NCBI GenBank assembly: GCA_963921825.1
Contig: OY997590.1
Span: 49,369,039-49,433,038, forward strand
Reading direction: 5' to 3'
DNA length: 64,000 bases
DNA from: Erodium maritimum
Lineage: Eukaryota > Streptophyta > Magnoliopsida > Geraniales > Geraniaceae
This document shows, piece after piece, positions 1 to 64,000 of the stretch (position 1 is its first letter; every line of letters starts with the position of its first letter). The notes beneath the pieces were generated by a model. The model ran no database searches. It was not told the DNA's origin and saw nothing but the letters and a program-made list of their open reading frames with translations. The translations under genes were made by a program, and so were the position numbers.

Positions 1-108
1 CCTATGTTGCTTAGTATTAGTATTTCCTATTTAGTGTAAAGTTAGTCCCTATGTAAAGGGATGCTCTCATTGTATTGAAAAACAAGAATCATGACCAAGA
101 ATTTTACA
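1..108 (+). mobile_element. LTR end of a small non-autonomous LTR element, inside an AK-HSDH intron
   Basis: The reverse complement of about 1-80 matches the LTRs of the small element at 6104-7361, and the match resumes at the LTR terminus, which ends in TTTTACA at 108. The right boundary lies only 54 bases before the splice acceptor of the next AK-HSDH exon. Whether this is a solo LTR or the end of a longer copy cannot be seen, because the window starts inside it. Confidence 0.75.
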
Positions 109-162
109 GGTTTATATATTTATCCACTTCTTCTCCTTCAATATTAACTTCCCTGTTGTCAG

Positions 163-3100
163 GTTGCAGTCATTCCAAATTGTAGCATATTGGCTACAGT
201 TGGGCAAAAAATGGCAAGTACTCCCGGTGTAAGTGCAACCCTTTTCAACGCTTTAGCAAAGGTATGATTCCTTGAACAGAATTGCAGTCTGCTTAGTTTA
301 CAGTCGATCTTCATTTCAGTTTTACCTTTCGAGTGGTCATTATGTCTTTGAAGCTGATAAACCTACCATGTCCCACACAAGGGTTATGACATTTAGCAGT
401 TACCTGTGTTTAGCTAGTGTTTTTTTCTTCAAAAAAAGGTATTCCAAATTGTTATTATCTTGTGCAGGCCAATATAAATGTCCGAGCTATAGCTCAAGGT
501 TGCTCTGAGTACAATATTACTGTTGTAATCAAACAACAAGATTGCGTAAGGGCTCTAAGAGCTGTCCATTCAAGATTTTATCTTTCAAGAACCACTATAG
601 CAATGGGAATTGTTGGACCTGGACTGATTGGTGCTACATTACTTGAGCAGCTGAGGGATCAGGTATGCTTTTAAGCTTAATTGCTAAAATCTACAAAAAG
701 TTTTGTCCACATGCTAAAAACTTCACCAGGTTTAAAAGTGGACAAAAACATACAATAAGTATCGTCCACAGTCTTCTGTTACAAATAATGAATAGAACAT
801 TATGTTCTGTTAAGTATTGGCCCATATGTTTTGCCCACAGTACTTGTCAATGCTATATGTATTATCCACATATCCTGTAGGAGTTAACAGAACAGAATAT
901 TCTGTTAGTTATTTGTAACAGAAAACGGTGGACAATACTTATTGTATGTTTTTGTCCACTTTTAAACATACTGTAGTTTTTAGCATGTGGACAGAACTTT
1001 TTGTAGTTTTTAGCAATTAACCCATCTTTCTTTATTCGTTATTCATTTATAACTTAATGTCAGAAGCATGTTCATGCCAGATCACCTTATCATCGAATAC
1101 ACTTCATCTTGTTACAACTTAACCCATCTTTCTTTATTCTTTATTCATTTATAACTTAATGTCAGAAGCATGTTCATGCCAGATCACCTTATCATCGAAT
1201 ACACTTCATCTTGTTACAACTACCTTATTTGAAAAGGTTCAATTTTATAGTTGTCTAAATAAATTAGTTATGATGAAGGGTATAATGATAATTTAATAAT
1301 ATGCAATGACTAAAAGTAGAAATGTGGCCTGTTATTGCCATAAAAAGGGATCAGTAATTTGGTGGATCAAAACTGCAGCATACTGAATTAAACAGTTGTC
1401 ACTTGGTGTAGCAGCTTCTCTTAAAGAGGCCTTGTTACGTTGGTGGTAATTTTTTTTATCCACACACATGACCAATTTGACGGATAATTGTTTTCCTTTC
1501 TCCTTTCCTCTTCCCCTTTCAATATCTCTATTAGCAGATTTGATTCTCTTATGTAAATGAAATTTGAGACCTGTAGCTAACTTCCCTTAGAGTAATCCAT
1601 AGCCACCTTTTCCTTCTGCACCGGAGGTAAGAAAGTTTGTGTCTTTAGCCTTACTGAACAGATCTTTAATTTTCTCCGTATAAATATTTTTGCAATAATA
1701 TGTGTTAAGAGCAAGATTACAAAAAATATATTAAATGATTTAAAACATAGTAATGAGACTCAACTAAATTATTATTTTTATTTACTTTATCTTAGCAATT
1801 TTCAAACCTACTACACTATGTTTCTTTGGGCATGCAGTTGCAATTTCCATCTATCAAGTGAAATGAAGTAGATTCTCTTGATAAGATTCTATATTAACCG
1901 TTTCCTTCTTTAGGTCTAAATGATTTCTAAAGCCTGAACAGATACACACTCAAAATAATCAGTGAACATATAAGCATAATGAACTTTCCGTTTTTCAGGC
2001 AGCAAACCTTAAGGAAGATTTCAACATTGATTTGCGTGTTATGGGAATCACTGGCTCAAGAACAATGCTTCTGAGTGACACGTAAGCTCACTCGTTTGAA
2101 CTAATGTTTCTTGCTCTCAAATGCTAGGAATCATACTGATCGGAACAGAGCATGCTCCCATTAGTTAACTTACACATAATCTTGTTCTTTATTTGGTCCA
2201 TCTTGTAGGGGAATTGACTTGTCTAAGTGGAAAGAGCTTCAGGTAGAGAAAGGAGAAGTGGCTGATTTGGAAAAATTTGTTCAACACGTGCATGGAAATC
2301 ACTTCATCCCAAACACTGTTCTGGTGGATTGCACGGCGGATTCGATTGTTGCAGGCCATTACTATGATTGGTTGCGGAAAGGCATCCACCTAATCACCCC
2401 TAATAAGAAGGCCAATTCCGGACCACTTGACCAGGTAATAAACCCTTCCCCTATGGTAAACATGACAGACTTACTGTATTTCTGGTTCTGACCTTATTTC
2501 TTGCTTAAATGACACTTGCATTATCCACGTCCAGTATTTGAAGATCAGAGCTCTTCAACGACAATCCTATACACATTACTTTTATGAAGCTACTGTTGGA
2601 GCTGGTCTCCCAATTGTCAGCACCCTACGGGGTCTCCTTGAGACGGGAGATAAAATATTGCGAATTGAAGGCATTTTCAGGTGTTTTTCTGTGACTACTT
2701 CCTGTTCTATCCTGTATTTTCTCTAGATTCAAGCATCTTATAACATAAGTCTGCCATGTTCTTGTTCCAGTGGCACCTTGAGTTATATTTTCAACAACTT
2801 TGTTGACACGCGAGCTTTCAGTGAGGTAGTTGCTGAAGCAAAACAGGCCGGTTATACTGAACCAGATCCAAGGGAGGATCTATCTGGTACTGATGTTGCT
2901 AGAAAGGTAGTGTCACTAATAATTTCCAGTTTTTACAGAGTACTATCCCTTAAAATTGTCATTTAAAATAGTTCCGGTTCCTAAACAATGAAAAATGGCA
3001 TCCAAGGACATGATGAACCTACCTACTCAATTAGACTATCTTAAGCTAGGACTTAGTATTTGAGCTCACATTCTCATCTTGTGTGTTCAATCTGCAACAA

Positions 3101-4773
3101 CCTCAAACAGCTTAACCTTGGCTATTGGAGCCTGTGAACATCAATTGATTCGGTGACTGCATATTGTGTTTGCATATTGATTGCCGAGCTTGCTTTGGCA
3201 ACTTGACTTCAATAGTTTGCTGATCATTGCTTAGATTTTCCTTTCCAGATTTTCTTATTCATTGCTAATCCTTTTGCGAGACACTTAAGCTTAGTGTCTC
3301 CAAAAAGTAGCCAATAAAGTCATCTGTATTATTTCGGAAATGTGAAATCTTGAAATACTCAGAGGAGATACTCACCCCAAGTTACCTATGCAGAGGTTGC
3401 TAGAAGTATCAGTTGAATCCTAACAACCTAAGCTCAATCTGTTACTCAGCTTAGTATAATCATTGTTCCAATATATAGATGACTATGCTTGCCCAACATA
3501 AATCTTTAGCTTTTCAGTACGTAAATGGCTCCAATTGCAAGCTCACCTATTGTTGTAATTCTACTTTGATTCAAAGCCAAAAGGAATTAACTTATTACTA
3601 TCTCCGTCCCAAAATGAGCCATTTTCCTCTTCAGGAAGTTAATTATGCATGAAATATCAATAATATCTTCTCATCGGTTAGCTTTTAAGACTCAATGGTG
3701 TAGCACTTGTAGGTCAGGAGGACATATAGGGAACTCTTCCTTGATTTTTGCAAAAAGATAAAAAAAAATAGGACACTTACTATGGAATAGAGGGGATAAC
3801 TTTTATTCTCAAAAGTGGTGCGGTTATAAGCATAGGAGCAGGTTGGAGTACACATGACTACGCTTTTGCTTGTACAGTCCTTATTTCATACCCACATTTA
3901 CCAGCTTCTGTCTCTTTGTTTTGTAATATAATCAAGGCTTCTAAGGCAGTTTTCATGGTGCAGGTGATTATTCTTGCAAGAGAATCAGGTCTGAAGTTGG
4001 AACTGTCTGATATACCTATTGAGAGCCTTGTCCCAGAACCATTAAGAGTGAGGACTGGGATATTTTTCCTCCCTTTTCTCTCTCTCTCTCTCTCTCTCTC
4101 CACCTCAATCAAACATCCCTTGCATAATTCACTGCGATGAACATTCTGTTTATCTGCTGCAGGCTAGTGCATCAGCTGATGAATTTATGCAGCAACTGCC
4201 ACAATTTGACCAAGACATGACTAAGAAACAGGAGGATGCAGAAAATGCCGGGGAAGTAAGTATCCCAAAAGAATTTCTGCTTAGATGATCTATGAAGTAG
4301 AAGCTATAGATCTGTTATTTTTCTTTCAATTTGGTAGGCACTATTTTTCTAGAACCTGGGCAAATTCAGTATCTTGTCTTGAACTAAGAATAACCTCCAT
4401 ATCCATGCGTGCCTATTCAATCCATAACCTGTCCTAAATCCAAACATAAGCAATGTGATACCGAACTTTAAAGTTCCATTCCAATAGAATATTACTTTTT
4501 CTCATGAGCCTGTGATTGTATTTGAAGGTGTTGAGATACGTTGGGGTGGTGGACGTAGCCAACCAGAAAGGGGTAGTGGAGCTGCGAAGGTACAAGAAGG
4601 ACCATCCCTTTGCACAGCTATCGGGGTCTGATAATATCATCGCCTTCACAACAACAAGGTACAGAGAGCAGCCCCTGATAGTGCGTGGGCCAGGAGCCGG
4701 GGCACAAGTCACAGCTGGCGGAATATTCAGTGACATACTGCGCCTAGCCTCATATCTGGGCGCCCCATCATAG
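163..4773 (+). CDS. AK-HSDH: Bifunctional aspartokinase/homoserine dehydrogenase, 3' part (9 exons)
   Basis: This plastid enzyme phosphorylates aspartate and reduces aspartate semialdehyde to homoserine, on the route to threonine, methionine and isoleucine. Exons by GT-AG splicing and frame: 163-261, 468-662, 1999-2081, 2209-2434, 2535-2680, 2771-2906, 3964-4047, 4163-4255, 4528-4773 (stop TAG), giving 435 residues. The first two exons hold the end of the regulatory ACT region (NITVVIKQQD, RAVHSRFYLSRTT) and the dinucleotide-binding loop GIVGPGLIGATLLEQL. Later come the HSDH motifs TPNKKANSGPLDQ and the family signature EPDPREDLSGTDVARK, and the C-terminus GPGAGAQVTAGGIFSDILRL. The plant enzyme is about 900 residues, so the aspartokinase half and transit peptide lie upstream of the window. 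No break is seen in the nine exons. The intron at 663-1998 carries a MITE and a tandem duplication. Confidence 0.96.
681..1016. mobile_element. MITE with long terminal inverted repeats in an AK-HSDH intron
   Basis: The left end, TTGCTAAAATCTACAAAAAG, is the near-exact inverse of the right end, and the match extends over about 100 bases per arm. Both ends are flanked by TTAA (677-680 and 1017-1020). There is no coding capacity. The arms would make a long hairpin in the pre-mRNA. The superfamily is not clear; a TTAA target would fit piggyBac-like elements, or TTAA may belong to the inverted repeat itself. Confidence 0.8.
1017..1220. repeat. Direct tandem duplication, unit 102 bp
   Basis: Bases 1017-1118 and 1119-1220 are almost identical (one difference noticed near the start). 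The unit begins exactly at the TTAA that ends the adjacent MITE, so the duplication took in the MITE target site. It lies wholly within an intron. Confidence 0.9.
4078..4100. repeat. CT microsatellite in an intron
   Basis: An uninterrupted run of CT dinucleotides lies in the short AK-HSDH intron between 4047 and 4163, followed by the polypyrimidine context of the next acceptor. Confidence 0.85.
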
Positions 4774-5026
4774 GCCCTAAGTGTTGTTAATGTGTACGGT
4801 TGAATTAGTTGTCCGAACTAGGATTGTTTATAACTCGTCCTGTAACTGTTAAACTAGAAAATCCCAGTGTGATTTAATAAGTAGCATGGGAAGTGTTGTG
4901 AATTGTATGGGGGAGGAAACAGAAGCTCGTGAAGTCTTCCAGAGAATAATTGTTCCCTCTGCCCATCACTGTTAGTAGAAAGATAGTTCAATCGTAGTTC
5001 ATGTTCCAGCTATAGCTATTAGCTTG
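4774..5026 (+). other. 3' flank and probable 3' UTR of AK-HSDH
   Basis: AT-rich unique-looking sequence follows the stop codon and ends where an LTR-retrotransposon fragment begins. No gene is visible in it. The exact poly(A) site cannot be set from the sequence. Confidence 0.5.
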
Positions 5027-8000
5027 TGTTAAAGACGGTGAAAACCTGATGAATGGAAATGGAGGATTGAAGGGGATTGTTTATTGAATTTTAAAGAATT
5101 ACGGAGAGAATTTAAGCTAGAAGAGAAGATTACAATTGGATTTCGATAAACCAAACTCTAGCTACCCTCTGCTCCTTTTATAGCACCTCACATCCTTCCT
5201 CACCTCCGCAACTCTCACGCCAGCTTGTACTGTGCCAGCTCTTGCGCAGGACCACAAAGAAGAAGAAGAGTTGACTAGATTCTTCCTTCCACGTGTACCA
5301 ATAACAACATAACAAGTGACCACGTTGCCACGCCTGTTAAACCATCAACTAAACTAAATGGTGCATTTAGCACTTATTTAAAGGGAAATGAGACTTGAGT
5401 CGCACGCAATCACGATAGACCCACTCCTTCATATATGCTTGACCTCAAACATGTTGAAGATCAAACCAACTTCTGAAGTTGGTCTTGATGAATGATGCAT
5501 CTTTCCAAGTGGCATCTTCTGACAAGGAGCGAATCCACTGCATCAGCCACTGAGCCACAACTCCATTGTTGCGTTTCACCCCTCTCTAGTCCAACAATTG
5601 TGCATGAGCCAATTTTAAAGTTCCTTCATTAGTGATATCAGGCAATTGCGACATTAATCGATTCTTGTTGTCCAATTGCTTCTTGAGCAGAGATACATGG
5701 AAGACAGGGTGAATGAGAGAACCCTCAAGAAGCCTAAATTTATAAGCCACATACCCTTTCTTTTCAATCACCTGTAATGGCCCATAAAACCTTGCAACTA
5801 GCTTCATATTCTTCCTAGGCTGCACAAATGGTTGCATGTAGGGTTGAAGCCTCAGATAAACCTAATCCCCAACCATAAATGACCTTTCAGTCCTATGCTT
5901 ATCAGCCTGGACCTTCATTCTATTTCATGCAGCCAACAAATTCTCTTCCAATATTTTAGCATGTTCTTTTCTTAACTCTACAAATGCTTCCACTGCCTAC
6001 ACTTTGGAAGGAACTGCATTGGTACTCAAAGTGGTAGGAAAGTAACCATAAAGCGCTTCAAATGGGGACATCTTTAGGAAAGTGTGGTAGCATGAATTAT
6101 ACCTATAAAAATTCCGAAATATTATTGATTGTAGTTGATATTCTTGATGATTCAATACAATAAGAGCATCCCTTTATATAGGGATTAACTCTATGCGAAA
6201 TAGGAAATACTAATACTAAACAATATAGGAAATCTAACTTAAATAAGAATTGGAAATACTTAAACTCGAAATAAACTGAACTCTAACACTCCCCCTCACG
6301 TGCAAATCGGATAACGAGTCTTGCACGTGGACGAAGAATAAATTTCAAATTTCTTCATGTTGTTGCTTCACCACTATGATGTTGTTGCCGAAGACTAGAT
6401 ATTTTTTTTTCAACACTCCCCCTCACGTGTAGGTATGATCTTCTACACGTGGGCCATAGTAGGTCTGGACATCTGCATATGTACCGGAGACCACAGGGTG
6501 GAGGTGACAAACGGGACGATACCCAATAACAGCTTTTTAAAGCCTAAGACGATCTGGAGCCATTGGCTCATACCCTGATTTTACGGACGCACGATTCAGC
6601 TTCGAGTAATTCCACCACGTGGGAGCAAAACATCTTCACGCAAGTCGCATGACGAAAATGCGAAACAACTTCAAGCAACTATGTCACATGACGCTACAAA
6701 AAATTTCAAGCAACGACGTCCCATAACGACGATGCGAAACAACTTCGAGCAACTACGTCGCATAACGACGGTGCGAAATAAATTTGAGCAACTACGTCGT
6801 TTAACGACGGTACGAAACATCTTCAAGTAAGCACGACGATGGTGCAAATATATGTGATTTTTTTTAATGGAAAATCACCAAAACACTAAAATCAGAAGAA
6901 TTCAGAAGAAAACTGTTCGGACCGAATTTCCCGTTTGTGAACAATGTCGGCCGGTGAACAGTATTTCCGTGAACAGTGTCGATGGTGAACAGTCTTCGCA
7001 TGAACAATGACGCCGTGAACCGTGATCGACGTGAACAGTGATCGACGTGAACAGTTCCTCGGATGAACAGTAGATTTTTTTTCGAACAATAATGCCTTGC
7101 CCACCCGCTAAATTATATATTAACGAGTGGGCAAAGCCATAACCAACAACAATCTAACCTAGAATCGAAGAGGCTCTGATACCATGTAAAATTCTTAAAG
7201 TATTATTGATATATTTGATATTCTTGATGATTCAATACAATGAGAGCATCCCTTTATATAGGGATTAACTCTATGCGAAATAGGAAATACTAATACTAAA
7301 GGAAATCTAACTTAAATAAGAATTGGAAATACTTAAACTGGAAATAAACTAAACTCTAACAATACCAAAACTGAGCCATAGTGAGCCAAGAATGCCACTA
7401 CTTAAGGACCTGATGGCACATCACTCTCAAATAAGCATCCAAGCAATGATTGACTCTTTCAGTCTGATCATCACTTTGTGGATGATAGGCAGTAGAAAGA
7501 TTGAGATCTACCCCCACTCTCCTAAACAACTCACTCTAGAACTTACTCAAAAATATTTTTTCCCTGTTAGAGACTATGGCCTCAGATAAACCATGCATCT
7601 TGAATATCTCCTCAAAAAAGATTCGTGCCAATTGAGCAGTTGTGTAGGGATGCCTTAACCCAATAAAATGTGCAAACTTAGAGTACCTATAAATAATAAC
7701 TCAAATACTATCTTTACCTTTAAATAAGCGTAGACCTTCAATAAAGTCCATAGAAACATCTTCCAAGGTTGAGAGAGAACTGGCAAGGGTTCCAACAACA
7801 TAGGAGAAGCCACATGTTCAGATTTGCACTTTTGATAGGTATCACATTGATTCACAAACTCCATAATATCCTTAAACATTAGTGGCCTGAAAAATTGGGC
7901 CTTGATCCTGTGCAAAGTAACATTGATCCCAGAGTATCCCCAAATGGCTGAATCATGTAAAATTTGAATAACCTTGGTTCTAATATCAGGAACCTTGTGC

Positions 8001-8039
8001 CCCAAAACATCACAAAACTATAAATAACCCCCCCAGGTC
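5027..8039 (-). mobile_element. Ty3-type LTR retrotransposon fragment, split by a nested element
   Basis: The minus strand carries integrase pieces of a Ty3-type polyprotein. The HHCC zinc-binding part is near 7655-8005, the catalytic-core region is near 7370-7650 and 5840-6098, and the C-terminal domain is near 5586-5837 (YGPLQVIEKKGYVAYK, HPVFHVSLLKKQL). The low-coordinate end probably holds LTR sequence starting at 5027. The gag, protease and RT regions are absent. It is a broken fossil with many disruptions. A TRIM-like element sits inside it at 6104-7361. Confidence 0.82.
6104..7361 (-). mobile_element. Complete small non-autonomous LTR element (TRIM-like), nested
   Basis: Read on the minus strand it has a 5' LTR (7185-7361), a primer-binding site TGGTATCAGAGCC matching initiator methionine tRNA (7172-7184), a 0.9 kb internal region without coding capacity, a purine-rich tract GAGGGGGAG (6289-6297) and a 3' LTR (6104-6288). 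A perfect 5-bp target duplication ATACC flanks it (6099-6103, 7362-7366). The two LTRs differ at roughly a dozen places plus a small length difference, so the insertion is not very recent. The internal part has short repeats containing GTGAACAGT (about 6955-7075) and repeated CGACG-rich motifs (about 6600-6840). It looks structurally whole. Confidence 0.92.
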
Positions 8040-8215
8040 TGTCACGGTTCGGGTCACGGAGCCTTGATGGGCTCCGCCACGGATCTGGTCACGGATCCGT
8101 GGTCCAGGCCGTCACGGTTCTCCTCACGGAGCCGTGAGTGACGCTATCACGGTCTCTCTCACGGAGCCGTGATGTCTCCCGTCACGGTGCCCGTCACGGA
8201 TCCGTGACGGGTCAG
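8040..8215. repeat. Cluster of palindromic CACGG-NN-CCGTG motifs
   Basis: At least eight copies of CACGG or its inverse CCGTG occur, several as complete palindromes such as CACGGATCCGTG and CACGGAGCCGTG. They lie at intervals of roughly 20-35 bases at one end of the LTR-like block. Confidence 0.8.
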
Positions 8216-9110
8216 GCACTAATCCGCCTTCTTCTTCCTCCAGCCGCGATTTTCACGAAAATAACCCAAAAACCTCCATTGATGACCTCTCCAAACTCTA
8301 AAACAGCCCCTAAAATGTCTCTACTTCAAAACCCATCATGGTATTCATCAAAACTTCACAAATCCAAATTAAATCCATCACCCAATCTCCTTTTCTCTCC
8401 AAAAATCATCATCCAATACCCAACACTGAAAAACCCAACCAAGTTCATTATTTCTCCTCAAAACCATGAACCAAAATCACCAAAAACGAAAAAGGATTAG
8501 ATGCTCACCTTGGAAATGGGAAGGAGATGAAGAATATGGGACTTTGGAGAAGTTTTGGTGTAGAAACAAGCTAAAGTTCCTTCCTTTTCCTTCTTTCTTC
8601 TTCCTCAAGCCTCCTTGGTTCCTCTCTCTCTCCCCTCTCTCTAGATTTCGGCCACCTTAAAGAAATATGCTGAATTTGGTCCAAAATGGTGTATGAAACC
8701 TAGAGAGAAATATGTCCACAATACCCTTTTGCCTTATCTCTTCTCAAGTTCAACTATTAAGGGTATAAGGGTCATAACACACTCATTTCTTCCCTTCCAA
8801 GCTAGCACTGACACATTTCCATGTGGGGACCACTACTACTCAATTAATTCCAGCATAATTAATTAAATAGATTTAGTTTCTAGTGGGACCTCGTTTGACC
8901 GATAAAAGGCCCCAGGTTGACTTTTCCCAACATTACAGTCATTTGAAAGGAAACGGCCCAACTAAGCTAACCGTAACGACGGATAAGTTTTTTGGGCCCT
9001 GGAAAGGTCCTGAATGACTCTTGGAGTCATCAGTTGACTTTTTCGGCAAAAAGTCAACTTTCGCCGAAAACCTCCGGTTCGACCGGGATCGACCGGGGGC
9101 GGTTCTTACA
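8040..9110 (-). mobile_element. LTR or LTR fragment, related to the LTRs at 10997 and 44209
   Basis: On the minus strand it begins TGTAAGAACCGCC and shares the opening block with the LTR at 44209: the CGGTCGA-like boxes, AAAGTTGACTTTTTGCCG, and the stretch around CCGTCGTTACNGT...TTAGTTGGGCCG. It ends at TGTCACGG on the plus strand. No target duplication is visible, so it may be truncated or recombined. The low-coordinate 180 bp is a cluster of CACGG/CCGTG palindromes. It has no coding capacity. Confidence 0.65.
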
Positions 9111-10960
9111 CCTCACCTATGGAAGTCCCTACTCTTGTCGCCGACAAGACTGTTGTCTCCATCGTCGGTCTTGTCCCATCGCAGCCCAACGTGGTGCACA
9201 CCACGCTACCTATACCACCACAATGTCTTTCCTCAGAGGTCGCGTCCCTCATTAAAAAGAGTAGGGATCGGACATCACATCAATCTCTGTTTTTGGTTCA
9301 TTGCCCTTCTTCTCTCGCAGCTCCCTCATCAACATTGGCGTCATTCGTAAACCCGATCGTCTTTTTGAGTTTCTCGGAACCGCGGGGAAAACCATGACGG
9401 TGTCGATCACCAAAGCCAAAAACCCTAACTTTGAAGACCCGACTCCGTTGCTACCTTAAACTATTGTCTCAGCTCCTCAACTACCACTGGAACCTCCGTT
9501 CCCTGGCACGCGGCAATCATCGGTGGTCCCTATTACCCCCCGCAGCTTCTTATATTCCGAGACCCTCTTCGAGGCAAGACTCTCATGCCCAGTCTGGAGA
9601 GGGAGGAATCGATCTATGGGGGTGTCTTGAGCCCTACCAGGGACCGTGTTCTGGTGATCTCGCCGCCGTTTGGGATGGTACAGCGACATAGGGTTTTTCA
9701 ATCGAAGGAGGTAGGCTTAGCCTTGAAGACCTCCGTGCTGCCACCGTTTGAGTCTCACCTGACCACGTTGCAGGAGGGGCTCTCGGCTTGCTCCTTAGAG
9801 GAGGATGATATGGTCGAGGTAGAGATGTCGTATGTGTCGGGGAGTCCTTCTATCTTGGCTCGACAGCAGTTTTCCATGCTAGGCAAACTATGGGCCTCAA
9901 CTTCGCCCTAGAAGGAATCCATTCTCAAGATCATTACGAAGGCATGAGGGGGGGGGGGGTCGGTTGATGTGTTAGTCATCCAGGACACGGGCCCGAGAGT
10001 GTTCGATTTTTACTTCGAAACCGATGCAGCTAGGGCATGGGTTTGAAGGAATGAACTGTGGTGCTTTGCATGTCGGTCATTGCTTCTAGGGGACCTGGAC
10101 CCTCTGGCTAGGGAGCCTCCCGTCTTGGATAGGCTTCAGCTATGAGTTCATGCCCATGGCCTCCCTTAGTTGGTACGGACCAAAGCCATGGGAGAGATGA
10201 TTGGTTCACATCTGGGTTTGTGTGTGGAGGTTCCCTGCGACCAATGGGGCATCTACTGGGGAAGGTCGGGGACGATCATGTACTGGCACCTTCTGGCACG
10301 CCCCCTTCGTCGACAACTTCTCCTACGTTTTTAAGGTCTCCCTCACCCGGTTGGCATCACCCTTACCTACACCAAACTCCCAAACTTATGTTATAACTGT
10401 GGTATGCTCAGTCACAGGGTGCTTGAGTGTGATTGGGAGGTGGTGGATCCACCTCGATTTGACGCTTCCGTCCTGGAATTTCGTAAAGAGCAATAGATAA
10501 AGAATTATGCCACTAATTGGGGAGGAAAGGTGCCCAAAAAACTATTGTCCTCGACTGCTAAATCTAAGGCTCCATTGTATCGAGGCAACGACCCGATAGT
10601 GTCCCCGGCTACTGCACCTAACTCTGTGTATCCCTGGAAGGGCCACAAGACACCCCGAGAGGATCCGGCCGGGACGACTCTAGCGATCAGGCAACCACCT
10701 GGCAAGAGGGCACTAGCATCGCGGGCCCTGTTTGGGAACAAAGGTAGGAGTGGCCTGGGAGATGGAACGGAGCCAAGCCCTGAAGTAGAGAAGGGTGGAG
10801 ATGCGAAGGGTTGTGCTGACGAACCCTAGGAGGAGCAAGCCTAGGCCGACAGGCAGACCAGTGGAATGAGAGGAATTCAGTGCTCTAGGGACTGACCCTA
10901 GGAGGGGTCCCTGGAAAGAGCTCTGCCTCCCTTGGAAACCGGTCTTAGCAGGTTCGTTCA
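9111..10960 (+). pseudogene. L1-type LINE ORF1 remnant (DUF4283 + CCHC zinc knuckle)
   Basis: Reading frames on the plus strand show, in order, a DUF4283-like block near 9800-10260 (FETDAARAW, REPPVLDRLQL, TKAMGEMIGSHLGLC) and then a zinc knuckle CYNCGMLSHRVLEC near 10385-10430, followed by a basic, proline-rich tail to about 10830. This is the layout of ORF1 of plant L1-like LINEs. The blocks lie in different frames and contain stops, so it is dead. The reverse transcriptase part is missing, because the solo LTR starts 37 bases beyond the last recognisable sequence. A G-run lies near 9949-9958. Confidence 0.75.
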
Positions 10961-10996
10961 CATTTTACAGAATATACAACAGTTGGGCACTATCTT

Positions 10997-13956
10997 TGTC
11001 ACGCCCTAAATCCGGTTTTGACCGAATTCGAGACGCGACTTAAGATAAAATAATAAAGATACAAAAATACGGTTCTCAAATGCAATTTAAAGCTCCAAAA
11101 GTACAAATGAGTGAACAGCTCAATAAGTGTAAAAGTAAACGAGTCAAAACAAGTCAAAGATAAAGTACGTCGCTAGACACTAGCTAAACCCTCGCCAGCT
11201 CCCAAGCTCCAAGAATCCTACTAGTACAGATCCCGCTCAACACCTGAAATACAACAAAGTAAGGGGGTGAGCTTACGCTCAGTAGGAAAAGTAGTTAAGG
11301 TTCTGAACCACAGTTTATCACCAGAGTAACCGTCCAATTAGGGCATACTAGTAAAGCACAACTATTAAAAGTCAAATTAAACCATTTCTCCAAGACAACG
11401 CGTGACCTTCACTCAGGCACAACCCGAAAAAAAACTCACAATGAATCGAACACAATACACTCTTCTCTACTTTGCTCTTGATACTCCTCACCTAACAATT
11501 CTCAATGGACAACGCCCATGGTTATTTCGCAACCGCACACACGTGCGAACTCGTACAGCAACACATAAATCAGGTATAACAACACCTCGAGTCACCACTC
11601 ACACAATAACCGAATCACACTTAGAACAACGCACAACACACACAACAGACCCGCACAAAACGCAGTACAACCATTCCAACAGCTCCGGCTATCACAACCC
11701 ATTCCATTTATGTCGTACCGGATCACGAAGCCTCGGTCCCGACATCTTCCCGTCACGTAGACTCGGGGTAACATCCCAGACCGGAAATCCCTCAGTCGGA
11801 CGTCTTTCTGTCACGTAGACTCAGGGCCTCACGTACAACGGACCGACACATACCTCGGTTGTAAGTCCTCCCGTCACAGAGACTTAGGATATCAATCACG
11901 CCATCCTTGGCCTCGATACACTACACCGGAACTATCCCTCGGTGTAAGTACCACTCCGGTTGTGCCTTTTCTTGGAACACACAAAGAGGGTATAACACGC
12001 AACACGAAGCCACAATGAGTCTCGGCATACCAACCGGACCAACTCAACGTAACACACAAACCGGTCTATCACTCACCCGGTCATATCACAACCAAGGGTT
12101 CACGTACATCAAACACGGCACACTTGCCCACACACAGTCACAACATGCAACACCGAGTATAATCTTATTTAGACTCTCACACAGCGGTTATAACACACAT
12201 CATGCATCTCAATCAGCACATAGTCCTAAGGCTCGACATGGCCATTCTACAAGCACGACAATTTCCCAAAATAATGAAAGCGGCTACACTAGTGAATCAC
12301 GTCCTACATGTTACTAAGACTCGTCCGGTTATTTATATCATATAAACGTTCGTTCCTGTTTTATTATTACCTAGCATGCATACTAGTAACTTTCCGTAAT
12401 TAAACCGGTATTCGCTACTTTCCCTACCTCAAGACGGTCACCACAGCTGCGTCTCCTAGTTGCTGACGTCCGGGCCTATCTCCGGTCTTCTTAGGCGAAG
12501 TCCAAGCGTGGGTTCAACTCCGGTCTTCTCGAGCGAAGTCCAAGTCTGATTTTAAAAGGTAAAACTTACAATCAGTTCCCGTACAGTCCAAATTGAAATC
12601 AACAAGTTGCCTTTTAGACTCGAACGGGTCAAAAAGAGGGATTATACGACGAATCATGTTCGAGCACCCGAGCCCCGAGCACAGAACCCGGTGCACGTTT
12701 CACGCGACACGGTTCCCAATGCACGAATTCTGAGGCACGATTCTCAATGCATGGATCCCGAGGAGTGGGTTTCGGGGCACAGTTCCCGAGGTGTCCCATT
12801 CAGCGTCCCCGCTTTTAATCCCATTCTAAGTCCGAATTAACAGTCCGGTGGTTCGATGTCCTAACGTCCTCAGATTCGTTCCAAAGTCCAGTAAAAACAA
12901 ATCTGATTTTTAAACCTTTTTTTAATTAAATTTGATTTTATTTTAATTTCCTTTTGAAAATTATTTTCTTTAATTTTCTGTTTCAATTTCGTTTCCAAAC
13001 GTCCAGATCCAAAGAGTGCTCGGGAACAAGAACAAAAAAGGGAAGAAAAAGGGCTCGGTTTCCAATTTCTGACTGACCACCGGCGGAGACGCCGGCGACC
13101 AAAGCCTCACGGTCGCGACTCTCACCGTAGGGACAAGGGACGACGGAAGGGCGGCGGAGCACGGGGAACCTCGCCTCGGATCTGGAACGACGGCGGCCTG
13201 CTCTTCTCGGTGGCGGGACGACGTCGACTCGCTGAAACTGAAGCGGCCCGAGGGAGGTACGGTGTCTCGCGAGTCCGAGCACCGTCTCCCGTCGCGGGTC
13301 AGGCTTGATACGATCGGAGGGGGGGGGGGGTTGTGGTGGTCGGAAACGGGCACGGGAGGAGAAGAGAAGAGGTGGAGGGCGAGAAGAAGCTCGGAGATGA
13401 CCGGCATCGAGCTGGACGGAGAGGATGAGAGGTAGGGGCGGCGAGAGGTTCGGGGAGAGAGAAGGGTCGGGAGAGGGAGTCGAGAGGACGACGTCTCGCG
13501 TGAAGAAGAAGAAGAAGAAGAAGAAGAAGAAGAAGAAGAAGAAGAAGAAGAAGAAGAAGAAGAAGAAGAAGAAGAAGAAGAAGAAGAAGAAGAAGAAGAA
13601 GAAGAAGAAGAAGAAGAAGAAGAAGAAGAAGAAGAAGAAGAAGAAGACGAAGTAAGGGTCAGAACCCTACTTTGGGGTTAAATACCTCGGGCCGGTGGCA
13701 TTTGGGCCTCAGACGAAGAGCGGGCCTCACGGCCCAGATAGAAGAGGGTGCTGAAAAACGGGGCGGCTTGGCTTGGGCCGGGTCTGGCCCGCCCGGTCCA
13801 GCTCCTTCTTTTTTCCCTTTTTTTTTGCAAAAGCTCTCGAACTTCGATCCGTTTTCCCACCACGGCGTTACCAAAAATCGACCCGATTTTTAACCTCGAC
13901 GTTCCAATCGAACAAAATTAATTAAAATAAATCTTTTTACGGAGGCGGTCTTCACA
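10997..13956 (-). mobile_element. Solo LTR, 2.96 kb, with perfect 5-bp target duplication
   Basis: The plus strand starts TGTCACGCCC and ends GGTCTTCACA, so on the minus strand the LTR runs TGTGAAGACC...GGGCGTGACA. ATCTT flanks both sides (10992-10996, 13957-13961). No internal coding region is present. Its 3' part resembles the LTR at 44209-46755: the block around GTCTAGCGACGTAC, the inverted motif GTGAGCGT/AAGCTCACCCC, and the terminal GGGCGTGACA. The most likely origin is LTR-LTR recombination of a Ty3-type element. It contains a GAA microsatellite and a G-run (near 13320). Confidence 0.88.
13502..13647. repeat. Long uninterrupted GAA/TTC microsatellite (about 48 units)
   Basis: About 145 bases of pure GAA repeat on the plus strand lie inside the solo LTR. 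It reads through as a poly-lysine frame, which is not a gene. Long GAA tracts are known to form triplexes and to expand. Confidence 0.97.
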
Positions 13957-14069
13957 ATCTTGAGCAGCCAACATACATTGGTTTCATTGTCATTTATTTT
14001 CTGTTCGCCTTTATGGTTCCCCAACAAACTGTATGTGTCAGTTCTTTTGCTATAGAGTTATGCGTAGAA

Positions 14070-14160
14070 AAATCTTAGAGGCTCGATACCATGTAATACC
14101 TTTTTTACTGTGGTCAGGTGTTTTCCTGATACAATACTATTATCACATTAAAGCCTAAAA
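14070..14160 (-). mobile_element. Possible LTR/primer-binding-site relic
   Basis: The plus strand has GGCTCGATACCATGTAATACC, the inverse of an LTR end followed by TGGTATCGAGCC, close to the initiator-Met primer-binding site used by many plant LTR elements and by the element at 6104. Only one end is recognisable, so this is a short fossil at best. Confidence 0.35.
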
Positions 14161-14394
14161 ATGAAATTGCACATTTTAATAAAAAAAACTGAACCAACAA
14201 TTCTATGACTTTTAAGTAATGACCCCAATCATCAACTTAATTTAAATAGCATAGATAAGAAGGGGTTTGATAAAACTTAACCCGCTGACCCAGAAGACAA
14301 AAATAAACACAAGTTGCATTTTTTTAATCTATTATTCTAGACTATATGATTATGTTATGTAGATTTAAGCTATATTAGCACATGAGACAAATGT

Positions 14395-17300
14395 TCAGTT
14401 TTCAAAGGTTACATGAAACCTTTTCAATTTCCTTCCCCTCCTTGTAGTGTCACTTGATCCGATTCTATTCAACTCCATTCCCTGTCCTATAGGCACTGTC
14501 ACACACTCATCAACTCCTATCTCCTTCTTCTTCAAAACCTCGGCAAAGGAAGTGCCACGTGACCCTCTGTGCTGGTCAAAATTGTTGACCACCACAATGT
14601 ACCCTCTAGGGTTCATGTTCATGCCCATCAACACCTTCACGCGGTCTTCCAGCTCGCAATCAATCACAGCGAAGTCAATGTTCGTGTACTGCTTTATGGC
14701 CTGGCACGGATCGGACGGTCCAAGATGCACGAGTTCTACGGCATCTTGGAGATCATAGGTAGCCAGGAGGTGGTGGAGTGAGGTTCCTTGGGGCGCAAGG
14801 TTGATGCAGACGAAACGGCCTCGGGTGTGTTTGGCGGCAACGGCTAGTGCTATGGTGAGTGGGGTGAGGCCTTGTGTGGTGATTTGTAGTATGAGTCTTG
14901 CTTGCTTTCCGGCTGCTAGTGCTGATATCAACTCCATGCTCTTTGGTTCTATCGCTCTTCTCTCCCTTTCTTCATCATTTCCCTCGACCTTGCACTGCAA
15001 TGTTAACATTAACTAATCACATCTTTCGTAACAATAATGACACGATCTACACGTCATTAACTTTTCATCTACTACAAGTACAACTAATAAAAATAATAAT
15101 AAGATTTTAAAACGAATCTTTTTGTATCAATTATTTATAACTCATATTATTGTTTGAAATAGACTCTATCTAGTATGTATATTTTTATTTTTGAAGTACA
15201 GAGTAAATTTCTTACTTAAATTTTGTCGTACAAATCTAAACAAGTTATCTAAGTATATATATATATGCTTGATAGGATAAAAATAAGGGAAAATTTATGT
15301 ATAATACCCTGCCAAACATTTAATTTCAGTGTAATACCCTAGCATAATTTTTTTGCACTTTCATACTTAAACCAAACATTTATTTTCACTTTTGGTACCT
15401 AGCCGTTAACTTTCTGTTAGTTTGGATGGAAAAAGTTAACAAGACAATAATAGCCCTAACTTTCTACCTAATTTCTCTCTCTCCTCCTCCTCCTCCTCCT
15501 CATCTCGTCTCTCTCTACCCAGATCTTCCTCACCTTAGTCTCTCTCTACCTAGATCCTCCTCATGCCATCGCCTCTCTATTTCTGCTCGTCGTCGATAGC
15601 CCATTCTTCGTCGACCCATCGCCTCTTTGTATCTGCTCACTAGCGGTGGCGGCGGCGCTGCCGTGAAGGAAAGGGGTTTAGTTGGGTTTTTCGATCTGAG
15701 AAATGGGTTCGATTTATAGAAGGGTTTGGGATTGAACATTCAGAGGATTTGGGGCTCGAAGAGGGCTTTGGGTTTGAGTTTGGGGTTGGGGAGAGAGAAG
15801 AAGGTCTGGGGTGAAGTGGCTGAGTCGGGATGAACCGAGACTGGTTCTCGTCGGTGCCGGCGCTGCCGAGGGTGTGGTTGTCGGGGGAAAGGAAGAAGGT
15901 GAGGCCGTTGCCGGAGGAGTCGGGGCCGTCGCCGGTGGCGTTTGAGTCGAGGTCGAAGAAGGAGATGAAAAAATAAGATGGAGATGGAGATGAAATGGGT
16001 TCATTGGTTTTGATTCACTGGTTTGATTCATTAGTTTTGATTCACTAGTTTTGATTCACTGGCTTTTGTTTCCATGGAAAATGAGATGGAGATGAAAGTT
16101 TTCGTAAAAGAGGATGAATTGATTTTGATTAATGAAAAGTTTTTGATTCACTGAAAGTTTGATTCATGGAAAGTTAGTCTTACTCAATCTGGGTAGAGAG
16201 AGAGACACGAAGGAGGGGAGGATCTAGGTAGAGAGAGAGACTAAGTTGGGTAGGGAGAGAGTGAATTAAGTAAAAATATATATATAATAAAATATTGATT
16301 AAATTAAAAAAAAACTGATTTTTATATATTTTTTAAAATAAAATCTGATTTTATGTATTTTTAAATTAAAATCTGAATTTTTAAAAATAAAAACTGAATT
16401 TATAAAAAAAACAGAATTTTATGTATTTTTTAAATAAAAACTGAATTTATAAAAAAAAAACTGATTTTATTTTAAAAATAGTAAAATTTTCATTTTAATA
16501 CCCTAATATTGGAGGGTATTATTGTCATTTCACTTATTTTTAAATTCTGAGATCAATGACATTAGTTTGAAATTTTGAGTAATAGTTAGGGGTATTATGG
16601 TCTTTTTAACTTTTTCCATCCAAACTGACAAAAGTTAACGGTTGGGTACCAAAGTGAAAATAAATGTTTGGTTTAGGTATGAAAGTGCAAAAAATTTATG
16701 CCAGGGTATTATACTGAAATTTTCCCTAAAAATAAACCTAAAACTCTCTTTAACTAACAGAGATGCTGCCTACAATACCTTGGCCATGACTATGTCTATG
16801 GTATCTGTCATGGCCTACGCCATGACTCTATTCCTTCTGCTCACAATTGTAAAGATGTCGGGAGATGACGTCCTCAATCATAGGCAGCGACAACCATTCG
16901 ATGGGGGCAGCGAGAGGCGTGTCCGATAATGATCTTTCTTCTCTGTCCGAGCACAACCACTATAATTCTCTACTTATTCTAAGAGACTTTACTTTGAGTT
17001 TAAGAGACTATGAAGAGTTTTCAGGACTAATCTGATATCGATCCCATCAACTAATGGTTTCGATTTACCGATGTTTGGTTCTGGTACAACTCTACCAGTC
17101 GAACACCTGCACGAACCGATTGGGAAAAGTCTCAGAACAATACATACGACGAATTTGGAATCCGGGAGGAGGACCGATAGATTGGAGTCTGTCTATACGA
17201 CACCCACGACCGAAGGAGTCGAGTTTGGAACAAAGGATGCTATTGGAGGATCCGCTTTATTTCTGTTGTTTCTATTCTGTTATTTACGTTCAGTACTATT

Positions 17301-19380
17301 TTAGAATTTGGTATTTGGTGTTTCTGTTTGGTTATTTCTTTTGGTTTGATCGGTTTGATTGTAGGGACTTTTATATTTGTCTAGGATGTGAACTATACTA
17401 TTTTTACGTGTTCAGAACGCTGGGTATCCTACAAGAGATCCAGACTTTATTATGTTCTTAGGACTTTAGTCCGCCACTTATACCGGTTCTCACGCATTAA
17501 TCTATTGCGATCTCTCGGTTTGCCTTAAAAAAAGTTATCCAAGCATATTAACGTATGTTTGAAGGATTTGTCCCATTGTTTTTGTATGCTAGCTTTCTAT
17601 AAGTAATGAAAGAGTACCATTTAAAAAAATCTTATCTTACTAAAAAAAAGGCAAAATGCTAATAATTTTAACTCAAGACTATAAAAATAAATTTATAAAA
17701 TTTATGTAAACCTTCCTATCCAATTAAGGCTATATTCTAGTTTGACATATACAAAATACAACTCCACTTTTAATAATCTAAGTGGAGAGGTGAAATTGGC
17801 TACAAACCACTCTTAACCTAAAAACTAGAGAATCAATCCTACCCACACACACCTAAGATCCAACATTCACCATGATGCCACATCATCACCCCAATTTCAC
17901 CCAAATTTACGCCACTTTCATCCTTTCTCACACAAGCAAGGGCACAATTGTAAAAGCATGGTGTCATGTGGACAAGTGTCCATTTTTTTCTTCACCAATT
18001 CACTAATTTATTATTTCCTGATTCGTTTGAACTCTGATTAGCTTCAAACTTGCGCCAATATTTTTCTTTTTCCAATGGCTTTAAATCAAGATCAGTCATG
18101 AATATATTTTGAAATACGAAAATAAAAAGTTATATCGGGGTGATAAAAATAATGTTGAGTGTTGATAAATCTTCACTAATAAATGTTTCATATCGGAGGT
18201 ATCAAACTAGTGCTAAATATTGATAAAAACATGTACTGAGGTGATAAAAACCATGTTCAATTTTGATAATAAGTATGATAAACTAGAGTTTAGCGTTGAT
18301 AAAAAAAACATGTGATGGGGTGATAAAAACATATGTAATTTAATGGTAAACATAATGTTTAGTGTTGATAAAACTAGTGTTCATAAAAACACGTGATGAG
18401 GTGATAAAAATCATGTTCGGTTTTGTAAAATGAGGTGATAAAACTAGTGTCCAGTGTTGATAAAGCCAGTGTAAAGTGTTGATAAAACCAATGTAAAGTG
18501 TTGATAAAAATTACCCAGATATTTTTTTTAAAATCATCCCCGAAATAATTCTTTTTTTCTCTCTTCAAAAAAAACATGTGATGGGGGTGATAAAACACAC
18601 GTAATTTAATGATTAACCTAGTGTTTGGTGTTGATAAAACTAATGTTCATAAAAAGCATGTGATGATGTGATAAAATCATGATCAGTTTTGGAAATGAAG
18701 TGATAAACCCAGTGCAAAGTGTTGATAAAACCAGGGTAACAGTGTTGATAAAACCAGAGCAAAGTGTTAATAAAAATTACCAATGTATAATTTTTTTAAG
18801 AAAATCAGTCCCAAAATAATAAAAAATTCGTGCTTCAAAATATATTCATGGGTAATCTTGATAGAAAGCCCTTGAAAAAACAAAACTAATGGCGCAAGTT
18901 TGAAGTCAATCAGAGTTCAAACGAAGTGGGAAAAATTAAATTAGTGAATTGGTAAAAAAAAATATGATAGTTTTACTAAAAACCATTCCCACTTACTAAA
19001 AAGTGTTGTTAACAACTCAATTGTATCTCATTCTTTCATTCTTAAAATAAATGACTTAGATTGGTTCTCTAGTTTTTAGGTTAAGGCATGATTTGTATTT
19101 GATTTCTCCTCTCTAGGTGGAAGTACAAAAACTAGTTATATCCTACATGTTCATAGGTTAATATTGCTCCAAACAATAAAAAGCAAATCATAGGTCTTTC
19201 TTCATGAAGAAACCTTCTCGTTTTCTTGGAATCCAAACAAACTACATATAATACAAGCAAACCTAATTAAAGAGACAAGATCGAGGAAGAATTAAAATGG
19301 TGAAAGAGTGAAAGAAATACAAATACCAGATGAAGAGTGTGAAGGTAAGCCTTCATGGCATGCTGAGGAGACCAATCCAT
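14395..19380 (-). CDS. DUF1442 family protein, two exons with a 4.3 kb intron
   Basis: Exon 1 is 19327-19380, coding MDWSPQHAMKAYLHTLHL, and exon 2 is 14395-14994. The donor GTATTTG and the acceptor TTGCAG join in phase 0 to give 217 residues, the usual family length. The N-terminal W-S-P...A-K-A-Y motif and the block ELISALAAGKQARLIL are typical of plant DUF1442 proteins. These have a Rossmann-like fold related to SAM-dependent methyltransferases and no firmly established reaction. Here FAVIDCELED and GYIVVVNNF would be core strands. An ATG at 15007-15009 lies in intron sequence just before the acceptor, so starting there would lose the conserved N-terminus. The intron (14995-19326) holds a Mutator-like element, a probable LINE end and a foldback element. 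Expression cannot be judged, but both exons are intact. Confidence 0.88.
15287..16726 (-). mobile_element. Non-autonomous Mutator-like element carrying a lectin-like exon fragment
   Basis: Inverted repeats of about 160 bases or more start GGGAAAATTT and are flanked by a perfect 9-bp target duplication TAAAAATAA (15278-15286, 16727-16735), typical of Mutator-like elements. There is no transposase. The middle (about 15650-15970) is much richer in G+C than the arms. On the minus strand it reads FFDLDSN, then NGLTFFLSPDNHTLGSAG, then NQSRF, which resembles the beta-sandwich of L-type (legume) lectin domains in plant lectin receptor kinases. It is therefore a probable Pack-MULE. The strand given is that of the captured fragment. 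Confidence 0.88.
16740..17640 (+). other. Intron segment, possibly a LINE 3' end
   Basis: No host exon is visible. The stretch ends with a tail-like sequence (TTTTTGTATGCTAGC, then TAATGAAAGAG, then an A-run near 17625), which is common at the 3' end of plant LINEs. No reverse transcriptase motif could be confirmed in the frames at 17054-17461. Confidence 0.35.
17786..19112. mobile_element. Foldback element with long inverted repeats and a repetitive core
   Basis: The left arm GAGGTGAAATTGGCTACAAA...CTTAACCTAAAAACTAGAGA is inverted at the right end. A second pair of inverted blocks (about 18000-18120 against 18840-18960) extends the stem. Flanks CTAAGTGG and CTAGGTGG (17778-17785, 19113-19120) look like an 8-bp (hAT) or 9-bp (Mutator) duplication with one mismatch. 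There is no coding capacity. It lies in the DUF1442 intron. Confidence 0.78.
18140..18790. repeat. Degenerate short tandem repeats (GTGTTGATAAAA / GGTGATAAAA)
   Basis: Some two dozen copies of a roughly 20-bp unit built on AGTGTTGATAAAACC or GGTGATAAAAACATG fill the centre of the foldback element. Spacing varies and copies are diverged. Confidence 0.8.
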
Positions 19381-20165
19381 CCACAAACCACTCCTCTTTT
19401 TCGTGATTAAATTAACTGTTGACACTAAAGAAATTAAATTCAATAGAAAGAGAACTCTGTCGAAATAACTAAGAAGACTGATTTATCTTCAAACCACCAT
19501 ATCAACTCGATCTCTTGATAAGGAATTTGGGAAACTTAAGGTATCGGAGGGTTTAAGGAAAGCAACATATCATATCTATGTTCATGTGTAGGTATATATA
19601 TACACACATACATGTTGAAGATTGATTATATATATTATTTTAAATGTAGAACATGGTGTAATCAAAAGTATAAATAAAAAAGAAAACAGGCCATTAGGGT
19701 ATCTATTAATTAATTAAGTAAAAAAGGTGACACACATCCCATGGAAGAAAGCCAAGTGCCCTAAAAGGAAAGGGTAGGGACATGCATGTAGGTGAAGTCG
19801 TGGCGCTACCACAGAGATCTCATGTGACTAACACGTTACACTCTCATATTTTAATACTTGAAACATGATCTGTTTGTATGAGCAATTTTCAAAATCAACA
19901 GAAGCACTTTAATTTTTATTTAATCGGTAAATATGGTTGGTCATAATGTATAAGGCTGGTGAGGAAGAGACACTTGTTACTCCAGAAAACACAACCGGTC
20001 CAATTAATCGCTTACTTGTAAGACCATCACTTTGTAATAATACACCTACCTATGCACCTCACCTCCATCCTATCCTATTCCAATCTATTTACATGTATGC
20101 CGTTTAATAATTGATTCAATGGATATGATCATATGATTATTAGCCCTTCAATATAAAAATTGTGA
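19381..20165 (-). promoter_or_regulatory. Upstream region of the DUF1442 gene
   Basis: About 0.8 kb of AT-rich sequence lies before exon 1 read on the minus strand. There is no other gene or clear repeat. It presumably contains the promoter and 5' UTR. No single TATA box stands out. Confidence 0.35.
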
Positions 20166-20169
20166 GCAA

Positions 20170-21151
20170 ATTATTGTTTTATTGATAATTTGAGACATTA
20201 TAGATACGAAATCCAAAGCACAGTGTCAGAAAACAACAATATAAAGAAATAACTGAAAATAGTGAGATGTGTGTCATAATCCGTAGATATCCGATACAAA
20301 TCTTATAACATGAGACCCGACTAATCCAAAAGCGATATAGAGGTAGACTAATTCCAGGTGACTGGCTTCTCAGTTGTAGCACATAGGATTTATTGTCTGA
20401 CTCGACCTGATGTTGCTTGCATCGAGAGATCCGGAATAGTCAAGGAGGAACCGGTAGTTATGGAGAACACTAAACAACAGGGGAAAGAGGTCATCGGACT
20501 TGCACCGGTGATGGTAGGGCGAGACGTGCATCCCAATACACGCCTCGATGCTCGGGGGTCCATTCATATGTCTAGGCGAGGCCGCTAAGCAGTCCTCCTC
20601 TAGGGAGCTATTTGGTAGTTTGATCCCCTACGTTGTGGGAATCCCTAGGTAATCCGATCGCATGATCAGATGGTTGATTGTGGAAGGTGACCAATTCGAG
20701 ATGCCTATAGACGATATCTTTTTCATAATGCTGAGGTCTAGGATTTGTGCTTCAATAGTTCCTCCCCTTTTATCAGATCGGGTAGAGCGTGTGCAGTAAT
20801 CCTGATAATGGTTCCCATCAATCGGAATAGTTGTTGATGGGGATGGATCATGGCACCATCATATGGACATACCGCCTTCGGGTTGGGATACATATCCATC
20901 CCGAATCGGTGTTCCCTAGGAACGACGGTGGTGGGGGTCACCAAGGATCTAGCAGAAAACCTCAACCTCAATAGGGCGGAGAGGGCTTTGTCCTGCACCA
21001 GTAAGGCTGGGGGAGGTGTAAAGGGTGTCGGCGGTTGTCGCGGGACGATCGGGTGGGGGGGGGGGTGGGGGGCGGAGGCGGGCGATCAATCTTTTTCCTT
21101 GGCCAGATCCGTTTGACAACCCGAGAAGGAGTCGACGACATGAGATGGGGG
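20170..21151. repeat. Dispersed repeat related to 43700-44200
   Basis: The order of several blocks is shared with 43740-44150: TATAACATGA.ACCCGACTA, then GACTCGACCTGA, then a GAACAC...AGGGGA block, then CTTGCAC, then a two-copy CACACAC/CCAATACACG block. Both lie next to retroelement debris, so this is an old transposable-element relic of undetermined class. No intact reading frame is present. A run of ten or more G lies near 21050. Confidence 0.5.
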
Positions 21152-22826
21152 TGTTGGGTCTCGAGGTAGGGTTGGAGATGAACCAACTCGCAGCGGAAAA
21201 CCAAGAGACGATTAAAACCATGAAACAAGTAACAAAGAATGGATTAACAAGAGAAAAATTCAGCACTATTTTTTACCAAAACAAGAACACCAGTTAACGA
21301 ATGATTGGCTTGAGTCTCCAAGACGCCTACGTATCCACATGGGAATCAAAGCCATGTAATTCTTCTCTTTGAGGACTCAAGACACAAAAATGAAGGTAGG
21401 AGCTTGCCAAACCCGAAATTGTAGGGAGAGGGGGAGATAAGTTGTGTTTCCTATTCTTGTCTTGTGTTTGTTATGTTGAAAAAAGATGACTTGAACATAA
21501 CAAACACCATACTTGTCCAACTAAAGGCATGAGACAAGTATGTTGTCAAGTAAGGTGTAAATAGGACAAAGTATGGCTAGACAAGATGGGGTTAGGTGGT
21601 GAATCACCAACACCTTAATCCTTGTCTTGCTTACTTAGTACTAATTAATCAAGACTTGATTAATTAGTTCCATGGGCCTTGGTTGCATGGGCCTCTCATG
21701 GGCCTCTTGGAACATGGCCCGTGGCCATTCCCAACGAGGTCCCGTGATGCGCTCATCGCCTCCAAGCCTTCCATATCGGAAATGTCCAACATTATCCGAC
21801 GTGATCAATTCCAAGACTCCAAGCCTTGTCTCGATCCGTAATGTCCTATTCACTTACGGGCACATGACCCAAAACCCAGTTTTGGTCATGTCCCGAGACA
21901 ACTCCCTTTTGGCCATTCTCCATAAATGTGTCAATGAGTTCCATCCTCCGGTGTGACCCTTAGGTTTATGCATGTCAATAGATCAACGTAAAATCTCATT
22001 TTACTTGATCCTATTTAAGTGGCAACCAACGAGACTTTAGTATTGCCTGACACTGCATAACGAATCGACCCTATCGATTCTAACCTTTCCGTCGTCCATG
22101 TCATTACCCTTTTATCTCCGATATACTGATTGAGATAAGGCATAGAGCCGTCATCCTTATTATTCTCAATCACTGTTCCTTGATATGTGAGACGACTGAA
22201 TATATGATATCCAGTATCATGTGCATGGCCATGCTATTCTTTCAGTCACTCTCGATCAAGCGGACGAGAATCGATATCTTTCCCATACCGTAGTATGAGG
22301 GATAAATTCCTTAGCCGTCTTTCGTGTCACTCATGCAGTCCATCCCCAAGCCAATCATGGCAGCTATGGAAGCCCTGTTACGGACAACGTTAGGCTCAGG
22401 TCAAACTCAATTGTTTACTGCATAGCAATCACAAAGACTCATTGGTCTAAGGATACATGACAAGCTACAACAATGAATGTTCATGATTTGATCTATGGCA
22501 CATATTCATGTCGGGTCGTCCAATATCATGTCCCACATAATATCTATGATCAGACTACGGAATCTCATTCCAATGACTAACAGAACGTAAGCCATAAAGA
22601 GCCATCTTTCACAATAGTCTCTTCTAGTGAAGCTTTGTTGAGTAGGGACCCATCGAGTGAGATCTATCTCGATCTATGGTTCTATTCGCATGGTGGGCAT
22701 AGATCAGAGCACACATCGATATATTACTCCAACACATAAGTAATATAAAGCCTCTTTACTTTTATTGCTAACGATGATATATTTATTTGTACATTTAGGA
22801 TTGAACTACGAGCACTAAGACTAACA
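21152..22826 (-). mobile_element. LTR-like repeat, copy 1 (about 1.68 kb)
   Basis: On the plus strand it begins TGTTGGGTCTCGA and ends CTAAGACTAACA, i.e. TG...CA in either orientation. It is collinear with 56641-58276 over its whole length, with shared blocks CTTGAGTCTCCAAGACNCC, TTACGGGCACATGACCC and CACTAAGACTAACATG. No coding region is seen. Target duplication is unclear: the flanks GGGGG and TGGAG do not match well. It is best read as a solo LTR; orientation is a guess. Confidence 0.6.
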
Positions 22827-23590
22827 TGGAGAAGGTGGTAGCAATCGGGTGGGAGGCGACACCAGCGATACGGTGGTGATTAGGGAAGCAGTAGAGCTTG
22901 ACATGGTGGACGGGGGCACAAAGGTAGCTCTGTCAGCACAATATTGGTTGGGAGCACTGAGGAGTGTGGGTGGATGGAAAGATTATAGTTACTGGTGGCA
23001 CAAGCTTGCAAGATCCCTTGTTACTGGTGGAATTGATTGGCGACGATGCAATATTTGTTTCAAAAGCCTTTTCGACTACAGGTTTAGAGCTCCCTTGTTC
23101 AAGATAGATTTTAATTAGGTGTTAGTTTACGTTTTTTTCTCTTGATAAAGATAGCCATTCAATGATGTGATTGTTATTTATTTGATGTTAATATTAAATA
23201 TTATTTAATATTTTGCACCTACTATTTTAATTTTTTTAAATATTATATCTTATATAAAAAAAAATTTAAACTTAATAACGTAACTTTTATTAATACAAAA
23301 ATAATTGTTAATAAGATATAAATTTTAAACGAGTAGCCTGATGGTTACTTATTCGTTGTTGAAAAAAAACTAACATAAGTTGAGGGTGTGTCAATATAAA
23401 TGCAAAGATCTTTCAATGTGTAAACATGACGATTCATGTGACTACCAATCTGGGGATTTTCGTTGGAAGATCATTGAGGAGGCTTGATTTTTCCATTCTT
23501 AATGATTTTATTTGGTGCAACTAGACAATACCTTCTCTCTAGAGATCATCTTTTGTCATCCTCCCTCAAATATGAATGAGGCCCCCAAAA
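22827..23590. other. No gene recognised
   Basis: Bases 22827-23115 have moderate G+C and may continue the element interrupted by the LTR-like repeat. From about 23120 to 23400 the sequence is AT-rich without recognisable features. Confidence 0.4.
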
Positions 23591-23599
23591 GAAACTGAT

Positions 23600-24970
23600 T
23601 TGCTGAAATCCGACATGATCGATGGAAGCTAAAATGATATTGGATGGCACCGATTCCACCTATAGCGCGGTAGATGAGGAATATCAACCCATCTACCCAT
23701 CATTGTTTCTATCACGTGAAAAAGCGGGGGTACTTTCCACCCCTCGCATGTTCTTCCCTCATTTCCACACGCCTCGCTCAAGAAACTTCCAAGGCCAGAA
23801 CTTTATGCTCTGTCTTGGTCGTTTTCCCGTAGAGCGTGGGTTTCTTCCAACCATCATCCGTTTGGTCTTGGACTTCCAAGTCTTCCCCTGAAGATGATTC
23901 GTAAGGGAAGAGGGTCGTGGGGAAGATCATAACCCTTGGGTTTATACTTCTTTTCGGCCTCCTCTCGGTCCAAAACTCAGAATCGATATGTCACAGGTAA
24001 CATTTCGGATCTTATCCTAGAATGGTGGAGGTAGTTGGGGTGAAGGGAGCGGTAACTGTGGTGATGGAGGAGGCGTCTAGATATCCTTCCTCCTAACGTT
24101 TTGAGTCTTATTCTGGTGCACATGTCTCAACATGTTGGACTGGACCGAGTCTTTCTCTACCTTCGTCGTGTCCCGAGAGGCAGTTGGTGACGACTACGTA
24201 GAAGATATCTTCATCTTGCGACTTTGATACCCATACTTCCCTAGGGGTGAGGCCTACCCCACTTACGTTGGATGCGGCCAGAGCGGAAATCACGTGGATT
24301 GTAAATAAGCTTGGGTAGTCCCTCGCCGCTTGTTTAGGAAATTCCCCCCTCATGGCCCCCATAGTCTGCATATTGGGATCAGACAAGATGTACTTGTAGT
24401 CGTTGATCATATAGTCGATCCTCCCGCATCCATAACAATGTTCCGATAACATGTCGTAGTTGATATTGACAAGGGCTTTCGAACCCCCGTATCTTATCGT
24501 AAGGAGAATTTGATAGCTAAACAGACGAGCAAGCTCAATCCATACCTAGATCCAGAGAGGTTATGCCAAACCCTGTCTAGTGATGTCGAAAATCATTTCC
24601 AAAAGATCTCCTAATTTGTCCCCGACCCGTTCCCTCACCTCAATGTTCCTCGCCCCAACCGGGAGATTGAAAACACGATCCCATACAAATGTGTGGGTGA
24701 AGGAGATTTAAAACGGGCTCATATGCGAGTTCACTTCGACTAGAATCATGAGTGAATGATGATAATCCCATGGCTCGCATTTAAGGACATGTTTCTTCTT
24801 TTCTTTGGATGGAAAAAGAATAGGAGAACCTCTTAGGGATTGGACGGTCAAGCCGAGTAGCTTCCAGATGATTCTTATGACCCCTACTAGGACCATCCAA
24901 TTGAATGACTTAGATAGTATCGTGGCCTCCTCTAAGGTCATCGCAGTTGGCCTCTTCATCATCCATTTCT
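23600..24970 (-). pseudogene. L1-type LINE ORF1 remnant (DUF4283 + zinc knuckle), minus strand
   Basis: On the minus strand, from high to low coordinates, there are a start-like frame near 24960, PWDYHHSLMILVEVN near 24730-24775, RNIEVRERVGDKLGDLLEM near 24590-24650, then a knuckle CYGCGRIDYMIND near 24395-24440. This is the ORF1 order of plant L1-like LINEs. Stops and frame changes separate the blocks. The more divergent tail reaches about 23600. Confidence 0.75.
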
Positions 24971-25109
24971 CCTTGTGTCGAGGCTACCGGGCCGCTACTT
25001 TACATACAGGTGTGTCGATGGATTTGTGGCAAATGAAAGGTATTTCTAACCGTGGGTCATCGCCGTTGGTGCTAGAGGGGTGGAGCTGGTTGTAATTTCT
25101 GTCACCGTC

Positions 25110-26660
25110 ACTGGTAAAAGGTACAACATAAGAAAAAACTTTTAAAAAGTTGTTTTAGCAAAAAAAAAAACGTAGGAACGCAAGCACAAAAATAAATATT
25201 TTTAGGACTTTACATAAGGTGATATCAACACCTCAAATTCACCGAGTAAACAAACCAAACAAGTTGTTTTGATTATTAATGATGTATATAATTATCAATA
25301 GTTTTTTTTTTGACTTATGGTCGAAAGGTTTGCAATTTTGTCTATCATGTTAATCAAACAAGATAAGTTTTACCGTTATTTTATACTCATGACTCCCCTT
25401 CAAACTCAATTATAAGTGATATAACACATCGAAACTTATACGAAAATCAGGATAATCGAAACATTTATGCATGATCCAAAAATTAGATGAAAATGTGTAA
25501 CAATTATTAAATAATACAAATGTGAGTATATTGCGGGAACAAATAACTGCTTGAACAAGGGTTATTTGAAACTATCGTGAAACCCTCTTTCTCTCTCAAG
25601 TAGAAGCTCGCGGAATCCTAACCCCAACCATTTTTTCTATCGTCACCACCACTGACGGTTGTCATGGCTCCAACCATGGGAGTTTTCGATGAGTTCTCTT
25701 CCTCCTCTCATCAGCTCCACCCTTCCTCTCGCCTTCATGCGGTTCCAGCCACTCTCTTTCCTCTACGCCTTCGCCTAACACGATAGGTGTGTTTTTCGAT
25801 CGTCTGTCCCCTATCTACTCATCGTCGTCGGCTTTCTATAGCTTCTTTTCGTTCACAACTCCCCCATCCCTTGCGTTGGCAAAATCCTCCGCCCTCATGT
25901 CGGTCAGATCTACTAGTTTTGCTCTGCCTCCATCGGCGTCCTCTATCTCCTTGCCGCCACACCGATAAGATCCGCCTCCCTCGCCCTCAAACCATCCAAA
26001 TTTAACGGTTGGGCTTCGCATGCACCTCCCACCACTCGTTCCCCCCACTGGCCTCATCTCCTGAAAACAACGGTCGGCCGAAAGCCCCCTCCCCCACCCC
26101 TACCCCCGACCTCATCTCCCAACGACGACGACCCAAGGTCCTCTGGTTGAGCTCTCCACCACACTCCTCCTTCGGAAAGACTGTCAGATCTACACCCGCC
26201 TTCTGCCGGATCTCCGTAGTCCGAGCCGTTTAGTCCTGCTCGTGCTCATTGTGCTCATCCAGCCAGATTTGTGCCCCTTGCCCCAAATGGATCGGATTTG
26301 TACCGTCGGTACTGTCCCCCTCGCTCCGACCCCAGCCTTGAACATCGGAGGCGGGCGCGAGTATTTCTTGTCTGTTTTTTTTGTAGGTTCCCTCTACCGG
26401 AATCTCATCGTCAGAGATCTTTTTTCTCCGATGGGTCTCCGGCAGGTTTGGTTGCTGTCTTTGGTGTCATGTTCGTTCGGGTCTCTTTATCGACACATCT
26501 GTTCTGATTGTCGATAAAAAAATACCGACTTGGTTGTGGGTTTTTAAGCGATGTGTCGCCATTTTGGTATTCAAGTCAGTATTCATATCGGGAAGGTCAA
26601 ACTCGAAATCTGATAACTATGATCGCGTTGGTTGTCCCGATTAATAAACGGATCTCTCCT
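25110..26660. other. Unassigned stretch with a G+C-rich core (25600-26470)
   Basis: The core resembles exon-like or 5' UTR-like sequence, with many serine/proline/leucine-rich short frames on the plus strand, but no conserved domain is visible. It could be the 5' part of a retroelement or a captured gene piece. The sequence on the left (25110-25560) is AT-rich with nothing recognisable. Confidence 0.35.
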
Positions 26661-26672
26661 TTATATCTTAAA

Positions 26673-27060
26673 GGGATAACTTTGTTTCCTAACCTTTACA
26701 AACGTTTCATTATCAGATCCTAACTCAGGCCAACGTTTGGTCTCAATTCCTAACATAATTGGTTTGGAATTTCTCAGAAACTATAAAAAGCCGTCCAAAC
26801 TCACGATTCTGTCAACTCATCCAAGCGTTGTCGTTGTTGGCGTACATTACCCATGGTGCCTTCCTCGACGTTGAACTTATCCTCGTTCTCAAGCAACCGA
26901 ACCCAATGCTCGACGAGTTGACGGAATCGTGAGTTTGGACGGCTTTTTATAGTTTCTGAGAAATTCCAAACCTATTATGTTAGGAATTGAGACCAAACGT
27001 TGGTCTAGATTAGGTACTGATAATGAAACGTTTGTAAAGGTTGGGAAACAGAGTTTTCCC
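26673..27060. mobile_element. Mutator-like MITE just upstream of the PHOX gene
   Basis: Inverted arms of roughly 150 bases begin GGGATAACTTTG at the left and end CAGAGTTTTCCC at the right. The flanks TATCTTAAA and TATTTTAAA form a 9-bp duplication with one mismatch (26664-26672, 27061-27069). Terminal sequence and internal boxes (CCTAACCTTT, AACGTTTNGTNNC) are shared with elements at 55555 and 58416. The loop of about 110 bases has a short open frame containing LILVLKQPNPMLDEL, which I do not recognise. Confidence 0.88.
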
Positions 27061-27069
27061 TATTTTAAA

Positions 27070-27549
27070 TGACTCTTTGCACAATCAAGCGCGAACATAT
27101 TTAGAATGTCTATTTTGGGACTTTTTTTATTAAGAAAAAAAGCAAAGAGAAAGTGACGGTGTGGGTTACGAAAGGAAAGGAAAAGCGAAAGACCGGTCCT
27201 GAAGTGGCGGGAATGGGAATGACCCAACGACTCTTTCAAACCAACCCCAATCTCATTTCACAACCCACCCCACCCCACCCGCCGAATTAACAACACAAAA
27301 TGCCAATTTGTTTTTCTAGTATCCAACTTTGAACATGCGATGATGGCGTCTCAGCAACACAACACACACAGGATCTGATAATTTTTTGAATCAGGTTTCG
27401 TGCAACAATTTCAGCTTCCGAATCTCATCTGGGTCAGTACCTAATCTCGAAATTCCCATTCAACTCTGATTTTTGCTCTTTTGTTGTTTGATTGTAAAGG
27501 TCTATGTTAGTTGTTATTTTGCATCTGTAATAATAAGGGTTGATTATCA
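27070..27549 (+). promoter_or_regulatory. Promoter and 5' UTR of the PHOX-type gene
   Basis: Sequence between a MITE and the ATG at 27550, with C-rich runs near 27240-27290 (CCCACCCCACCCCACCC) and several possible leader segments. No precise transcription start can be given. The MITE ends about 490 bases from the ATG, so it is close enough to affect the promoter. Confidence 0.45.
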
Positions 27550-29830
27550 ATGGGGAAGGCGGAGGGGAAGAAAATTGTAGAAACACAAAGTAGCAGAAGG
27601 GTTGGGGGTACATTTAGGTTTAGGGCAAGCACACTAGGACTCGATGACGACGCATCTTTCTTCCTCAACATGGCTCAAGAGCTCAAAGACGAAGGCAACA
27701 AGCTCTTCCAAAGGCGCGACCATCAAGGGGCTATGATCAAGTACGAAAAGGCCCTCAAACTTCTCCCTCCCAACCACATTGACGTCGCCCACCTCCACAG
27801 CAGCATGGCCGAGTGTTACATGCAATTGGGTTTCGGCGAGTACCCTCAAGCCATCAATGAATGCAATTTGGCTTTGCAAGTATCCTCTAGGTATAGCAAG
27901 GCGCTCTTGAAGCGTGCTCGGTGTTACGAGGCACTGAACCGCTTGGATTTGGCGTATAAGGATGTTAACACTGTGCTGGGAATGGAGCCCAACAATATCA
28001 TGGCCTTGGAGATAGTGCGCAGGCTGAGGAAGGTGATGGCGGAGAAGGAGATCCAGGTTGAGCTGGAGGTTGATTTCGGTAGTCCAGAGGCTCGCAAGGC
28101 CTTGCATTTCGGTAAAACTTTGAGGGAGAAGACAAAGAGGAAACAGGCTGTTCAATTTGAGGACAACAATCACGAGGACAAGATTGTTATGGAGGATAAG
28201 GTGAATGTCCTTAAGGATAAAGTCGTGGTCACCAACTCTGTCGAGGAGGAAAAAGTCGTCACACAGGCTGGTAGAGATGAAACAGCTGTTACGAGGACTG
28301 TGAAGTTAGTCTATGGGGATGACATACGGTTTGCACAGTTGCCTCTAAATTGTAGTATAGTATTGCTCAGGGAGATAGTTCAGAATAGGTTCCCCGGTTT
28401 GAAGGGTGTTCTAATCAAGTATAGGGATGTGGAGGGTGATTTGGTTACGATTACCTCTTCAGATGAGCTAAGGATGGCTGAAAAGGCGGGTGGTCTTCTT
28501 GGTTCGTTAAGATTTTACTTAGTTGCAGTAAGTCCTGATCACGAACCCCTTTACGATGGAATGCATGTTAGTCGTATGCAGTTTCACAATGCTGAAATGA
28601 AATCAGCTGCCATTACGCACTCACATAATATTGAGAACAAACCTCCTACTGATCTTGTCACTGAGACCGGGCACGCAGGAAAAAGTAAAGAAGCAGAGAA
28701 GGAAAAGGGTTATTGTGTAGTTGACAGCTGGCTTGTTCATTTTGCAATGTTGTTCAAGAACCATGTTGGGTTTGATTCGGATTCATTTCTGGGTCTTCAT
28801 GAGATTGGAATGAAACTTTACTCTGAGGCAATGGAGGACACTGTAACATGGGAAGAAGCTGGAGAGCTGTTTGAAATTGCTGCAGATCAGTTCCAAGAGA
28901 TGGCAGCTTTGGCTTTTTTCAATTGGGGGAACATTCACATGTCCATGTCGAGGAAAAGTGTTTACTTTTCGGAGGAAGGATCACAGGAGCAGATACTGGA
29001 ACAGGCGAGAATTGCATATGAGTGGGCTCACAAAGAATATGACAAGGCGGGAAGAAGGTACGGGGAAGCTATGAAGATCAAACCAGATTTCTATGAAGGC
29101 CTTCTTGCACATGCACTGCAATGTTTCGAGCAAGCAAAGCTCTGCTGGTGTAACGCTATAGGGAATAACATCGATCTGGATGCAGCTAATTTGGATTCTG
29201 GACCTTACTCAGAGGTCTTGCAGCTTTACAACAAGGCTGAAGAAAGCATAGATATGGGCATGCAAATGTGGGAGGAGATGGAGGAACGACGTTTAAATGG
29301 AATCTCCAAGCTCGCCAAATACAAACCTCAGCTGCAAAGAATGGGTTTGGATGGGCTGTTCCAAAATGTATCTGCTGATGAAGCTGCAGAGCGGAATGCA
29401 AACATGAAGTCACAGATAAACCTTTTGTGGGGTAAGTTGTTGTATGAACGTTCTGTCGTGGAGTATAAGCTAGGGCTGCCAACTTGGGATGGATGCCTAG
29501 AGGTTGCTGTTGAAAAGTTTGAATTTTCTGGAGCTTCTCCGATGGATTTAACTGTTATGATAAAGAACCATTGTTCTAATGACACTGCACTTAATGGTAT
29601 GATACAACACAATTGCTTACTGATCATATCTTAGTTTTTACTTGCAAAACTTATGATGATTGCAAATTGGTGTCACTGTAGGTCTGGGATTCAACATTGA
29701 CGAGATAGTTCAAGCATGGAATGACATGGATAATGTTAATAGGTGGGAGATTGGTGTTCCAGCTTTCCGCTTGGAGCCATTGTTGCGCAGACGACCACCC
29801 AAACTTCATAGTATGTTGGAGGAGCTTTGA
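27550..29830 (+). CDS. PHOX: TPR and PB1 domain protein of the PHOX/CLMP1 type, two exons
   Basis: CDS join 27550-29596 and 29682-29830 gives 731 residues. Residues about 40-165 form TPR repeats of the co-chaperone type ([20 protein letters not shown]). Residues about 250-327 form a PB1 domain ([12 protein letters not shown]...[16 protein letters not shown]). A second helical TPR-like region runs from about 390 to 660 ([36 protein letters not shown]), and exon 2 adds the conserved end [16 protein letters not shown]...[15 protein letters not shown]. Plant members include PHOX1-4 and CLMP1, the last needed for chloroplast separation; they are thought to act as HSP70/90-binding scaffolds. Without the splice, the first exon would run into the intron and stop at 29634. 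The splice junction (AATG|GTATG...TGTAG|GT) keeps the frame. The start is the first ATG before the conserved region. Confidence 0.93.
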
Positions 29831-31235
29831 GATTTTCTGTTGATGCTGACACCATTGAAGAAAATGTACTGTCTTCTTTAGCTTGTTGTGTAATAGCTAG
29901 ACTGTTGCCAACTAAGGTAGGTAAGTATCTGTCTACTATTTGACCTTTTCAAATAGAATTTCCTTATGCTTTGACCATTTGTTAAAATCTTTAACTGTTC
30001 TTTACATCGTTATAGATTACAAGTAGAGCCCTCTCTTGCTACCGTTTTTTTTTTTGCGAAACATAAACTGATTTCTGTTCTAATGAATCTCTGTAAGGTG
30101 TAAAATTTCGGGAAGCTCATTCTGTATCGGAAGATGCTGCTTTCATCCTCCCGACGGTGATAGACTGCGAATTTTTAATCCTACCTAAACCTATGAGAAA
30201 GGAAAGGTGGGTCATGGCTTTTATCAACAAATAATAATATTATTTGGACTTCTTGCAAACTTCTTTTCCCTGTTATTACTGATATGATGCTATAATGTTT
30301 AACTGATACTTAGAAGCAAAAGTCTTGTGCTGCATGTGTGTTATGGTTCCATCTATCAGTCAATGAGAAGCCAAGAAGCTATGGAAAAGTTTGACCAATG
30401 AGGCTCAACACACCATGGGAATGTGCTTACCATATCTCTTGTCCAAGTGTTTCGTGGGTAATTTCTGTTGAACGGTGAAGTTTCATCCTCTATTCATCTC
30501 TCCATGAAGCTAACTTCTTTGTCTGATACAGATGGTGCGAAAAACATTTTGGTTGGTACTCTCAAATGGTGAAGCTGATACCATGCATGGACTGTTGCTA
30601 GCTAAGTATTTGGACAATCCGATTGAATTCTCTGTCTTCCAAATTTCCTATCTCGGTATGTCCTCTTTACTCGTTTAATATTAACTACAGAGTAATATTC
30701 TACCTAATAATGCAGTTTTATATGCTCCTTACCTTTTGCTTGCACTGAAACTGCTGAACTTTATTCTGTTAAAAATTGGACCAGTTACTAACAAGCATTT
30801 AGTACCAGGGACAGTTTTCATAACTAACAAGTGTTTTAAAATGCTCAGAGTACCACCGGGACATAAAGCGGCATAGTTTTAACCAGTTCTATCATTATAA
30901 ATAAATATAACTTCTAAATCTTACAGACATAATCATCTTCCTCGTCGCCAGGAGACGCAAAGTTATCATCTAAATCATAAGAATAGGACTGCTGACCGCC
31001 TTATCCTGGGTTTTTGGTGGGAGAGAAAATGGATAACGAAATTCTAAGGCTTTGTACTATCCTTACCCTGCTGACATACATTTGAAAAGATTGTAAGTCA
31101 AATAGGTTTATATTCCAAACCAATATCAGTTATGTTCTGTTTTCTGCTATAAACTACAAGTTTGTCAACTGCTACTGAATGATAGACTGTATCAACATTG
31201 TTGAGGATATATGTATATTACCACATGCAAGTCAG
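29831..31235 (+). other. 3' flank of the PHOX-type gene, no further gene seen
   Basis: The 3' UTR must start here. Poly-T tracts and short AT-rich segments follow. Frames are short and resemble no protein I know. Confidence 0.4.
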
Positions 31236-31244
31236 TTTATACAA

Positions 31245-31549
31245 GGGTTAGTTACCTTTAGTACCCCTTTTCTATTGGTAACACTCTTTTAGTACCCTAA
31301 TGTATTGGTAACGTTCTGGACAAAATTTTGGTCAAGTTTACGCCATTTTGATGATATGTGACCAATTCATAAGAGGTATTAAATGTTTTGTTATCAATAC
31401 ATAAGGGGTATTAAATGATCTGTGACCAATTCATAAAGGGTACTAAATGACAGTTACCAAAACGGAAGAACTGTTATTGAACGTTACAAAACGCAGGGGT
31501 ACAAAAAATATGTTACCAATAGAAAAGGGGTACAAAAGGTAATTAACCC
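31245..31549. mobile_element. Mutator-like MITE, 305 bp
   Basis: The left arm GGGTTAGTTACCTTTAGTAC and the right arm ending GGTAATTAACCC are inverted over about 40 bases. A perfect 9-bp target duplication TTTATACAA flanks it (31236-31244, 31550-31558). There is no coding capacity. It contains several direct and inverted copies of the motif ATTGGTAAC / GGGGTA. Confidence 0.92.
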
Positions 31550-31558
31550 TTTATACAA

Positions 31559-32983
31559 TGCAGGCATATTTATACATATTCATGTGTTGTGTATGGCACT
31601 TTCAGTTCCAGCTCTGGATTTTTGCTCATTTGTCTTTAGAATTGAATCAGACAATGTTGACTTGCTCCATGAAGATGAAGATGATCTTATGATAGGAGGG
31701 AGGGAGGGAGGGAGGTAGGGAGAGTGTGTTTGCGGAAGGAAGCCATGGGAGAGCTGTCTCCATGGCTTTTTGCTTGGAAATTAAGAAGCTTTTGCATTTT
31801 TGAGGCCAGAATCGATAGTGGATACTGCCTATTGTTTCTTGCTATTGGTGGTGTTGTGTTTTAATCATCTTTGACATGTATTTGTATCTTTTGCTGCTGA
31901 ACATAGGCACTCTAGTTGTCTACTTCAACAAGCTAGCCAAGTGCCATATATGTAAAAGAAATTATTTATATATGTTAATGACCGATCAATGTAGAAAGTC
32001 TTTCATGTGTTAGAATCGTTAAGTAATAACACATTTCTAGGGTCATCGAATTCATTTGAATCATTAATCTGGTAGACAAAAATTATAATCAAGTAAATAA
32101 TCGGCAATTAGGCAGATAACTGAAGTACCAATATGACCAGAGGTTGATACATTGTAATAGGTTAATGGTCACAATACAATGTGTGACCAAGAGGTGGACT
32201 ACATAAGATGGACTGCTGACGAAGAGAAATGATTAGTACACGTTATTATACAGTAACACAAAGGAAAATGTATTAGAAATATACAAATCTGTTCAGCTAT
32301 GACAGTACCCTAACGACCTTCTTACCGAAATATTTGATGTCCAAATTGTATATTTGAAGTAAATCTTTGAATGGCATATTAAGATCACATCTACAAATAA
32401 TTAAAGAAAAGAGAACATTCCACACCTGCATAAATAAATGATGGATTGTGGAAGTGAGAACAAAACTTATCCTTTAATCACTAATTCTAAACAAAAAATA
32501 GAGTTTCAGATCCTAGTTGTAAACAGAATGGATGCTCTGTTACCATTTGTGAAGTGGTAGTAGAACATCGGTCCAAGCTCCCATTTTTGATGAACTTGCA
32601 ATACAGCATTGTGCTCACCAGATCACTGCTGAACGAGACTCAGCCACAAAACAATTTGCATGCCAGAGATAGTTATTACTATGTATCTCATAAAGTCCAA
32701 CACCAACATTATTAGGCTGCCAGTTGCACGATGGCATGTGCACATCAAAAAGTTGGGCCTCAACACTTCTATCGGCACTCTTCGCCTGGCCATCACAAGT
32801 CAATCCACCACCATAAGATCTGAATCATCCACAATGTGTAGTGAACCTCACATGCACCAGATTTATATAATCAGAATTGCAAGAAATATAGTAATCTGAC
32901 TCGCAGAAAACCCACAATACTTGCCAATTTGATGTATAACCTCAGAAGGAAACACTCTGCAGCTTTTTATGTTTATGTGACTC
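31559..32983. other. Intergenic region, no gene recognised
   Basis: A GGGA repeat (near 31697-31718) and AT-rich sequence. The last part (about 32900-32983) is the 3' UTR side of the minus-strand PPR gene. Short open frames at 32615-32900 look random. Confidence 0.4.
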
Positions 32984-34408
32984 TTAGCTCAATCTAGAAA
33001 ACCTGCACAGTAAATCTCTGGCCAGATCGCCCCTGCCAACCTTCTCAAGCTGATTTGAAACTTTCATATGCACATGAAATCTTGGCCTGAAACCCTTGTC
33101 AATCATTTCAGATAGAATATCCCGGGAAATTATTAGATTTCCACTTTTCAGATGAAGGTTTGCAAGCAAACTGTAGTTCACATTGCTTGCTAGCGGATAT
33201 TTATTACATGCGTGGATCACATAGCAATGGGCATCCTTGTACTGTCGTGCCCTGAAAAAGCCTTGTATAAAGGCGGCATGTGTCAAAAGCCGAGGCTCGA
33301 GGCCCAGTGATTCCATCCTATACAGAAACTCAAATGCCTGATCAAACTTTCTCTGTTGACAAAATTTTGAAATAAATATTTCAAAGGTCAATGAATTAGG
33401 AGGACAACCTGTTCCAGTCATTTCTTCAATAACTTCACATGCTTCAACAGAATTATTACTCTTAAGTAAGCAACTGAGTAAAACATTATACGAATAAACA
33501 CTAGGTTGATAACCCATTTGCCTCATCTCTTCAAGGGTAGTTCTTGCTCTTCTAAAATCAAGCCTATGGCACATTTCTTTAATCAAAATATCGATATAAG
33601 ACACTTTGCTCTTTGATGTCTCAATCACAAACTTTGCCATTTCCCAATAGCCTAATGAGCTGAACATCTCGACCAGTGCACCAAAACCAGACACACTAAA
33701 CGGACCACCAACTTCCTTCAACAATTGAACTACTCTCCAAACAGAATTTTTAGTCGAATCCTCTAATACAACCGAAACAGCTAGAAATCTGAAAGCCTTC
33801 TTGGTTAAAACGATTTCTTTCGAGGCAAATTCCTTCGAGAGACTAAGTATAGCTTCATAATCACCTAACAGCCCACAATTATCAACAACCAAACTACAAA
33901 CATCAGAAGTATAACAAAGTTGAGGGCAATTATTCCTAACCCAACAGAAAAAAGGCAAAGCAGACACCTTTTCAATATTCAAAGCACCCAAAATCACAGA
34001 AATTGAATCAGCCGAAAGTCTCAGACCCTTCTCATTCAGCTTAGACTCCAAATCACTACCGCCGCTTCTAATAATCAAATCAATAACTTGAACAAGTTGA
34101 TTCTCAGACCCATTTGAGCTCGATACTGAAAACCACCGATAGCTACAATGATTGCAAGATTCAGACAAAACAGGACTGAAACTTGTACCTCTGTACCTGC
34201 TACGTGAGGATACCGAAGACGATCCAGAAGAGGAAAATGAAGAATGTGTGTGACGTGAGGTGGGGTTTATGTAAGCTTGATAGGAATTGACGAAATGGAA
34301 GGAATAGGGTCTGGATGAGAGTGATATAGAGACTAACACAAGGGTTTTGCGGAGGTTTATGAGGTCCCGGAATTGCATCCCTTGAGATGGAGATGGAGAT
34401 GGAGCCAA
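32984..34408 (-). CDS. P-class pentatricopeptide repeat (PPR) protein, intronless
   Basis: 474 residues in one exon, as is usual for PPR genes. The first 60-90 residues are serine-, arginine- and leucine-rich without acidic patches, as in a mitochondrial or plastid targeting peptide. PPR motifs are clearest from about residue 270 to the end, e.g. PSVYSYNVLLSCLLKSNNSV, then PNSLTFEIFISKFCQQRKFD, then PRLLTHAAFIQGFFRARQYK. No E or DYW editing domain follows the last repeat, so this is P class, expected to bind one or few organellar RNAs for stability, splicing or translation. Earlier repeats are degenerate. The start is the first ATG; a second in-frame Met lies ten residues later. It is transcribed convergently with the PHOX-type gene. 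Confidence 0.93.
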   Translation of the reverse strand: MAPSPSPSQGMQFRDLINLRKTLVLVSISLSSRPYSFHFVNSYQAYINPTSRHTHSSFSSSGSSSVSSRSRYRGTSFSPVLSESCNHCSYRWFSVSSSNGSENQLVQVIDLIIRSGGSDLESKLNEKGLRLSADSISVILGALNIEKVSALPFFCWVRNNCPQLCYTSDVCSLVVDNCGLLGDYEAILSLSKEFASKEIVLTKKAFRFLAVSVVLEDSTKNSVWRVVQLLKEVGGPFSVSGFGALVEMFSSLGYWEMAKFVIETSKSKVSYIDILIKEMCHRLDFRRARTTLEEMRQMGYQPSVYSYNVLLSCLLKSNNSVEACEVIEEMTGTGCPPNSLTFEIFISKFCQQRKFDQAFEFLYRMESLGLEPRLLTHAAFIQGFFRARQYKDAHCYVIHACNKYPLASNVNYSLLANLHLKSGNLIISRDILSEMIDKGFRPRFHVHMKVSNQLEKVGRGDLARDLLCRFSRLS

Positions 34409-34618
34409 GGCCTCCTTCTCGACCTCTTTCTCAGGTTTCGAACTGTTAAAGGGTTTTTGGTTTTGTGGGAGAAAGGTGTGCGCTTTGTCGAACTTGTTTG
34501 GGTCATGGGCTGAGCCCTAAATGGGCCTAAAGTGCAGTAGAGTAGACAAGCTGTTTTGTAAATCTTGAAATATTAAACACATTTGTCAAACAGGCTCAAC
34601 TCTAACTCGTAAAAGAGA
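34409..34618 (-). promoter_or_regulatory. Upstream region of the PPR gene
   Basis: Only about 210 bases separate the PPR start codon from the target duplication of a 1.96 kb Mutator-like element, so the core promoter must be compact or lie partly in the element. No clear TATA box is seen. Confidence 0.4.
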
Positions 34619-34627
34619 TATGTTTTA

Positions 34628-36586
34628 GGGTAATTTTCACCTTAATACTCTAACCATTATTTTTTTCCACCTCAATATCTTAACTATTTTTAGTGGCACC
34701 TCAATATCCTAGAATGCTTTTTTTTCACTTTGATACTTGCCGTCAATTTATCATCCATTTTTGGATAAAAACACTTAAAAAGTCCATAATACCACTCAAA
34801 CTTATGTTCTGACTTGAAAAGTGTGCCCCCAAAACCCTAGTCGCCTAGAGCCCCGTCCCTCTTCCCTCTGCTCCCGCCGGTGACGGCCGTCTTGGTTGTT
34901 GCCGGCGGAAGCCCTCTCTCACCTCCCTTTTTCTCATCCTTTTGCTCTTACCTTCCTTCTTCCCAACTGACTTGTCGCTGCTGCTCCGGCGTCTTCGTGC
35001 CGGAGTCATCATCTACAGTTCTCGCTGCTGCTCCGGCGTCTGCATTTCTCTCTCTCACTCTTTTCCCGCTGCAACTCCGGCGTTTCTTCGTCCCGGACAC
35101 AAGATCGAAGCTCGGAGTCGCTGTCGGAGTCTCAGATCTGATTCATGGTGAGGTCCACCCCGACGTCGTTGTGTTGCTGCTGCTCTTTCCGGCGAGGATG
35201 TGCTTGTGTCGAGGAGATCTGAGTTTCGTGTTGTCGGCCATCTTCTTCGGCTCGCTCCGTCCACGGCTTCAGTCTCCTCTCCAGGTCTCGTCGTCGACTT
35301 CATTCAGTTCGCTCGTGTGGCGTTGCGGAAAGAGGAACGGCGGCTCGGGTATTGTTTGATGCGGTCCGGGTATGGTTTGGCCCGAATTTGGGTCGGATCA
35401 GCCTGACCCGGTTCTGGTTTTGGGCCTGCCCTATCTGGGCCCAGGTTGGCCTGGTCAGTTTGGGCTTATGGCCTAATCTGGTGCAGGCTCTCGGTTCCGG
35501 AATGCGTTGGTGTTTTTGACCTCATCGGTAGTTGCCGTTGTCTGACACTAAGGCAAGCCTGGTGTTTGGTAGATATACTAGGTCCCCTACAGGCGTTTCT
35601 CGGTGTTGGTCGGCTTCGTGTCGAGGCCCGGCTGGGGTGCTTGCATTGATGGTCAGTGTGGTATTTGTCTTCGCCCTTTTCCTTGCTTAGCTAGGCCTCT
35701 CCTATTCGTTCATACTTACTTTAGTAATTGGTTTCGCTTCACCTCGATCCGATGGTGGGTCGAGCTCGTCGGTTAAAGGCGTTGACCGCCGGCGAGTTTC
35801 ATGGGTGTCGTGCGCCCCTCAGAAGCCTCTGCTAGGGTTCGTATGGTAATTCGGATCTGTCTTAGCCGTTAGTGGTGCTGGCCGCTGGCTATTTAGTTGT
35901 TGTCCTTAGTCAGACAGTTCTATTGAGATGGGAGTCGGTTCAGCTTTTCAAGGTTAGGGCTTGGATCTTCGCCGGTGAGGTTATGCAGTTGGGAGTGACC
36001 CATTCACTCAGGGTCTGCTACCCATTCATGCTCTCAGGGTCTGCGTACCCATTCACTCAGGGTCTGTGTACCCATTCTCATTCACTCAGAGTCGGCGTAC
36101 CCATTCTCATTCACTTAGGGTCTGAGTACCCATTCTCTTTCACTCTGGGTCTGCATACTCATTCACTCAGGGTCTGCGTACCCATTCACTACTGGGTCTG
36201 TGTACCCTTTCACTTCTGGGTCTGCGTACCTATCCTTGTTTACTGCTTTACTTTTGTTTTCAGGATTTCCGCCTTCAATCTATAGACATATTGTTTTTTT
36301 TATAACCTTTTTCTTCCTCAGGAGAGGGTAATCTATCATATGCTTTCGCTAATAAAAAAACAATCAAAATTTTAAAAGTATGCCATTTGTTTTCAAATTT
36401 TCTTTAAAAATCAGTTTTTAATGTCACAAAAATGCATTTTAGGGTAGTGAGGTGCCACAAAAATGTATTCTAGGGTTGTGAGGGGCCACAAATAATAGTC
36501 AGGGTATTGAGTTAAAAAAAAAAGAAGCATTTTAGGGTATTGAGGTGCCACTAAATATAGTTAGGGTAGTGAGGTGAAAATTACCC
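34628..36586. mobile_element. Non-autonomous Mutator-like element with a large G+C-rich insert
   Basis: The left arm GGGTAATTTTCACCTTAATA is inverted at the right end (GAAAATTACCC). The arms hold repeated boxes TAGGGTAGTGAGGTG / CACCTCAATA. The 9-bp duplications TATGTTTTA and TATATTTTA (34619-34627, 36587-36595) differ at one base. The interior, about 34830-36290, is G+C-rich and different from the arms, as expected for captured host DNA; a 159-residue frame at 34880-35359 is rich in S, L and V, and I do not recognise it. The 442-bp MITE at 43123 has the same arms without this insert. Confidence 0.87.
35995..36235. repeat. Minisatellite, unit about 23-30 bp
   Basis: About nine imperfect copies of CCCATTCACTCAGGGTCTGCGTA occur in a row near the right end of the insert of the Mutator-like element. 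Spacing varies by a few bases. Confidence 0.88.
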
Positions 36587-36623
36587 TATATTTTACAACA
36601 TTTCAAATGGTTGTCGCAAGTAA

Positions 36624-37280
36624 GAGCATGAACAGTGGGTCGCACCTTATCTGTGTTTGCGCACCGAGTCCTGCCTTTACAGTTTGCGGGTCGTGAGTCG
36701 ACCCGTTGTGGAGCATCGATTTTGCGACCCGCGCACCGTATTTCTGGTTCACGGGTCGTTCGATCCGAGTCATGCGTCAGCCATCCGTGTTACGACAAGT
36801 GCTCATCCCGATTTGTTTTTTTTTTTAAATACATAAAATCAGATTTAACTAAATAGGATTAGTCCAAAATTAAAGTATAAATAGATAATTTTACACTACA
36901 ACAAATATTAGGCAACATTTAGAATGGACCCAATATTTTTTTTCTATAATATAAAACTTGTCAGTGTCCGTTTCCAACAAAATCTTAGTATTTTTTGGGT
37001 CAAATCGGATTCCCAAGCAATGCAATTATTAATTATTTTTTGTGTTAAGATTATTTATAATTTATTTATTTTATTATTAATTAACTTTTATTGTTTTAAT
37101 AAACAATTTAATTAAATCAGAAAAATATCAATTCAGCATCCAGTCAACATCCACTCACAATACGGTTCTCTATCCGGTTTGTACCACTGTAGAACACGGT
37201 TTATTTTAAGGATTGCAAACCTTAAATTTGCACAGTCAGTATACGGTTTGATCATCCGGTTTGACTCATTGTACATGCTC
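36624..37280. mobile_element. PIF/Harbinger-type MITE, 657 bp
   Basis: The ends GAGCATGAACAGTG and the inverse of TTGTACATGCTC are inverted repeats. TAA flanks both sides (36621-36623, 37281-37283), the 3-bp target of PIF/Harbinger elements. No transposase frame is visible. The related larger element at 39223 has the same ends. Confidence 0.85.
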
Positions 37281-37283
37281 TAA

Positions 37284-38600
37284 GGCTCTGTCTTTAGCTT
37301 GAGGAAACTCTTCAAATCTATTTTTTTTAACGATTCTTTGTTTTCTTCGACTATTTTTTTAGCATACAAATTGTGTTCATTCATTTTAGTTTTTTTTTTT
37401 CTATTTGTTCTTCGATTTCGGGTCGACATGTTTGAATGTTTTCTTTTTTTCTTAACAGGGGTCAGAATCGGTGTCATTATGGATTTGTCCTCCGGAGGGT
37501 TGTAGAAGTCAGAGGTGTTCCTGAGTGGTCATATAATTTCTCACATATACTGTAGTCTGGGAAGCAGCATTAATGAGATAGAGCATGGAAGCGACGAACA
37601 TGGGTACTGATGATCGCGGGACATAGATGAGGAGGAACGTCCTGCTCCTCGATCCTCGTCCTCCTTCTCCTAGAGACCTCCTCGGCTACCTGGCATTCTT
37701 CGTCCCTAAGGACCTCCTCCGCGGGGCTAGAGAATATTTTAGACACCACATGTCCACCCGAGTTGAGGCATGAGAAGTAATAAATGCACCTACTTACGAG
37801 AAGAAGGTCAGACCCCCTAAGTATACACTTGGAATAGTCATCGTTACTATGCCCTTTTATGTGTTTTATTGAATTTCCAAGTTGCGATAAAAAGCAGCGA
37901 TTATTGTTACAGGATCAACGTGAGGGATTTGTCCAAGACTATCTAGCCCTTTCTTATGATTTTCATAATAAAGATGAACACATTATGCTAAAAAACATAA
38001 AACGAAGGAACCCGAACTTGTTCACTTATTAGTTTGACTCGTTTTATTTACCGTCTAGACGAGACCGTTTTGATTGGATGTGTGGGGTCATAGAAAGACA
38101 ATAGATGTAGAATGGCATAGTCCTACTAGTACCTAACAGGAATATGGTTATAGACACAAGAATATGAAGGTTTGAGGTGAAACAAAAACCAATCCAGAGA
38201 AAAAAAAATGACTTTCTACTCAAACCAACAACTACATACTTGTAACGAAGTACATCACTAATGTATTGATGCAGAGCATATGTCACAATCAAAATGTCAA
38301 GCCTTGATTCATAGTTAGAGACGGTGTATGTTACTCGGTGTAATATTTTGCACCAAATTGTACGTCGCAGTCAACGGGTTCAACCACTAGTCATTCCCTA
38401 ATGCCACGACGTAATTGTCTGCCGATTTGAATTTCGGCCCTACCTATTTCCCTTACAAAAAACCCATCTCTAACAAGTATCAACACATAACTTTTTCCGT
38501 TCCTTTCTTACAAATTATTTTTCAGTTCTCATTTTGTCAAAATTTGTTCATATCTTCTTTGTTTCTAATGGATCCAAAGTTAACTGAGTCTCAAGTGGAG
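37284..38600. other. Unassigned, with a probable exon-like relic at 37560-37930
   Basis: A G+C-rich patch at 37600-37760 could be part of a degenerate gene. Nothing could be identified. The right part leads into the decayed transposase below and may be its 5' region. Confidence 0.3.
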
Positions 38601-39130
38601 GCTGCATCTGAAGAATGAATTGAAGGCGCATTGGAATGAAAAATAGAAATGGGTGTTGAGTATTGACAAAGGGTTACAAACAGACACTAGACTTACCGAT
38701 ACAAAAGGCGGGAGGAATGACATGCATGTTTGATATTTGACTACTTCTCCACCCGATTGGTGTACAACAAAAAATAATTTTGGCGCCATTTCCAAATGTC
38801 GCAGACAGTCTTTCTTCGCATTATAAAATCCTTGAGTGAGCGTGACCCATATACATTCGTCAACGATCTAATTGTCTCGATAAGTCTGGTTTCTCTCCCC
38901 GTCAAAAATACACTACAACTATACATTTTTATGTTATGGATCGTCAATTGATTCAGTTGACGAGTACGTACACATAGGCGAGACCACGAGTTTGCAGTGC
39001 GTCTGAAACTTTTGTACAAGTATCATTAATACATTTGGGAACAACCTATTAACATAAATTGAACGAAGAAAATATTTGGCATATATCGAAAGTCAACGAA
39101 ATACACAAAAATTCCAAAATTGTATGATAC
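38600..39130 (+). pseudogene. Decayed PIF/Harbinger transposase (N-terminal half)
   Basis: Plus-strand frames contain, in order, FDYFSTRLVYN (about 38735-38770), FWRHFQMSQTVFLRIIKSLS (about 38780-38840) and DSVDEYVHIGETTSL (about 38950-39000). These match the order and content of the N-terminal half of plant PIF/Harbinger nucleases (...DYF..NPVY...FRRRFRM...LFLRIV...A.DEY.RIGES). Stops and frame changes lie between them. The catalytic DDE region is absent, and a second Harbinger element begins at 39223. Confidence 0.72.
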
Positions 39131-39552
39131 TTTGACTACATATACACCGATAATAGAAGAATTAACCGATAACAGGACAATTCTCATAAAGAGAGATCAT
39201 GACATCATACAACTATATGTTAGAGCATGTACAGTGAGGGACGCACAGATGAGACTCATGAGTTGAGACTCATGTGGTGATTGTACCGAATTGTGATGTG
39301 AACTCCTTAAATTAAGTTGTGTTCTATAGTGTGAGATTCATGTACGAGACTCATGAGTTGCAAAGATGCTGAGTGGATGCTGAATTTATTAAATTTTGAT
39401 TTGAAATAATAAATAATAAATAAAATTGATAAAATAAATTAATAAAAAAATAAATTAACTAAAATGAAATTAAACCCGAACTTGTAATTAATAAAAAAAA
39501 TGAAATTACCTAAATACCAAATAATACCTTGCTTAATTAATAAAATAATAAA

Positions 39553-42250
39553 TTAACTAAACAAAAGTAGTACAATTTTATTGGAGCTTATCAATATGAC
39601 CAACTGCTCCTCGTTAAAGTCTGATGTGTCCATATCATGTAGTTCTTTGTATTCAGTGTGATATTTGTCGAATTTGGCGTATAGCATCAGAACTTTGTTC
39701 GTCTTCTCACACTTTTCTTTGTCCATTTCAGTAATGGCTTGTACGTGGGTTTGTATACCCTTCCCCTTCCTTTTCGTGGACTTCTGGCCTAACGGTCTCT
39801 CTTGTACAGGGGGAAGAAATTGGGCTACTGTAACATCCCGCCGTCCCACACAGGGCCCCACGCGCGGCGATGTTAGGTCTGCAGCCCAATACACCCCAAC
39901 TCATCTGGTGTATTGTCCACAGACAAATACCAACCTAGGTTGTTGGTGAGACTTGAACCCAAGACCTCACCCTTTATAGCATTTCCTTGAGTGATGCTAT
40001 CACCAATTGAGCTGCAACTCAATTGGTGATAGCATCACTCAAGGAAATGCTATAAAGGGTGAGGTCTTGGGTTCAAGTCTCACCAACAACCTAGGTTGGT
40101 ATTTGTCTGTGGACAGTACACCAGAGGGGTGGGGTGTATTGGGCTGCAGACCTAACATCGTTGCGCGTGGCCCTGTGTGGGACGGCGGGGTGTTATAAAA
40201 AAGTGCACTTTTTTTGTAACATCCCGCCGTCCCACACAGGGCCCCATGCGCGGCGATGTTAGGTCTGCAGCCCAATACACCCCAACCCATCTGGTGTATT
40301 GTCCACAGACAAATACCAACCTAGGTTGTTGGTGAGACTTGAACCCAAGACCTCACCCTTTATAGCATTTCCTTGAGTGATTGGTGATAGCATCACTCAA
40401 GGAAATGCTATAAAGGGTGAGGTCTTGGGTTCAAGTCTCACCAACAACCTAGGTTGGTATTTGTCTGTGGACAATACACCAGATGGGTTGGGGTGTATTG
40501 GGCTGCAGACCTAACATCGCCGCGCGTGGGGCCCTGTGTGGGACGACGGGATGTTACAAAAAAAACCCAAGACCTCACCCTTTATAGCATTTCCTTGAGT
40601 GATGCTATCACCAATTGAGCTGCAGCTCAATTGGTGATAGCATCACTCAAGGAAATGCTATGAAGGGTGAGGTCTTGGGTTCAAGTCTCACCAACAACCT
40701 AGGTTGGTATTTGTCTGTGGACAGTACACCAGAGGGGTTGGGGTGTATTGGGTTGCAGACCTAACATCGCTACGCGTGGCACTGTGTGAGACGGCGGGGT
40801 GTTATAATTTTTATAACACCCCGCCGTCCCACACAGTGCCACGCGCAGCGATGTTAGGTCTGCAGCCCAATACACCCCAACCCCTCTGGTGTACTGTCCA
40901 CAGACAAATACCAACCTAGGTTGTTGGTGAGACTTGAACCCAAGACCTCACCCTTTATAGCATTTCCTTGAGTGATGCTATCACCAATTGAGCTGCAGCT
41001 CAATTGGTGATATCATCACTCAAGGAAATGCTATAAAGGGTGAGTTCTTGGGTTCAAGTCTCACCAACAACCTAGGTTGGTATTTGTCTGTGGACAGTAC
41101 ACCAGATGGGTTGGGGTGTATTGGGCTGCAGACCTAACATCGCCGCGCGTGGGGCCCTGTGTGGGACGGCGGGATGTTACAAAAAAAACCCAAGACCTCA
41201 CCCTTTATAGCATTTCCTTGAGTGATGCTATCACCAATTGAGCTGGTATTTGTCTGTGGACAGTACACCAGAGGGGTTGGGGTGTATTGGGTTGCAGACC
41301 TAACATCGCTGCGCGTGGCCCTGTGTGGGACGGCGGGGTGTTATAGCTACTACCTCCCTCGGGAAGATCAGAGGATATCATACCCGGTTGGGACTCACCA
41401 CCGAGAGCTATTACATATTCATCATTGGTGGGAGGACAAGTGGGTGGGATTGAGCTGTAAGCACCGGCCTCCATTTTGTACATTTCTTCGGTCCATCCGC
41501 TTTGATCATCGAACTTCTAGTTTCTATAAATGGTGACATACCTCCGCACCCGAGGCTCCTATCTATTCCAATAACTCTTTATGGATTTTCAAGGCCACTC
41601 TTATGGGTCAAAATGCCTCTCTTTCCATAATTGTTTGGAAATTGTGCCCTTAAAGGAGCTACCATCTTGAGAGTTGCCTTTAATGGGGTCTTTTCTTATG
41701 AATAGCCATTTGGTTCTTTTCTTATGAATATATGTATCAAGAGTGTGTCCATCTCAGGGAGCCATTTGGTTCTTCCTATATATTATCGGCTTCTTTTGTT
41801 GTATAGGGTCGAAAGTGGACGACTGAGATGTCATACGAGTGCCGCTGCTACCGTCGACGTGTTGGTGGTGGTATTTACTAGCCACGAGATAGCCGTAATA
41901 GTTGATAGCACGGTTGTGGTGCGGGGGATTAAAAGGTAGTGGTTAGAATGTACCTTGGTTGGACGATGGTTGGAATGTACCTAGGTTGAAACGCATTTAA
42001 CAACATAAATAATAATTAAAAATGAATTAATGAAATGAAAGACGATGTTGTTGGAATGTACCTAGGTTCCAATATTGTTGCATGAATGTGGTGAAACCGG
42101 AAGGGTCCCAACCACCGATAGTTGGGTTGAAAGGTGTGTTCAGCATCTCTTAATAGCCGCCTCCTTGAGATGTGTTGACTTGATCAATCGGGCGGTCTGA
42201 TTGGTCTGGCATGTAGTCTTGTTTCTTCAGTGAGGACGTCGGTTGAGTCG
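39553..42250 (-). pseudogene. PIF/Harbinger ORF1 (Myb/SANT-like, NAM-associated C-terminus), interrupted
   Basis: On the minus strand the N-terminal part lies near 42250-41350 (PTSSLKKQDYMPD, then an FNP...GGWDP-like motif, then PPTNDEYVIAL). The C-terminal part lies at 39833-39553 (QERPLGQKSTKRKG, then MLYAKFDKYHTEYKELHDMD). This is the layout of the ORF1 that accompanies the PIF transposase. The 1.5 kb SINE array separates the two parts. Additional stops occur in the N-terminal part, so it was not necessarily intact when the array arrived. Confidence 0.6.
39830..41345. repeat. Array of about ten alternating inverted SINE-like units
   Basis: The unit is about 185 bases. It starts near GCTCAATTGGTGATAGC (box A-like), has GGTTCAAGTCTC (box B-like) about 50 bases on, and ends GACGGCGGGGTGTTATA, so it looks like a tRNA-derived SINE. 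Approximate units and strands: 39830-40014 (-), 40015-40200 (+), 40218-40380 (-), 40381-40557 (+), 40563-40622 (-, partial), 40623-40806 (+), 40811-40995 (-), 40996-41180 (+), 41186-41242 (-, partial), 41243-41345 (+, partial). Heads meet at a near-perfect palindrome around GAGCTGCAGCTC. GCTACT flanks the whole array (39824-39829, 41346-41351). Confidence 0.88.
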
Positions 42251-42658
42251 AGTCGTCAAACATTCTTGATCGGATTTTTTTAGAGAAAAGTGGATAATTT
42301 GATAGTGAAAGTTGAGAGAAATATTGGTGGTTTAATGAATGGGATGAGGGTGTTTATAGGTGGGTAAAAAATTATTTTTGTATTTATTTCCTATTTAATT
42401 TAATTAAAAAATATAGTCGTTTCGGACCGTTGGGGAAACGATCTGAATTTTATTTCCCCGTATAACCATGTGTCATGCTCCGATTGACGCGTCTGCAACA
42501 CGCAATTCGCATACCAATGACTCACAATTGTGAGTTACAGTTCAGCCCATGAATCACGAATCGTGATTTAGTGAGTCGCGAACTATGCACACCACAACGT
42601 GTAACTCGTGACTCACTACGCAAATTGGGATGTGAATCGCACGCTGCACGGGCTCTTA

Positions 42659-43113
42659 TAATCAAGACAAATGAGGACCCTTCCCATTTCATAAGGACAA
42701 GTGTGTGTTTTTACCAATAATTGGACAATTCATTCTTATATAATCAATACATCACCATAATGTTTAATTCTTTTCTTAAACTTTTATGTAACCGTTACCA
42801 AGCATATAGACCAACAATATCACTAAAGTTGAATACCACATTCATGTCTCTTACTGGTTCTCTTCTCACATCGTACTTAATTAATCTGGAAGAAACACGT
42901 AGCATAAAATCACATAAACATTCGAATACAGTTTGGGTAGGTGGTGATTTACTCAAGGTATGGTTGATTTGATGGTTAGCTTCTGCACAAGTCATGCTGG
43001 ATAAATAGAGACATGTGATTCAGGCGTGGCATTAGGATTTGCCGTGCTCTTCAACAAATTCTGGACAATCGCGGAAGCTTCTAGCTTTCCCGTGAGTTCT
43101 AGAGATTTCAACA
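42659..43113. other. No gene recognised
   Basis: AT-rich spacer between a Harbinger element and a Mutator-like MITE. It has only random short frames. Confidence 0.4.
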
Positions 43114-43122
43114 TTTTATTTA

Positions 43123-43564
43123 GGGTTATTTTCATCTCACTATCTTAACTATGTGGTTTTTTTCATCTTACTACCCTATCTATTTTTTTGTGGCACCTCA
43201 CTACCCTAGAATGCATTTTTTTCTTCACTTTCATACCCTAACTATTTTTTTGTGGTACCTTACTACCCTAAAATGCAGTTTTTGTGGCACCTCACTACCT
43301 TAGAATGCATTTTTGTGACATTAAAAACTGATTTTTTTAAAAGAAATTTTGAAAACCAACGACATGTTTTTAAATTTTTGATTGTTAGTGAGGGGTATTA
43401 TACACTTTTTAAGTGTTTTCATTCAAAAAATGGATGAAAAATTGACGACGAGTATGAAAGTGAAAAAAAAAATGCATCCTAGGGTAGTGAGGTGCAACAA
43501 AAAATAGTTAGGGTAGTGAGATGAAAAAAACCACATAATTAGGGTAATGAGATGAAAATCACCC
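43123..43564. mobile_element. Mutator-like MITE, 442 bp
   Basis: The arms (GGGTTATTTTCATCTCACTA and its inverse at the right end) are about 150 bases or more. A perfect 9-bp duplication TTTTATTTA flanks it (43114-43122, 43565-43573). Internal boxes CACCTCACTACCCTA are shared with the arms of the 1.96 kb element at 34628, so both are one family. Confidence 0.93.
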
Positions 43565-43573
43565 TTTTATTTA

Positions 43574-44208
43574 TTTACTTTTTCTTCAATGTTTAATATA
43601 TACCAATTTCAGAGAACATTTGGTCTGTTCTAATTTTAAAAATATTAAATCTTTATTATATTTAAATACATCGTCTTCTTAATATTTTACAAATAAATAA
43701 GGATTTTATTAATCGTGGAATTTAAAGAGGAATACATAAACTTAGAATCAGAGGACATAAATGAAATGACAAAAAGTAAAGGACAAGACATAGTTCGAAT
43801 CTATAGATACCAAACGTTAACCCTATAACATGATACTCGACTATATCATGGAGAATTCGAGAGAGGCACTTGCCTTCAATGTTGATGTGACTGATGAGAC
43901 TTCGATATGGATCATTTCCTGACTCGACCTGAAGATGTCAGGGGTAGAATATCGATGACACTTGAGGGGATAACGAGCATCTAGAGAGAACACCAGGAAG
44001 TAGGGGATCGAGGGGTCGGGCTTGCACTAATTTGATAGAGCGGTGTGTGTGTCCCCCCACACACCCGTTGTTGATGGAGCCGCTCATTGATTCTAACGAG
44101 GCTTCTTGTCAGACCTCGTCTCTATGGTAACTAGGGAAGCTGATTTAGTGGTCGGGGTAGGGGCGTCAAAACTCCTTTTCTTCTGGGCCGGAGAAAGGGG
44201 GTGGTCAC
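43574..44208. repeat. Dispersed repeat related to 20170-20700
   Basis: AT-rich to about 43740, then a block collinear with 20200-20600 (TATAACATGATACTCGACTA, GACTCGACCTGA, CCCCACACACCCG). It is followed directly by an LTR. Class not determined; probably retroelement debris. Confidence 0.5.
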
Positions 44209-45484
44209 TGTAAGAACCGCTCCCGGTCAACGTCGGTCAAATCGGAGGAAAAACGGAAAAATTTAAAATTTTGGACACCCACTTAAATGAACCTAAAATT
44301 GACCCCGAGGGTCATATCGGACTTAAGTTGACCCCGATATCGACCAAAGTGAGTTCTGGGTGACTCAGGTCAACTTTTTAACCAATTCGGGAAAAGTTGA
44401 CTTTTTGCCGGAAAAGTCAACCGAGCGACGTTTTGGTCCGTTCGAGGCCCGATTTGGATCTAAAAAGCTTAGCCGTCGTTACAGTGGTCTTAGTTGGGCC
44501 GTTTCCTTGTAGCACGTGAAATTTCATAAACTCTTGGAAAATGGGCCCGCACGGGGCCCGAGACGGCCGAATTTCGCGAATCTGACTGAAAAGATATCTT
44601 TCTAACTAGTGGGACCCACATGACACTTGTCATGAAAGTGGTGGAAGGGAGTTGATAGGACAACATTACCATTGGAATTAAAAATCAAAAACAAAGAAGG
44701 TTGGGGGCAAAATGGTCATTTTGGTGTCGATTTGAAATTAAAAGGATAAGAGAGATGAGAGTCTCAGCAATTTCAGAAAAAAGGGAGAGAAGGAGAGAGA
44801 AAGTAGAGAGAAGAAGAAGAAGAAGAAGAAGGAGAAAGAGAGGAAGTTGTGGGATTTTTCGACGATCCGACCGACGGATCATCTCAATTGTCGCGTATTC
44901 GAGCTCCCCTCATCGTTCCCTATGGTAAGCGCCCGAAAGTTGCTCGTTTCGATGTGTTTGAATTCTATGGTTTTGGTTAGAATTGGTTTAAAGATGAATG
45001 GTTGAGGTTTGGGGTTCGTTAGGAACGTTTTGGGGCGAAAATGAGCGTTTTCCGGTGTGGCCGTGTGGGGCCCACTTGGCCGAGCCTCGGGTTTTTCGTG
45101 TTCGGGTGGTCTTGGATGATCCCCAAGTCGATAATTCACACCCGGAACGAATTATGGAATTAATTTGTGAGAATTCGGAAATTTGGGTTAGAAACTTTAA
45201 ACGCGGAATTAAATCGCTCGGGTATCAGAAATTGATTCCATCGATTGCGTTGGAACACGTGAATTATTTTAGGATCGTAGAAATGAAAATAGGAATTTTC
45301 GAAGACCCGAAAGGGCGTTTTCCGATCCCGGGCTGATTCGCCGAGTCGGGCCCAGCCGGATTGCTACAGGAAACTGTGCAGTATGTGTGTTGATCCTTTG
45401 TGATCTTGCGTGCATTGTGTGTGTTGATATTGTTGATATTGCGTGACTTTGTTCACGATTGTGTTTATTTGTAAAGGTCGTAAG

Positions 45485-45610
45485 TTCTGTGTTAAAGGGT
45501 GAGGTCTTGGGTTTGAGACTCATCAATAACCTACGGTGGTGATACAACGCATCTGTGTGAGGGTCTCACCACGGAGAGGGGTTAGGGTTGATGCGCTGCG
45601 GCGTAGTACG
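45485..45610 (+). repeat. Diverged SINE-like relic inside the LTR
   Basis: The stretch AAAGGGTGAGGTCTTGGGTT, followed by GACTCATCAATAACCTACGG, matches the box B region and the next 25 bases of the SINE unit at 40 kb with scattered changes. The downstream part does not match well, so only a piece is supported. Confidence 0.5.
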
Positions 45611-46040
45611 AACTAGGTTTCCCCTACGTGAACGGGTTGTTCGAGGTTTCCCTCACGTGAACGGGTGGTTTGAGGTTTCCCTCACGTGAGTGGGTTGTTT
45701 GAGGTTTCCCTCGCGTGAACGGGTGGTTTGAGGTTTCCCTCACGTGAACCGGTTGTTTGAGGTTTCCCTCACGTGAATGGGTGGTTTGAGGTTTCCCTCA
45801 CGTGAGTGGGTTGTTTTAGGTTTCCCCTATGTGATCGGGTAGTTGGGGTATTGATGTTGTGAGCAATAATGATTTACTTAGTTCAGAACATGATCCCCGT
45901 TTTGAGGTTTCCCCTACGTGATCGGGTAATTGGGTGTTGATATGGTGAGCAATAGTGTTTTGCTTAGTTGAGAATATGATCCTCATTCGAGGTTTTCCTT
46001 ACGTGAGCGAGTATTTGAGGTATTGATATCGTGAGCAGTT
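45605..46040. repeat. Minisatellite in the LTR, unit about 29 bp
   Basis: Seven or more adjacent copies of GTTTGAGGTTTCCCTCACGTGA (plus ACGGGTG or GTGGGTT) occur at 45615-45840, then looser copies with longer spacing to about 46040. The unit carries the palindrome CACGTG. Confidence 0.9.
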
Positions 46041-46755
46041 GTGACAGTTTGGTATCAGGTTTTGAGGTAGTTGTTTGCCCTGTTTAGATTGGTAAGTTGT
46101 TGATGCTTTACTAGTATGCCATAATCGAACGGGTATCCGTGAAGGTGAGCGGAACGCTCATCCCCCTTACTACTTTTCCCGCAAGCCTCTGAGGTAGGGA
46201 CGAGTAGCGAATACTGGTTTGGTTGCGGAAAGTTATAAGTAAATGCACATAGGATCGTGTGAGGGTTGTGCTTTACCTTGTCGGTGTGACTAATGGCATG
46301 GTTGTTCGGTCTCTGATTTGGGGTCTCCATTACGTGCACGGGTCTTTGATGGTTGGGGGAATTGACAGTGATTTGTGTGACAGTCGGGTTTAACATGTGA
46401 TTTGGGGTAGTAGTCCCCTGTGTTATTGTTTGTTGCCGGTGTTCCCGGCGTTTCTGCTGTATGCCGTAGTTAGTCTGGTGTCCGTGGTGGTGAGCGAAAC
46501 GCTCACCCCTTGCTGCTTTTCCTACAGGTACCGTTCGCGAGGCGGACTAGGAGCATCTCTCGAGGCTTGAAGAGCTGGGAGCGAGAGTCCGGGCTGTCGA
46601 GGTTGTCTAGCGACGTACACTCATGTTTTAGTGTTCTTTCGTTTTTTTTAAATTAAAACTCAGTTTGTAAAAATATTGTTTTGATTTGAGACTTTGTTTT
46701 ACTTGCTTCACCGTTCGCGTTCCGGGTTCGGTTATACTGAATTCGGGGCGTGACA

Positions 46756-47540
46756 ACTCTCGCATCTTGGAGACAGAACTTTGTAGACCTCTTCCGAGGG
46801 TGGCGGGATGGCAATGCCGTGAGCGTAGTCCCTGAAGTTTGTCTTGGTCTTACACCAACCAGGGGTTGCCGCCTTGCTTGGTCATGTGGTCTAGGTTCCT
46901 GGGTAGAACATGTTGGAAAGATTGGAGCCAAATTGCAAACTCCATGTTTGTGTTGGCTCCTTAGGCAGAAAGTTTTGTACTGTATTTGGCTCTAGGAGAG
47001 CCAAAGGGGAAAATCCTGGCGGGACTAGGGGGCGAGAGTAGGTGTCCCAAGCCATCCTATTACTTCTTGGCGACGTCCTCTTCCAGGTGGGATAAGATCC
47101 AACCACTCCCGACGAATTCCCGCCTTAATATTGGTTTTCTCCAACACCATGAAGGATATGTCAAAGCGTTGCACTACTGGGGGTCTAGCTAGGTCCCTTC
47201 GTCGGCATTCCTCCTCCATGTGGCCTATGCATGCACAGTAAAAGCAGAAGTCCATGAGGAGGGAATATTGGAACTGGAACCAAGTCGGTATATCATGACC
47301 CTCCCCCGGGATGTTAGCGTGCGTCGTCCTCCCTTGAATGAGTCTGAAGAGGTCCAGAGGGGGGTCGGTCGGATGTACCATCCCTCTGGATGTAAGGTGG
47401 AAGCGGTTCCACCAAAAGTTGACATGGTGCTTCCCTACCAGCTCGGAGGTCAGCAATCCCGCGTTTAGGAGCCCTACCACTATCAGTCAAGGGAGGACGA
47501 CACACACTGACATCCCGGAGGAGTACCCAGTCCACCACAA
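46756..47540 (-). pseudogene. L1-type LINE ORF1 remnant with zinc knuckle
   Basis: The minus-strand frame 47025-47480 (151 residues) contains HHVNFWWNRFHLTS and the knuckle CFYCACIGHMEEEC, preceded by WFQFQYSLLMDF, which matches the segment just before and within the CCHC knuckle of plant LINE ORF1. The knuckle is intact (C-X2-C-X4-H-X4-C). The flanks are broken and no reverse transcriptase follows. Confidence 0.7.
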
Positions 47541-48065
47541 CAAATCTCTACAATGGACCTGCTCGGTCATTGCAATCTCGTTTGGATTCGCTGTATCAGT
47601 GTCGTCAGACGCTACCGCAGTATTCCCTTCCAGACAACAACTAAATTCCCAAAAAACGCTTCTACTTTTCTGTTATTGTCATTTCAATTTTTTTGTTGCA
47701 CTTTCTTTTTTTCAGTGTTTGCTTGCCTGTAAACACCTTTTAATTAAAATATTACCCCGTTTTGATCATTTTTTTTTTTGTTGTTGAAAAAGGCGTATAC
47801 CCTATTCGGATTTTTGATATTTACCCTGGACGTTATCCTTAGACGTGAATATTCAAACTTTCCAAATATATTATGGGCCTAGCCCATGTCTACATCTGCA
47901 GATCCAATCTCATTTCGTACGGCGTCGTATGAAGCTTCAATGCGTTTTGTTTTGGCCCTTCTGGGGCAAAATTGCGACACCGTGATCTGATTCCGAACTC
48001 TGTGTCTTGTCACCGAAACAGTCTGTGACCTTCGAGACTGAGACTGGACAGAGACAGACACAGAA
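47541..48065 (+). promoter_or_regulatory. Promoter and 5' UTR of the TTC5-like gene
   Basis: Sequence between LINE debris and the ATG at 48066. AT-rich with T-runs until about 47860, then a more G+C-rich leader. No distinct TATA box. Confidence 0.45.
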
Positions 48066-51000
48066 ATGAGCACCAGAGGAGCAGAGGAAGAAGAAGCTCT
48101 GTCCAAGGCCTCGAGAGCTGTAGAAGATCTCTACCATGTTCGAGATACATATTTTCCAGCAAACCCAGATGACAAAACCTCCAAATTGCAGACCCAATCC
48201 AATCTCGCTCTCGAGTTACTCGATTCTATCCCTCCTGGTACTCTCCTCAATTTCAATGCTCTTCACTTTCACTCGATTATTCATTTTCGTTTTATGTAGC
48301 TGTAATGTTAATCGCATCCTGGTAGTTTAAGAAAATGGGAATCGCTTAACTTATTGAAACCGCTGGTTGAGCTCTCATCTCAATGATTGTTAGCTATTGA
48401 GCAGATATTGTATGTATTTCTGTGTTGAATACCCTTTTAATTTATGTGGGTGCTCTTTAATTTATGTTTTTTTTTATGGAACAAGGTGGGTACCATAATA
48501 CTGGTCATATATACCTGCGACCCTTTGTTCTAAATGGGGGTGGGATTTAGATTTAGGTATACATAATGAACTCTAGATAAGCTGAAACATTTGTTCATTT
48601 TACTGTACAAGTTTAGTATAATGCTTGCCTTGATGCCCCCACTAGAAAGCACTTGATCAGTTCAGATAGAAATGTGATAAGATGCGTTTGTTAATGTGTT
48701 ACTCAGTAATTGTGTTTGGTGTTGAAGTAATTGTCAAAACCCTTCGTTACAGATTTTGAATGACATGGTTCGGTAAATGTCCATGTCGGATTGTATGGGT
48801 AATAACTGTCTTCTTGTACAGAACAAAGGAGATCACCTTTGCAGCGAGCTACATGTGAATATCTAAGAGGAAAAGTATTAGATGTATTTCCCGAGTACAG
48901 GAAGGAAGCCGAGGATCATCTTTCAAAAGCTGTTAGTGAGAACACAGATTAGTTGTCACACTTCGATAGTGTTTGTTATCTGATGCTTCGAATTGACAAG
49001 TTCTTACTGTAGGTTAAGCTGAACCCCTCTCTTGGAGATGCTTGGCTATGCTTAGGTAACTGCATCTGGAAGAAGGGAGATCTTGTTTCAGTAAAGAACT
49101 GCTTCACTCTTGCATTAAGCAAGGTTTTTTCCAATTCAATGCTTTGATCATTCTTAGAAAATTAATAATCATAGATACAGTCTAGACTTGACTTGAACAA
49201 TGTTCTGCTCATAGTTGCTCTTTTTATGCTGCTGTACAGGGTCCAAATAAAAAGATACTTTCTCAGTTGTCTATGCTTGAAAGAAAAATGGCACAAGGCA
49301 AGCCTTTTCTGTCCCTCTTATATTGTAGTTATGCCTACTTTTGGTAACTTAATTCGAACATTTGTGCTTTTAGGACCTTCCACTAATGATGTACTTTATG
49401 GTCTGAAAGGAATGTTAATTGGAAATATGAATTTTTTGTTAGTAACTGAAAATTTATTCTAGAAGAAATATAATATTTATGGACTTGAATCATTCTGAAA
49501 GTTAAGCTTTATTGAAACATAAAGAACCTATTTTCTCGAGTAATGGAAGAAACAATGGTTGGAGGGATGCATAACAGTTTGTATTAGAAGTTATATCTTC
49601 ATTGTTATGCTGCTAGCAATTTAAGTCTGTTATTTCTACTTTGGCATTTCCTAGTTTAGTGACATGTACTGCCTATAATCCCACTTAGAAACTTAGAATT
49701 CGAATTCAGATGTCTCTCTTGGTCAAGAACAAAGTCAATTTCCTCTTTCTAAGGTGGGATACTACTCTTTCTATGATATGGGATTGAACACATTGCTGCT
49801 ACATTAGGTAGTATGCGTTCAACTGCATCTTCTCCTTTATGTGTGCAGGAGCTGCAAAGGCAATGCAGCATGTTTGGTCTCAAGTAAAGCATCGCAGCTT
49901 TACCTTTAACAGGAAATGGTCCTTTTCTGTGTGTCCTTGTAATTATGTTTTATATTTCTGTCTTGTAGGTTCTGAGAATCAAGCAGAAATGGTGGAGGAG
50001 AGCATCCGACTTGCTAAAGAAGCTATTGCTTTGGACGTTAAGGATGGAAATTCATGGTGTAAGAGTCCACACGATTTTAACATGATTCTGCTTGTAATAT
50101 CTTGCATTATAATGCGTTTTGTATTTCATATAAAATTCATCTGAAATATGATTTTATCATTCATCATTGCTTACCTACATAGACTAATGATGAAATCTGT
50201 TCTCTTATTCTTAATAGTTCAAAATCTATTTTCATCTGTAATATGGGACAACTTGGGAAAGTTTATTCTAATAACCACTTCCTCTGAAGTAAAGTTTATT
50301 TCATCTTACTGACAGACAACTTGGGAAATGCATGCCTCACAAGTTTCTTTGTCACTGGAGCATGGGACCACAGTAAGCTTATGCAGTCTTTAAAAGCATA
50401 CCAAAATGCTGTAAGTATTCCAAGTAAAAACTTCCTAGAAATCTATTTTCTGGTTACTGATGCATCTCTTATGACTGAGTTCTTTCTATACATTTTACAT
50501 TGTTTATATGCATAAAGCTTTTGTGAGTCTAGGTTGTTTCAACATCCAGTTGAGTCATCTTGTACCATTTACAGTACATTAAAGGGTAAATATGCAAAGT
50601 GTAGGATTGCTGAGAAAAGTATGACTTGTATCTAATTTACTGATTATTTATCAGGAAAAAGATGAACGGATGAAGTCCAATCCAGACCTATATTTTAATT
50701 GTGCCACAGTAAGTTCTTTTGAATCTTTTCTTCTATACTGTCCTGATTCATGAAACACAAGTAGGCTATGGGACAGAGGAATAAAAAAAATCATTCTATC
50801 GCGTGATTATTTGGTTATGGAATTTATTGATGGTCTCATTTAGTTGACTATTACTGAATTATATAAAGTAACATTTGGTTTCAGGTAAATAAATATCTAG
50901 AGAACTATGAGAGGGCCTTGAGTGGTTTTGAAGCTGCTGGTTTAAAGGACCCTGGTTTAAATGCTTCCGAGGAGGTTCAAAAGATGGTTAATCTTCTTGA

Positions 51001-53019
51001 CAAGTTAGAGAACTTGTTGAGGGTAATGTTTTTCTCTATTGATTTAACGTGTATCTTGGTATTATAGTTTAAGAGTTACCATATTGTGAAATTCTTTTGA
51101 TAATTGACAGGCTGTTAACTTGTTTACCCTGGCATAAATAGTTGAAAGCACTCAGAATAAATTGCTCATGATTTTCAAAGATCAAGACATCTTCACCAAG
51201 CCTCATTAATGTTTTTATGATGTGCTTCTCGTTTTGAAAGAGACCCTCTTCTTTCTTCACAGGGACATGCTAGAGCTAAACGACATGTATCCTTGGCATC
51301 ATCACTTACTGCTTTTAATTGTAAGTTTCCTGAACTTTTCATGTGTTCCTACCATTCTCTGGGTCTTGAAAGAACATGGTGAAGTACTTTGATAAAGACA
51401 TTTGTTTAATGATATTTCTTCCATCACTCATCCTTAAATCAAAGTCAGTGTTAACACAATACTTGAGTTTTGACTGCCCGAAAATTTCTATAGATGTACT
51501 AATTGTATTGCATTAATTTACTTCCGCAAGTGAATCCATCGTACAAAAGAGCCACCATAGATCTTCTGTCTGTGGGTTTGAACAAAGCAGTAGCCATCGT
51601 GGGAAAAGTTCTGTTCTTTGTTAAGCATGAGAATGTTACTCCCCTGTAAGTTTTCTCTACTCAACAGCTTCATCCTGTTTGCCAATGTGGAAATCTGCCT
51701 ATTCTAAACAGTCTTCTAAAATTCCCGATTTCTCCCCGATAACTAGGTAAAACTTAATTGCCGAGTTTTGACTGATTTCCACCAATAACTGAAAATTGGT
51801 CAAAACTCGGTCAAATTTGGTAAACTGAATCAAAACTTGGTCAACTAGTTTTAATTTACAATTCTAAAGTGTATATGAAAATGTGTACTTGAAGATCTGT
51901 GCATAGCATTAATACAAATACAAATCAATTTCACTGAACATGAATTAAAATGTGTTTGGAACTATCTTATTTTACTAAACTATTGCTACATTTTTGTTTT
52001 TGATACATGTATTATATATATAGGGGAGCTTTCGGGTACAAACCTTATTTCGGGTCAGAACGTAGAACTAATCTGGGCCATTGATTACCCAGATCGGATG
52101 GCCACCGAAATTCAGGGGTGGTGGTGGTGGTGGTGGTGGTGATTGATTACGAAATCAATTACAAGATATGCATTGATTAAAAAGATATTAAAAGATATGC
52201 ATTAAATCTGGGCCTTTAATTCTATGATCCAAGGGCCCAGATTGAAAGTTTGTAGTTCTGACGAAGATATAGAGTTTGTACCTGATTGTTATCCTATATA
52301 TATATATAATACAAAATGCATTTTGCCAATATCTCCCCGATAAGTTAAATGCTCCTTAATTGGCACCTAGTTAAGTTTTAGAACCTTGATTCTAAGTGAG
52401 CCTGAGTGCATTTATTGTTGTGGTGTAGCGTAGTATTAACCCTGAAACTTCATTATCATTACACAGATACTATTTGGTATGCGATTCAAATCAAACATGC
52501 TTCGCCGTATCAATGTATGGCACACGCAGTGATGCGGTAAGAGTTCCCTAATTTGACTTTGGTTAACTATCTCTGAGGCATGGAAAGGGAGAGAGCTCGC
52601 AGCCCTTTTTCGTACGAGCCTCTCTCTTGTGTATGATTTATGTGTTCATTGGTCAATGATCATATTGTATGCACGTTTTAGACCCATCACCGTGCAATAC
52701 ATTGATATAAATACGTGATACAGTCATGTGTGGTTCTGACTTGAACTGCTCCTCTTCTTGCAGATCAAAGAAGGAGATGAGCTAATACTATTAGAACCTT
52801 GCTATCATGACATTAGTTTCACTTGGAAAGAAAAGGTCAGTTTCAATCTTACTTCCGTTATAGTTTCTTTCCTTGTTACTAACGATCCAGTTCTTGTTGT
52901 AGCATTACGGCTTCAAATCAATTCGCGTAGATTTCCCAGAACAAGTTCTCGTGAATGGAAAAACTCCGCCTCCCCAGCAAACGATTCGATCATCAATCTA
53001 TGCTCAGCATAAACCATGA
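48066..53019 (+). CDS. TTC5: TTC5-like TPR protein with C-terminal OB-fold, 13 exons
   Basis: Exons: 48066-48237, 48822-48931, 49013-49123, 49240-49297, 49969-50058, 50316-50410, 50655-50708, 50885-51022, 51263-51320, 51531-51645, 52467-52536, 52764-52835, 52903-53019, giving 419 residues. TPR repeats (AWLCLGNCIWKKGDLVSVKN, then NSWYNLGNACLTSFFVTGAW, then ERALSGFEAAGLKDPGL) are followed by an OB-type domain (VAIVGKVLFFVKHENVTPLY...EGDELILLEP), the layout of animal TTC5/STRAP. The animal protein works in p300/p53 responses and in tubulin mRNA autoregulation; the plant role is not known to me. The intron after 49297 has a GC donor (CAAG|GCAAGC). A candidate alternative exon begins at 49849 (GAAKAMQHVWSQ), in frame only with donors near 49933 or 49939; I prefer skipping it, because animal homologues lack the segment. 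Confidence 0.9.
52022..52296. mobile_element. MITE in a TTC5-like intron
   Basis: The left arm, TAGGGGAGCTTTCGGGTACA and on to AATCTGGGCC, is inverted at the right (GGGCCCAGATT...GTTTGTACCTGATTGTTATCCTA), about 65 bases per arm. TA-rich flanks (ATATATA on both sides) hide the true target duplication. A GGT microsatellite (about 52118-52140) lies in it. Confidence 0.75.
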
Positions 53020-53480
53020 AAAGCATATACATATATAGTGATTTTGTGAATTGTATGAGTATTTCTGCTGTTTAATTCTCTTCCCTTCTTAGTAGTGGAC
53101 TTGACACACATGTAGATCTAGATTGCTTTGTGGAAAAGGAAAGAACAATTTAGGAGTTTACATTTGTATGGTTGACTTTGATAGATCAATTGATTTTTGA
53201 AACTTCGATTGGTATGGCTGAAAATGTTAAGCAGGCGTTGGCTTTATCCTAAGCTGTGTCACTTAATGGAGTGAAGTTCAGTTCATAGATATGGAAACCT
53301 TTCTGCTGAAAAAATTCAAATGCAAGGGCACAAAATTACAAGAATGTCTATATCTTTTATTCCTTTCAACTTCATAATATAGTTTGAGCAAACTTTATCA
53401 ACAAGCATTTGGATAGAACCATGGACAAATACTCCCAAGAATTGATAATATTGTAAGAAGCTACACAACAAATAATCTTA
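53020..53480 (+). other. 3' flank of the TTC5-like gene
   Basis: The 3' UTR probably ends within 100-250 bases of the stop. No gene is seen in the rest. Confidence 0.4.
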
Positions 53481-53524
53481 AAAAGAAGAAAAGAAAAGAT
53501 GACTCTCATAGACAAATGTCCATT

Positions 53525-54114
53525 TCCAAGTCATTAGCTTTGGTAGTATATCATCCTGAAGCCACAAACGTTGATTTATTAATTGTGAAAAACAGCACCA
53601 ACATTCCTTTAATAGATCCATAAGACAAACAGATCCTTGGTTCTGATAGTAGCTCAAACTAATGAGCATAACATCAAAGCAGTGTAATAGTAAGATGCAG
53701 GAAACCAAAGTATATCACTAGGTTACGACTATTATCTATAAAAATACAAGCACTTCATTATACCACCTTGTACTTCTTTCACACAGCAAGGACAGTAAAT
53801 ATGAAATTCAATCCCAAAGAAAATGTACTGATATGCAGCCTTATTTGCCCAAAATATATGTTCATGTATTATTGTACACAAGGAATAACAAAAAGTAAAG
53901 GACTTCCAGGAAATATCCACTGTGTAAACAATATATAAGTTAATAAAATAAGTTTGTATTACTAGAAATAAAGGTCAACATATGATGGAAACTAAGCAAA
54001 TAAAAATGAACCCAAATCCAAATTTATCACTACAACTCAAAGCTCACCTTCCTCTTCATCTCTTTAAGTATATCTTCAAGACCTGCCCGTTGTGCACCAA
54101 GTGTCTCTAATTGT
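53525..54114 (-). pseudogene. ALIX: Two orphan exons of an ALIX (BRO1-domain protein) gene
   Basis: Minus strand. Exon a, 54048-54114, codes QLETLGAQRAGLED then ILKEMKRK, followed by donor GTGAGC. Exon b begins at 53555 after TTCAG and codes DDILPKLMT, then diverges. The phases fit (67 bases, then frame 0). The order matches the V-domain of plant ALIX, which binds ESCRT-III and works in endosomal sorting. No BRO1 domain or other ALIX exons were found on either side: the TTC5-like gene ends at 53019 and LINE debris begins near 54300. This is therefore a relic of a duplicated or moved gene. The last part of exon b may be intron or diverged sequence. Confidence 0.65.
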
Positions 54115-54297
54115 CTTTGCACAGACGAGCTTGTATATAAATCCCACAACATATATTGAAATATCTCTTCAATTAGACATTCATCTAACATATAGCACAT
54201 GGATCTCTCTGTTTAATCATACTACTTCAAACAGAATGTGCTATTCAAGTGTATTGCCAACTTCACTTCAACATAATTCATTTCTACTCTGTAGAGA

Positions 54298-55062
54298 TTG
54301 TGTGGATATGAAAAGCTGTTAAAGGGTTGTTTGCCAAATATTCTTTCATATCCAACATGTTTGTCTTCTTTCAGAGACATTGGAAATTCATTAGGGACCT
54401 TTGTGTTAGCCCTGCGGGATGAGACGTCGGTGATGTTAGAAAGTAATTTTCTCCTATTGAAATTGTGTTCCAATGCCTCTTCTTTCTCTCGTACTTTGGA
54501 ATTGGATGGTAAACAATATCCCATTCAAGCTTTCAAGATCGCTTCCGTTGATTTGCCTGCAAGGGAGCCGGAGAGGGTTTTGGAGAACCATTCATTGGGT
54601 TACAGAGCCGCCTTGGTTTTGAATGCTGGTTCGGATTTCCCGCCTCCAGCAAACACTGTGAAAAGCAAAGGTTTGTTGCGGCAGACATCTCCGGCGAGTA
54701 AGGTTTCGGATTCGCAAAACTAGAGCCTAAGCCCCTTGCGTGGGCCTCACGTTTCGCGGGCCAGAGTCTCTGTTAACCGAAATTTATTAATTTCTGGTAA
54801 ACCTAATTATGTGTACAGGTCATATGCAACAAGAGGTAGTTCTTTGGTCAAGGAAAACGCTGATCGAGACAGAAAGTGGAAAATTATTAAGGCTAGCCAT
54901 AAAGCCATTGCAGGAAACCCTAATGCTGCAGATCAGATTGAGGCTTTAGATTTCGAACTTGGTGATTCGGTTGACCCGGAGTTTCAGGAACACTCCGAGG
55001 AGTTCGGGTCGAGTGAGGAGGTAGAAGAGGGGAATTCTCTCCCTAATTCTATACATTTTTAA
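54298..55062 (+). pseudogene. Retroelement-like or unknown frame with one stop, 255 codons
   Basis: One frame stays open from 54298 to 55062 except for a TAG at 54721-54723. The protein is rich in S, N and E, with RDRKWKIIKASHKAIAGNP near the middle of the second half and an acidic end. I recognise no domain. The sequence after it (55130 onward) has a LINE-type zinc-binding end, so the frame may be the tail of a LINE ORF1 or a host piece taken along. It could also be a host gene fragment. Confidence 0.45.
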
Positions 55063-55119
55063 TGCTTAGTGAAATTATTCTACAATGTGGTTGACTCTAC
55101 TTTCAGTGGTTCTTACTAT

Positions 55120-55540
55120 GTCGTTCCTTGAAGCCCGTGGTTGCAGAATTGCTAAAAGGTGTTATCTTTGCAAGTTGTGACTTGGATCACTTGCTGTTAC
55201 ATTGTACTTATTCATGGAGTTTTGGGGGCATGATTTTCTCTTGGTGTTCGGTGCTGGGTGCGATGCCGGAGTCGGTAAAGTTTAGCTTGTGATGGTGCGG
55301 CATGGGAAGCGGAGCTGTTGGGAAACTCGATCTGGTTTTTGAGCAGGAATGCTTCGCCTCGTACGTGTATCTGGAACAGACGCAAGATAGGAGTTGTAGG
55401 GGGGGGGGGGGGTAACTGTTATTATTATGGTTTTGTTTCTGAGTTTTTGTTTCGTTGTTTTTAGCTCGGTGGTAACAGTTTCATTTGGTTGTAGCCGTTA
55501 GTGGCTTTTTTGTGTGTGGGTTTCCACATCGGAAGCCCGA
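55120..55540 (+). pseudogene. LINE reverse transcriptase tail (zf-RVT) relic
   Basis: RIAKRCYLCK near 55145-55175 and, one frame over, DLDHLLLHCTYSWSFG near 55180-55230 match the C-X2-C...H-X3-H/C zinc-binding segment near the C-terminus of plant LINE reverse transcriptases. The two halves are in different frames. Rest degenerate. A G-run lies near 55399-55412. Confidence 0.7.
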
Positions 55541-55554
55541 CTTAATAAATTCAT

Positions 55555-56013
55555 GGGATAACTCTGGTTCCTAACCTTTTTGAACGTTTTGTTACAGTTC
55601 CATGCACGAAAGGTTGGAACTTTTACAAAACCTGATATGAACCGTTTAAATTAACGATTTCGTTAACATGGGAAGTGAAAAGTCGAAACTACCCCTCCAT
55701 TCACGTTAACCTTTCAGCTCCTCATGCCCGTTAAACATGCAATTAGAACACTTAGTATACATATCCAACAATTTTTCAACACTGAATTTCAAAATAATAC
55801 ATTATTTTGGGAAAGAGGAGCTGAAAGGTAACGTGAATGGAGTTTTAGTTTCGACTTTTCACTTCCTATGTTAACGAAATCGTTAATTTAAACGGTTCAT
55901 ATCAGGTTTTGTAAAAGTTCCAACCTTTCATGTATGGAACTGTAACGAAATGTTGGTCTGGGTTAGGACGTGAAAACAAAACGTTGAGAAAGGTTTGGAC
56001 CCAGAGTTTTCCT
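55555..56013. mobile_element. Mutator-like MITE, copy A (459 bp)
   Basis: The arms, beginning GGGATAACTCTGGTTCC with GACCCAGAGTTTTCCT at the right end, are inverted over about 200 bases. The flanks TAAATTCAT and TAAATTTAT (55546-55554, 56014-56022) form a 9-bp duplication with one mismatch. It is nearly identical in sequence to copy B at 58416. No coding capacity. Confidence 0.93.
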
Positions 56014-56022
56014 TAAATTTAT

Positions 56023-56640
56023 CGCCTATAAAAAAAAACATGTTGGCCATATATTTTGTGTTAGGACCCTGACTTCGGGATCGCGTTACAAGACCGAAAT
56101 ACGCGTTAGGGTTGAAGCCCTGGCTCGGCGAAGGCGAGCCCTTATTCTTCCCTCTCCCAATCGTGAATGACACGAGCTCGTTTAGAGAGCTCTAACCTCA
56201 ACGATACTGTTATAGTCCCGAACTTGGATCGAGTCATGGGATTGTTGTTGTGGTATTCGTTGGAGAGAACGCAAGATTTAGATCTTAGAAACTTAAATTT
56301 ATTTACGAATCCGAATGTATTGTTTGATGAATTAATTTTGTATACTTCTTTATGTATTTATTGATGTTAACTTTTGCAAAATATGTGGACCCAAAGTTAT
56401 TGTAAATAAAAAAAAAAGTCAAGGATGAAAATACGATGAACAAAGCAAAAGAATCTGAGTGAGTAATACTTGTTTGAATTTGGTACGACTAAAATCGAGT
56501 CGGAAAATGTCGTAAAGGCTAGGAAGGGAAAGGGCAAAGAGACAGCCGATAGTCATATCGACGCCGCATTAGCCAAGAGCTTGAGGGACATCGAGAAGCA
56601 TTGCAAGGCGCAAGTACTGGCCAATGAGTCCCTTATGCAG
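56023..56640. other. Unassigned, probably retroelement debris
   Basis: Short frames such as 56470-56667 (ALAKSLRDIEKHCKAQ) end at the LTR-like repeat, which suggests an older element interrupted at 56640. No family is recognised. Confidence 0.35.
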
Positions 56641-58276
56641 TGTTGGGTCTCGAAGGAGAGTAGATGAACAAAATAATAGTGGAAGCATATACTCGAGACC
56701 TCATGCAAGCCATGGAACACTACCACGATTAGAAACACAAGACATAATCGAAATCACAATGTGCTTACCAATTGATGAACACATGGTAAGAGATGATCAG
56801 ACTTGAGTCTCCAAGACACCTACGTATCCTCCAAAGAATCAAAACCTCGTAGTTCTTGAGTTTGAGGACTCAAGAACACAACAAGGAGATGGAGGAGAGG
56901 GGGGTTCGGCCCAAGCAAGAAGAAGAGAAGAAGAAGAAGAAGAAGTTGCAAGCTCTCTTTTACATGTGTGTTGAGTCAAATGTGTTGCATGTTGAGATAA
57001 ATAATGTCTCTCCCATCATATATCTCCATCTACTCTTAATTAATTAGTAAATTAGGATAATAGAATAAAAAGTAATACTAGTTAATTAGTGGAAGTTAGG
57101 TCCCACCTAGTTACTAACTAACTAAGTTAACTAATCTAGTTTGAACCATTTGGTCAAGACTCAACTTATTGGTTCCTTGGACTTTTGGTGATATGGCGAG
57201 GTCCTGTGACTCGCTCATCGTCTCTAAAGCCTTCCATCCCAGATATATCCAACATTATCCGAGGAGATCGTTTCCAAGACTTCAAGTCTTGTCTCGATCC
57301 GTAAGATCCTAATTACTTACGGGCACATGACCCAAACCCCATTTTGGTCATGTCCCGTGTCAACGTCCTTTCTTGGCCATTCTCCATTAGTGTGTAATTG
57401 AGTTTCATCCTCCGGTGTGACCCTTAGGCTTATGCATGTCAGTACATCAACGTAAAATCTCATTTTACTTGATCCAACATAAGTGACAACTAACGAGACT
57501 TTAGTATTTCCTGGCGTTGTATAACGAATCGACTCTTGTCGATTCTAACCTTTCTGTCGTCTATGTCACTATTCTTTTATCTCTAGATATCCTGATTGAG
57601 ATAAGACATAGAGTCATCATCCTTATTATTCTCAATCAGATGTCTAAATATATGATACCCAATATCCTGTACATGGCCATGTTATTCCTTCAATCACTCT
57701 CGATCGAGCGAACGGAACGGATATCATTCCCATATCGTAGTATGAGAGACAAATCCCTTAGCCGTCTTTCATTTCATTCATGTAGTCCGTCCCCAAGCCA
57801 ATCATGGTTGTTATGGAAACCCCGTCACAGGCAGCGCAGGGCTCAGTGAAACTTAGTTGTTTACTACATAGCAATCACAAAGACTCGTCGGTCTAAGGAT
57901 ACATGAAGAGCAACAACATTTAATATGCTCATGACTTTATATATGACACATATTCAGGTCAGGTCGTCCAATATCATGTCCCATATGATATTTATGATCA
58001 AACTCCGGAATCTCATTCCAATGACTAATAGAACTAAGCCATATAAAGAGTCACATTTCATACTAGTCGCTTCTACTGAAACTTTGTTGACTAGGGACCC
58101 ATCAAGTGTGATCCATCTCGATCTATGGTTCTACTTCGCATGGTGGACATAGATCAAAACACAATTCGATATATTACTCTAACACATGAGTAATATAAAG
58201 CCACTCTACTTTTATTGCAAACAATGATCTATACATTTAGAGATTTACGATTGAGCTACGTGCACTAAGACTAACA
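56641..58276 (-). mobile_element. LTR-like repeat, copy 2 (about 1.64 kb)
   Basis: It begins TGTTGGGTCTCGA and ends CTAAGACTAACA, collinear with copy 1 at 21152-22826 throughout. Flanks TGCAG and TGTGG match at three of five bases, so the target duplication is uncertain. No coding region. A GAA tract (56920-56945) occurs near the left end. Confidence 0.6.
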
Positions 58277-58415
58277 TGTGGGAGTTTCGCTTACTCTAGG
58301 AGATGGATACCTCCCGCATAGAGCCCGAGGATTTGGCAACCCATCATTTTTATCTCCAGGGCATGGCCAAGAGGATTTTAGGGTTGGTATGATATATTGT
58401 TAAGTTTTTTTTACA

Positions 58416-58906
58416 GGGATAACTCTGGTTCCTAACCTTCTTGAATGTTTCGTTTTTACGTCCTAACCCAGACCAACGTTTCGTTACAGTTCCATACATG
58501 AAAGGTTGGAACTTTTACAAAACCTGATATGAAGCGTTTAAATTAACGATTTCGTTAACATGGGAAGTGAAAAGTCGAAACTACCCCTCCATTCACGTTA
58601 ACCTTTCAGCTCCCCATGCCCGTTAAACATGCAATTAGAACACTTAGTATACATATCCAACAATTTTTCAACACTGAATTTAAAAATAATGCATTATTTT
58701 GGGAAAGAGGAGCTGAAAGGTTAACGTGAATGGAGTTGTAGTTTCGACTTTTCACTTCCTATGTTAACGAAAACGTTAATTTAAACGGTTCATATCAGGT
58801 TTTGTAAAAGTTCCAACCTTTCGTGTATGGAACTGTAACGAAACGTTGGTCTGGGTTAGGATGTGAAAACAAAACGTTCAAGAAAGTTAGGACCCAGAGT
58901 TTTCCC
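58416..58906. mobile_element. Mutator-like MITE, copy B (491 bp)
   Basis: Same family as copy A: left GGGATAACTCTGG, right ACCCAGAGTTTTCCC. The 9-bp flanks TTTTTTACA and TTTTTTATA (58407-58415, 58907-58915) differ at one base. The internal stem is strong: the blocks around GTTAACNTTTCAGCTCC and GGAGCTGAAAGGTTAAC are inverse copies. Confidence 0.93.
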
Positions 58907-58980
58907 TTTTTTATAATACCGAAATGTGATCTTTGTACTCGGCCCTTTGAATATTAATCTACATTATTTATGTTTTAGGA

Positions 58981-59126
58981 TGTTGGGGAGGTTTATCATT
59001 TTATCGCACAAGGCTAACAACATTCCACCAGAGAATTACAGCAAAATGTATGATGATCCACCTGATTTGTACCAACAAAAAACGACTAAATTAGGCAAGC
59101 GGAAGAGGAATCGCGATCAGTTTTAG
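58981..59126 (+). pseudogene. Possible orphan last exon ending in a basic nuclear-signal-like tail
   Basis: After an acceptor-like TTATGTTTTAG, a frame of 48 codons runs to TAG at 59124-59126, with PPENYSKMYDDPPDLYQQ and an end GKRKRNRDQF. Codon content is protein-like, unlike the neighbouring MITE and LINE. No upstream exon could be found within the preceding repeats. I do not recognise the protein. It may be the remnant of a gene broken by insertions, or chance. Confidence 0.35.
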
Positions 59127-59389
59127 TCGAACAATTTTTTATTCTTGCAAGTCGAACAGTTATAGTCGGCCAACTTTTTTTACATTGTTCCCGTCAATAT
59201 ATGAATAAAAATACACAAAACGTTATACATCATCTATACGTGATCTAATCAGGGTCTAACTTTCACTATGACGCCAAAAAGATTAGACTCTGCATCAGTG
59301 TCTATTCAGGGTTTGATTCCCATTTTTTCCCCTAAAATAAGTTCAATTACACCAGGATTAGACTGATATAATTGTTTTTTTTATCATCA
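59127..59389. other. No gene recognised
   Basis: AT-rich; may contain the 3' UTR of the preceding exon-like frame. Confidence 0.4.
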
Positions 59390-60887
59390 AATGTTTTATT
59401 AAGGGTCCAATTCCTTGAAATAAAGAAAAGACCAAGAGTAAAAACTCTCTAGTAACACCAAGGATAAATCACCAACACCCATACAAGGAAAAGCCTACAA
59501 CATACCCCAACAAAGGGTTGCTTGTGGTCCAAGCAACCAAACACAAACACCTCCCTAACCAGTTACAATCAAGAAATTCCCTACTACAATGAACTAAAAA
59601 TCCTAATTCACACAAAGATTATCTCCACTGACATACAAAATGCATCAGCTGCTGCTATCCTCAGTAAACTCTAAGACCATACAATGCTTCACAAATCCTC
59701 CAACTGATATCAATCTCAGTTGGAAACACTTTAAATCCGTATTATGCACCACATGTATCAGTAACAATATATCAGGGTTAGGCAGCACTTATATCCACCA
59801 TTTGCCATAACTATGCTGCAACTTCTCCAGCACAATAATCACAACATAGACCTGCAAGTGAAGGTAACAAGGTGTTTTGAACCTCAAGTCTATCTGCCAA
59901 CTGAGGAATCTGGAACCTTAAATCAGTCAGCAAACTAAGAAAGAGGAGAGAACACTCAAAACCTAAAAAAATACCCACTCCCATTGAAATATAATGATCA
60001 CAGCACACTTGAACAAAATATACCCCTACTCTGAACTAAACCATGAAAACTAAACCAAGAATTGTCAAAGTGTACCTTACTAAACTCACAATTCTCTCCC
60101 CGAAAACCACCCCCATAACCAACCCAAATCCCAACCTCAAAGGTTTATAGACTACCAAGTTAAACAACTTTACACCAACCAATAGAACCAATGGATCAAC
60201 ACCCCAAATATAGTAGATCAGCTAACTTGTCTCCCAAGTCATAGCTGACTAAATCATCAATTCAGTAGTGATCTCCCCCCATAACACCTGAAGCACCTCC
60301 CAAGAACCCTAGAGTAGCCTCCTTGACTCCTAAGTCATCTCTACAAAAAGGACAGAATTTCATCCCAAGTCTCCAAAAAGAGATACAACTATTACAAGCT
60401 TAACCCTTGAGTTTTCTTCTAAGACAAGTCTTAGGAGAATTGATCCAGGCTTGAAATGAGAATGGTTGATACTTACTAAACAAACTCCATTCCAAATTAA
60501 AAGAGTAACTCTGAATTTTATGTAATATGGACTGTGGGGAAGCCAAACATTGGTTGAACACCAAGTCACTTCTCGCAAGAGTAACAAATGTAATTATCCT
60601 CCATTGCTAACATGATGTTCTAGGACTGAGGTTGATCCAAGAATAAATAAAACCTAAGAATCCCCCACTAGTGCTCCTTTGATGTCCCACCATTCAAGTA
60701 TTGCAGTCCAAACTAACCAAAATATGTGGCAGGTAATGAGAAGGTGATTGATTTCTTCAAAATCTTTGCCACAAAAGGACAAAGACTGTCCTGTTAATTA
60801 AAATTTAACCCTCTCCCATCCAGAAACAATTTAGTAGGCAAAGCATTGTGACAAGTTAACCACACAAATGCTAATTCTTTTTTTGGG

Positions 60888-60918
<31 letters not shown>

Positions 60919-61060
60919 AGTGACCAAATGAGTTTTGCCAAGAGTTTAGCTGAATACCATAATCATCTAAATGCCAATACATACTCTTCACCTTAAAACC
61001 AGCTTCATGGATTTTCCAAACTACATCGTGGAAGGTCTTAATAGCAAAAAAAACGAATTT
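59390..61060 (-). pseudogene. LINE 3' part with zf-RVT domain, 5'-truncated, minus strand
   Basis: On the minus strand, WLTCHNALPTKLFLDGRGLN (about 60790-60850), then CPFCGKDFEEINHLLITCHI (about 60720-60780), form the reverse transcriptase-associated zinc-binding end of plant LINEs. Further upstream, near 60955-61040, is the segment before it. From about 60600 down to 59390 is a long 3' region ending in a T-rich stretch on the plus strand (about 59375-59400), consistent with a poly(A)-side end. The 5' part, including the catalytic RT and the endonuclease, is missing. Frame changes are present. Confidence 0.72.
60885..60912. repeat. 28-base G homopolymer
   Basis: An uninterrupted G-run following TTTTTTT, inside the LINE fossil. 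Sequencing often miscounts such runs. Confidence 0.9.
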
Positions 61061-61200
61061 TACTTGTTTATAAGGATGGGTTCGACTTAAAACATAAGAC
61101 GAGAATCATTATGTCCCGATCGATTTTAACGAAAACTGAACAATACTTTATAGTGTGAAAAAACATGGAATCGGGTACTAGATCTGATTACCATTTATTA

Positions 61201-62202
61201 GAGCATCCACATCAGTGAGAGGGAGGATCACGAACCCTGAGACACAATCATCTGCTAACTGGGCAGGGTTCAGGCCCCTGCCCCCTAAATTTTGTGTGCT
61301 GCACATCAGAGAGCATGTATGGGGGGCATGATTTTCAGAAATGCTGACTGTGTAATTAATTAAGCTTTTAACTGAATCTGTTAACGTTATTTTTAAATCA
61401 ACAACTACTAAATAAAATAAAAATAAAATTCATAAATAAAAATAAAAGTTCATTACTAAAAATACAAAATTTAAAAATTACATGACTTAAAAAATACATA
61501 ATTCAAATTGACAATTCGTTTGGTCGATATAAACTTCTGTAGTGATGAATTCTTTGATGATCGTTACTAATACCATATATATTTTTTTGAAACACTAACA
61601 GTTACTATTACTGACAATAACGTTTGGGCATCGTCGTCAGACATTTTTTTATCGCAACAGAAAAATGATTTTTAAAATAAAAAAAATGATTTTTAAATTT
61701 AAAAACTGATTATTAAATTTAAAAATTGAGTTTTAAAATTAAAAACTGATTTTTAAAATTTAAAACTAATTTTTTAAATTATTACCTATATGCTGTTGTT
61801 GAAGCTTTTAAAATTGATTTAAAACTAAATTTTTTTGATTTAAAATTGATTTTTAAACTAATTTAAAAATGATTTTTAACTAATTTAGATTATTACCTAT
61901 ATACCCTAATTAACCTAATTAGTTGTAGTGGTATTGTGCTTCTTCTCCAAGTCCGACGTCTGTTTTTTTTTACAGGGCCACGCGTTAGAGGAGGATAGGA
62001 CGTGCGAGAGACAAAGGGGCTCGGGGCTGAATTTGGCCCCGCACCTCGCCCCCCCCGAACCCAGACTTAACCCTCTCCCGCCTCGGCTCCTCAAGCCCCG
62101 CACGCCCCTCTCCCCACACCGACCGAACCCCGAACCCGAATTCTTTTCCTCTTCTGCTCCCGCCCCGGCCTCGCAACCACGCCCCGATTGATGTGGATGC
62201 TC
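61201..62202. mobile_element. PIF/Harbinger-type non-autonomous element, 1.0 kb
   Basis: The ends GAGCATCCACATCAGTGAG and the inverse of CGATTGATGTGGATGCTC are inverted repeats. TTA flanks both sides (61198-61200, 62203-62205). The left half is AT-rich with repeated AAAACTGATTTTTAAA boxes. The right part (61975-62180) is strongly C-rich. No transposase. Confidence 0.85.
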
Positions 62203-62359
62203 TTAGGAAAGGTTCGGGTCGATCCGGGTATGGAGGTGGGCCGGATCGGTCCAGCCACGGACGAACATGACGATGGATCGGGTCGATCCAAACAGAGGCT
62301 AGACTGACTATGAAGGTGGTTCGGATCGGTCCAGACACGGACGAGAACGCATCTTGAAG

Positions 62360-62535
62360 CTCAAAGCGAGTACTAAATTCTCCATATATATATATTATAT
62401 AGAGTATACAGATACAGATAGGTTGTCTTCAGAAGAACCTTCCGGAAAATAGACGCAAAGTCAAGCCCTACCTCACAGAACCAAGAAGCCCCAGGCTTTT
62501 CCAGATCTCTTCTCTGTATCTCTCTCTCGATCAGG
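62360..62535 (+). promoter_or_regulatory. TATA box and 5' leader exon of a gene extending right
   Basis: TATATATATATTATATAGAG (about 62384-62403) is a strong TATA-like element. About 30 bases later an exon-like leader begins, with pyrimidine-rich TCTCTTCTCTGTATCTCTCTCTC, and ends at CGATCAG|GTATGTTC, a good splice donor at 62536. This is typical of a plant gene with an intron in its 5' UTR. The coding part is not in the window. Confidence 0.55.
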
Positions 62536-64000
62536 TATGTTCATTTCTTCGTTTCATGCTTTGATTTTCGTTCTACTGTGCTTTCCCCCCCTTTGATTTG
62601 GGCTTTTATGTGTTATGTATATCCTAAAGCGTTTGCGCTTGAGTGCTGGTTAATGGATTCAGATTTGATCCGATTAGGGTTTAAAGTTGATTTTTTTGGG
62701 CCTTTTGATAATCTGGGTGCTTTCATAATGAGGGTTTAGACTTTGGGTTTGATGTGAATTTGGAGAAAGTTGAAATTATAAGCATAATGGATCTTATAAA
62801 TTATTGGCAATTGAACGGTGGGTAGGTTGAGAGACTTGGTTATGTTAGACCTGAACCTGCAGTCTCGACATGACCATGTAAAGAATGAAAAACTGGAAAT
62901 AGTTGGTTTTGATATTACTGTTTTAGTATCAAACAGTTTGTTATGTTTTTTTCGGCCTTTGATTTGTGACGGCTTTTAGATGTCTTCCCAGATTTGTGCT
63001 AGGATTTTACAGTTTGTTATGTTTTTTTCGGCCTTTGATTTGTGACGCCTTTTAGATGTCTTCCCAGATTTGTGCTAGGATTTTACTCGAATTTTAGTTG
63101 GTCTAAGCAGACTGCTATCGTTGGGCTTTTAGGATCTTGCATATAAGGTAAGCAAGCCGAACCTGTTCCTAACTCAATTCATTCAATTTTTCTTATGGCT
63201 ATGCCTTTGCTGTGTTTAAATCTCTATGTGTGGTATGTATTTTCATGTATGAATTTATTCAACATCTTCCGTAAGACTTCTCTGATATAAACTAGTCTGA
63301 ACTGAAAGTACTCTAGCTAATTAGGCCACACATTTGTTTATTTCATCTCGTTAAGCACGGTGCACAAAACAATTTATCAAAAATGTGAAAAGGGGCATGA
63401 GCAAAACTAACTATGACGCATGATTAAGATAAGAATGGGAAACAAGGACCGGATTCAATAAGAGTAGAAAGTAAGGGGTTCACAGATTTACTCGTAGGAG
63501 CGTTTAAAGGATTTCTTTGTGCCACACATTTAAGGATATATGACCAATTCAATAATGAGATTCCTCGATTATTTCAATGTAACTTTTTTACTGACCCATA
63601 ACTGGCTTTGAGTGATTGTATCTGGGCCTATTCATAATTCTTGATCGATATATGACTCTATTAAAGTTAAGCTGGTTTTGCTGTGGTTGAAGATAAGATA
63701 AAGAACCCCCTGTAGTGAAAGTGGTGATATAATTTTTCAGGAAAAAAGATACGGGGACTAGGGTAAGGGTAGTACAAGATTCAGTGGATGACTTACCACT
63801 AGATAGGATTCAACGGAGAAGGATATATGAATGGAGTGCCGGGAATTGTAACGAATTTCGCTAAATGAGTCACGTAGCGCCTCCTATCTAATTTGGTGGA
63901 TGGCTTAGTTACTGTTCTGTCATAATCAATGCATTTTCTCATGGTCTTAACTAGTCGAACATGCGAAATGTTAAATTCATGTATTGTGCTTTGAAACATA
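62536..64000 (+). other. Probable leader intron or downstream sequence, no exon recognised
   Basis: The T-rich composition after the donor fits an intron. No convincing coding exon was found up to the window end. A direct duplication lies at 62933-63086. Confidence 0.4.
62933..63086. repeat. Direct tandem duplication, unit 76 bp
   Basis: 62933-63008 and 63009-63086 are nearly identical (one difference noticed: GACGGC against GACGCC). The near-identity suggests a recent event. It lies inside the presumed leader intron. Confidence 0.92.

Follow-up and report, generated by a model that had tools for sequence, protein, structure and literature searches.

An alternating ten-unit array in Erodium maritimum, probably one insertion of a small LTR-type element with a palindromic LTR that bears tRNA-like promoters

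The described elements that come closest to the array reported here are small LTR retrotransposons of several kinds, which are cited from those parts of the publications that were available to us. The Helenus elements (TRIMp3) are TRIMs that carry a tRNA-like sequence in the LTR together with a primer site and a polypurine tract and are bordered by 4-5 bp duplications; in the parts seen, their plant cases come from Selaginella only, and the name Helenus occurs, among the matches listed, in a single paper (Kojima 2024, PMC10886601). The Cassandra TRIMs have a promoter derived from 5S rRNA and an internal domain of their own, and can occur as long tandem arrays (PMC7215508). A TA-TRIM has been described in which five LTRs and four internal parts lie inside one duplication pair (PMC4717578), and certain LTR retrotransposons of rice (more gypsy than copia) occur as duplication-flanked tandems that were possibly inserted as one (PMC11899658). 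As far as these sources were available, Cassandra arrays, TA-TRIMs and tandem LTR elements are precedents for the tandem form described below.

The DNA analysed here (the window, 64,000 nucleotides of Erodium maritimum contig OY997590.1, positions 49,369,039 to 49,433,038 of the forward strand) contains at 39829-41345 ten units in strict -,+ alternation, as claimed in an earlier note that had taken them for copies of a tRNA-derived SINE. We consider it probable, from the repeat structure and the element ends, that the array goes back instead to a single insertion event, that of a non-autonomous LTR-type element; its LTR would be a near-perfect palindrome [-+] of ~372 bp with two divergent tRNA-like (Pol III type 2) promoters. 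The units are oriented by their head, the tRNA-like side (CAGCTCAATTGG..., with box B GGTTCAAGTC), and their tail, the TGTTACA side; within the array heads adjoin heads, tails adjoin tails, and both outer ends are tails. The previously noted unit length of about 185 holds for six near-full-length units (U1, U2, U4, U6, U7 and U8, 179-186 nt), and the motifs AGCTCAATTGG and GGTTCAAGTC, which we take to be box A-like and box B, respectively, were found in the units. Some units are partial, again as described: U3 has 167 nt, U5 and U9 are head fragments of 59 nt and U10 is a 3' fragment of 102 nt. Chance is excluded as the source of the array, because the units are 92-100% identical to U4 and the inverted-repeat arms extend up to 306 nt at 98%.

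Read from the left, a target-site duplication GCTAC (39824..39828) is followed by the first palindrome of the array, which consists of U1 (39829..40014, minus strand), the left outer arm, full and of type A with a TGTAACA end, and U2 (40015..40197, plus), a full arm of type B with box A/B-like motifs. A palindromic joint of 17 nt, AAAAAGTGCACTTTTTT (40198..40214), lies between complete tails in the place of an internal region and is conserved at other loci. It leads to U3 (40215..40381, minus), a type A arm without about 19 nt of its head, and U4 (40380..40558, plus), also of type A and without 7 nt of its head. Next come U5 (40564..40622, minus), a head fragment after an A-run; U6 (40623..40806, plus), a full type B arm with a private GGCAC; a shrunken tail-tail joint, ATTTT (40807..40811); U7 (40812..40995, minus), a full type B arm that has GGCAC in common with U6; and U8 (40996..41181, plus), a full arm of mixed type. 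U9 (41187..41245, minus), a head fragment with a joint identical to that of U5, and U10 (41244..41345, plus), the right outer arm with a TGTTATA end, complete the array, and the right GCTAC (41346..41350) matches the left copy exactly. The layout is thus one of five palindromes (several truncated), four joints, of which only U2/U3 is intact and the other three are damaged, and one GCTAC pair.

The palindromic head-head joints of the earlier description exist at U1/U2 (GAGCTGCAACTC) and at U5/U6 and U7/U8 (both GAGCTGCAGCTC), but U3/U4 lacks its centre and U9/U10 links a head to an internal site; such losses of the centre are typical of palindrome decay. The tail joints, previously treated as one type, are of two kinds, those between complete tails (AAAAAGTGCACTTTTTT at U2/U3, shrunken to ATTTT at U6/U7) and A-run joints that run into truncated heads. 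The A-run joints U4/U5 and U8/U9 are identical (GTTACA-A7-CCCAAG), and this sequence is absent from the similar truncations listed at other loci. Since the truncation joint is identical and 40380-40622 is 98% identical to 41003-41245, a duplication of the block U4-U6 as U8-U10, in place or in the donor, is supported.

The repeat bounding the array had been given as GCTACT; a duplication does abut both ends, but it is 5 bp long (GCTAC), the sixth base overlapping the element, and the array ends that abut it read TGTAACA...TGTTATA. A match of at least 6 bp with a one-base wiggle was obtained for 0.35% of 4000 random position pairs of the window. The right flank is multicopy in the same genome (at least 67 matches; 432 first-look candidates, of which 40 were scored), and eight of its paralogues in the array's own genome were used for an empty-site test. 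Six of the eight (L122, L123, L124, L126, L127 and L128) align across the junction without the array and have a single target copy, GCTACT in L127 and L128 and GGTACT in the others, with short indels just left of the junction; in L121 and L125 only the right side is well kept. Because these paralogues show the junction without the array, the array was inserted, together with one GCTAC, into repeated sequence, and the empty sites bear out the earlier proposal of one bounded insertion. It is exceedingly improbable that the array was produced in assembly from foldback reads: chimeric long reads typically alternate perfectly, but here the flanks are not inverted, distinct variants mark the arms, the insertion has both a target duplication and empty sites, and there are 73 further loci with related arrangements in the genome. 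Both flanks (39570-39828 and 41346-41620) look coding on the minus strand, the right one within repeated sequence; a Pfam search of the flanking reading frames returned no family above the cut-off and one sub-cut-off family only.

A search of the array's own genome (763 Mb, 40 contigs) showed that other alternating arrays of the unit exist, as anticipated. Allowing 2 mismatches at most, the genome has 685 matches to the head pattern (0 to its reversed control); a mid-arm pattern gives 944, and the exact head-head joint is present at 51 places and a strict tail-tail pattern at 6, with 0 matches for each of the controls. The 73 array loci (L039-L111) include [-+] dimers, [-+][-+] tetramers and irregular forms, among them same-direction neighbours, and the window array has the most units among the 74 loci. 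The 73 were chosen by the exact head-head pattern (46), as best BLAST places (23) or from the head list (4), and palindromes are over-represented in them because the exact head-head pattern was the main route of choice. The head list yielded 25 distinct loci, 9 with a solitary unit and 16 with more than one, all 25 on a single contig (C1) among the matches listed. The head pattern covers columns 7-36 of the unit, so that solitary units cut further in are undetectable and a head edge at columns 1-6 is partly forced for those that were found; divergence estimates for the head are likewise biased downward by pattern selection. The unit alignment does not include L108 and L110, and the cut of L119 was misplaced. 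Collections of prokaryote and virus sequences, each searched with one exact unit pattern, gave 0 matches, and six unit strings were not found printed in the papers of the open-access literature searched.

The mobile form of this family is the palindromic pair [-+], ~372 bp long, with ends TGTAACA...TGTTACA. Complete tails on both outer sides are present at 47 of the 74 loci, and 44 of these were scored for duplications, the end motif not being found in L046, L068 and L074. An exact 5-bp duplication lies directly at the TGTAACA-like...TGTTACA-like ends (TATA also occurs) at 29 of the 44 loci, or 32 if one mismatch is allowed; shuffling the right flanks 2000 times gave a mean of 0.70 exact duplications and a maximum of 6. 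By layout, the exact duplications are found in 12/22 plain dimers and 17/22 longer forms. Under the scripted end rule 15 loci have no exact duplication, and three of these are misplaced ends at which a duplication is present (L039, GTATT; L044, CATTT; L062, GAGTT); others, among them L045, L049, L063, L064, L083 and L093, have none at their ends. The duplications at 29 of 44 loci agree with one of the two options of the earlier note, that arrays of this type move as a composite palindromic unit.

The same ends bear on the identification of the units as SINEs, which we do not maintain. Plant tRNA-derived SINEs have a box A/B head and a unit of ~180 nt, and LTR integrases usually make TG...CA ends with 5-bp duplications, which SINE insertion is not expected to do. 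The array family resembles the plant SINEs in its box A/B head and ~180-nt unit but differs from them in that no SINE-type duplication or outer poly(A) was found. That the array is a cluster of such SINEs, inserted by a LINE in alternating orientation or grown from one copy by foldback, is therefore very improbable: the tRNA-like boxes, the unit length of ~186 and the A-runs at inner tails would suit it, whereas 5-bp duplications abut TG...CA/TA ends, both outer ends are tails without poly(A), and the same arrangement recurs at many loci. The solitary units also argue against it. By comparison of the 5-mers before the head and after the tail by eye, none of the nine has a 5-bp duplication at its edges, and in this check none (0/9) has the arrangement of a SINE, with the 5' end at the head and, on the 3' side, poly(A) or a simple tail with a duplication behind it. 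The idea that solitary units are ends of larger elements was rejected as well, since for none of the nine does the upstream sequence, over about 1.5 kb, contain a TG end with the matching 5-mer before it. We infer instead that they are half-elements, broken or integrated at the palindrome centre. Two units with a retained joint (L115 and L120) show no convincing duplication.

Successive palindromes are linked by a palindrome of ~17 nt, A5-6GTGCACT5-6. A GTGCA/TGCAC core is present in 25 of the 27 tail-tail joints in which both tails are complete, typically 14-20 nt long, and the remaining two measure 3 and 7 nt. The sequence AAAAAGTGCACTTTTT occurs at 61 places in the genome, compared with 1 for the reversed control, and all eight usable examples have a family arm on at least one side. 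In position the joint corresponds to an LTR element's internal region, and the tetramers [-+]-joint-[-+] have TGTAACA..TGTTACA-type ends, that is, two LTRs around an internal part; in a palindromic LTR direct and inverted repeats coincide. On the best reading, two palindromes ~17 nt apart correspond to the LTR-internal-LTR form and a single palindrome to the solo-LTR form. What speaks for an LTR-type element is the repeat structure, the TG...CA/TA ends, the 5-bp duplications, the empty site, the conserved palindromic joint and the outer arms, which usually equal an inner arm (see below). On reading the 27 complete joints, neither a TGG-type primer-binding site nor a polypurine tract was seen; in most of them the left tail is followed by an A-run, and what precedes the right-hand TG/TA is a run of pyrimidines.

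The family shares with Helenus two TG..CA LTRs around an internal part, 5-bp duplications, as made by the plant form of Helenus, and a tRNA-like box A/B sequence in the LTR of a non-autonomous element; solo LTRs flanked by duplications and, for LTR-11_DR, tandem arrays are mentioned for Helenus too (PMC10886601). It differs in having a palindromic LTR, in which two tRNA-like heads are divergent, and an internal region of ~17 nt; neither a primer-binding site nor a polypurine tract was seen in the 27 joints. A word search of the available text of Kojima 2024 found no word beginning with 'palindrom', 'inverted' or 'hairpin' (PMC10886601). The best reading of these sequence features is that the family is close to Helenus/TRIMp3 but a distinct variant, not placed as a member because a primer site and a polypurine tract were not found on reading. 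Cassandra also combines a Pol III promoter in the LTR with LTR arrays in which the internal domain is the spacer, but its promoter is 5S rRNA-derived, its internal domain is its own, and a palindromic LTR is not mentioned in the text available (PMC7215508). The window array has the five-LTR, four-internal layout with one duplication pair of a TA-TRIM (at least three LTRs with internal parts), whereas TA-TRIMs have ordinary LTRs, one Zma-SMART case contains two inverted TRIMs, and 'palindrom' does not occur in the text seen (PMC4717578). The tandem elements of rice are not miniature palindromic ones (PMC11899658). No palindromic or foldback LTR of this kind was found among the matches listed from the open-access literature, mostly titles and abstracts, one set of which consisted of papers on retrovirus integration and two detection programs. 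Our verdict is that the array family would behave as small LTR elements bearing a Pol III promoter do.

The arms of the family fall into a few haplotypes, and five sites served to score their matching. Random arms drawn from different loci score 0.529 (12.5% identical), head-head partners 0.874 in dimer loci (16/27 identical) and 0.735 in longer loci (17/40), tail-tail neighbours 0.421 (1/19), the same arms of successive palindromes 0.694 (15/36) and first and fourth arms 0.725 (6/16). The matching of head-head partners declines with distance from the head: it is 0.88 at column 102 and has fallen to 0.66 by column 181. The other option of the earlier note, growth by foldback, survives in part. 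Foldback copying at heads is plausible because arms within palindromes match so well in the dimer loci; at tail-tail joints it was rejected as a general rule, the arms there being uncorrelated and matching no better than random ones. The exception is U6/U7, where the private variant is common to both arms across their tail-tail joint, and copying or conversion therefore happened at that one joint.

Of 28 outer arms, 20 are equal to one or other of the two inner arms, where 6.1 would be expected, in rows that are not all independent, three of them coming from the window: the equality is with the arm across the joint in 12, with the arm's own partner in 9 and with both in 1. Strand transfer between LTRs makes an arm equal to the one across the joint, and L087, in which both palindromes carry the same unlike arm pair, is the clean case of this. 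Equality with the own partner is the product of snap-back at the palindromic head or of conversion at the palindrome centre. Arm identity can also arise from gene conversion or unequal exchange after insertion, and unequal exchange between palindromes could raise both outer-arm figures; the 8 of 28 outer arms that match neither inner arm count against an LTR-type element, as do the want of a recognisable primer-binding site and polypurine tract and the loci scored without an exact duplication. One rival is a foldback or MITE-like DNA transposon, in which a transposase excises and inserts the palindrome with 5-bp duplications and tandems are nested or concatenated copies. We hold it to be unlikely. 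It would fit the palindromic structure, the TG..CA ends, which are compatible with inverted termini, and the want of a visible primer-binding site and polypurine tract; but the direct-repeat relation of arms across the joint (12/28), the conserved joint and the occurrence of paired and single forms are LTR-like, and nested copies should each own a duplication, whereas 17/22 longer forms carry one outer pair. It is also possible, though somewhat improbable, that the same LTR-type element is primed conventionally by a tRNA at a cryptic site, with the arms of the palindrome equalised later by gene conversion. Arms across the joint do behave like LTR copies, and conversion centred on the palindrome would give the decay of matching from head to tail; yet the ~17 nt between the LTRs leave no TGG-type primer site, and pyrimidines instead of purines precede the right-hand TG/TA in the 27 joints.

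The tRNA-like heads are not tRNA genes: that candidate was rejected since ARAGORN found no tRNA in the window and Rfam gave nothing at gathering score. miRNA genes were rejected too, all 73 Rfam matches at E up to 1 being below their gathering scores. Box B matches in 145/162 full arms, the box A pattern is intact in only 108/162, and TTTT is absent from 151/162 (a raw count). Divergence at box B is 0.011, rank 29 of 148 windows, and selection on the boxes was rejected as a conclusion, neighbouring windows being equally conserved. With regard to the small-RNA seeding proposed in the earlier note, one palindrome folded as DNA reaches -225.6 kcal/mol (z -37). A stretch of 93 nt that includes the head centre gives a better fold than its shuffles do (z -3.9). 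A Pol III-like promoter at the head, the lack of TTTT in most arms and a T-run in the joint mean that a transcript would cover one arm and end in the joint. The 35-nt 3' end of such a half-transcript alone folds no better than shuffles (z -0.26), and pairing in trans is accordingly an assumption of what follows.

For the preferred LTR-type element these features suggest a tentative route of propagation. The integrase of some autonomous LTR element would insert the palindromic element. More speculatively, Pol III might transcribe one arm from its head as far as the T-run in the joint and terminate there. Two such transcripts, whose 3' ends (AAAAAGUGCACUUUUU) are self-complementary, might then anneal by these ends, each priming reverse transcription on the other. 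The palindromic head, at the far end, could jump to the other end, as in normal strand transfer, or snap back and copy its own arm; either event would rebuild [-+] without a tRNA primer site or polypurine tract. This priming would leave tail-tail neighbours unrelated and head-head partners alike, as seen. That the family as a whole is an LTR-class retroelement of this sort, dispensing with tRNA primer and polypurine tract, its Pol III half-transcripts priming each other through a self-complementary terminator and its heads snapping back so that the palindromic LTR is rebuilt from half-length RNAs in each round, remains a rather unlikely proposal in our estimate. The cleavage of a palindromic retroviral sequence by HIV-1 integrase, as far as that source was available, is a possible lead, by analogy, for how joints might be cut (PMC1905944).

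If the array is what we take it to be, an LTR can be a full palindrome, and the tRNA-promoter TRIMs (TRIMp3) would gain a flowering-plant form, where the 2024 paper, in the parts seen, names only Selaginella among plants. The family might also offer a natural example of reverse transcription initiated without a tRNA. Its solitary half-elements resemble SINEs, so that a SINE-looking repeat can be misfiled; its palindromes supply ready-made hairpins for small-RNA work, and its arm haplotypes are a copy-choice record for testing strand transfer versus snap-back.

Several loci show further rearrangements. Two tetramers with different flanks, L044 and L107, have the same centre deletion (columns 33/15), in the second and the first palindrome, respectively, which implies that the palindromes of one element can differ. 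At three loci (L037, L094 and L117) the tRNA-like head is absent, and arm columns ~70-186 alone make up a short palindrome, whose fold lies at an internal palindrome, CAACCTAGGTTG. At L058 (744-913) a head fragment of ~56 nt is present three times in the same orientation inside one element. In L024, L047, L084, L091, L108 and L109 another repeat end, TTGGGGCGT(G/T/A)ACA-like, stands directly against heads or inside arms; it seems to belong to a different LTR element inserted into the palindromes, in several cases close to their centre. Elsewhere in the window, 12983-13666 contains long low-complexity reading frames (poly-Phe/poly-Ser) from a simple repeat, and at 45493-45600 there is sequence related to the arm's box-B region but diverged from it (85% over 48 nt), in which neither head nor tail can be recognised and which is adjoined by a 29-bp tandem repeat at 45615-45844.
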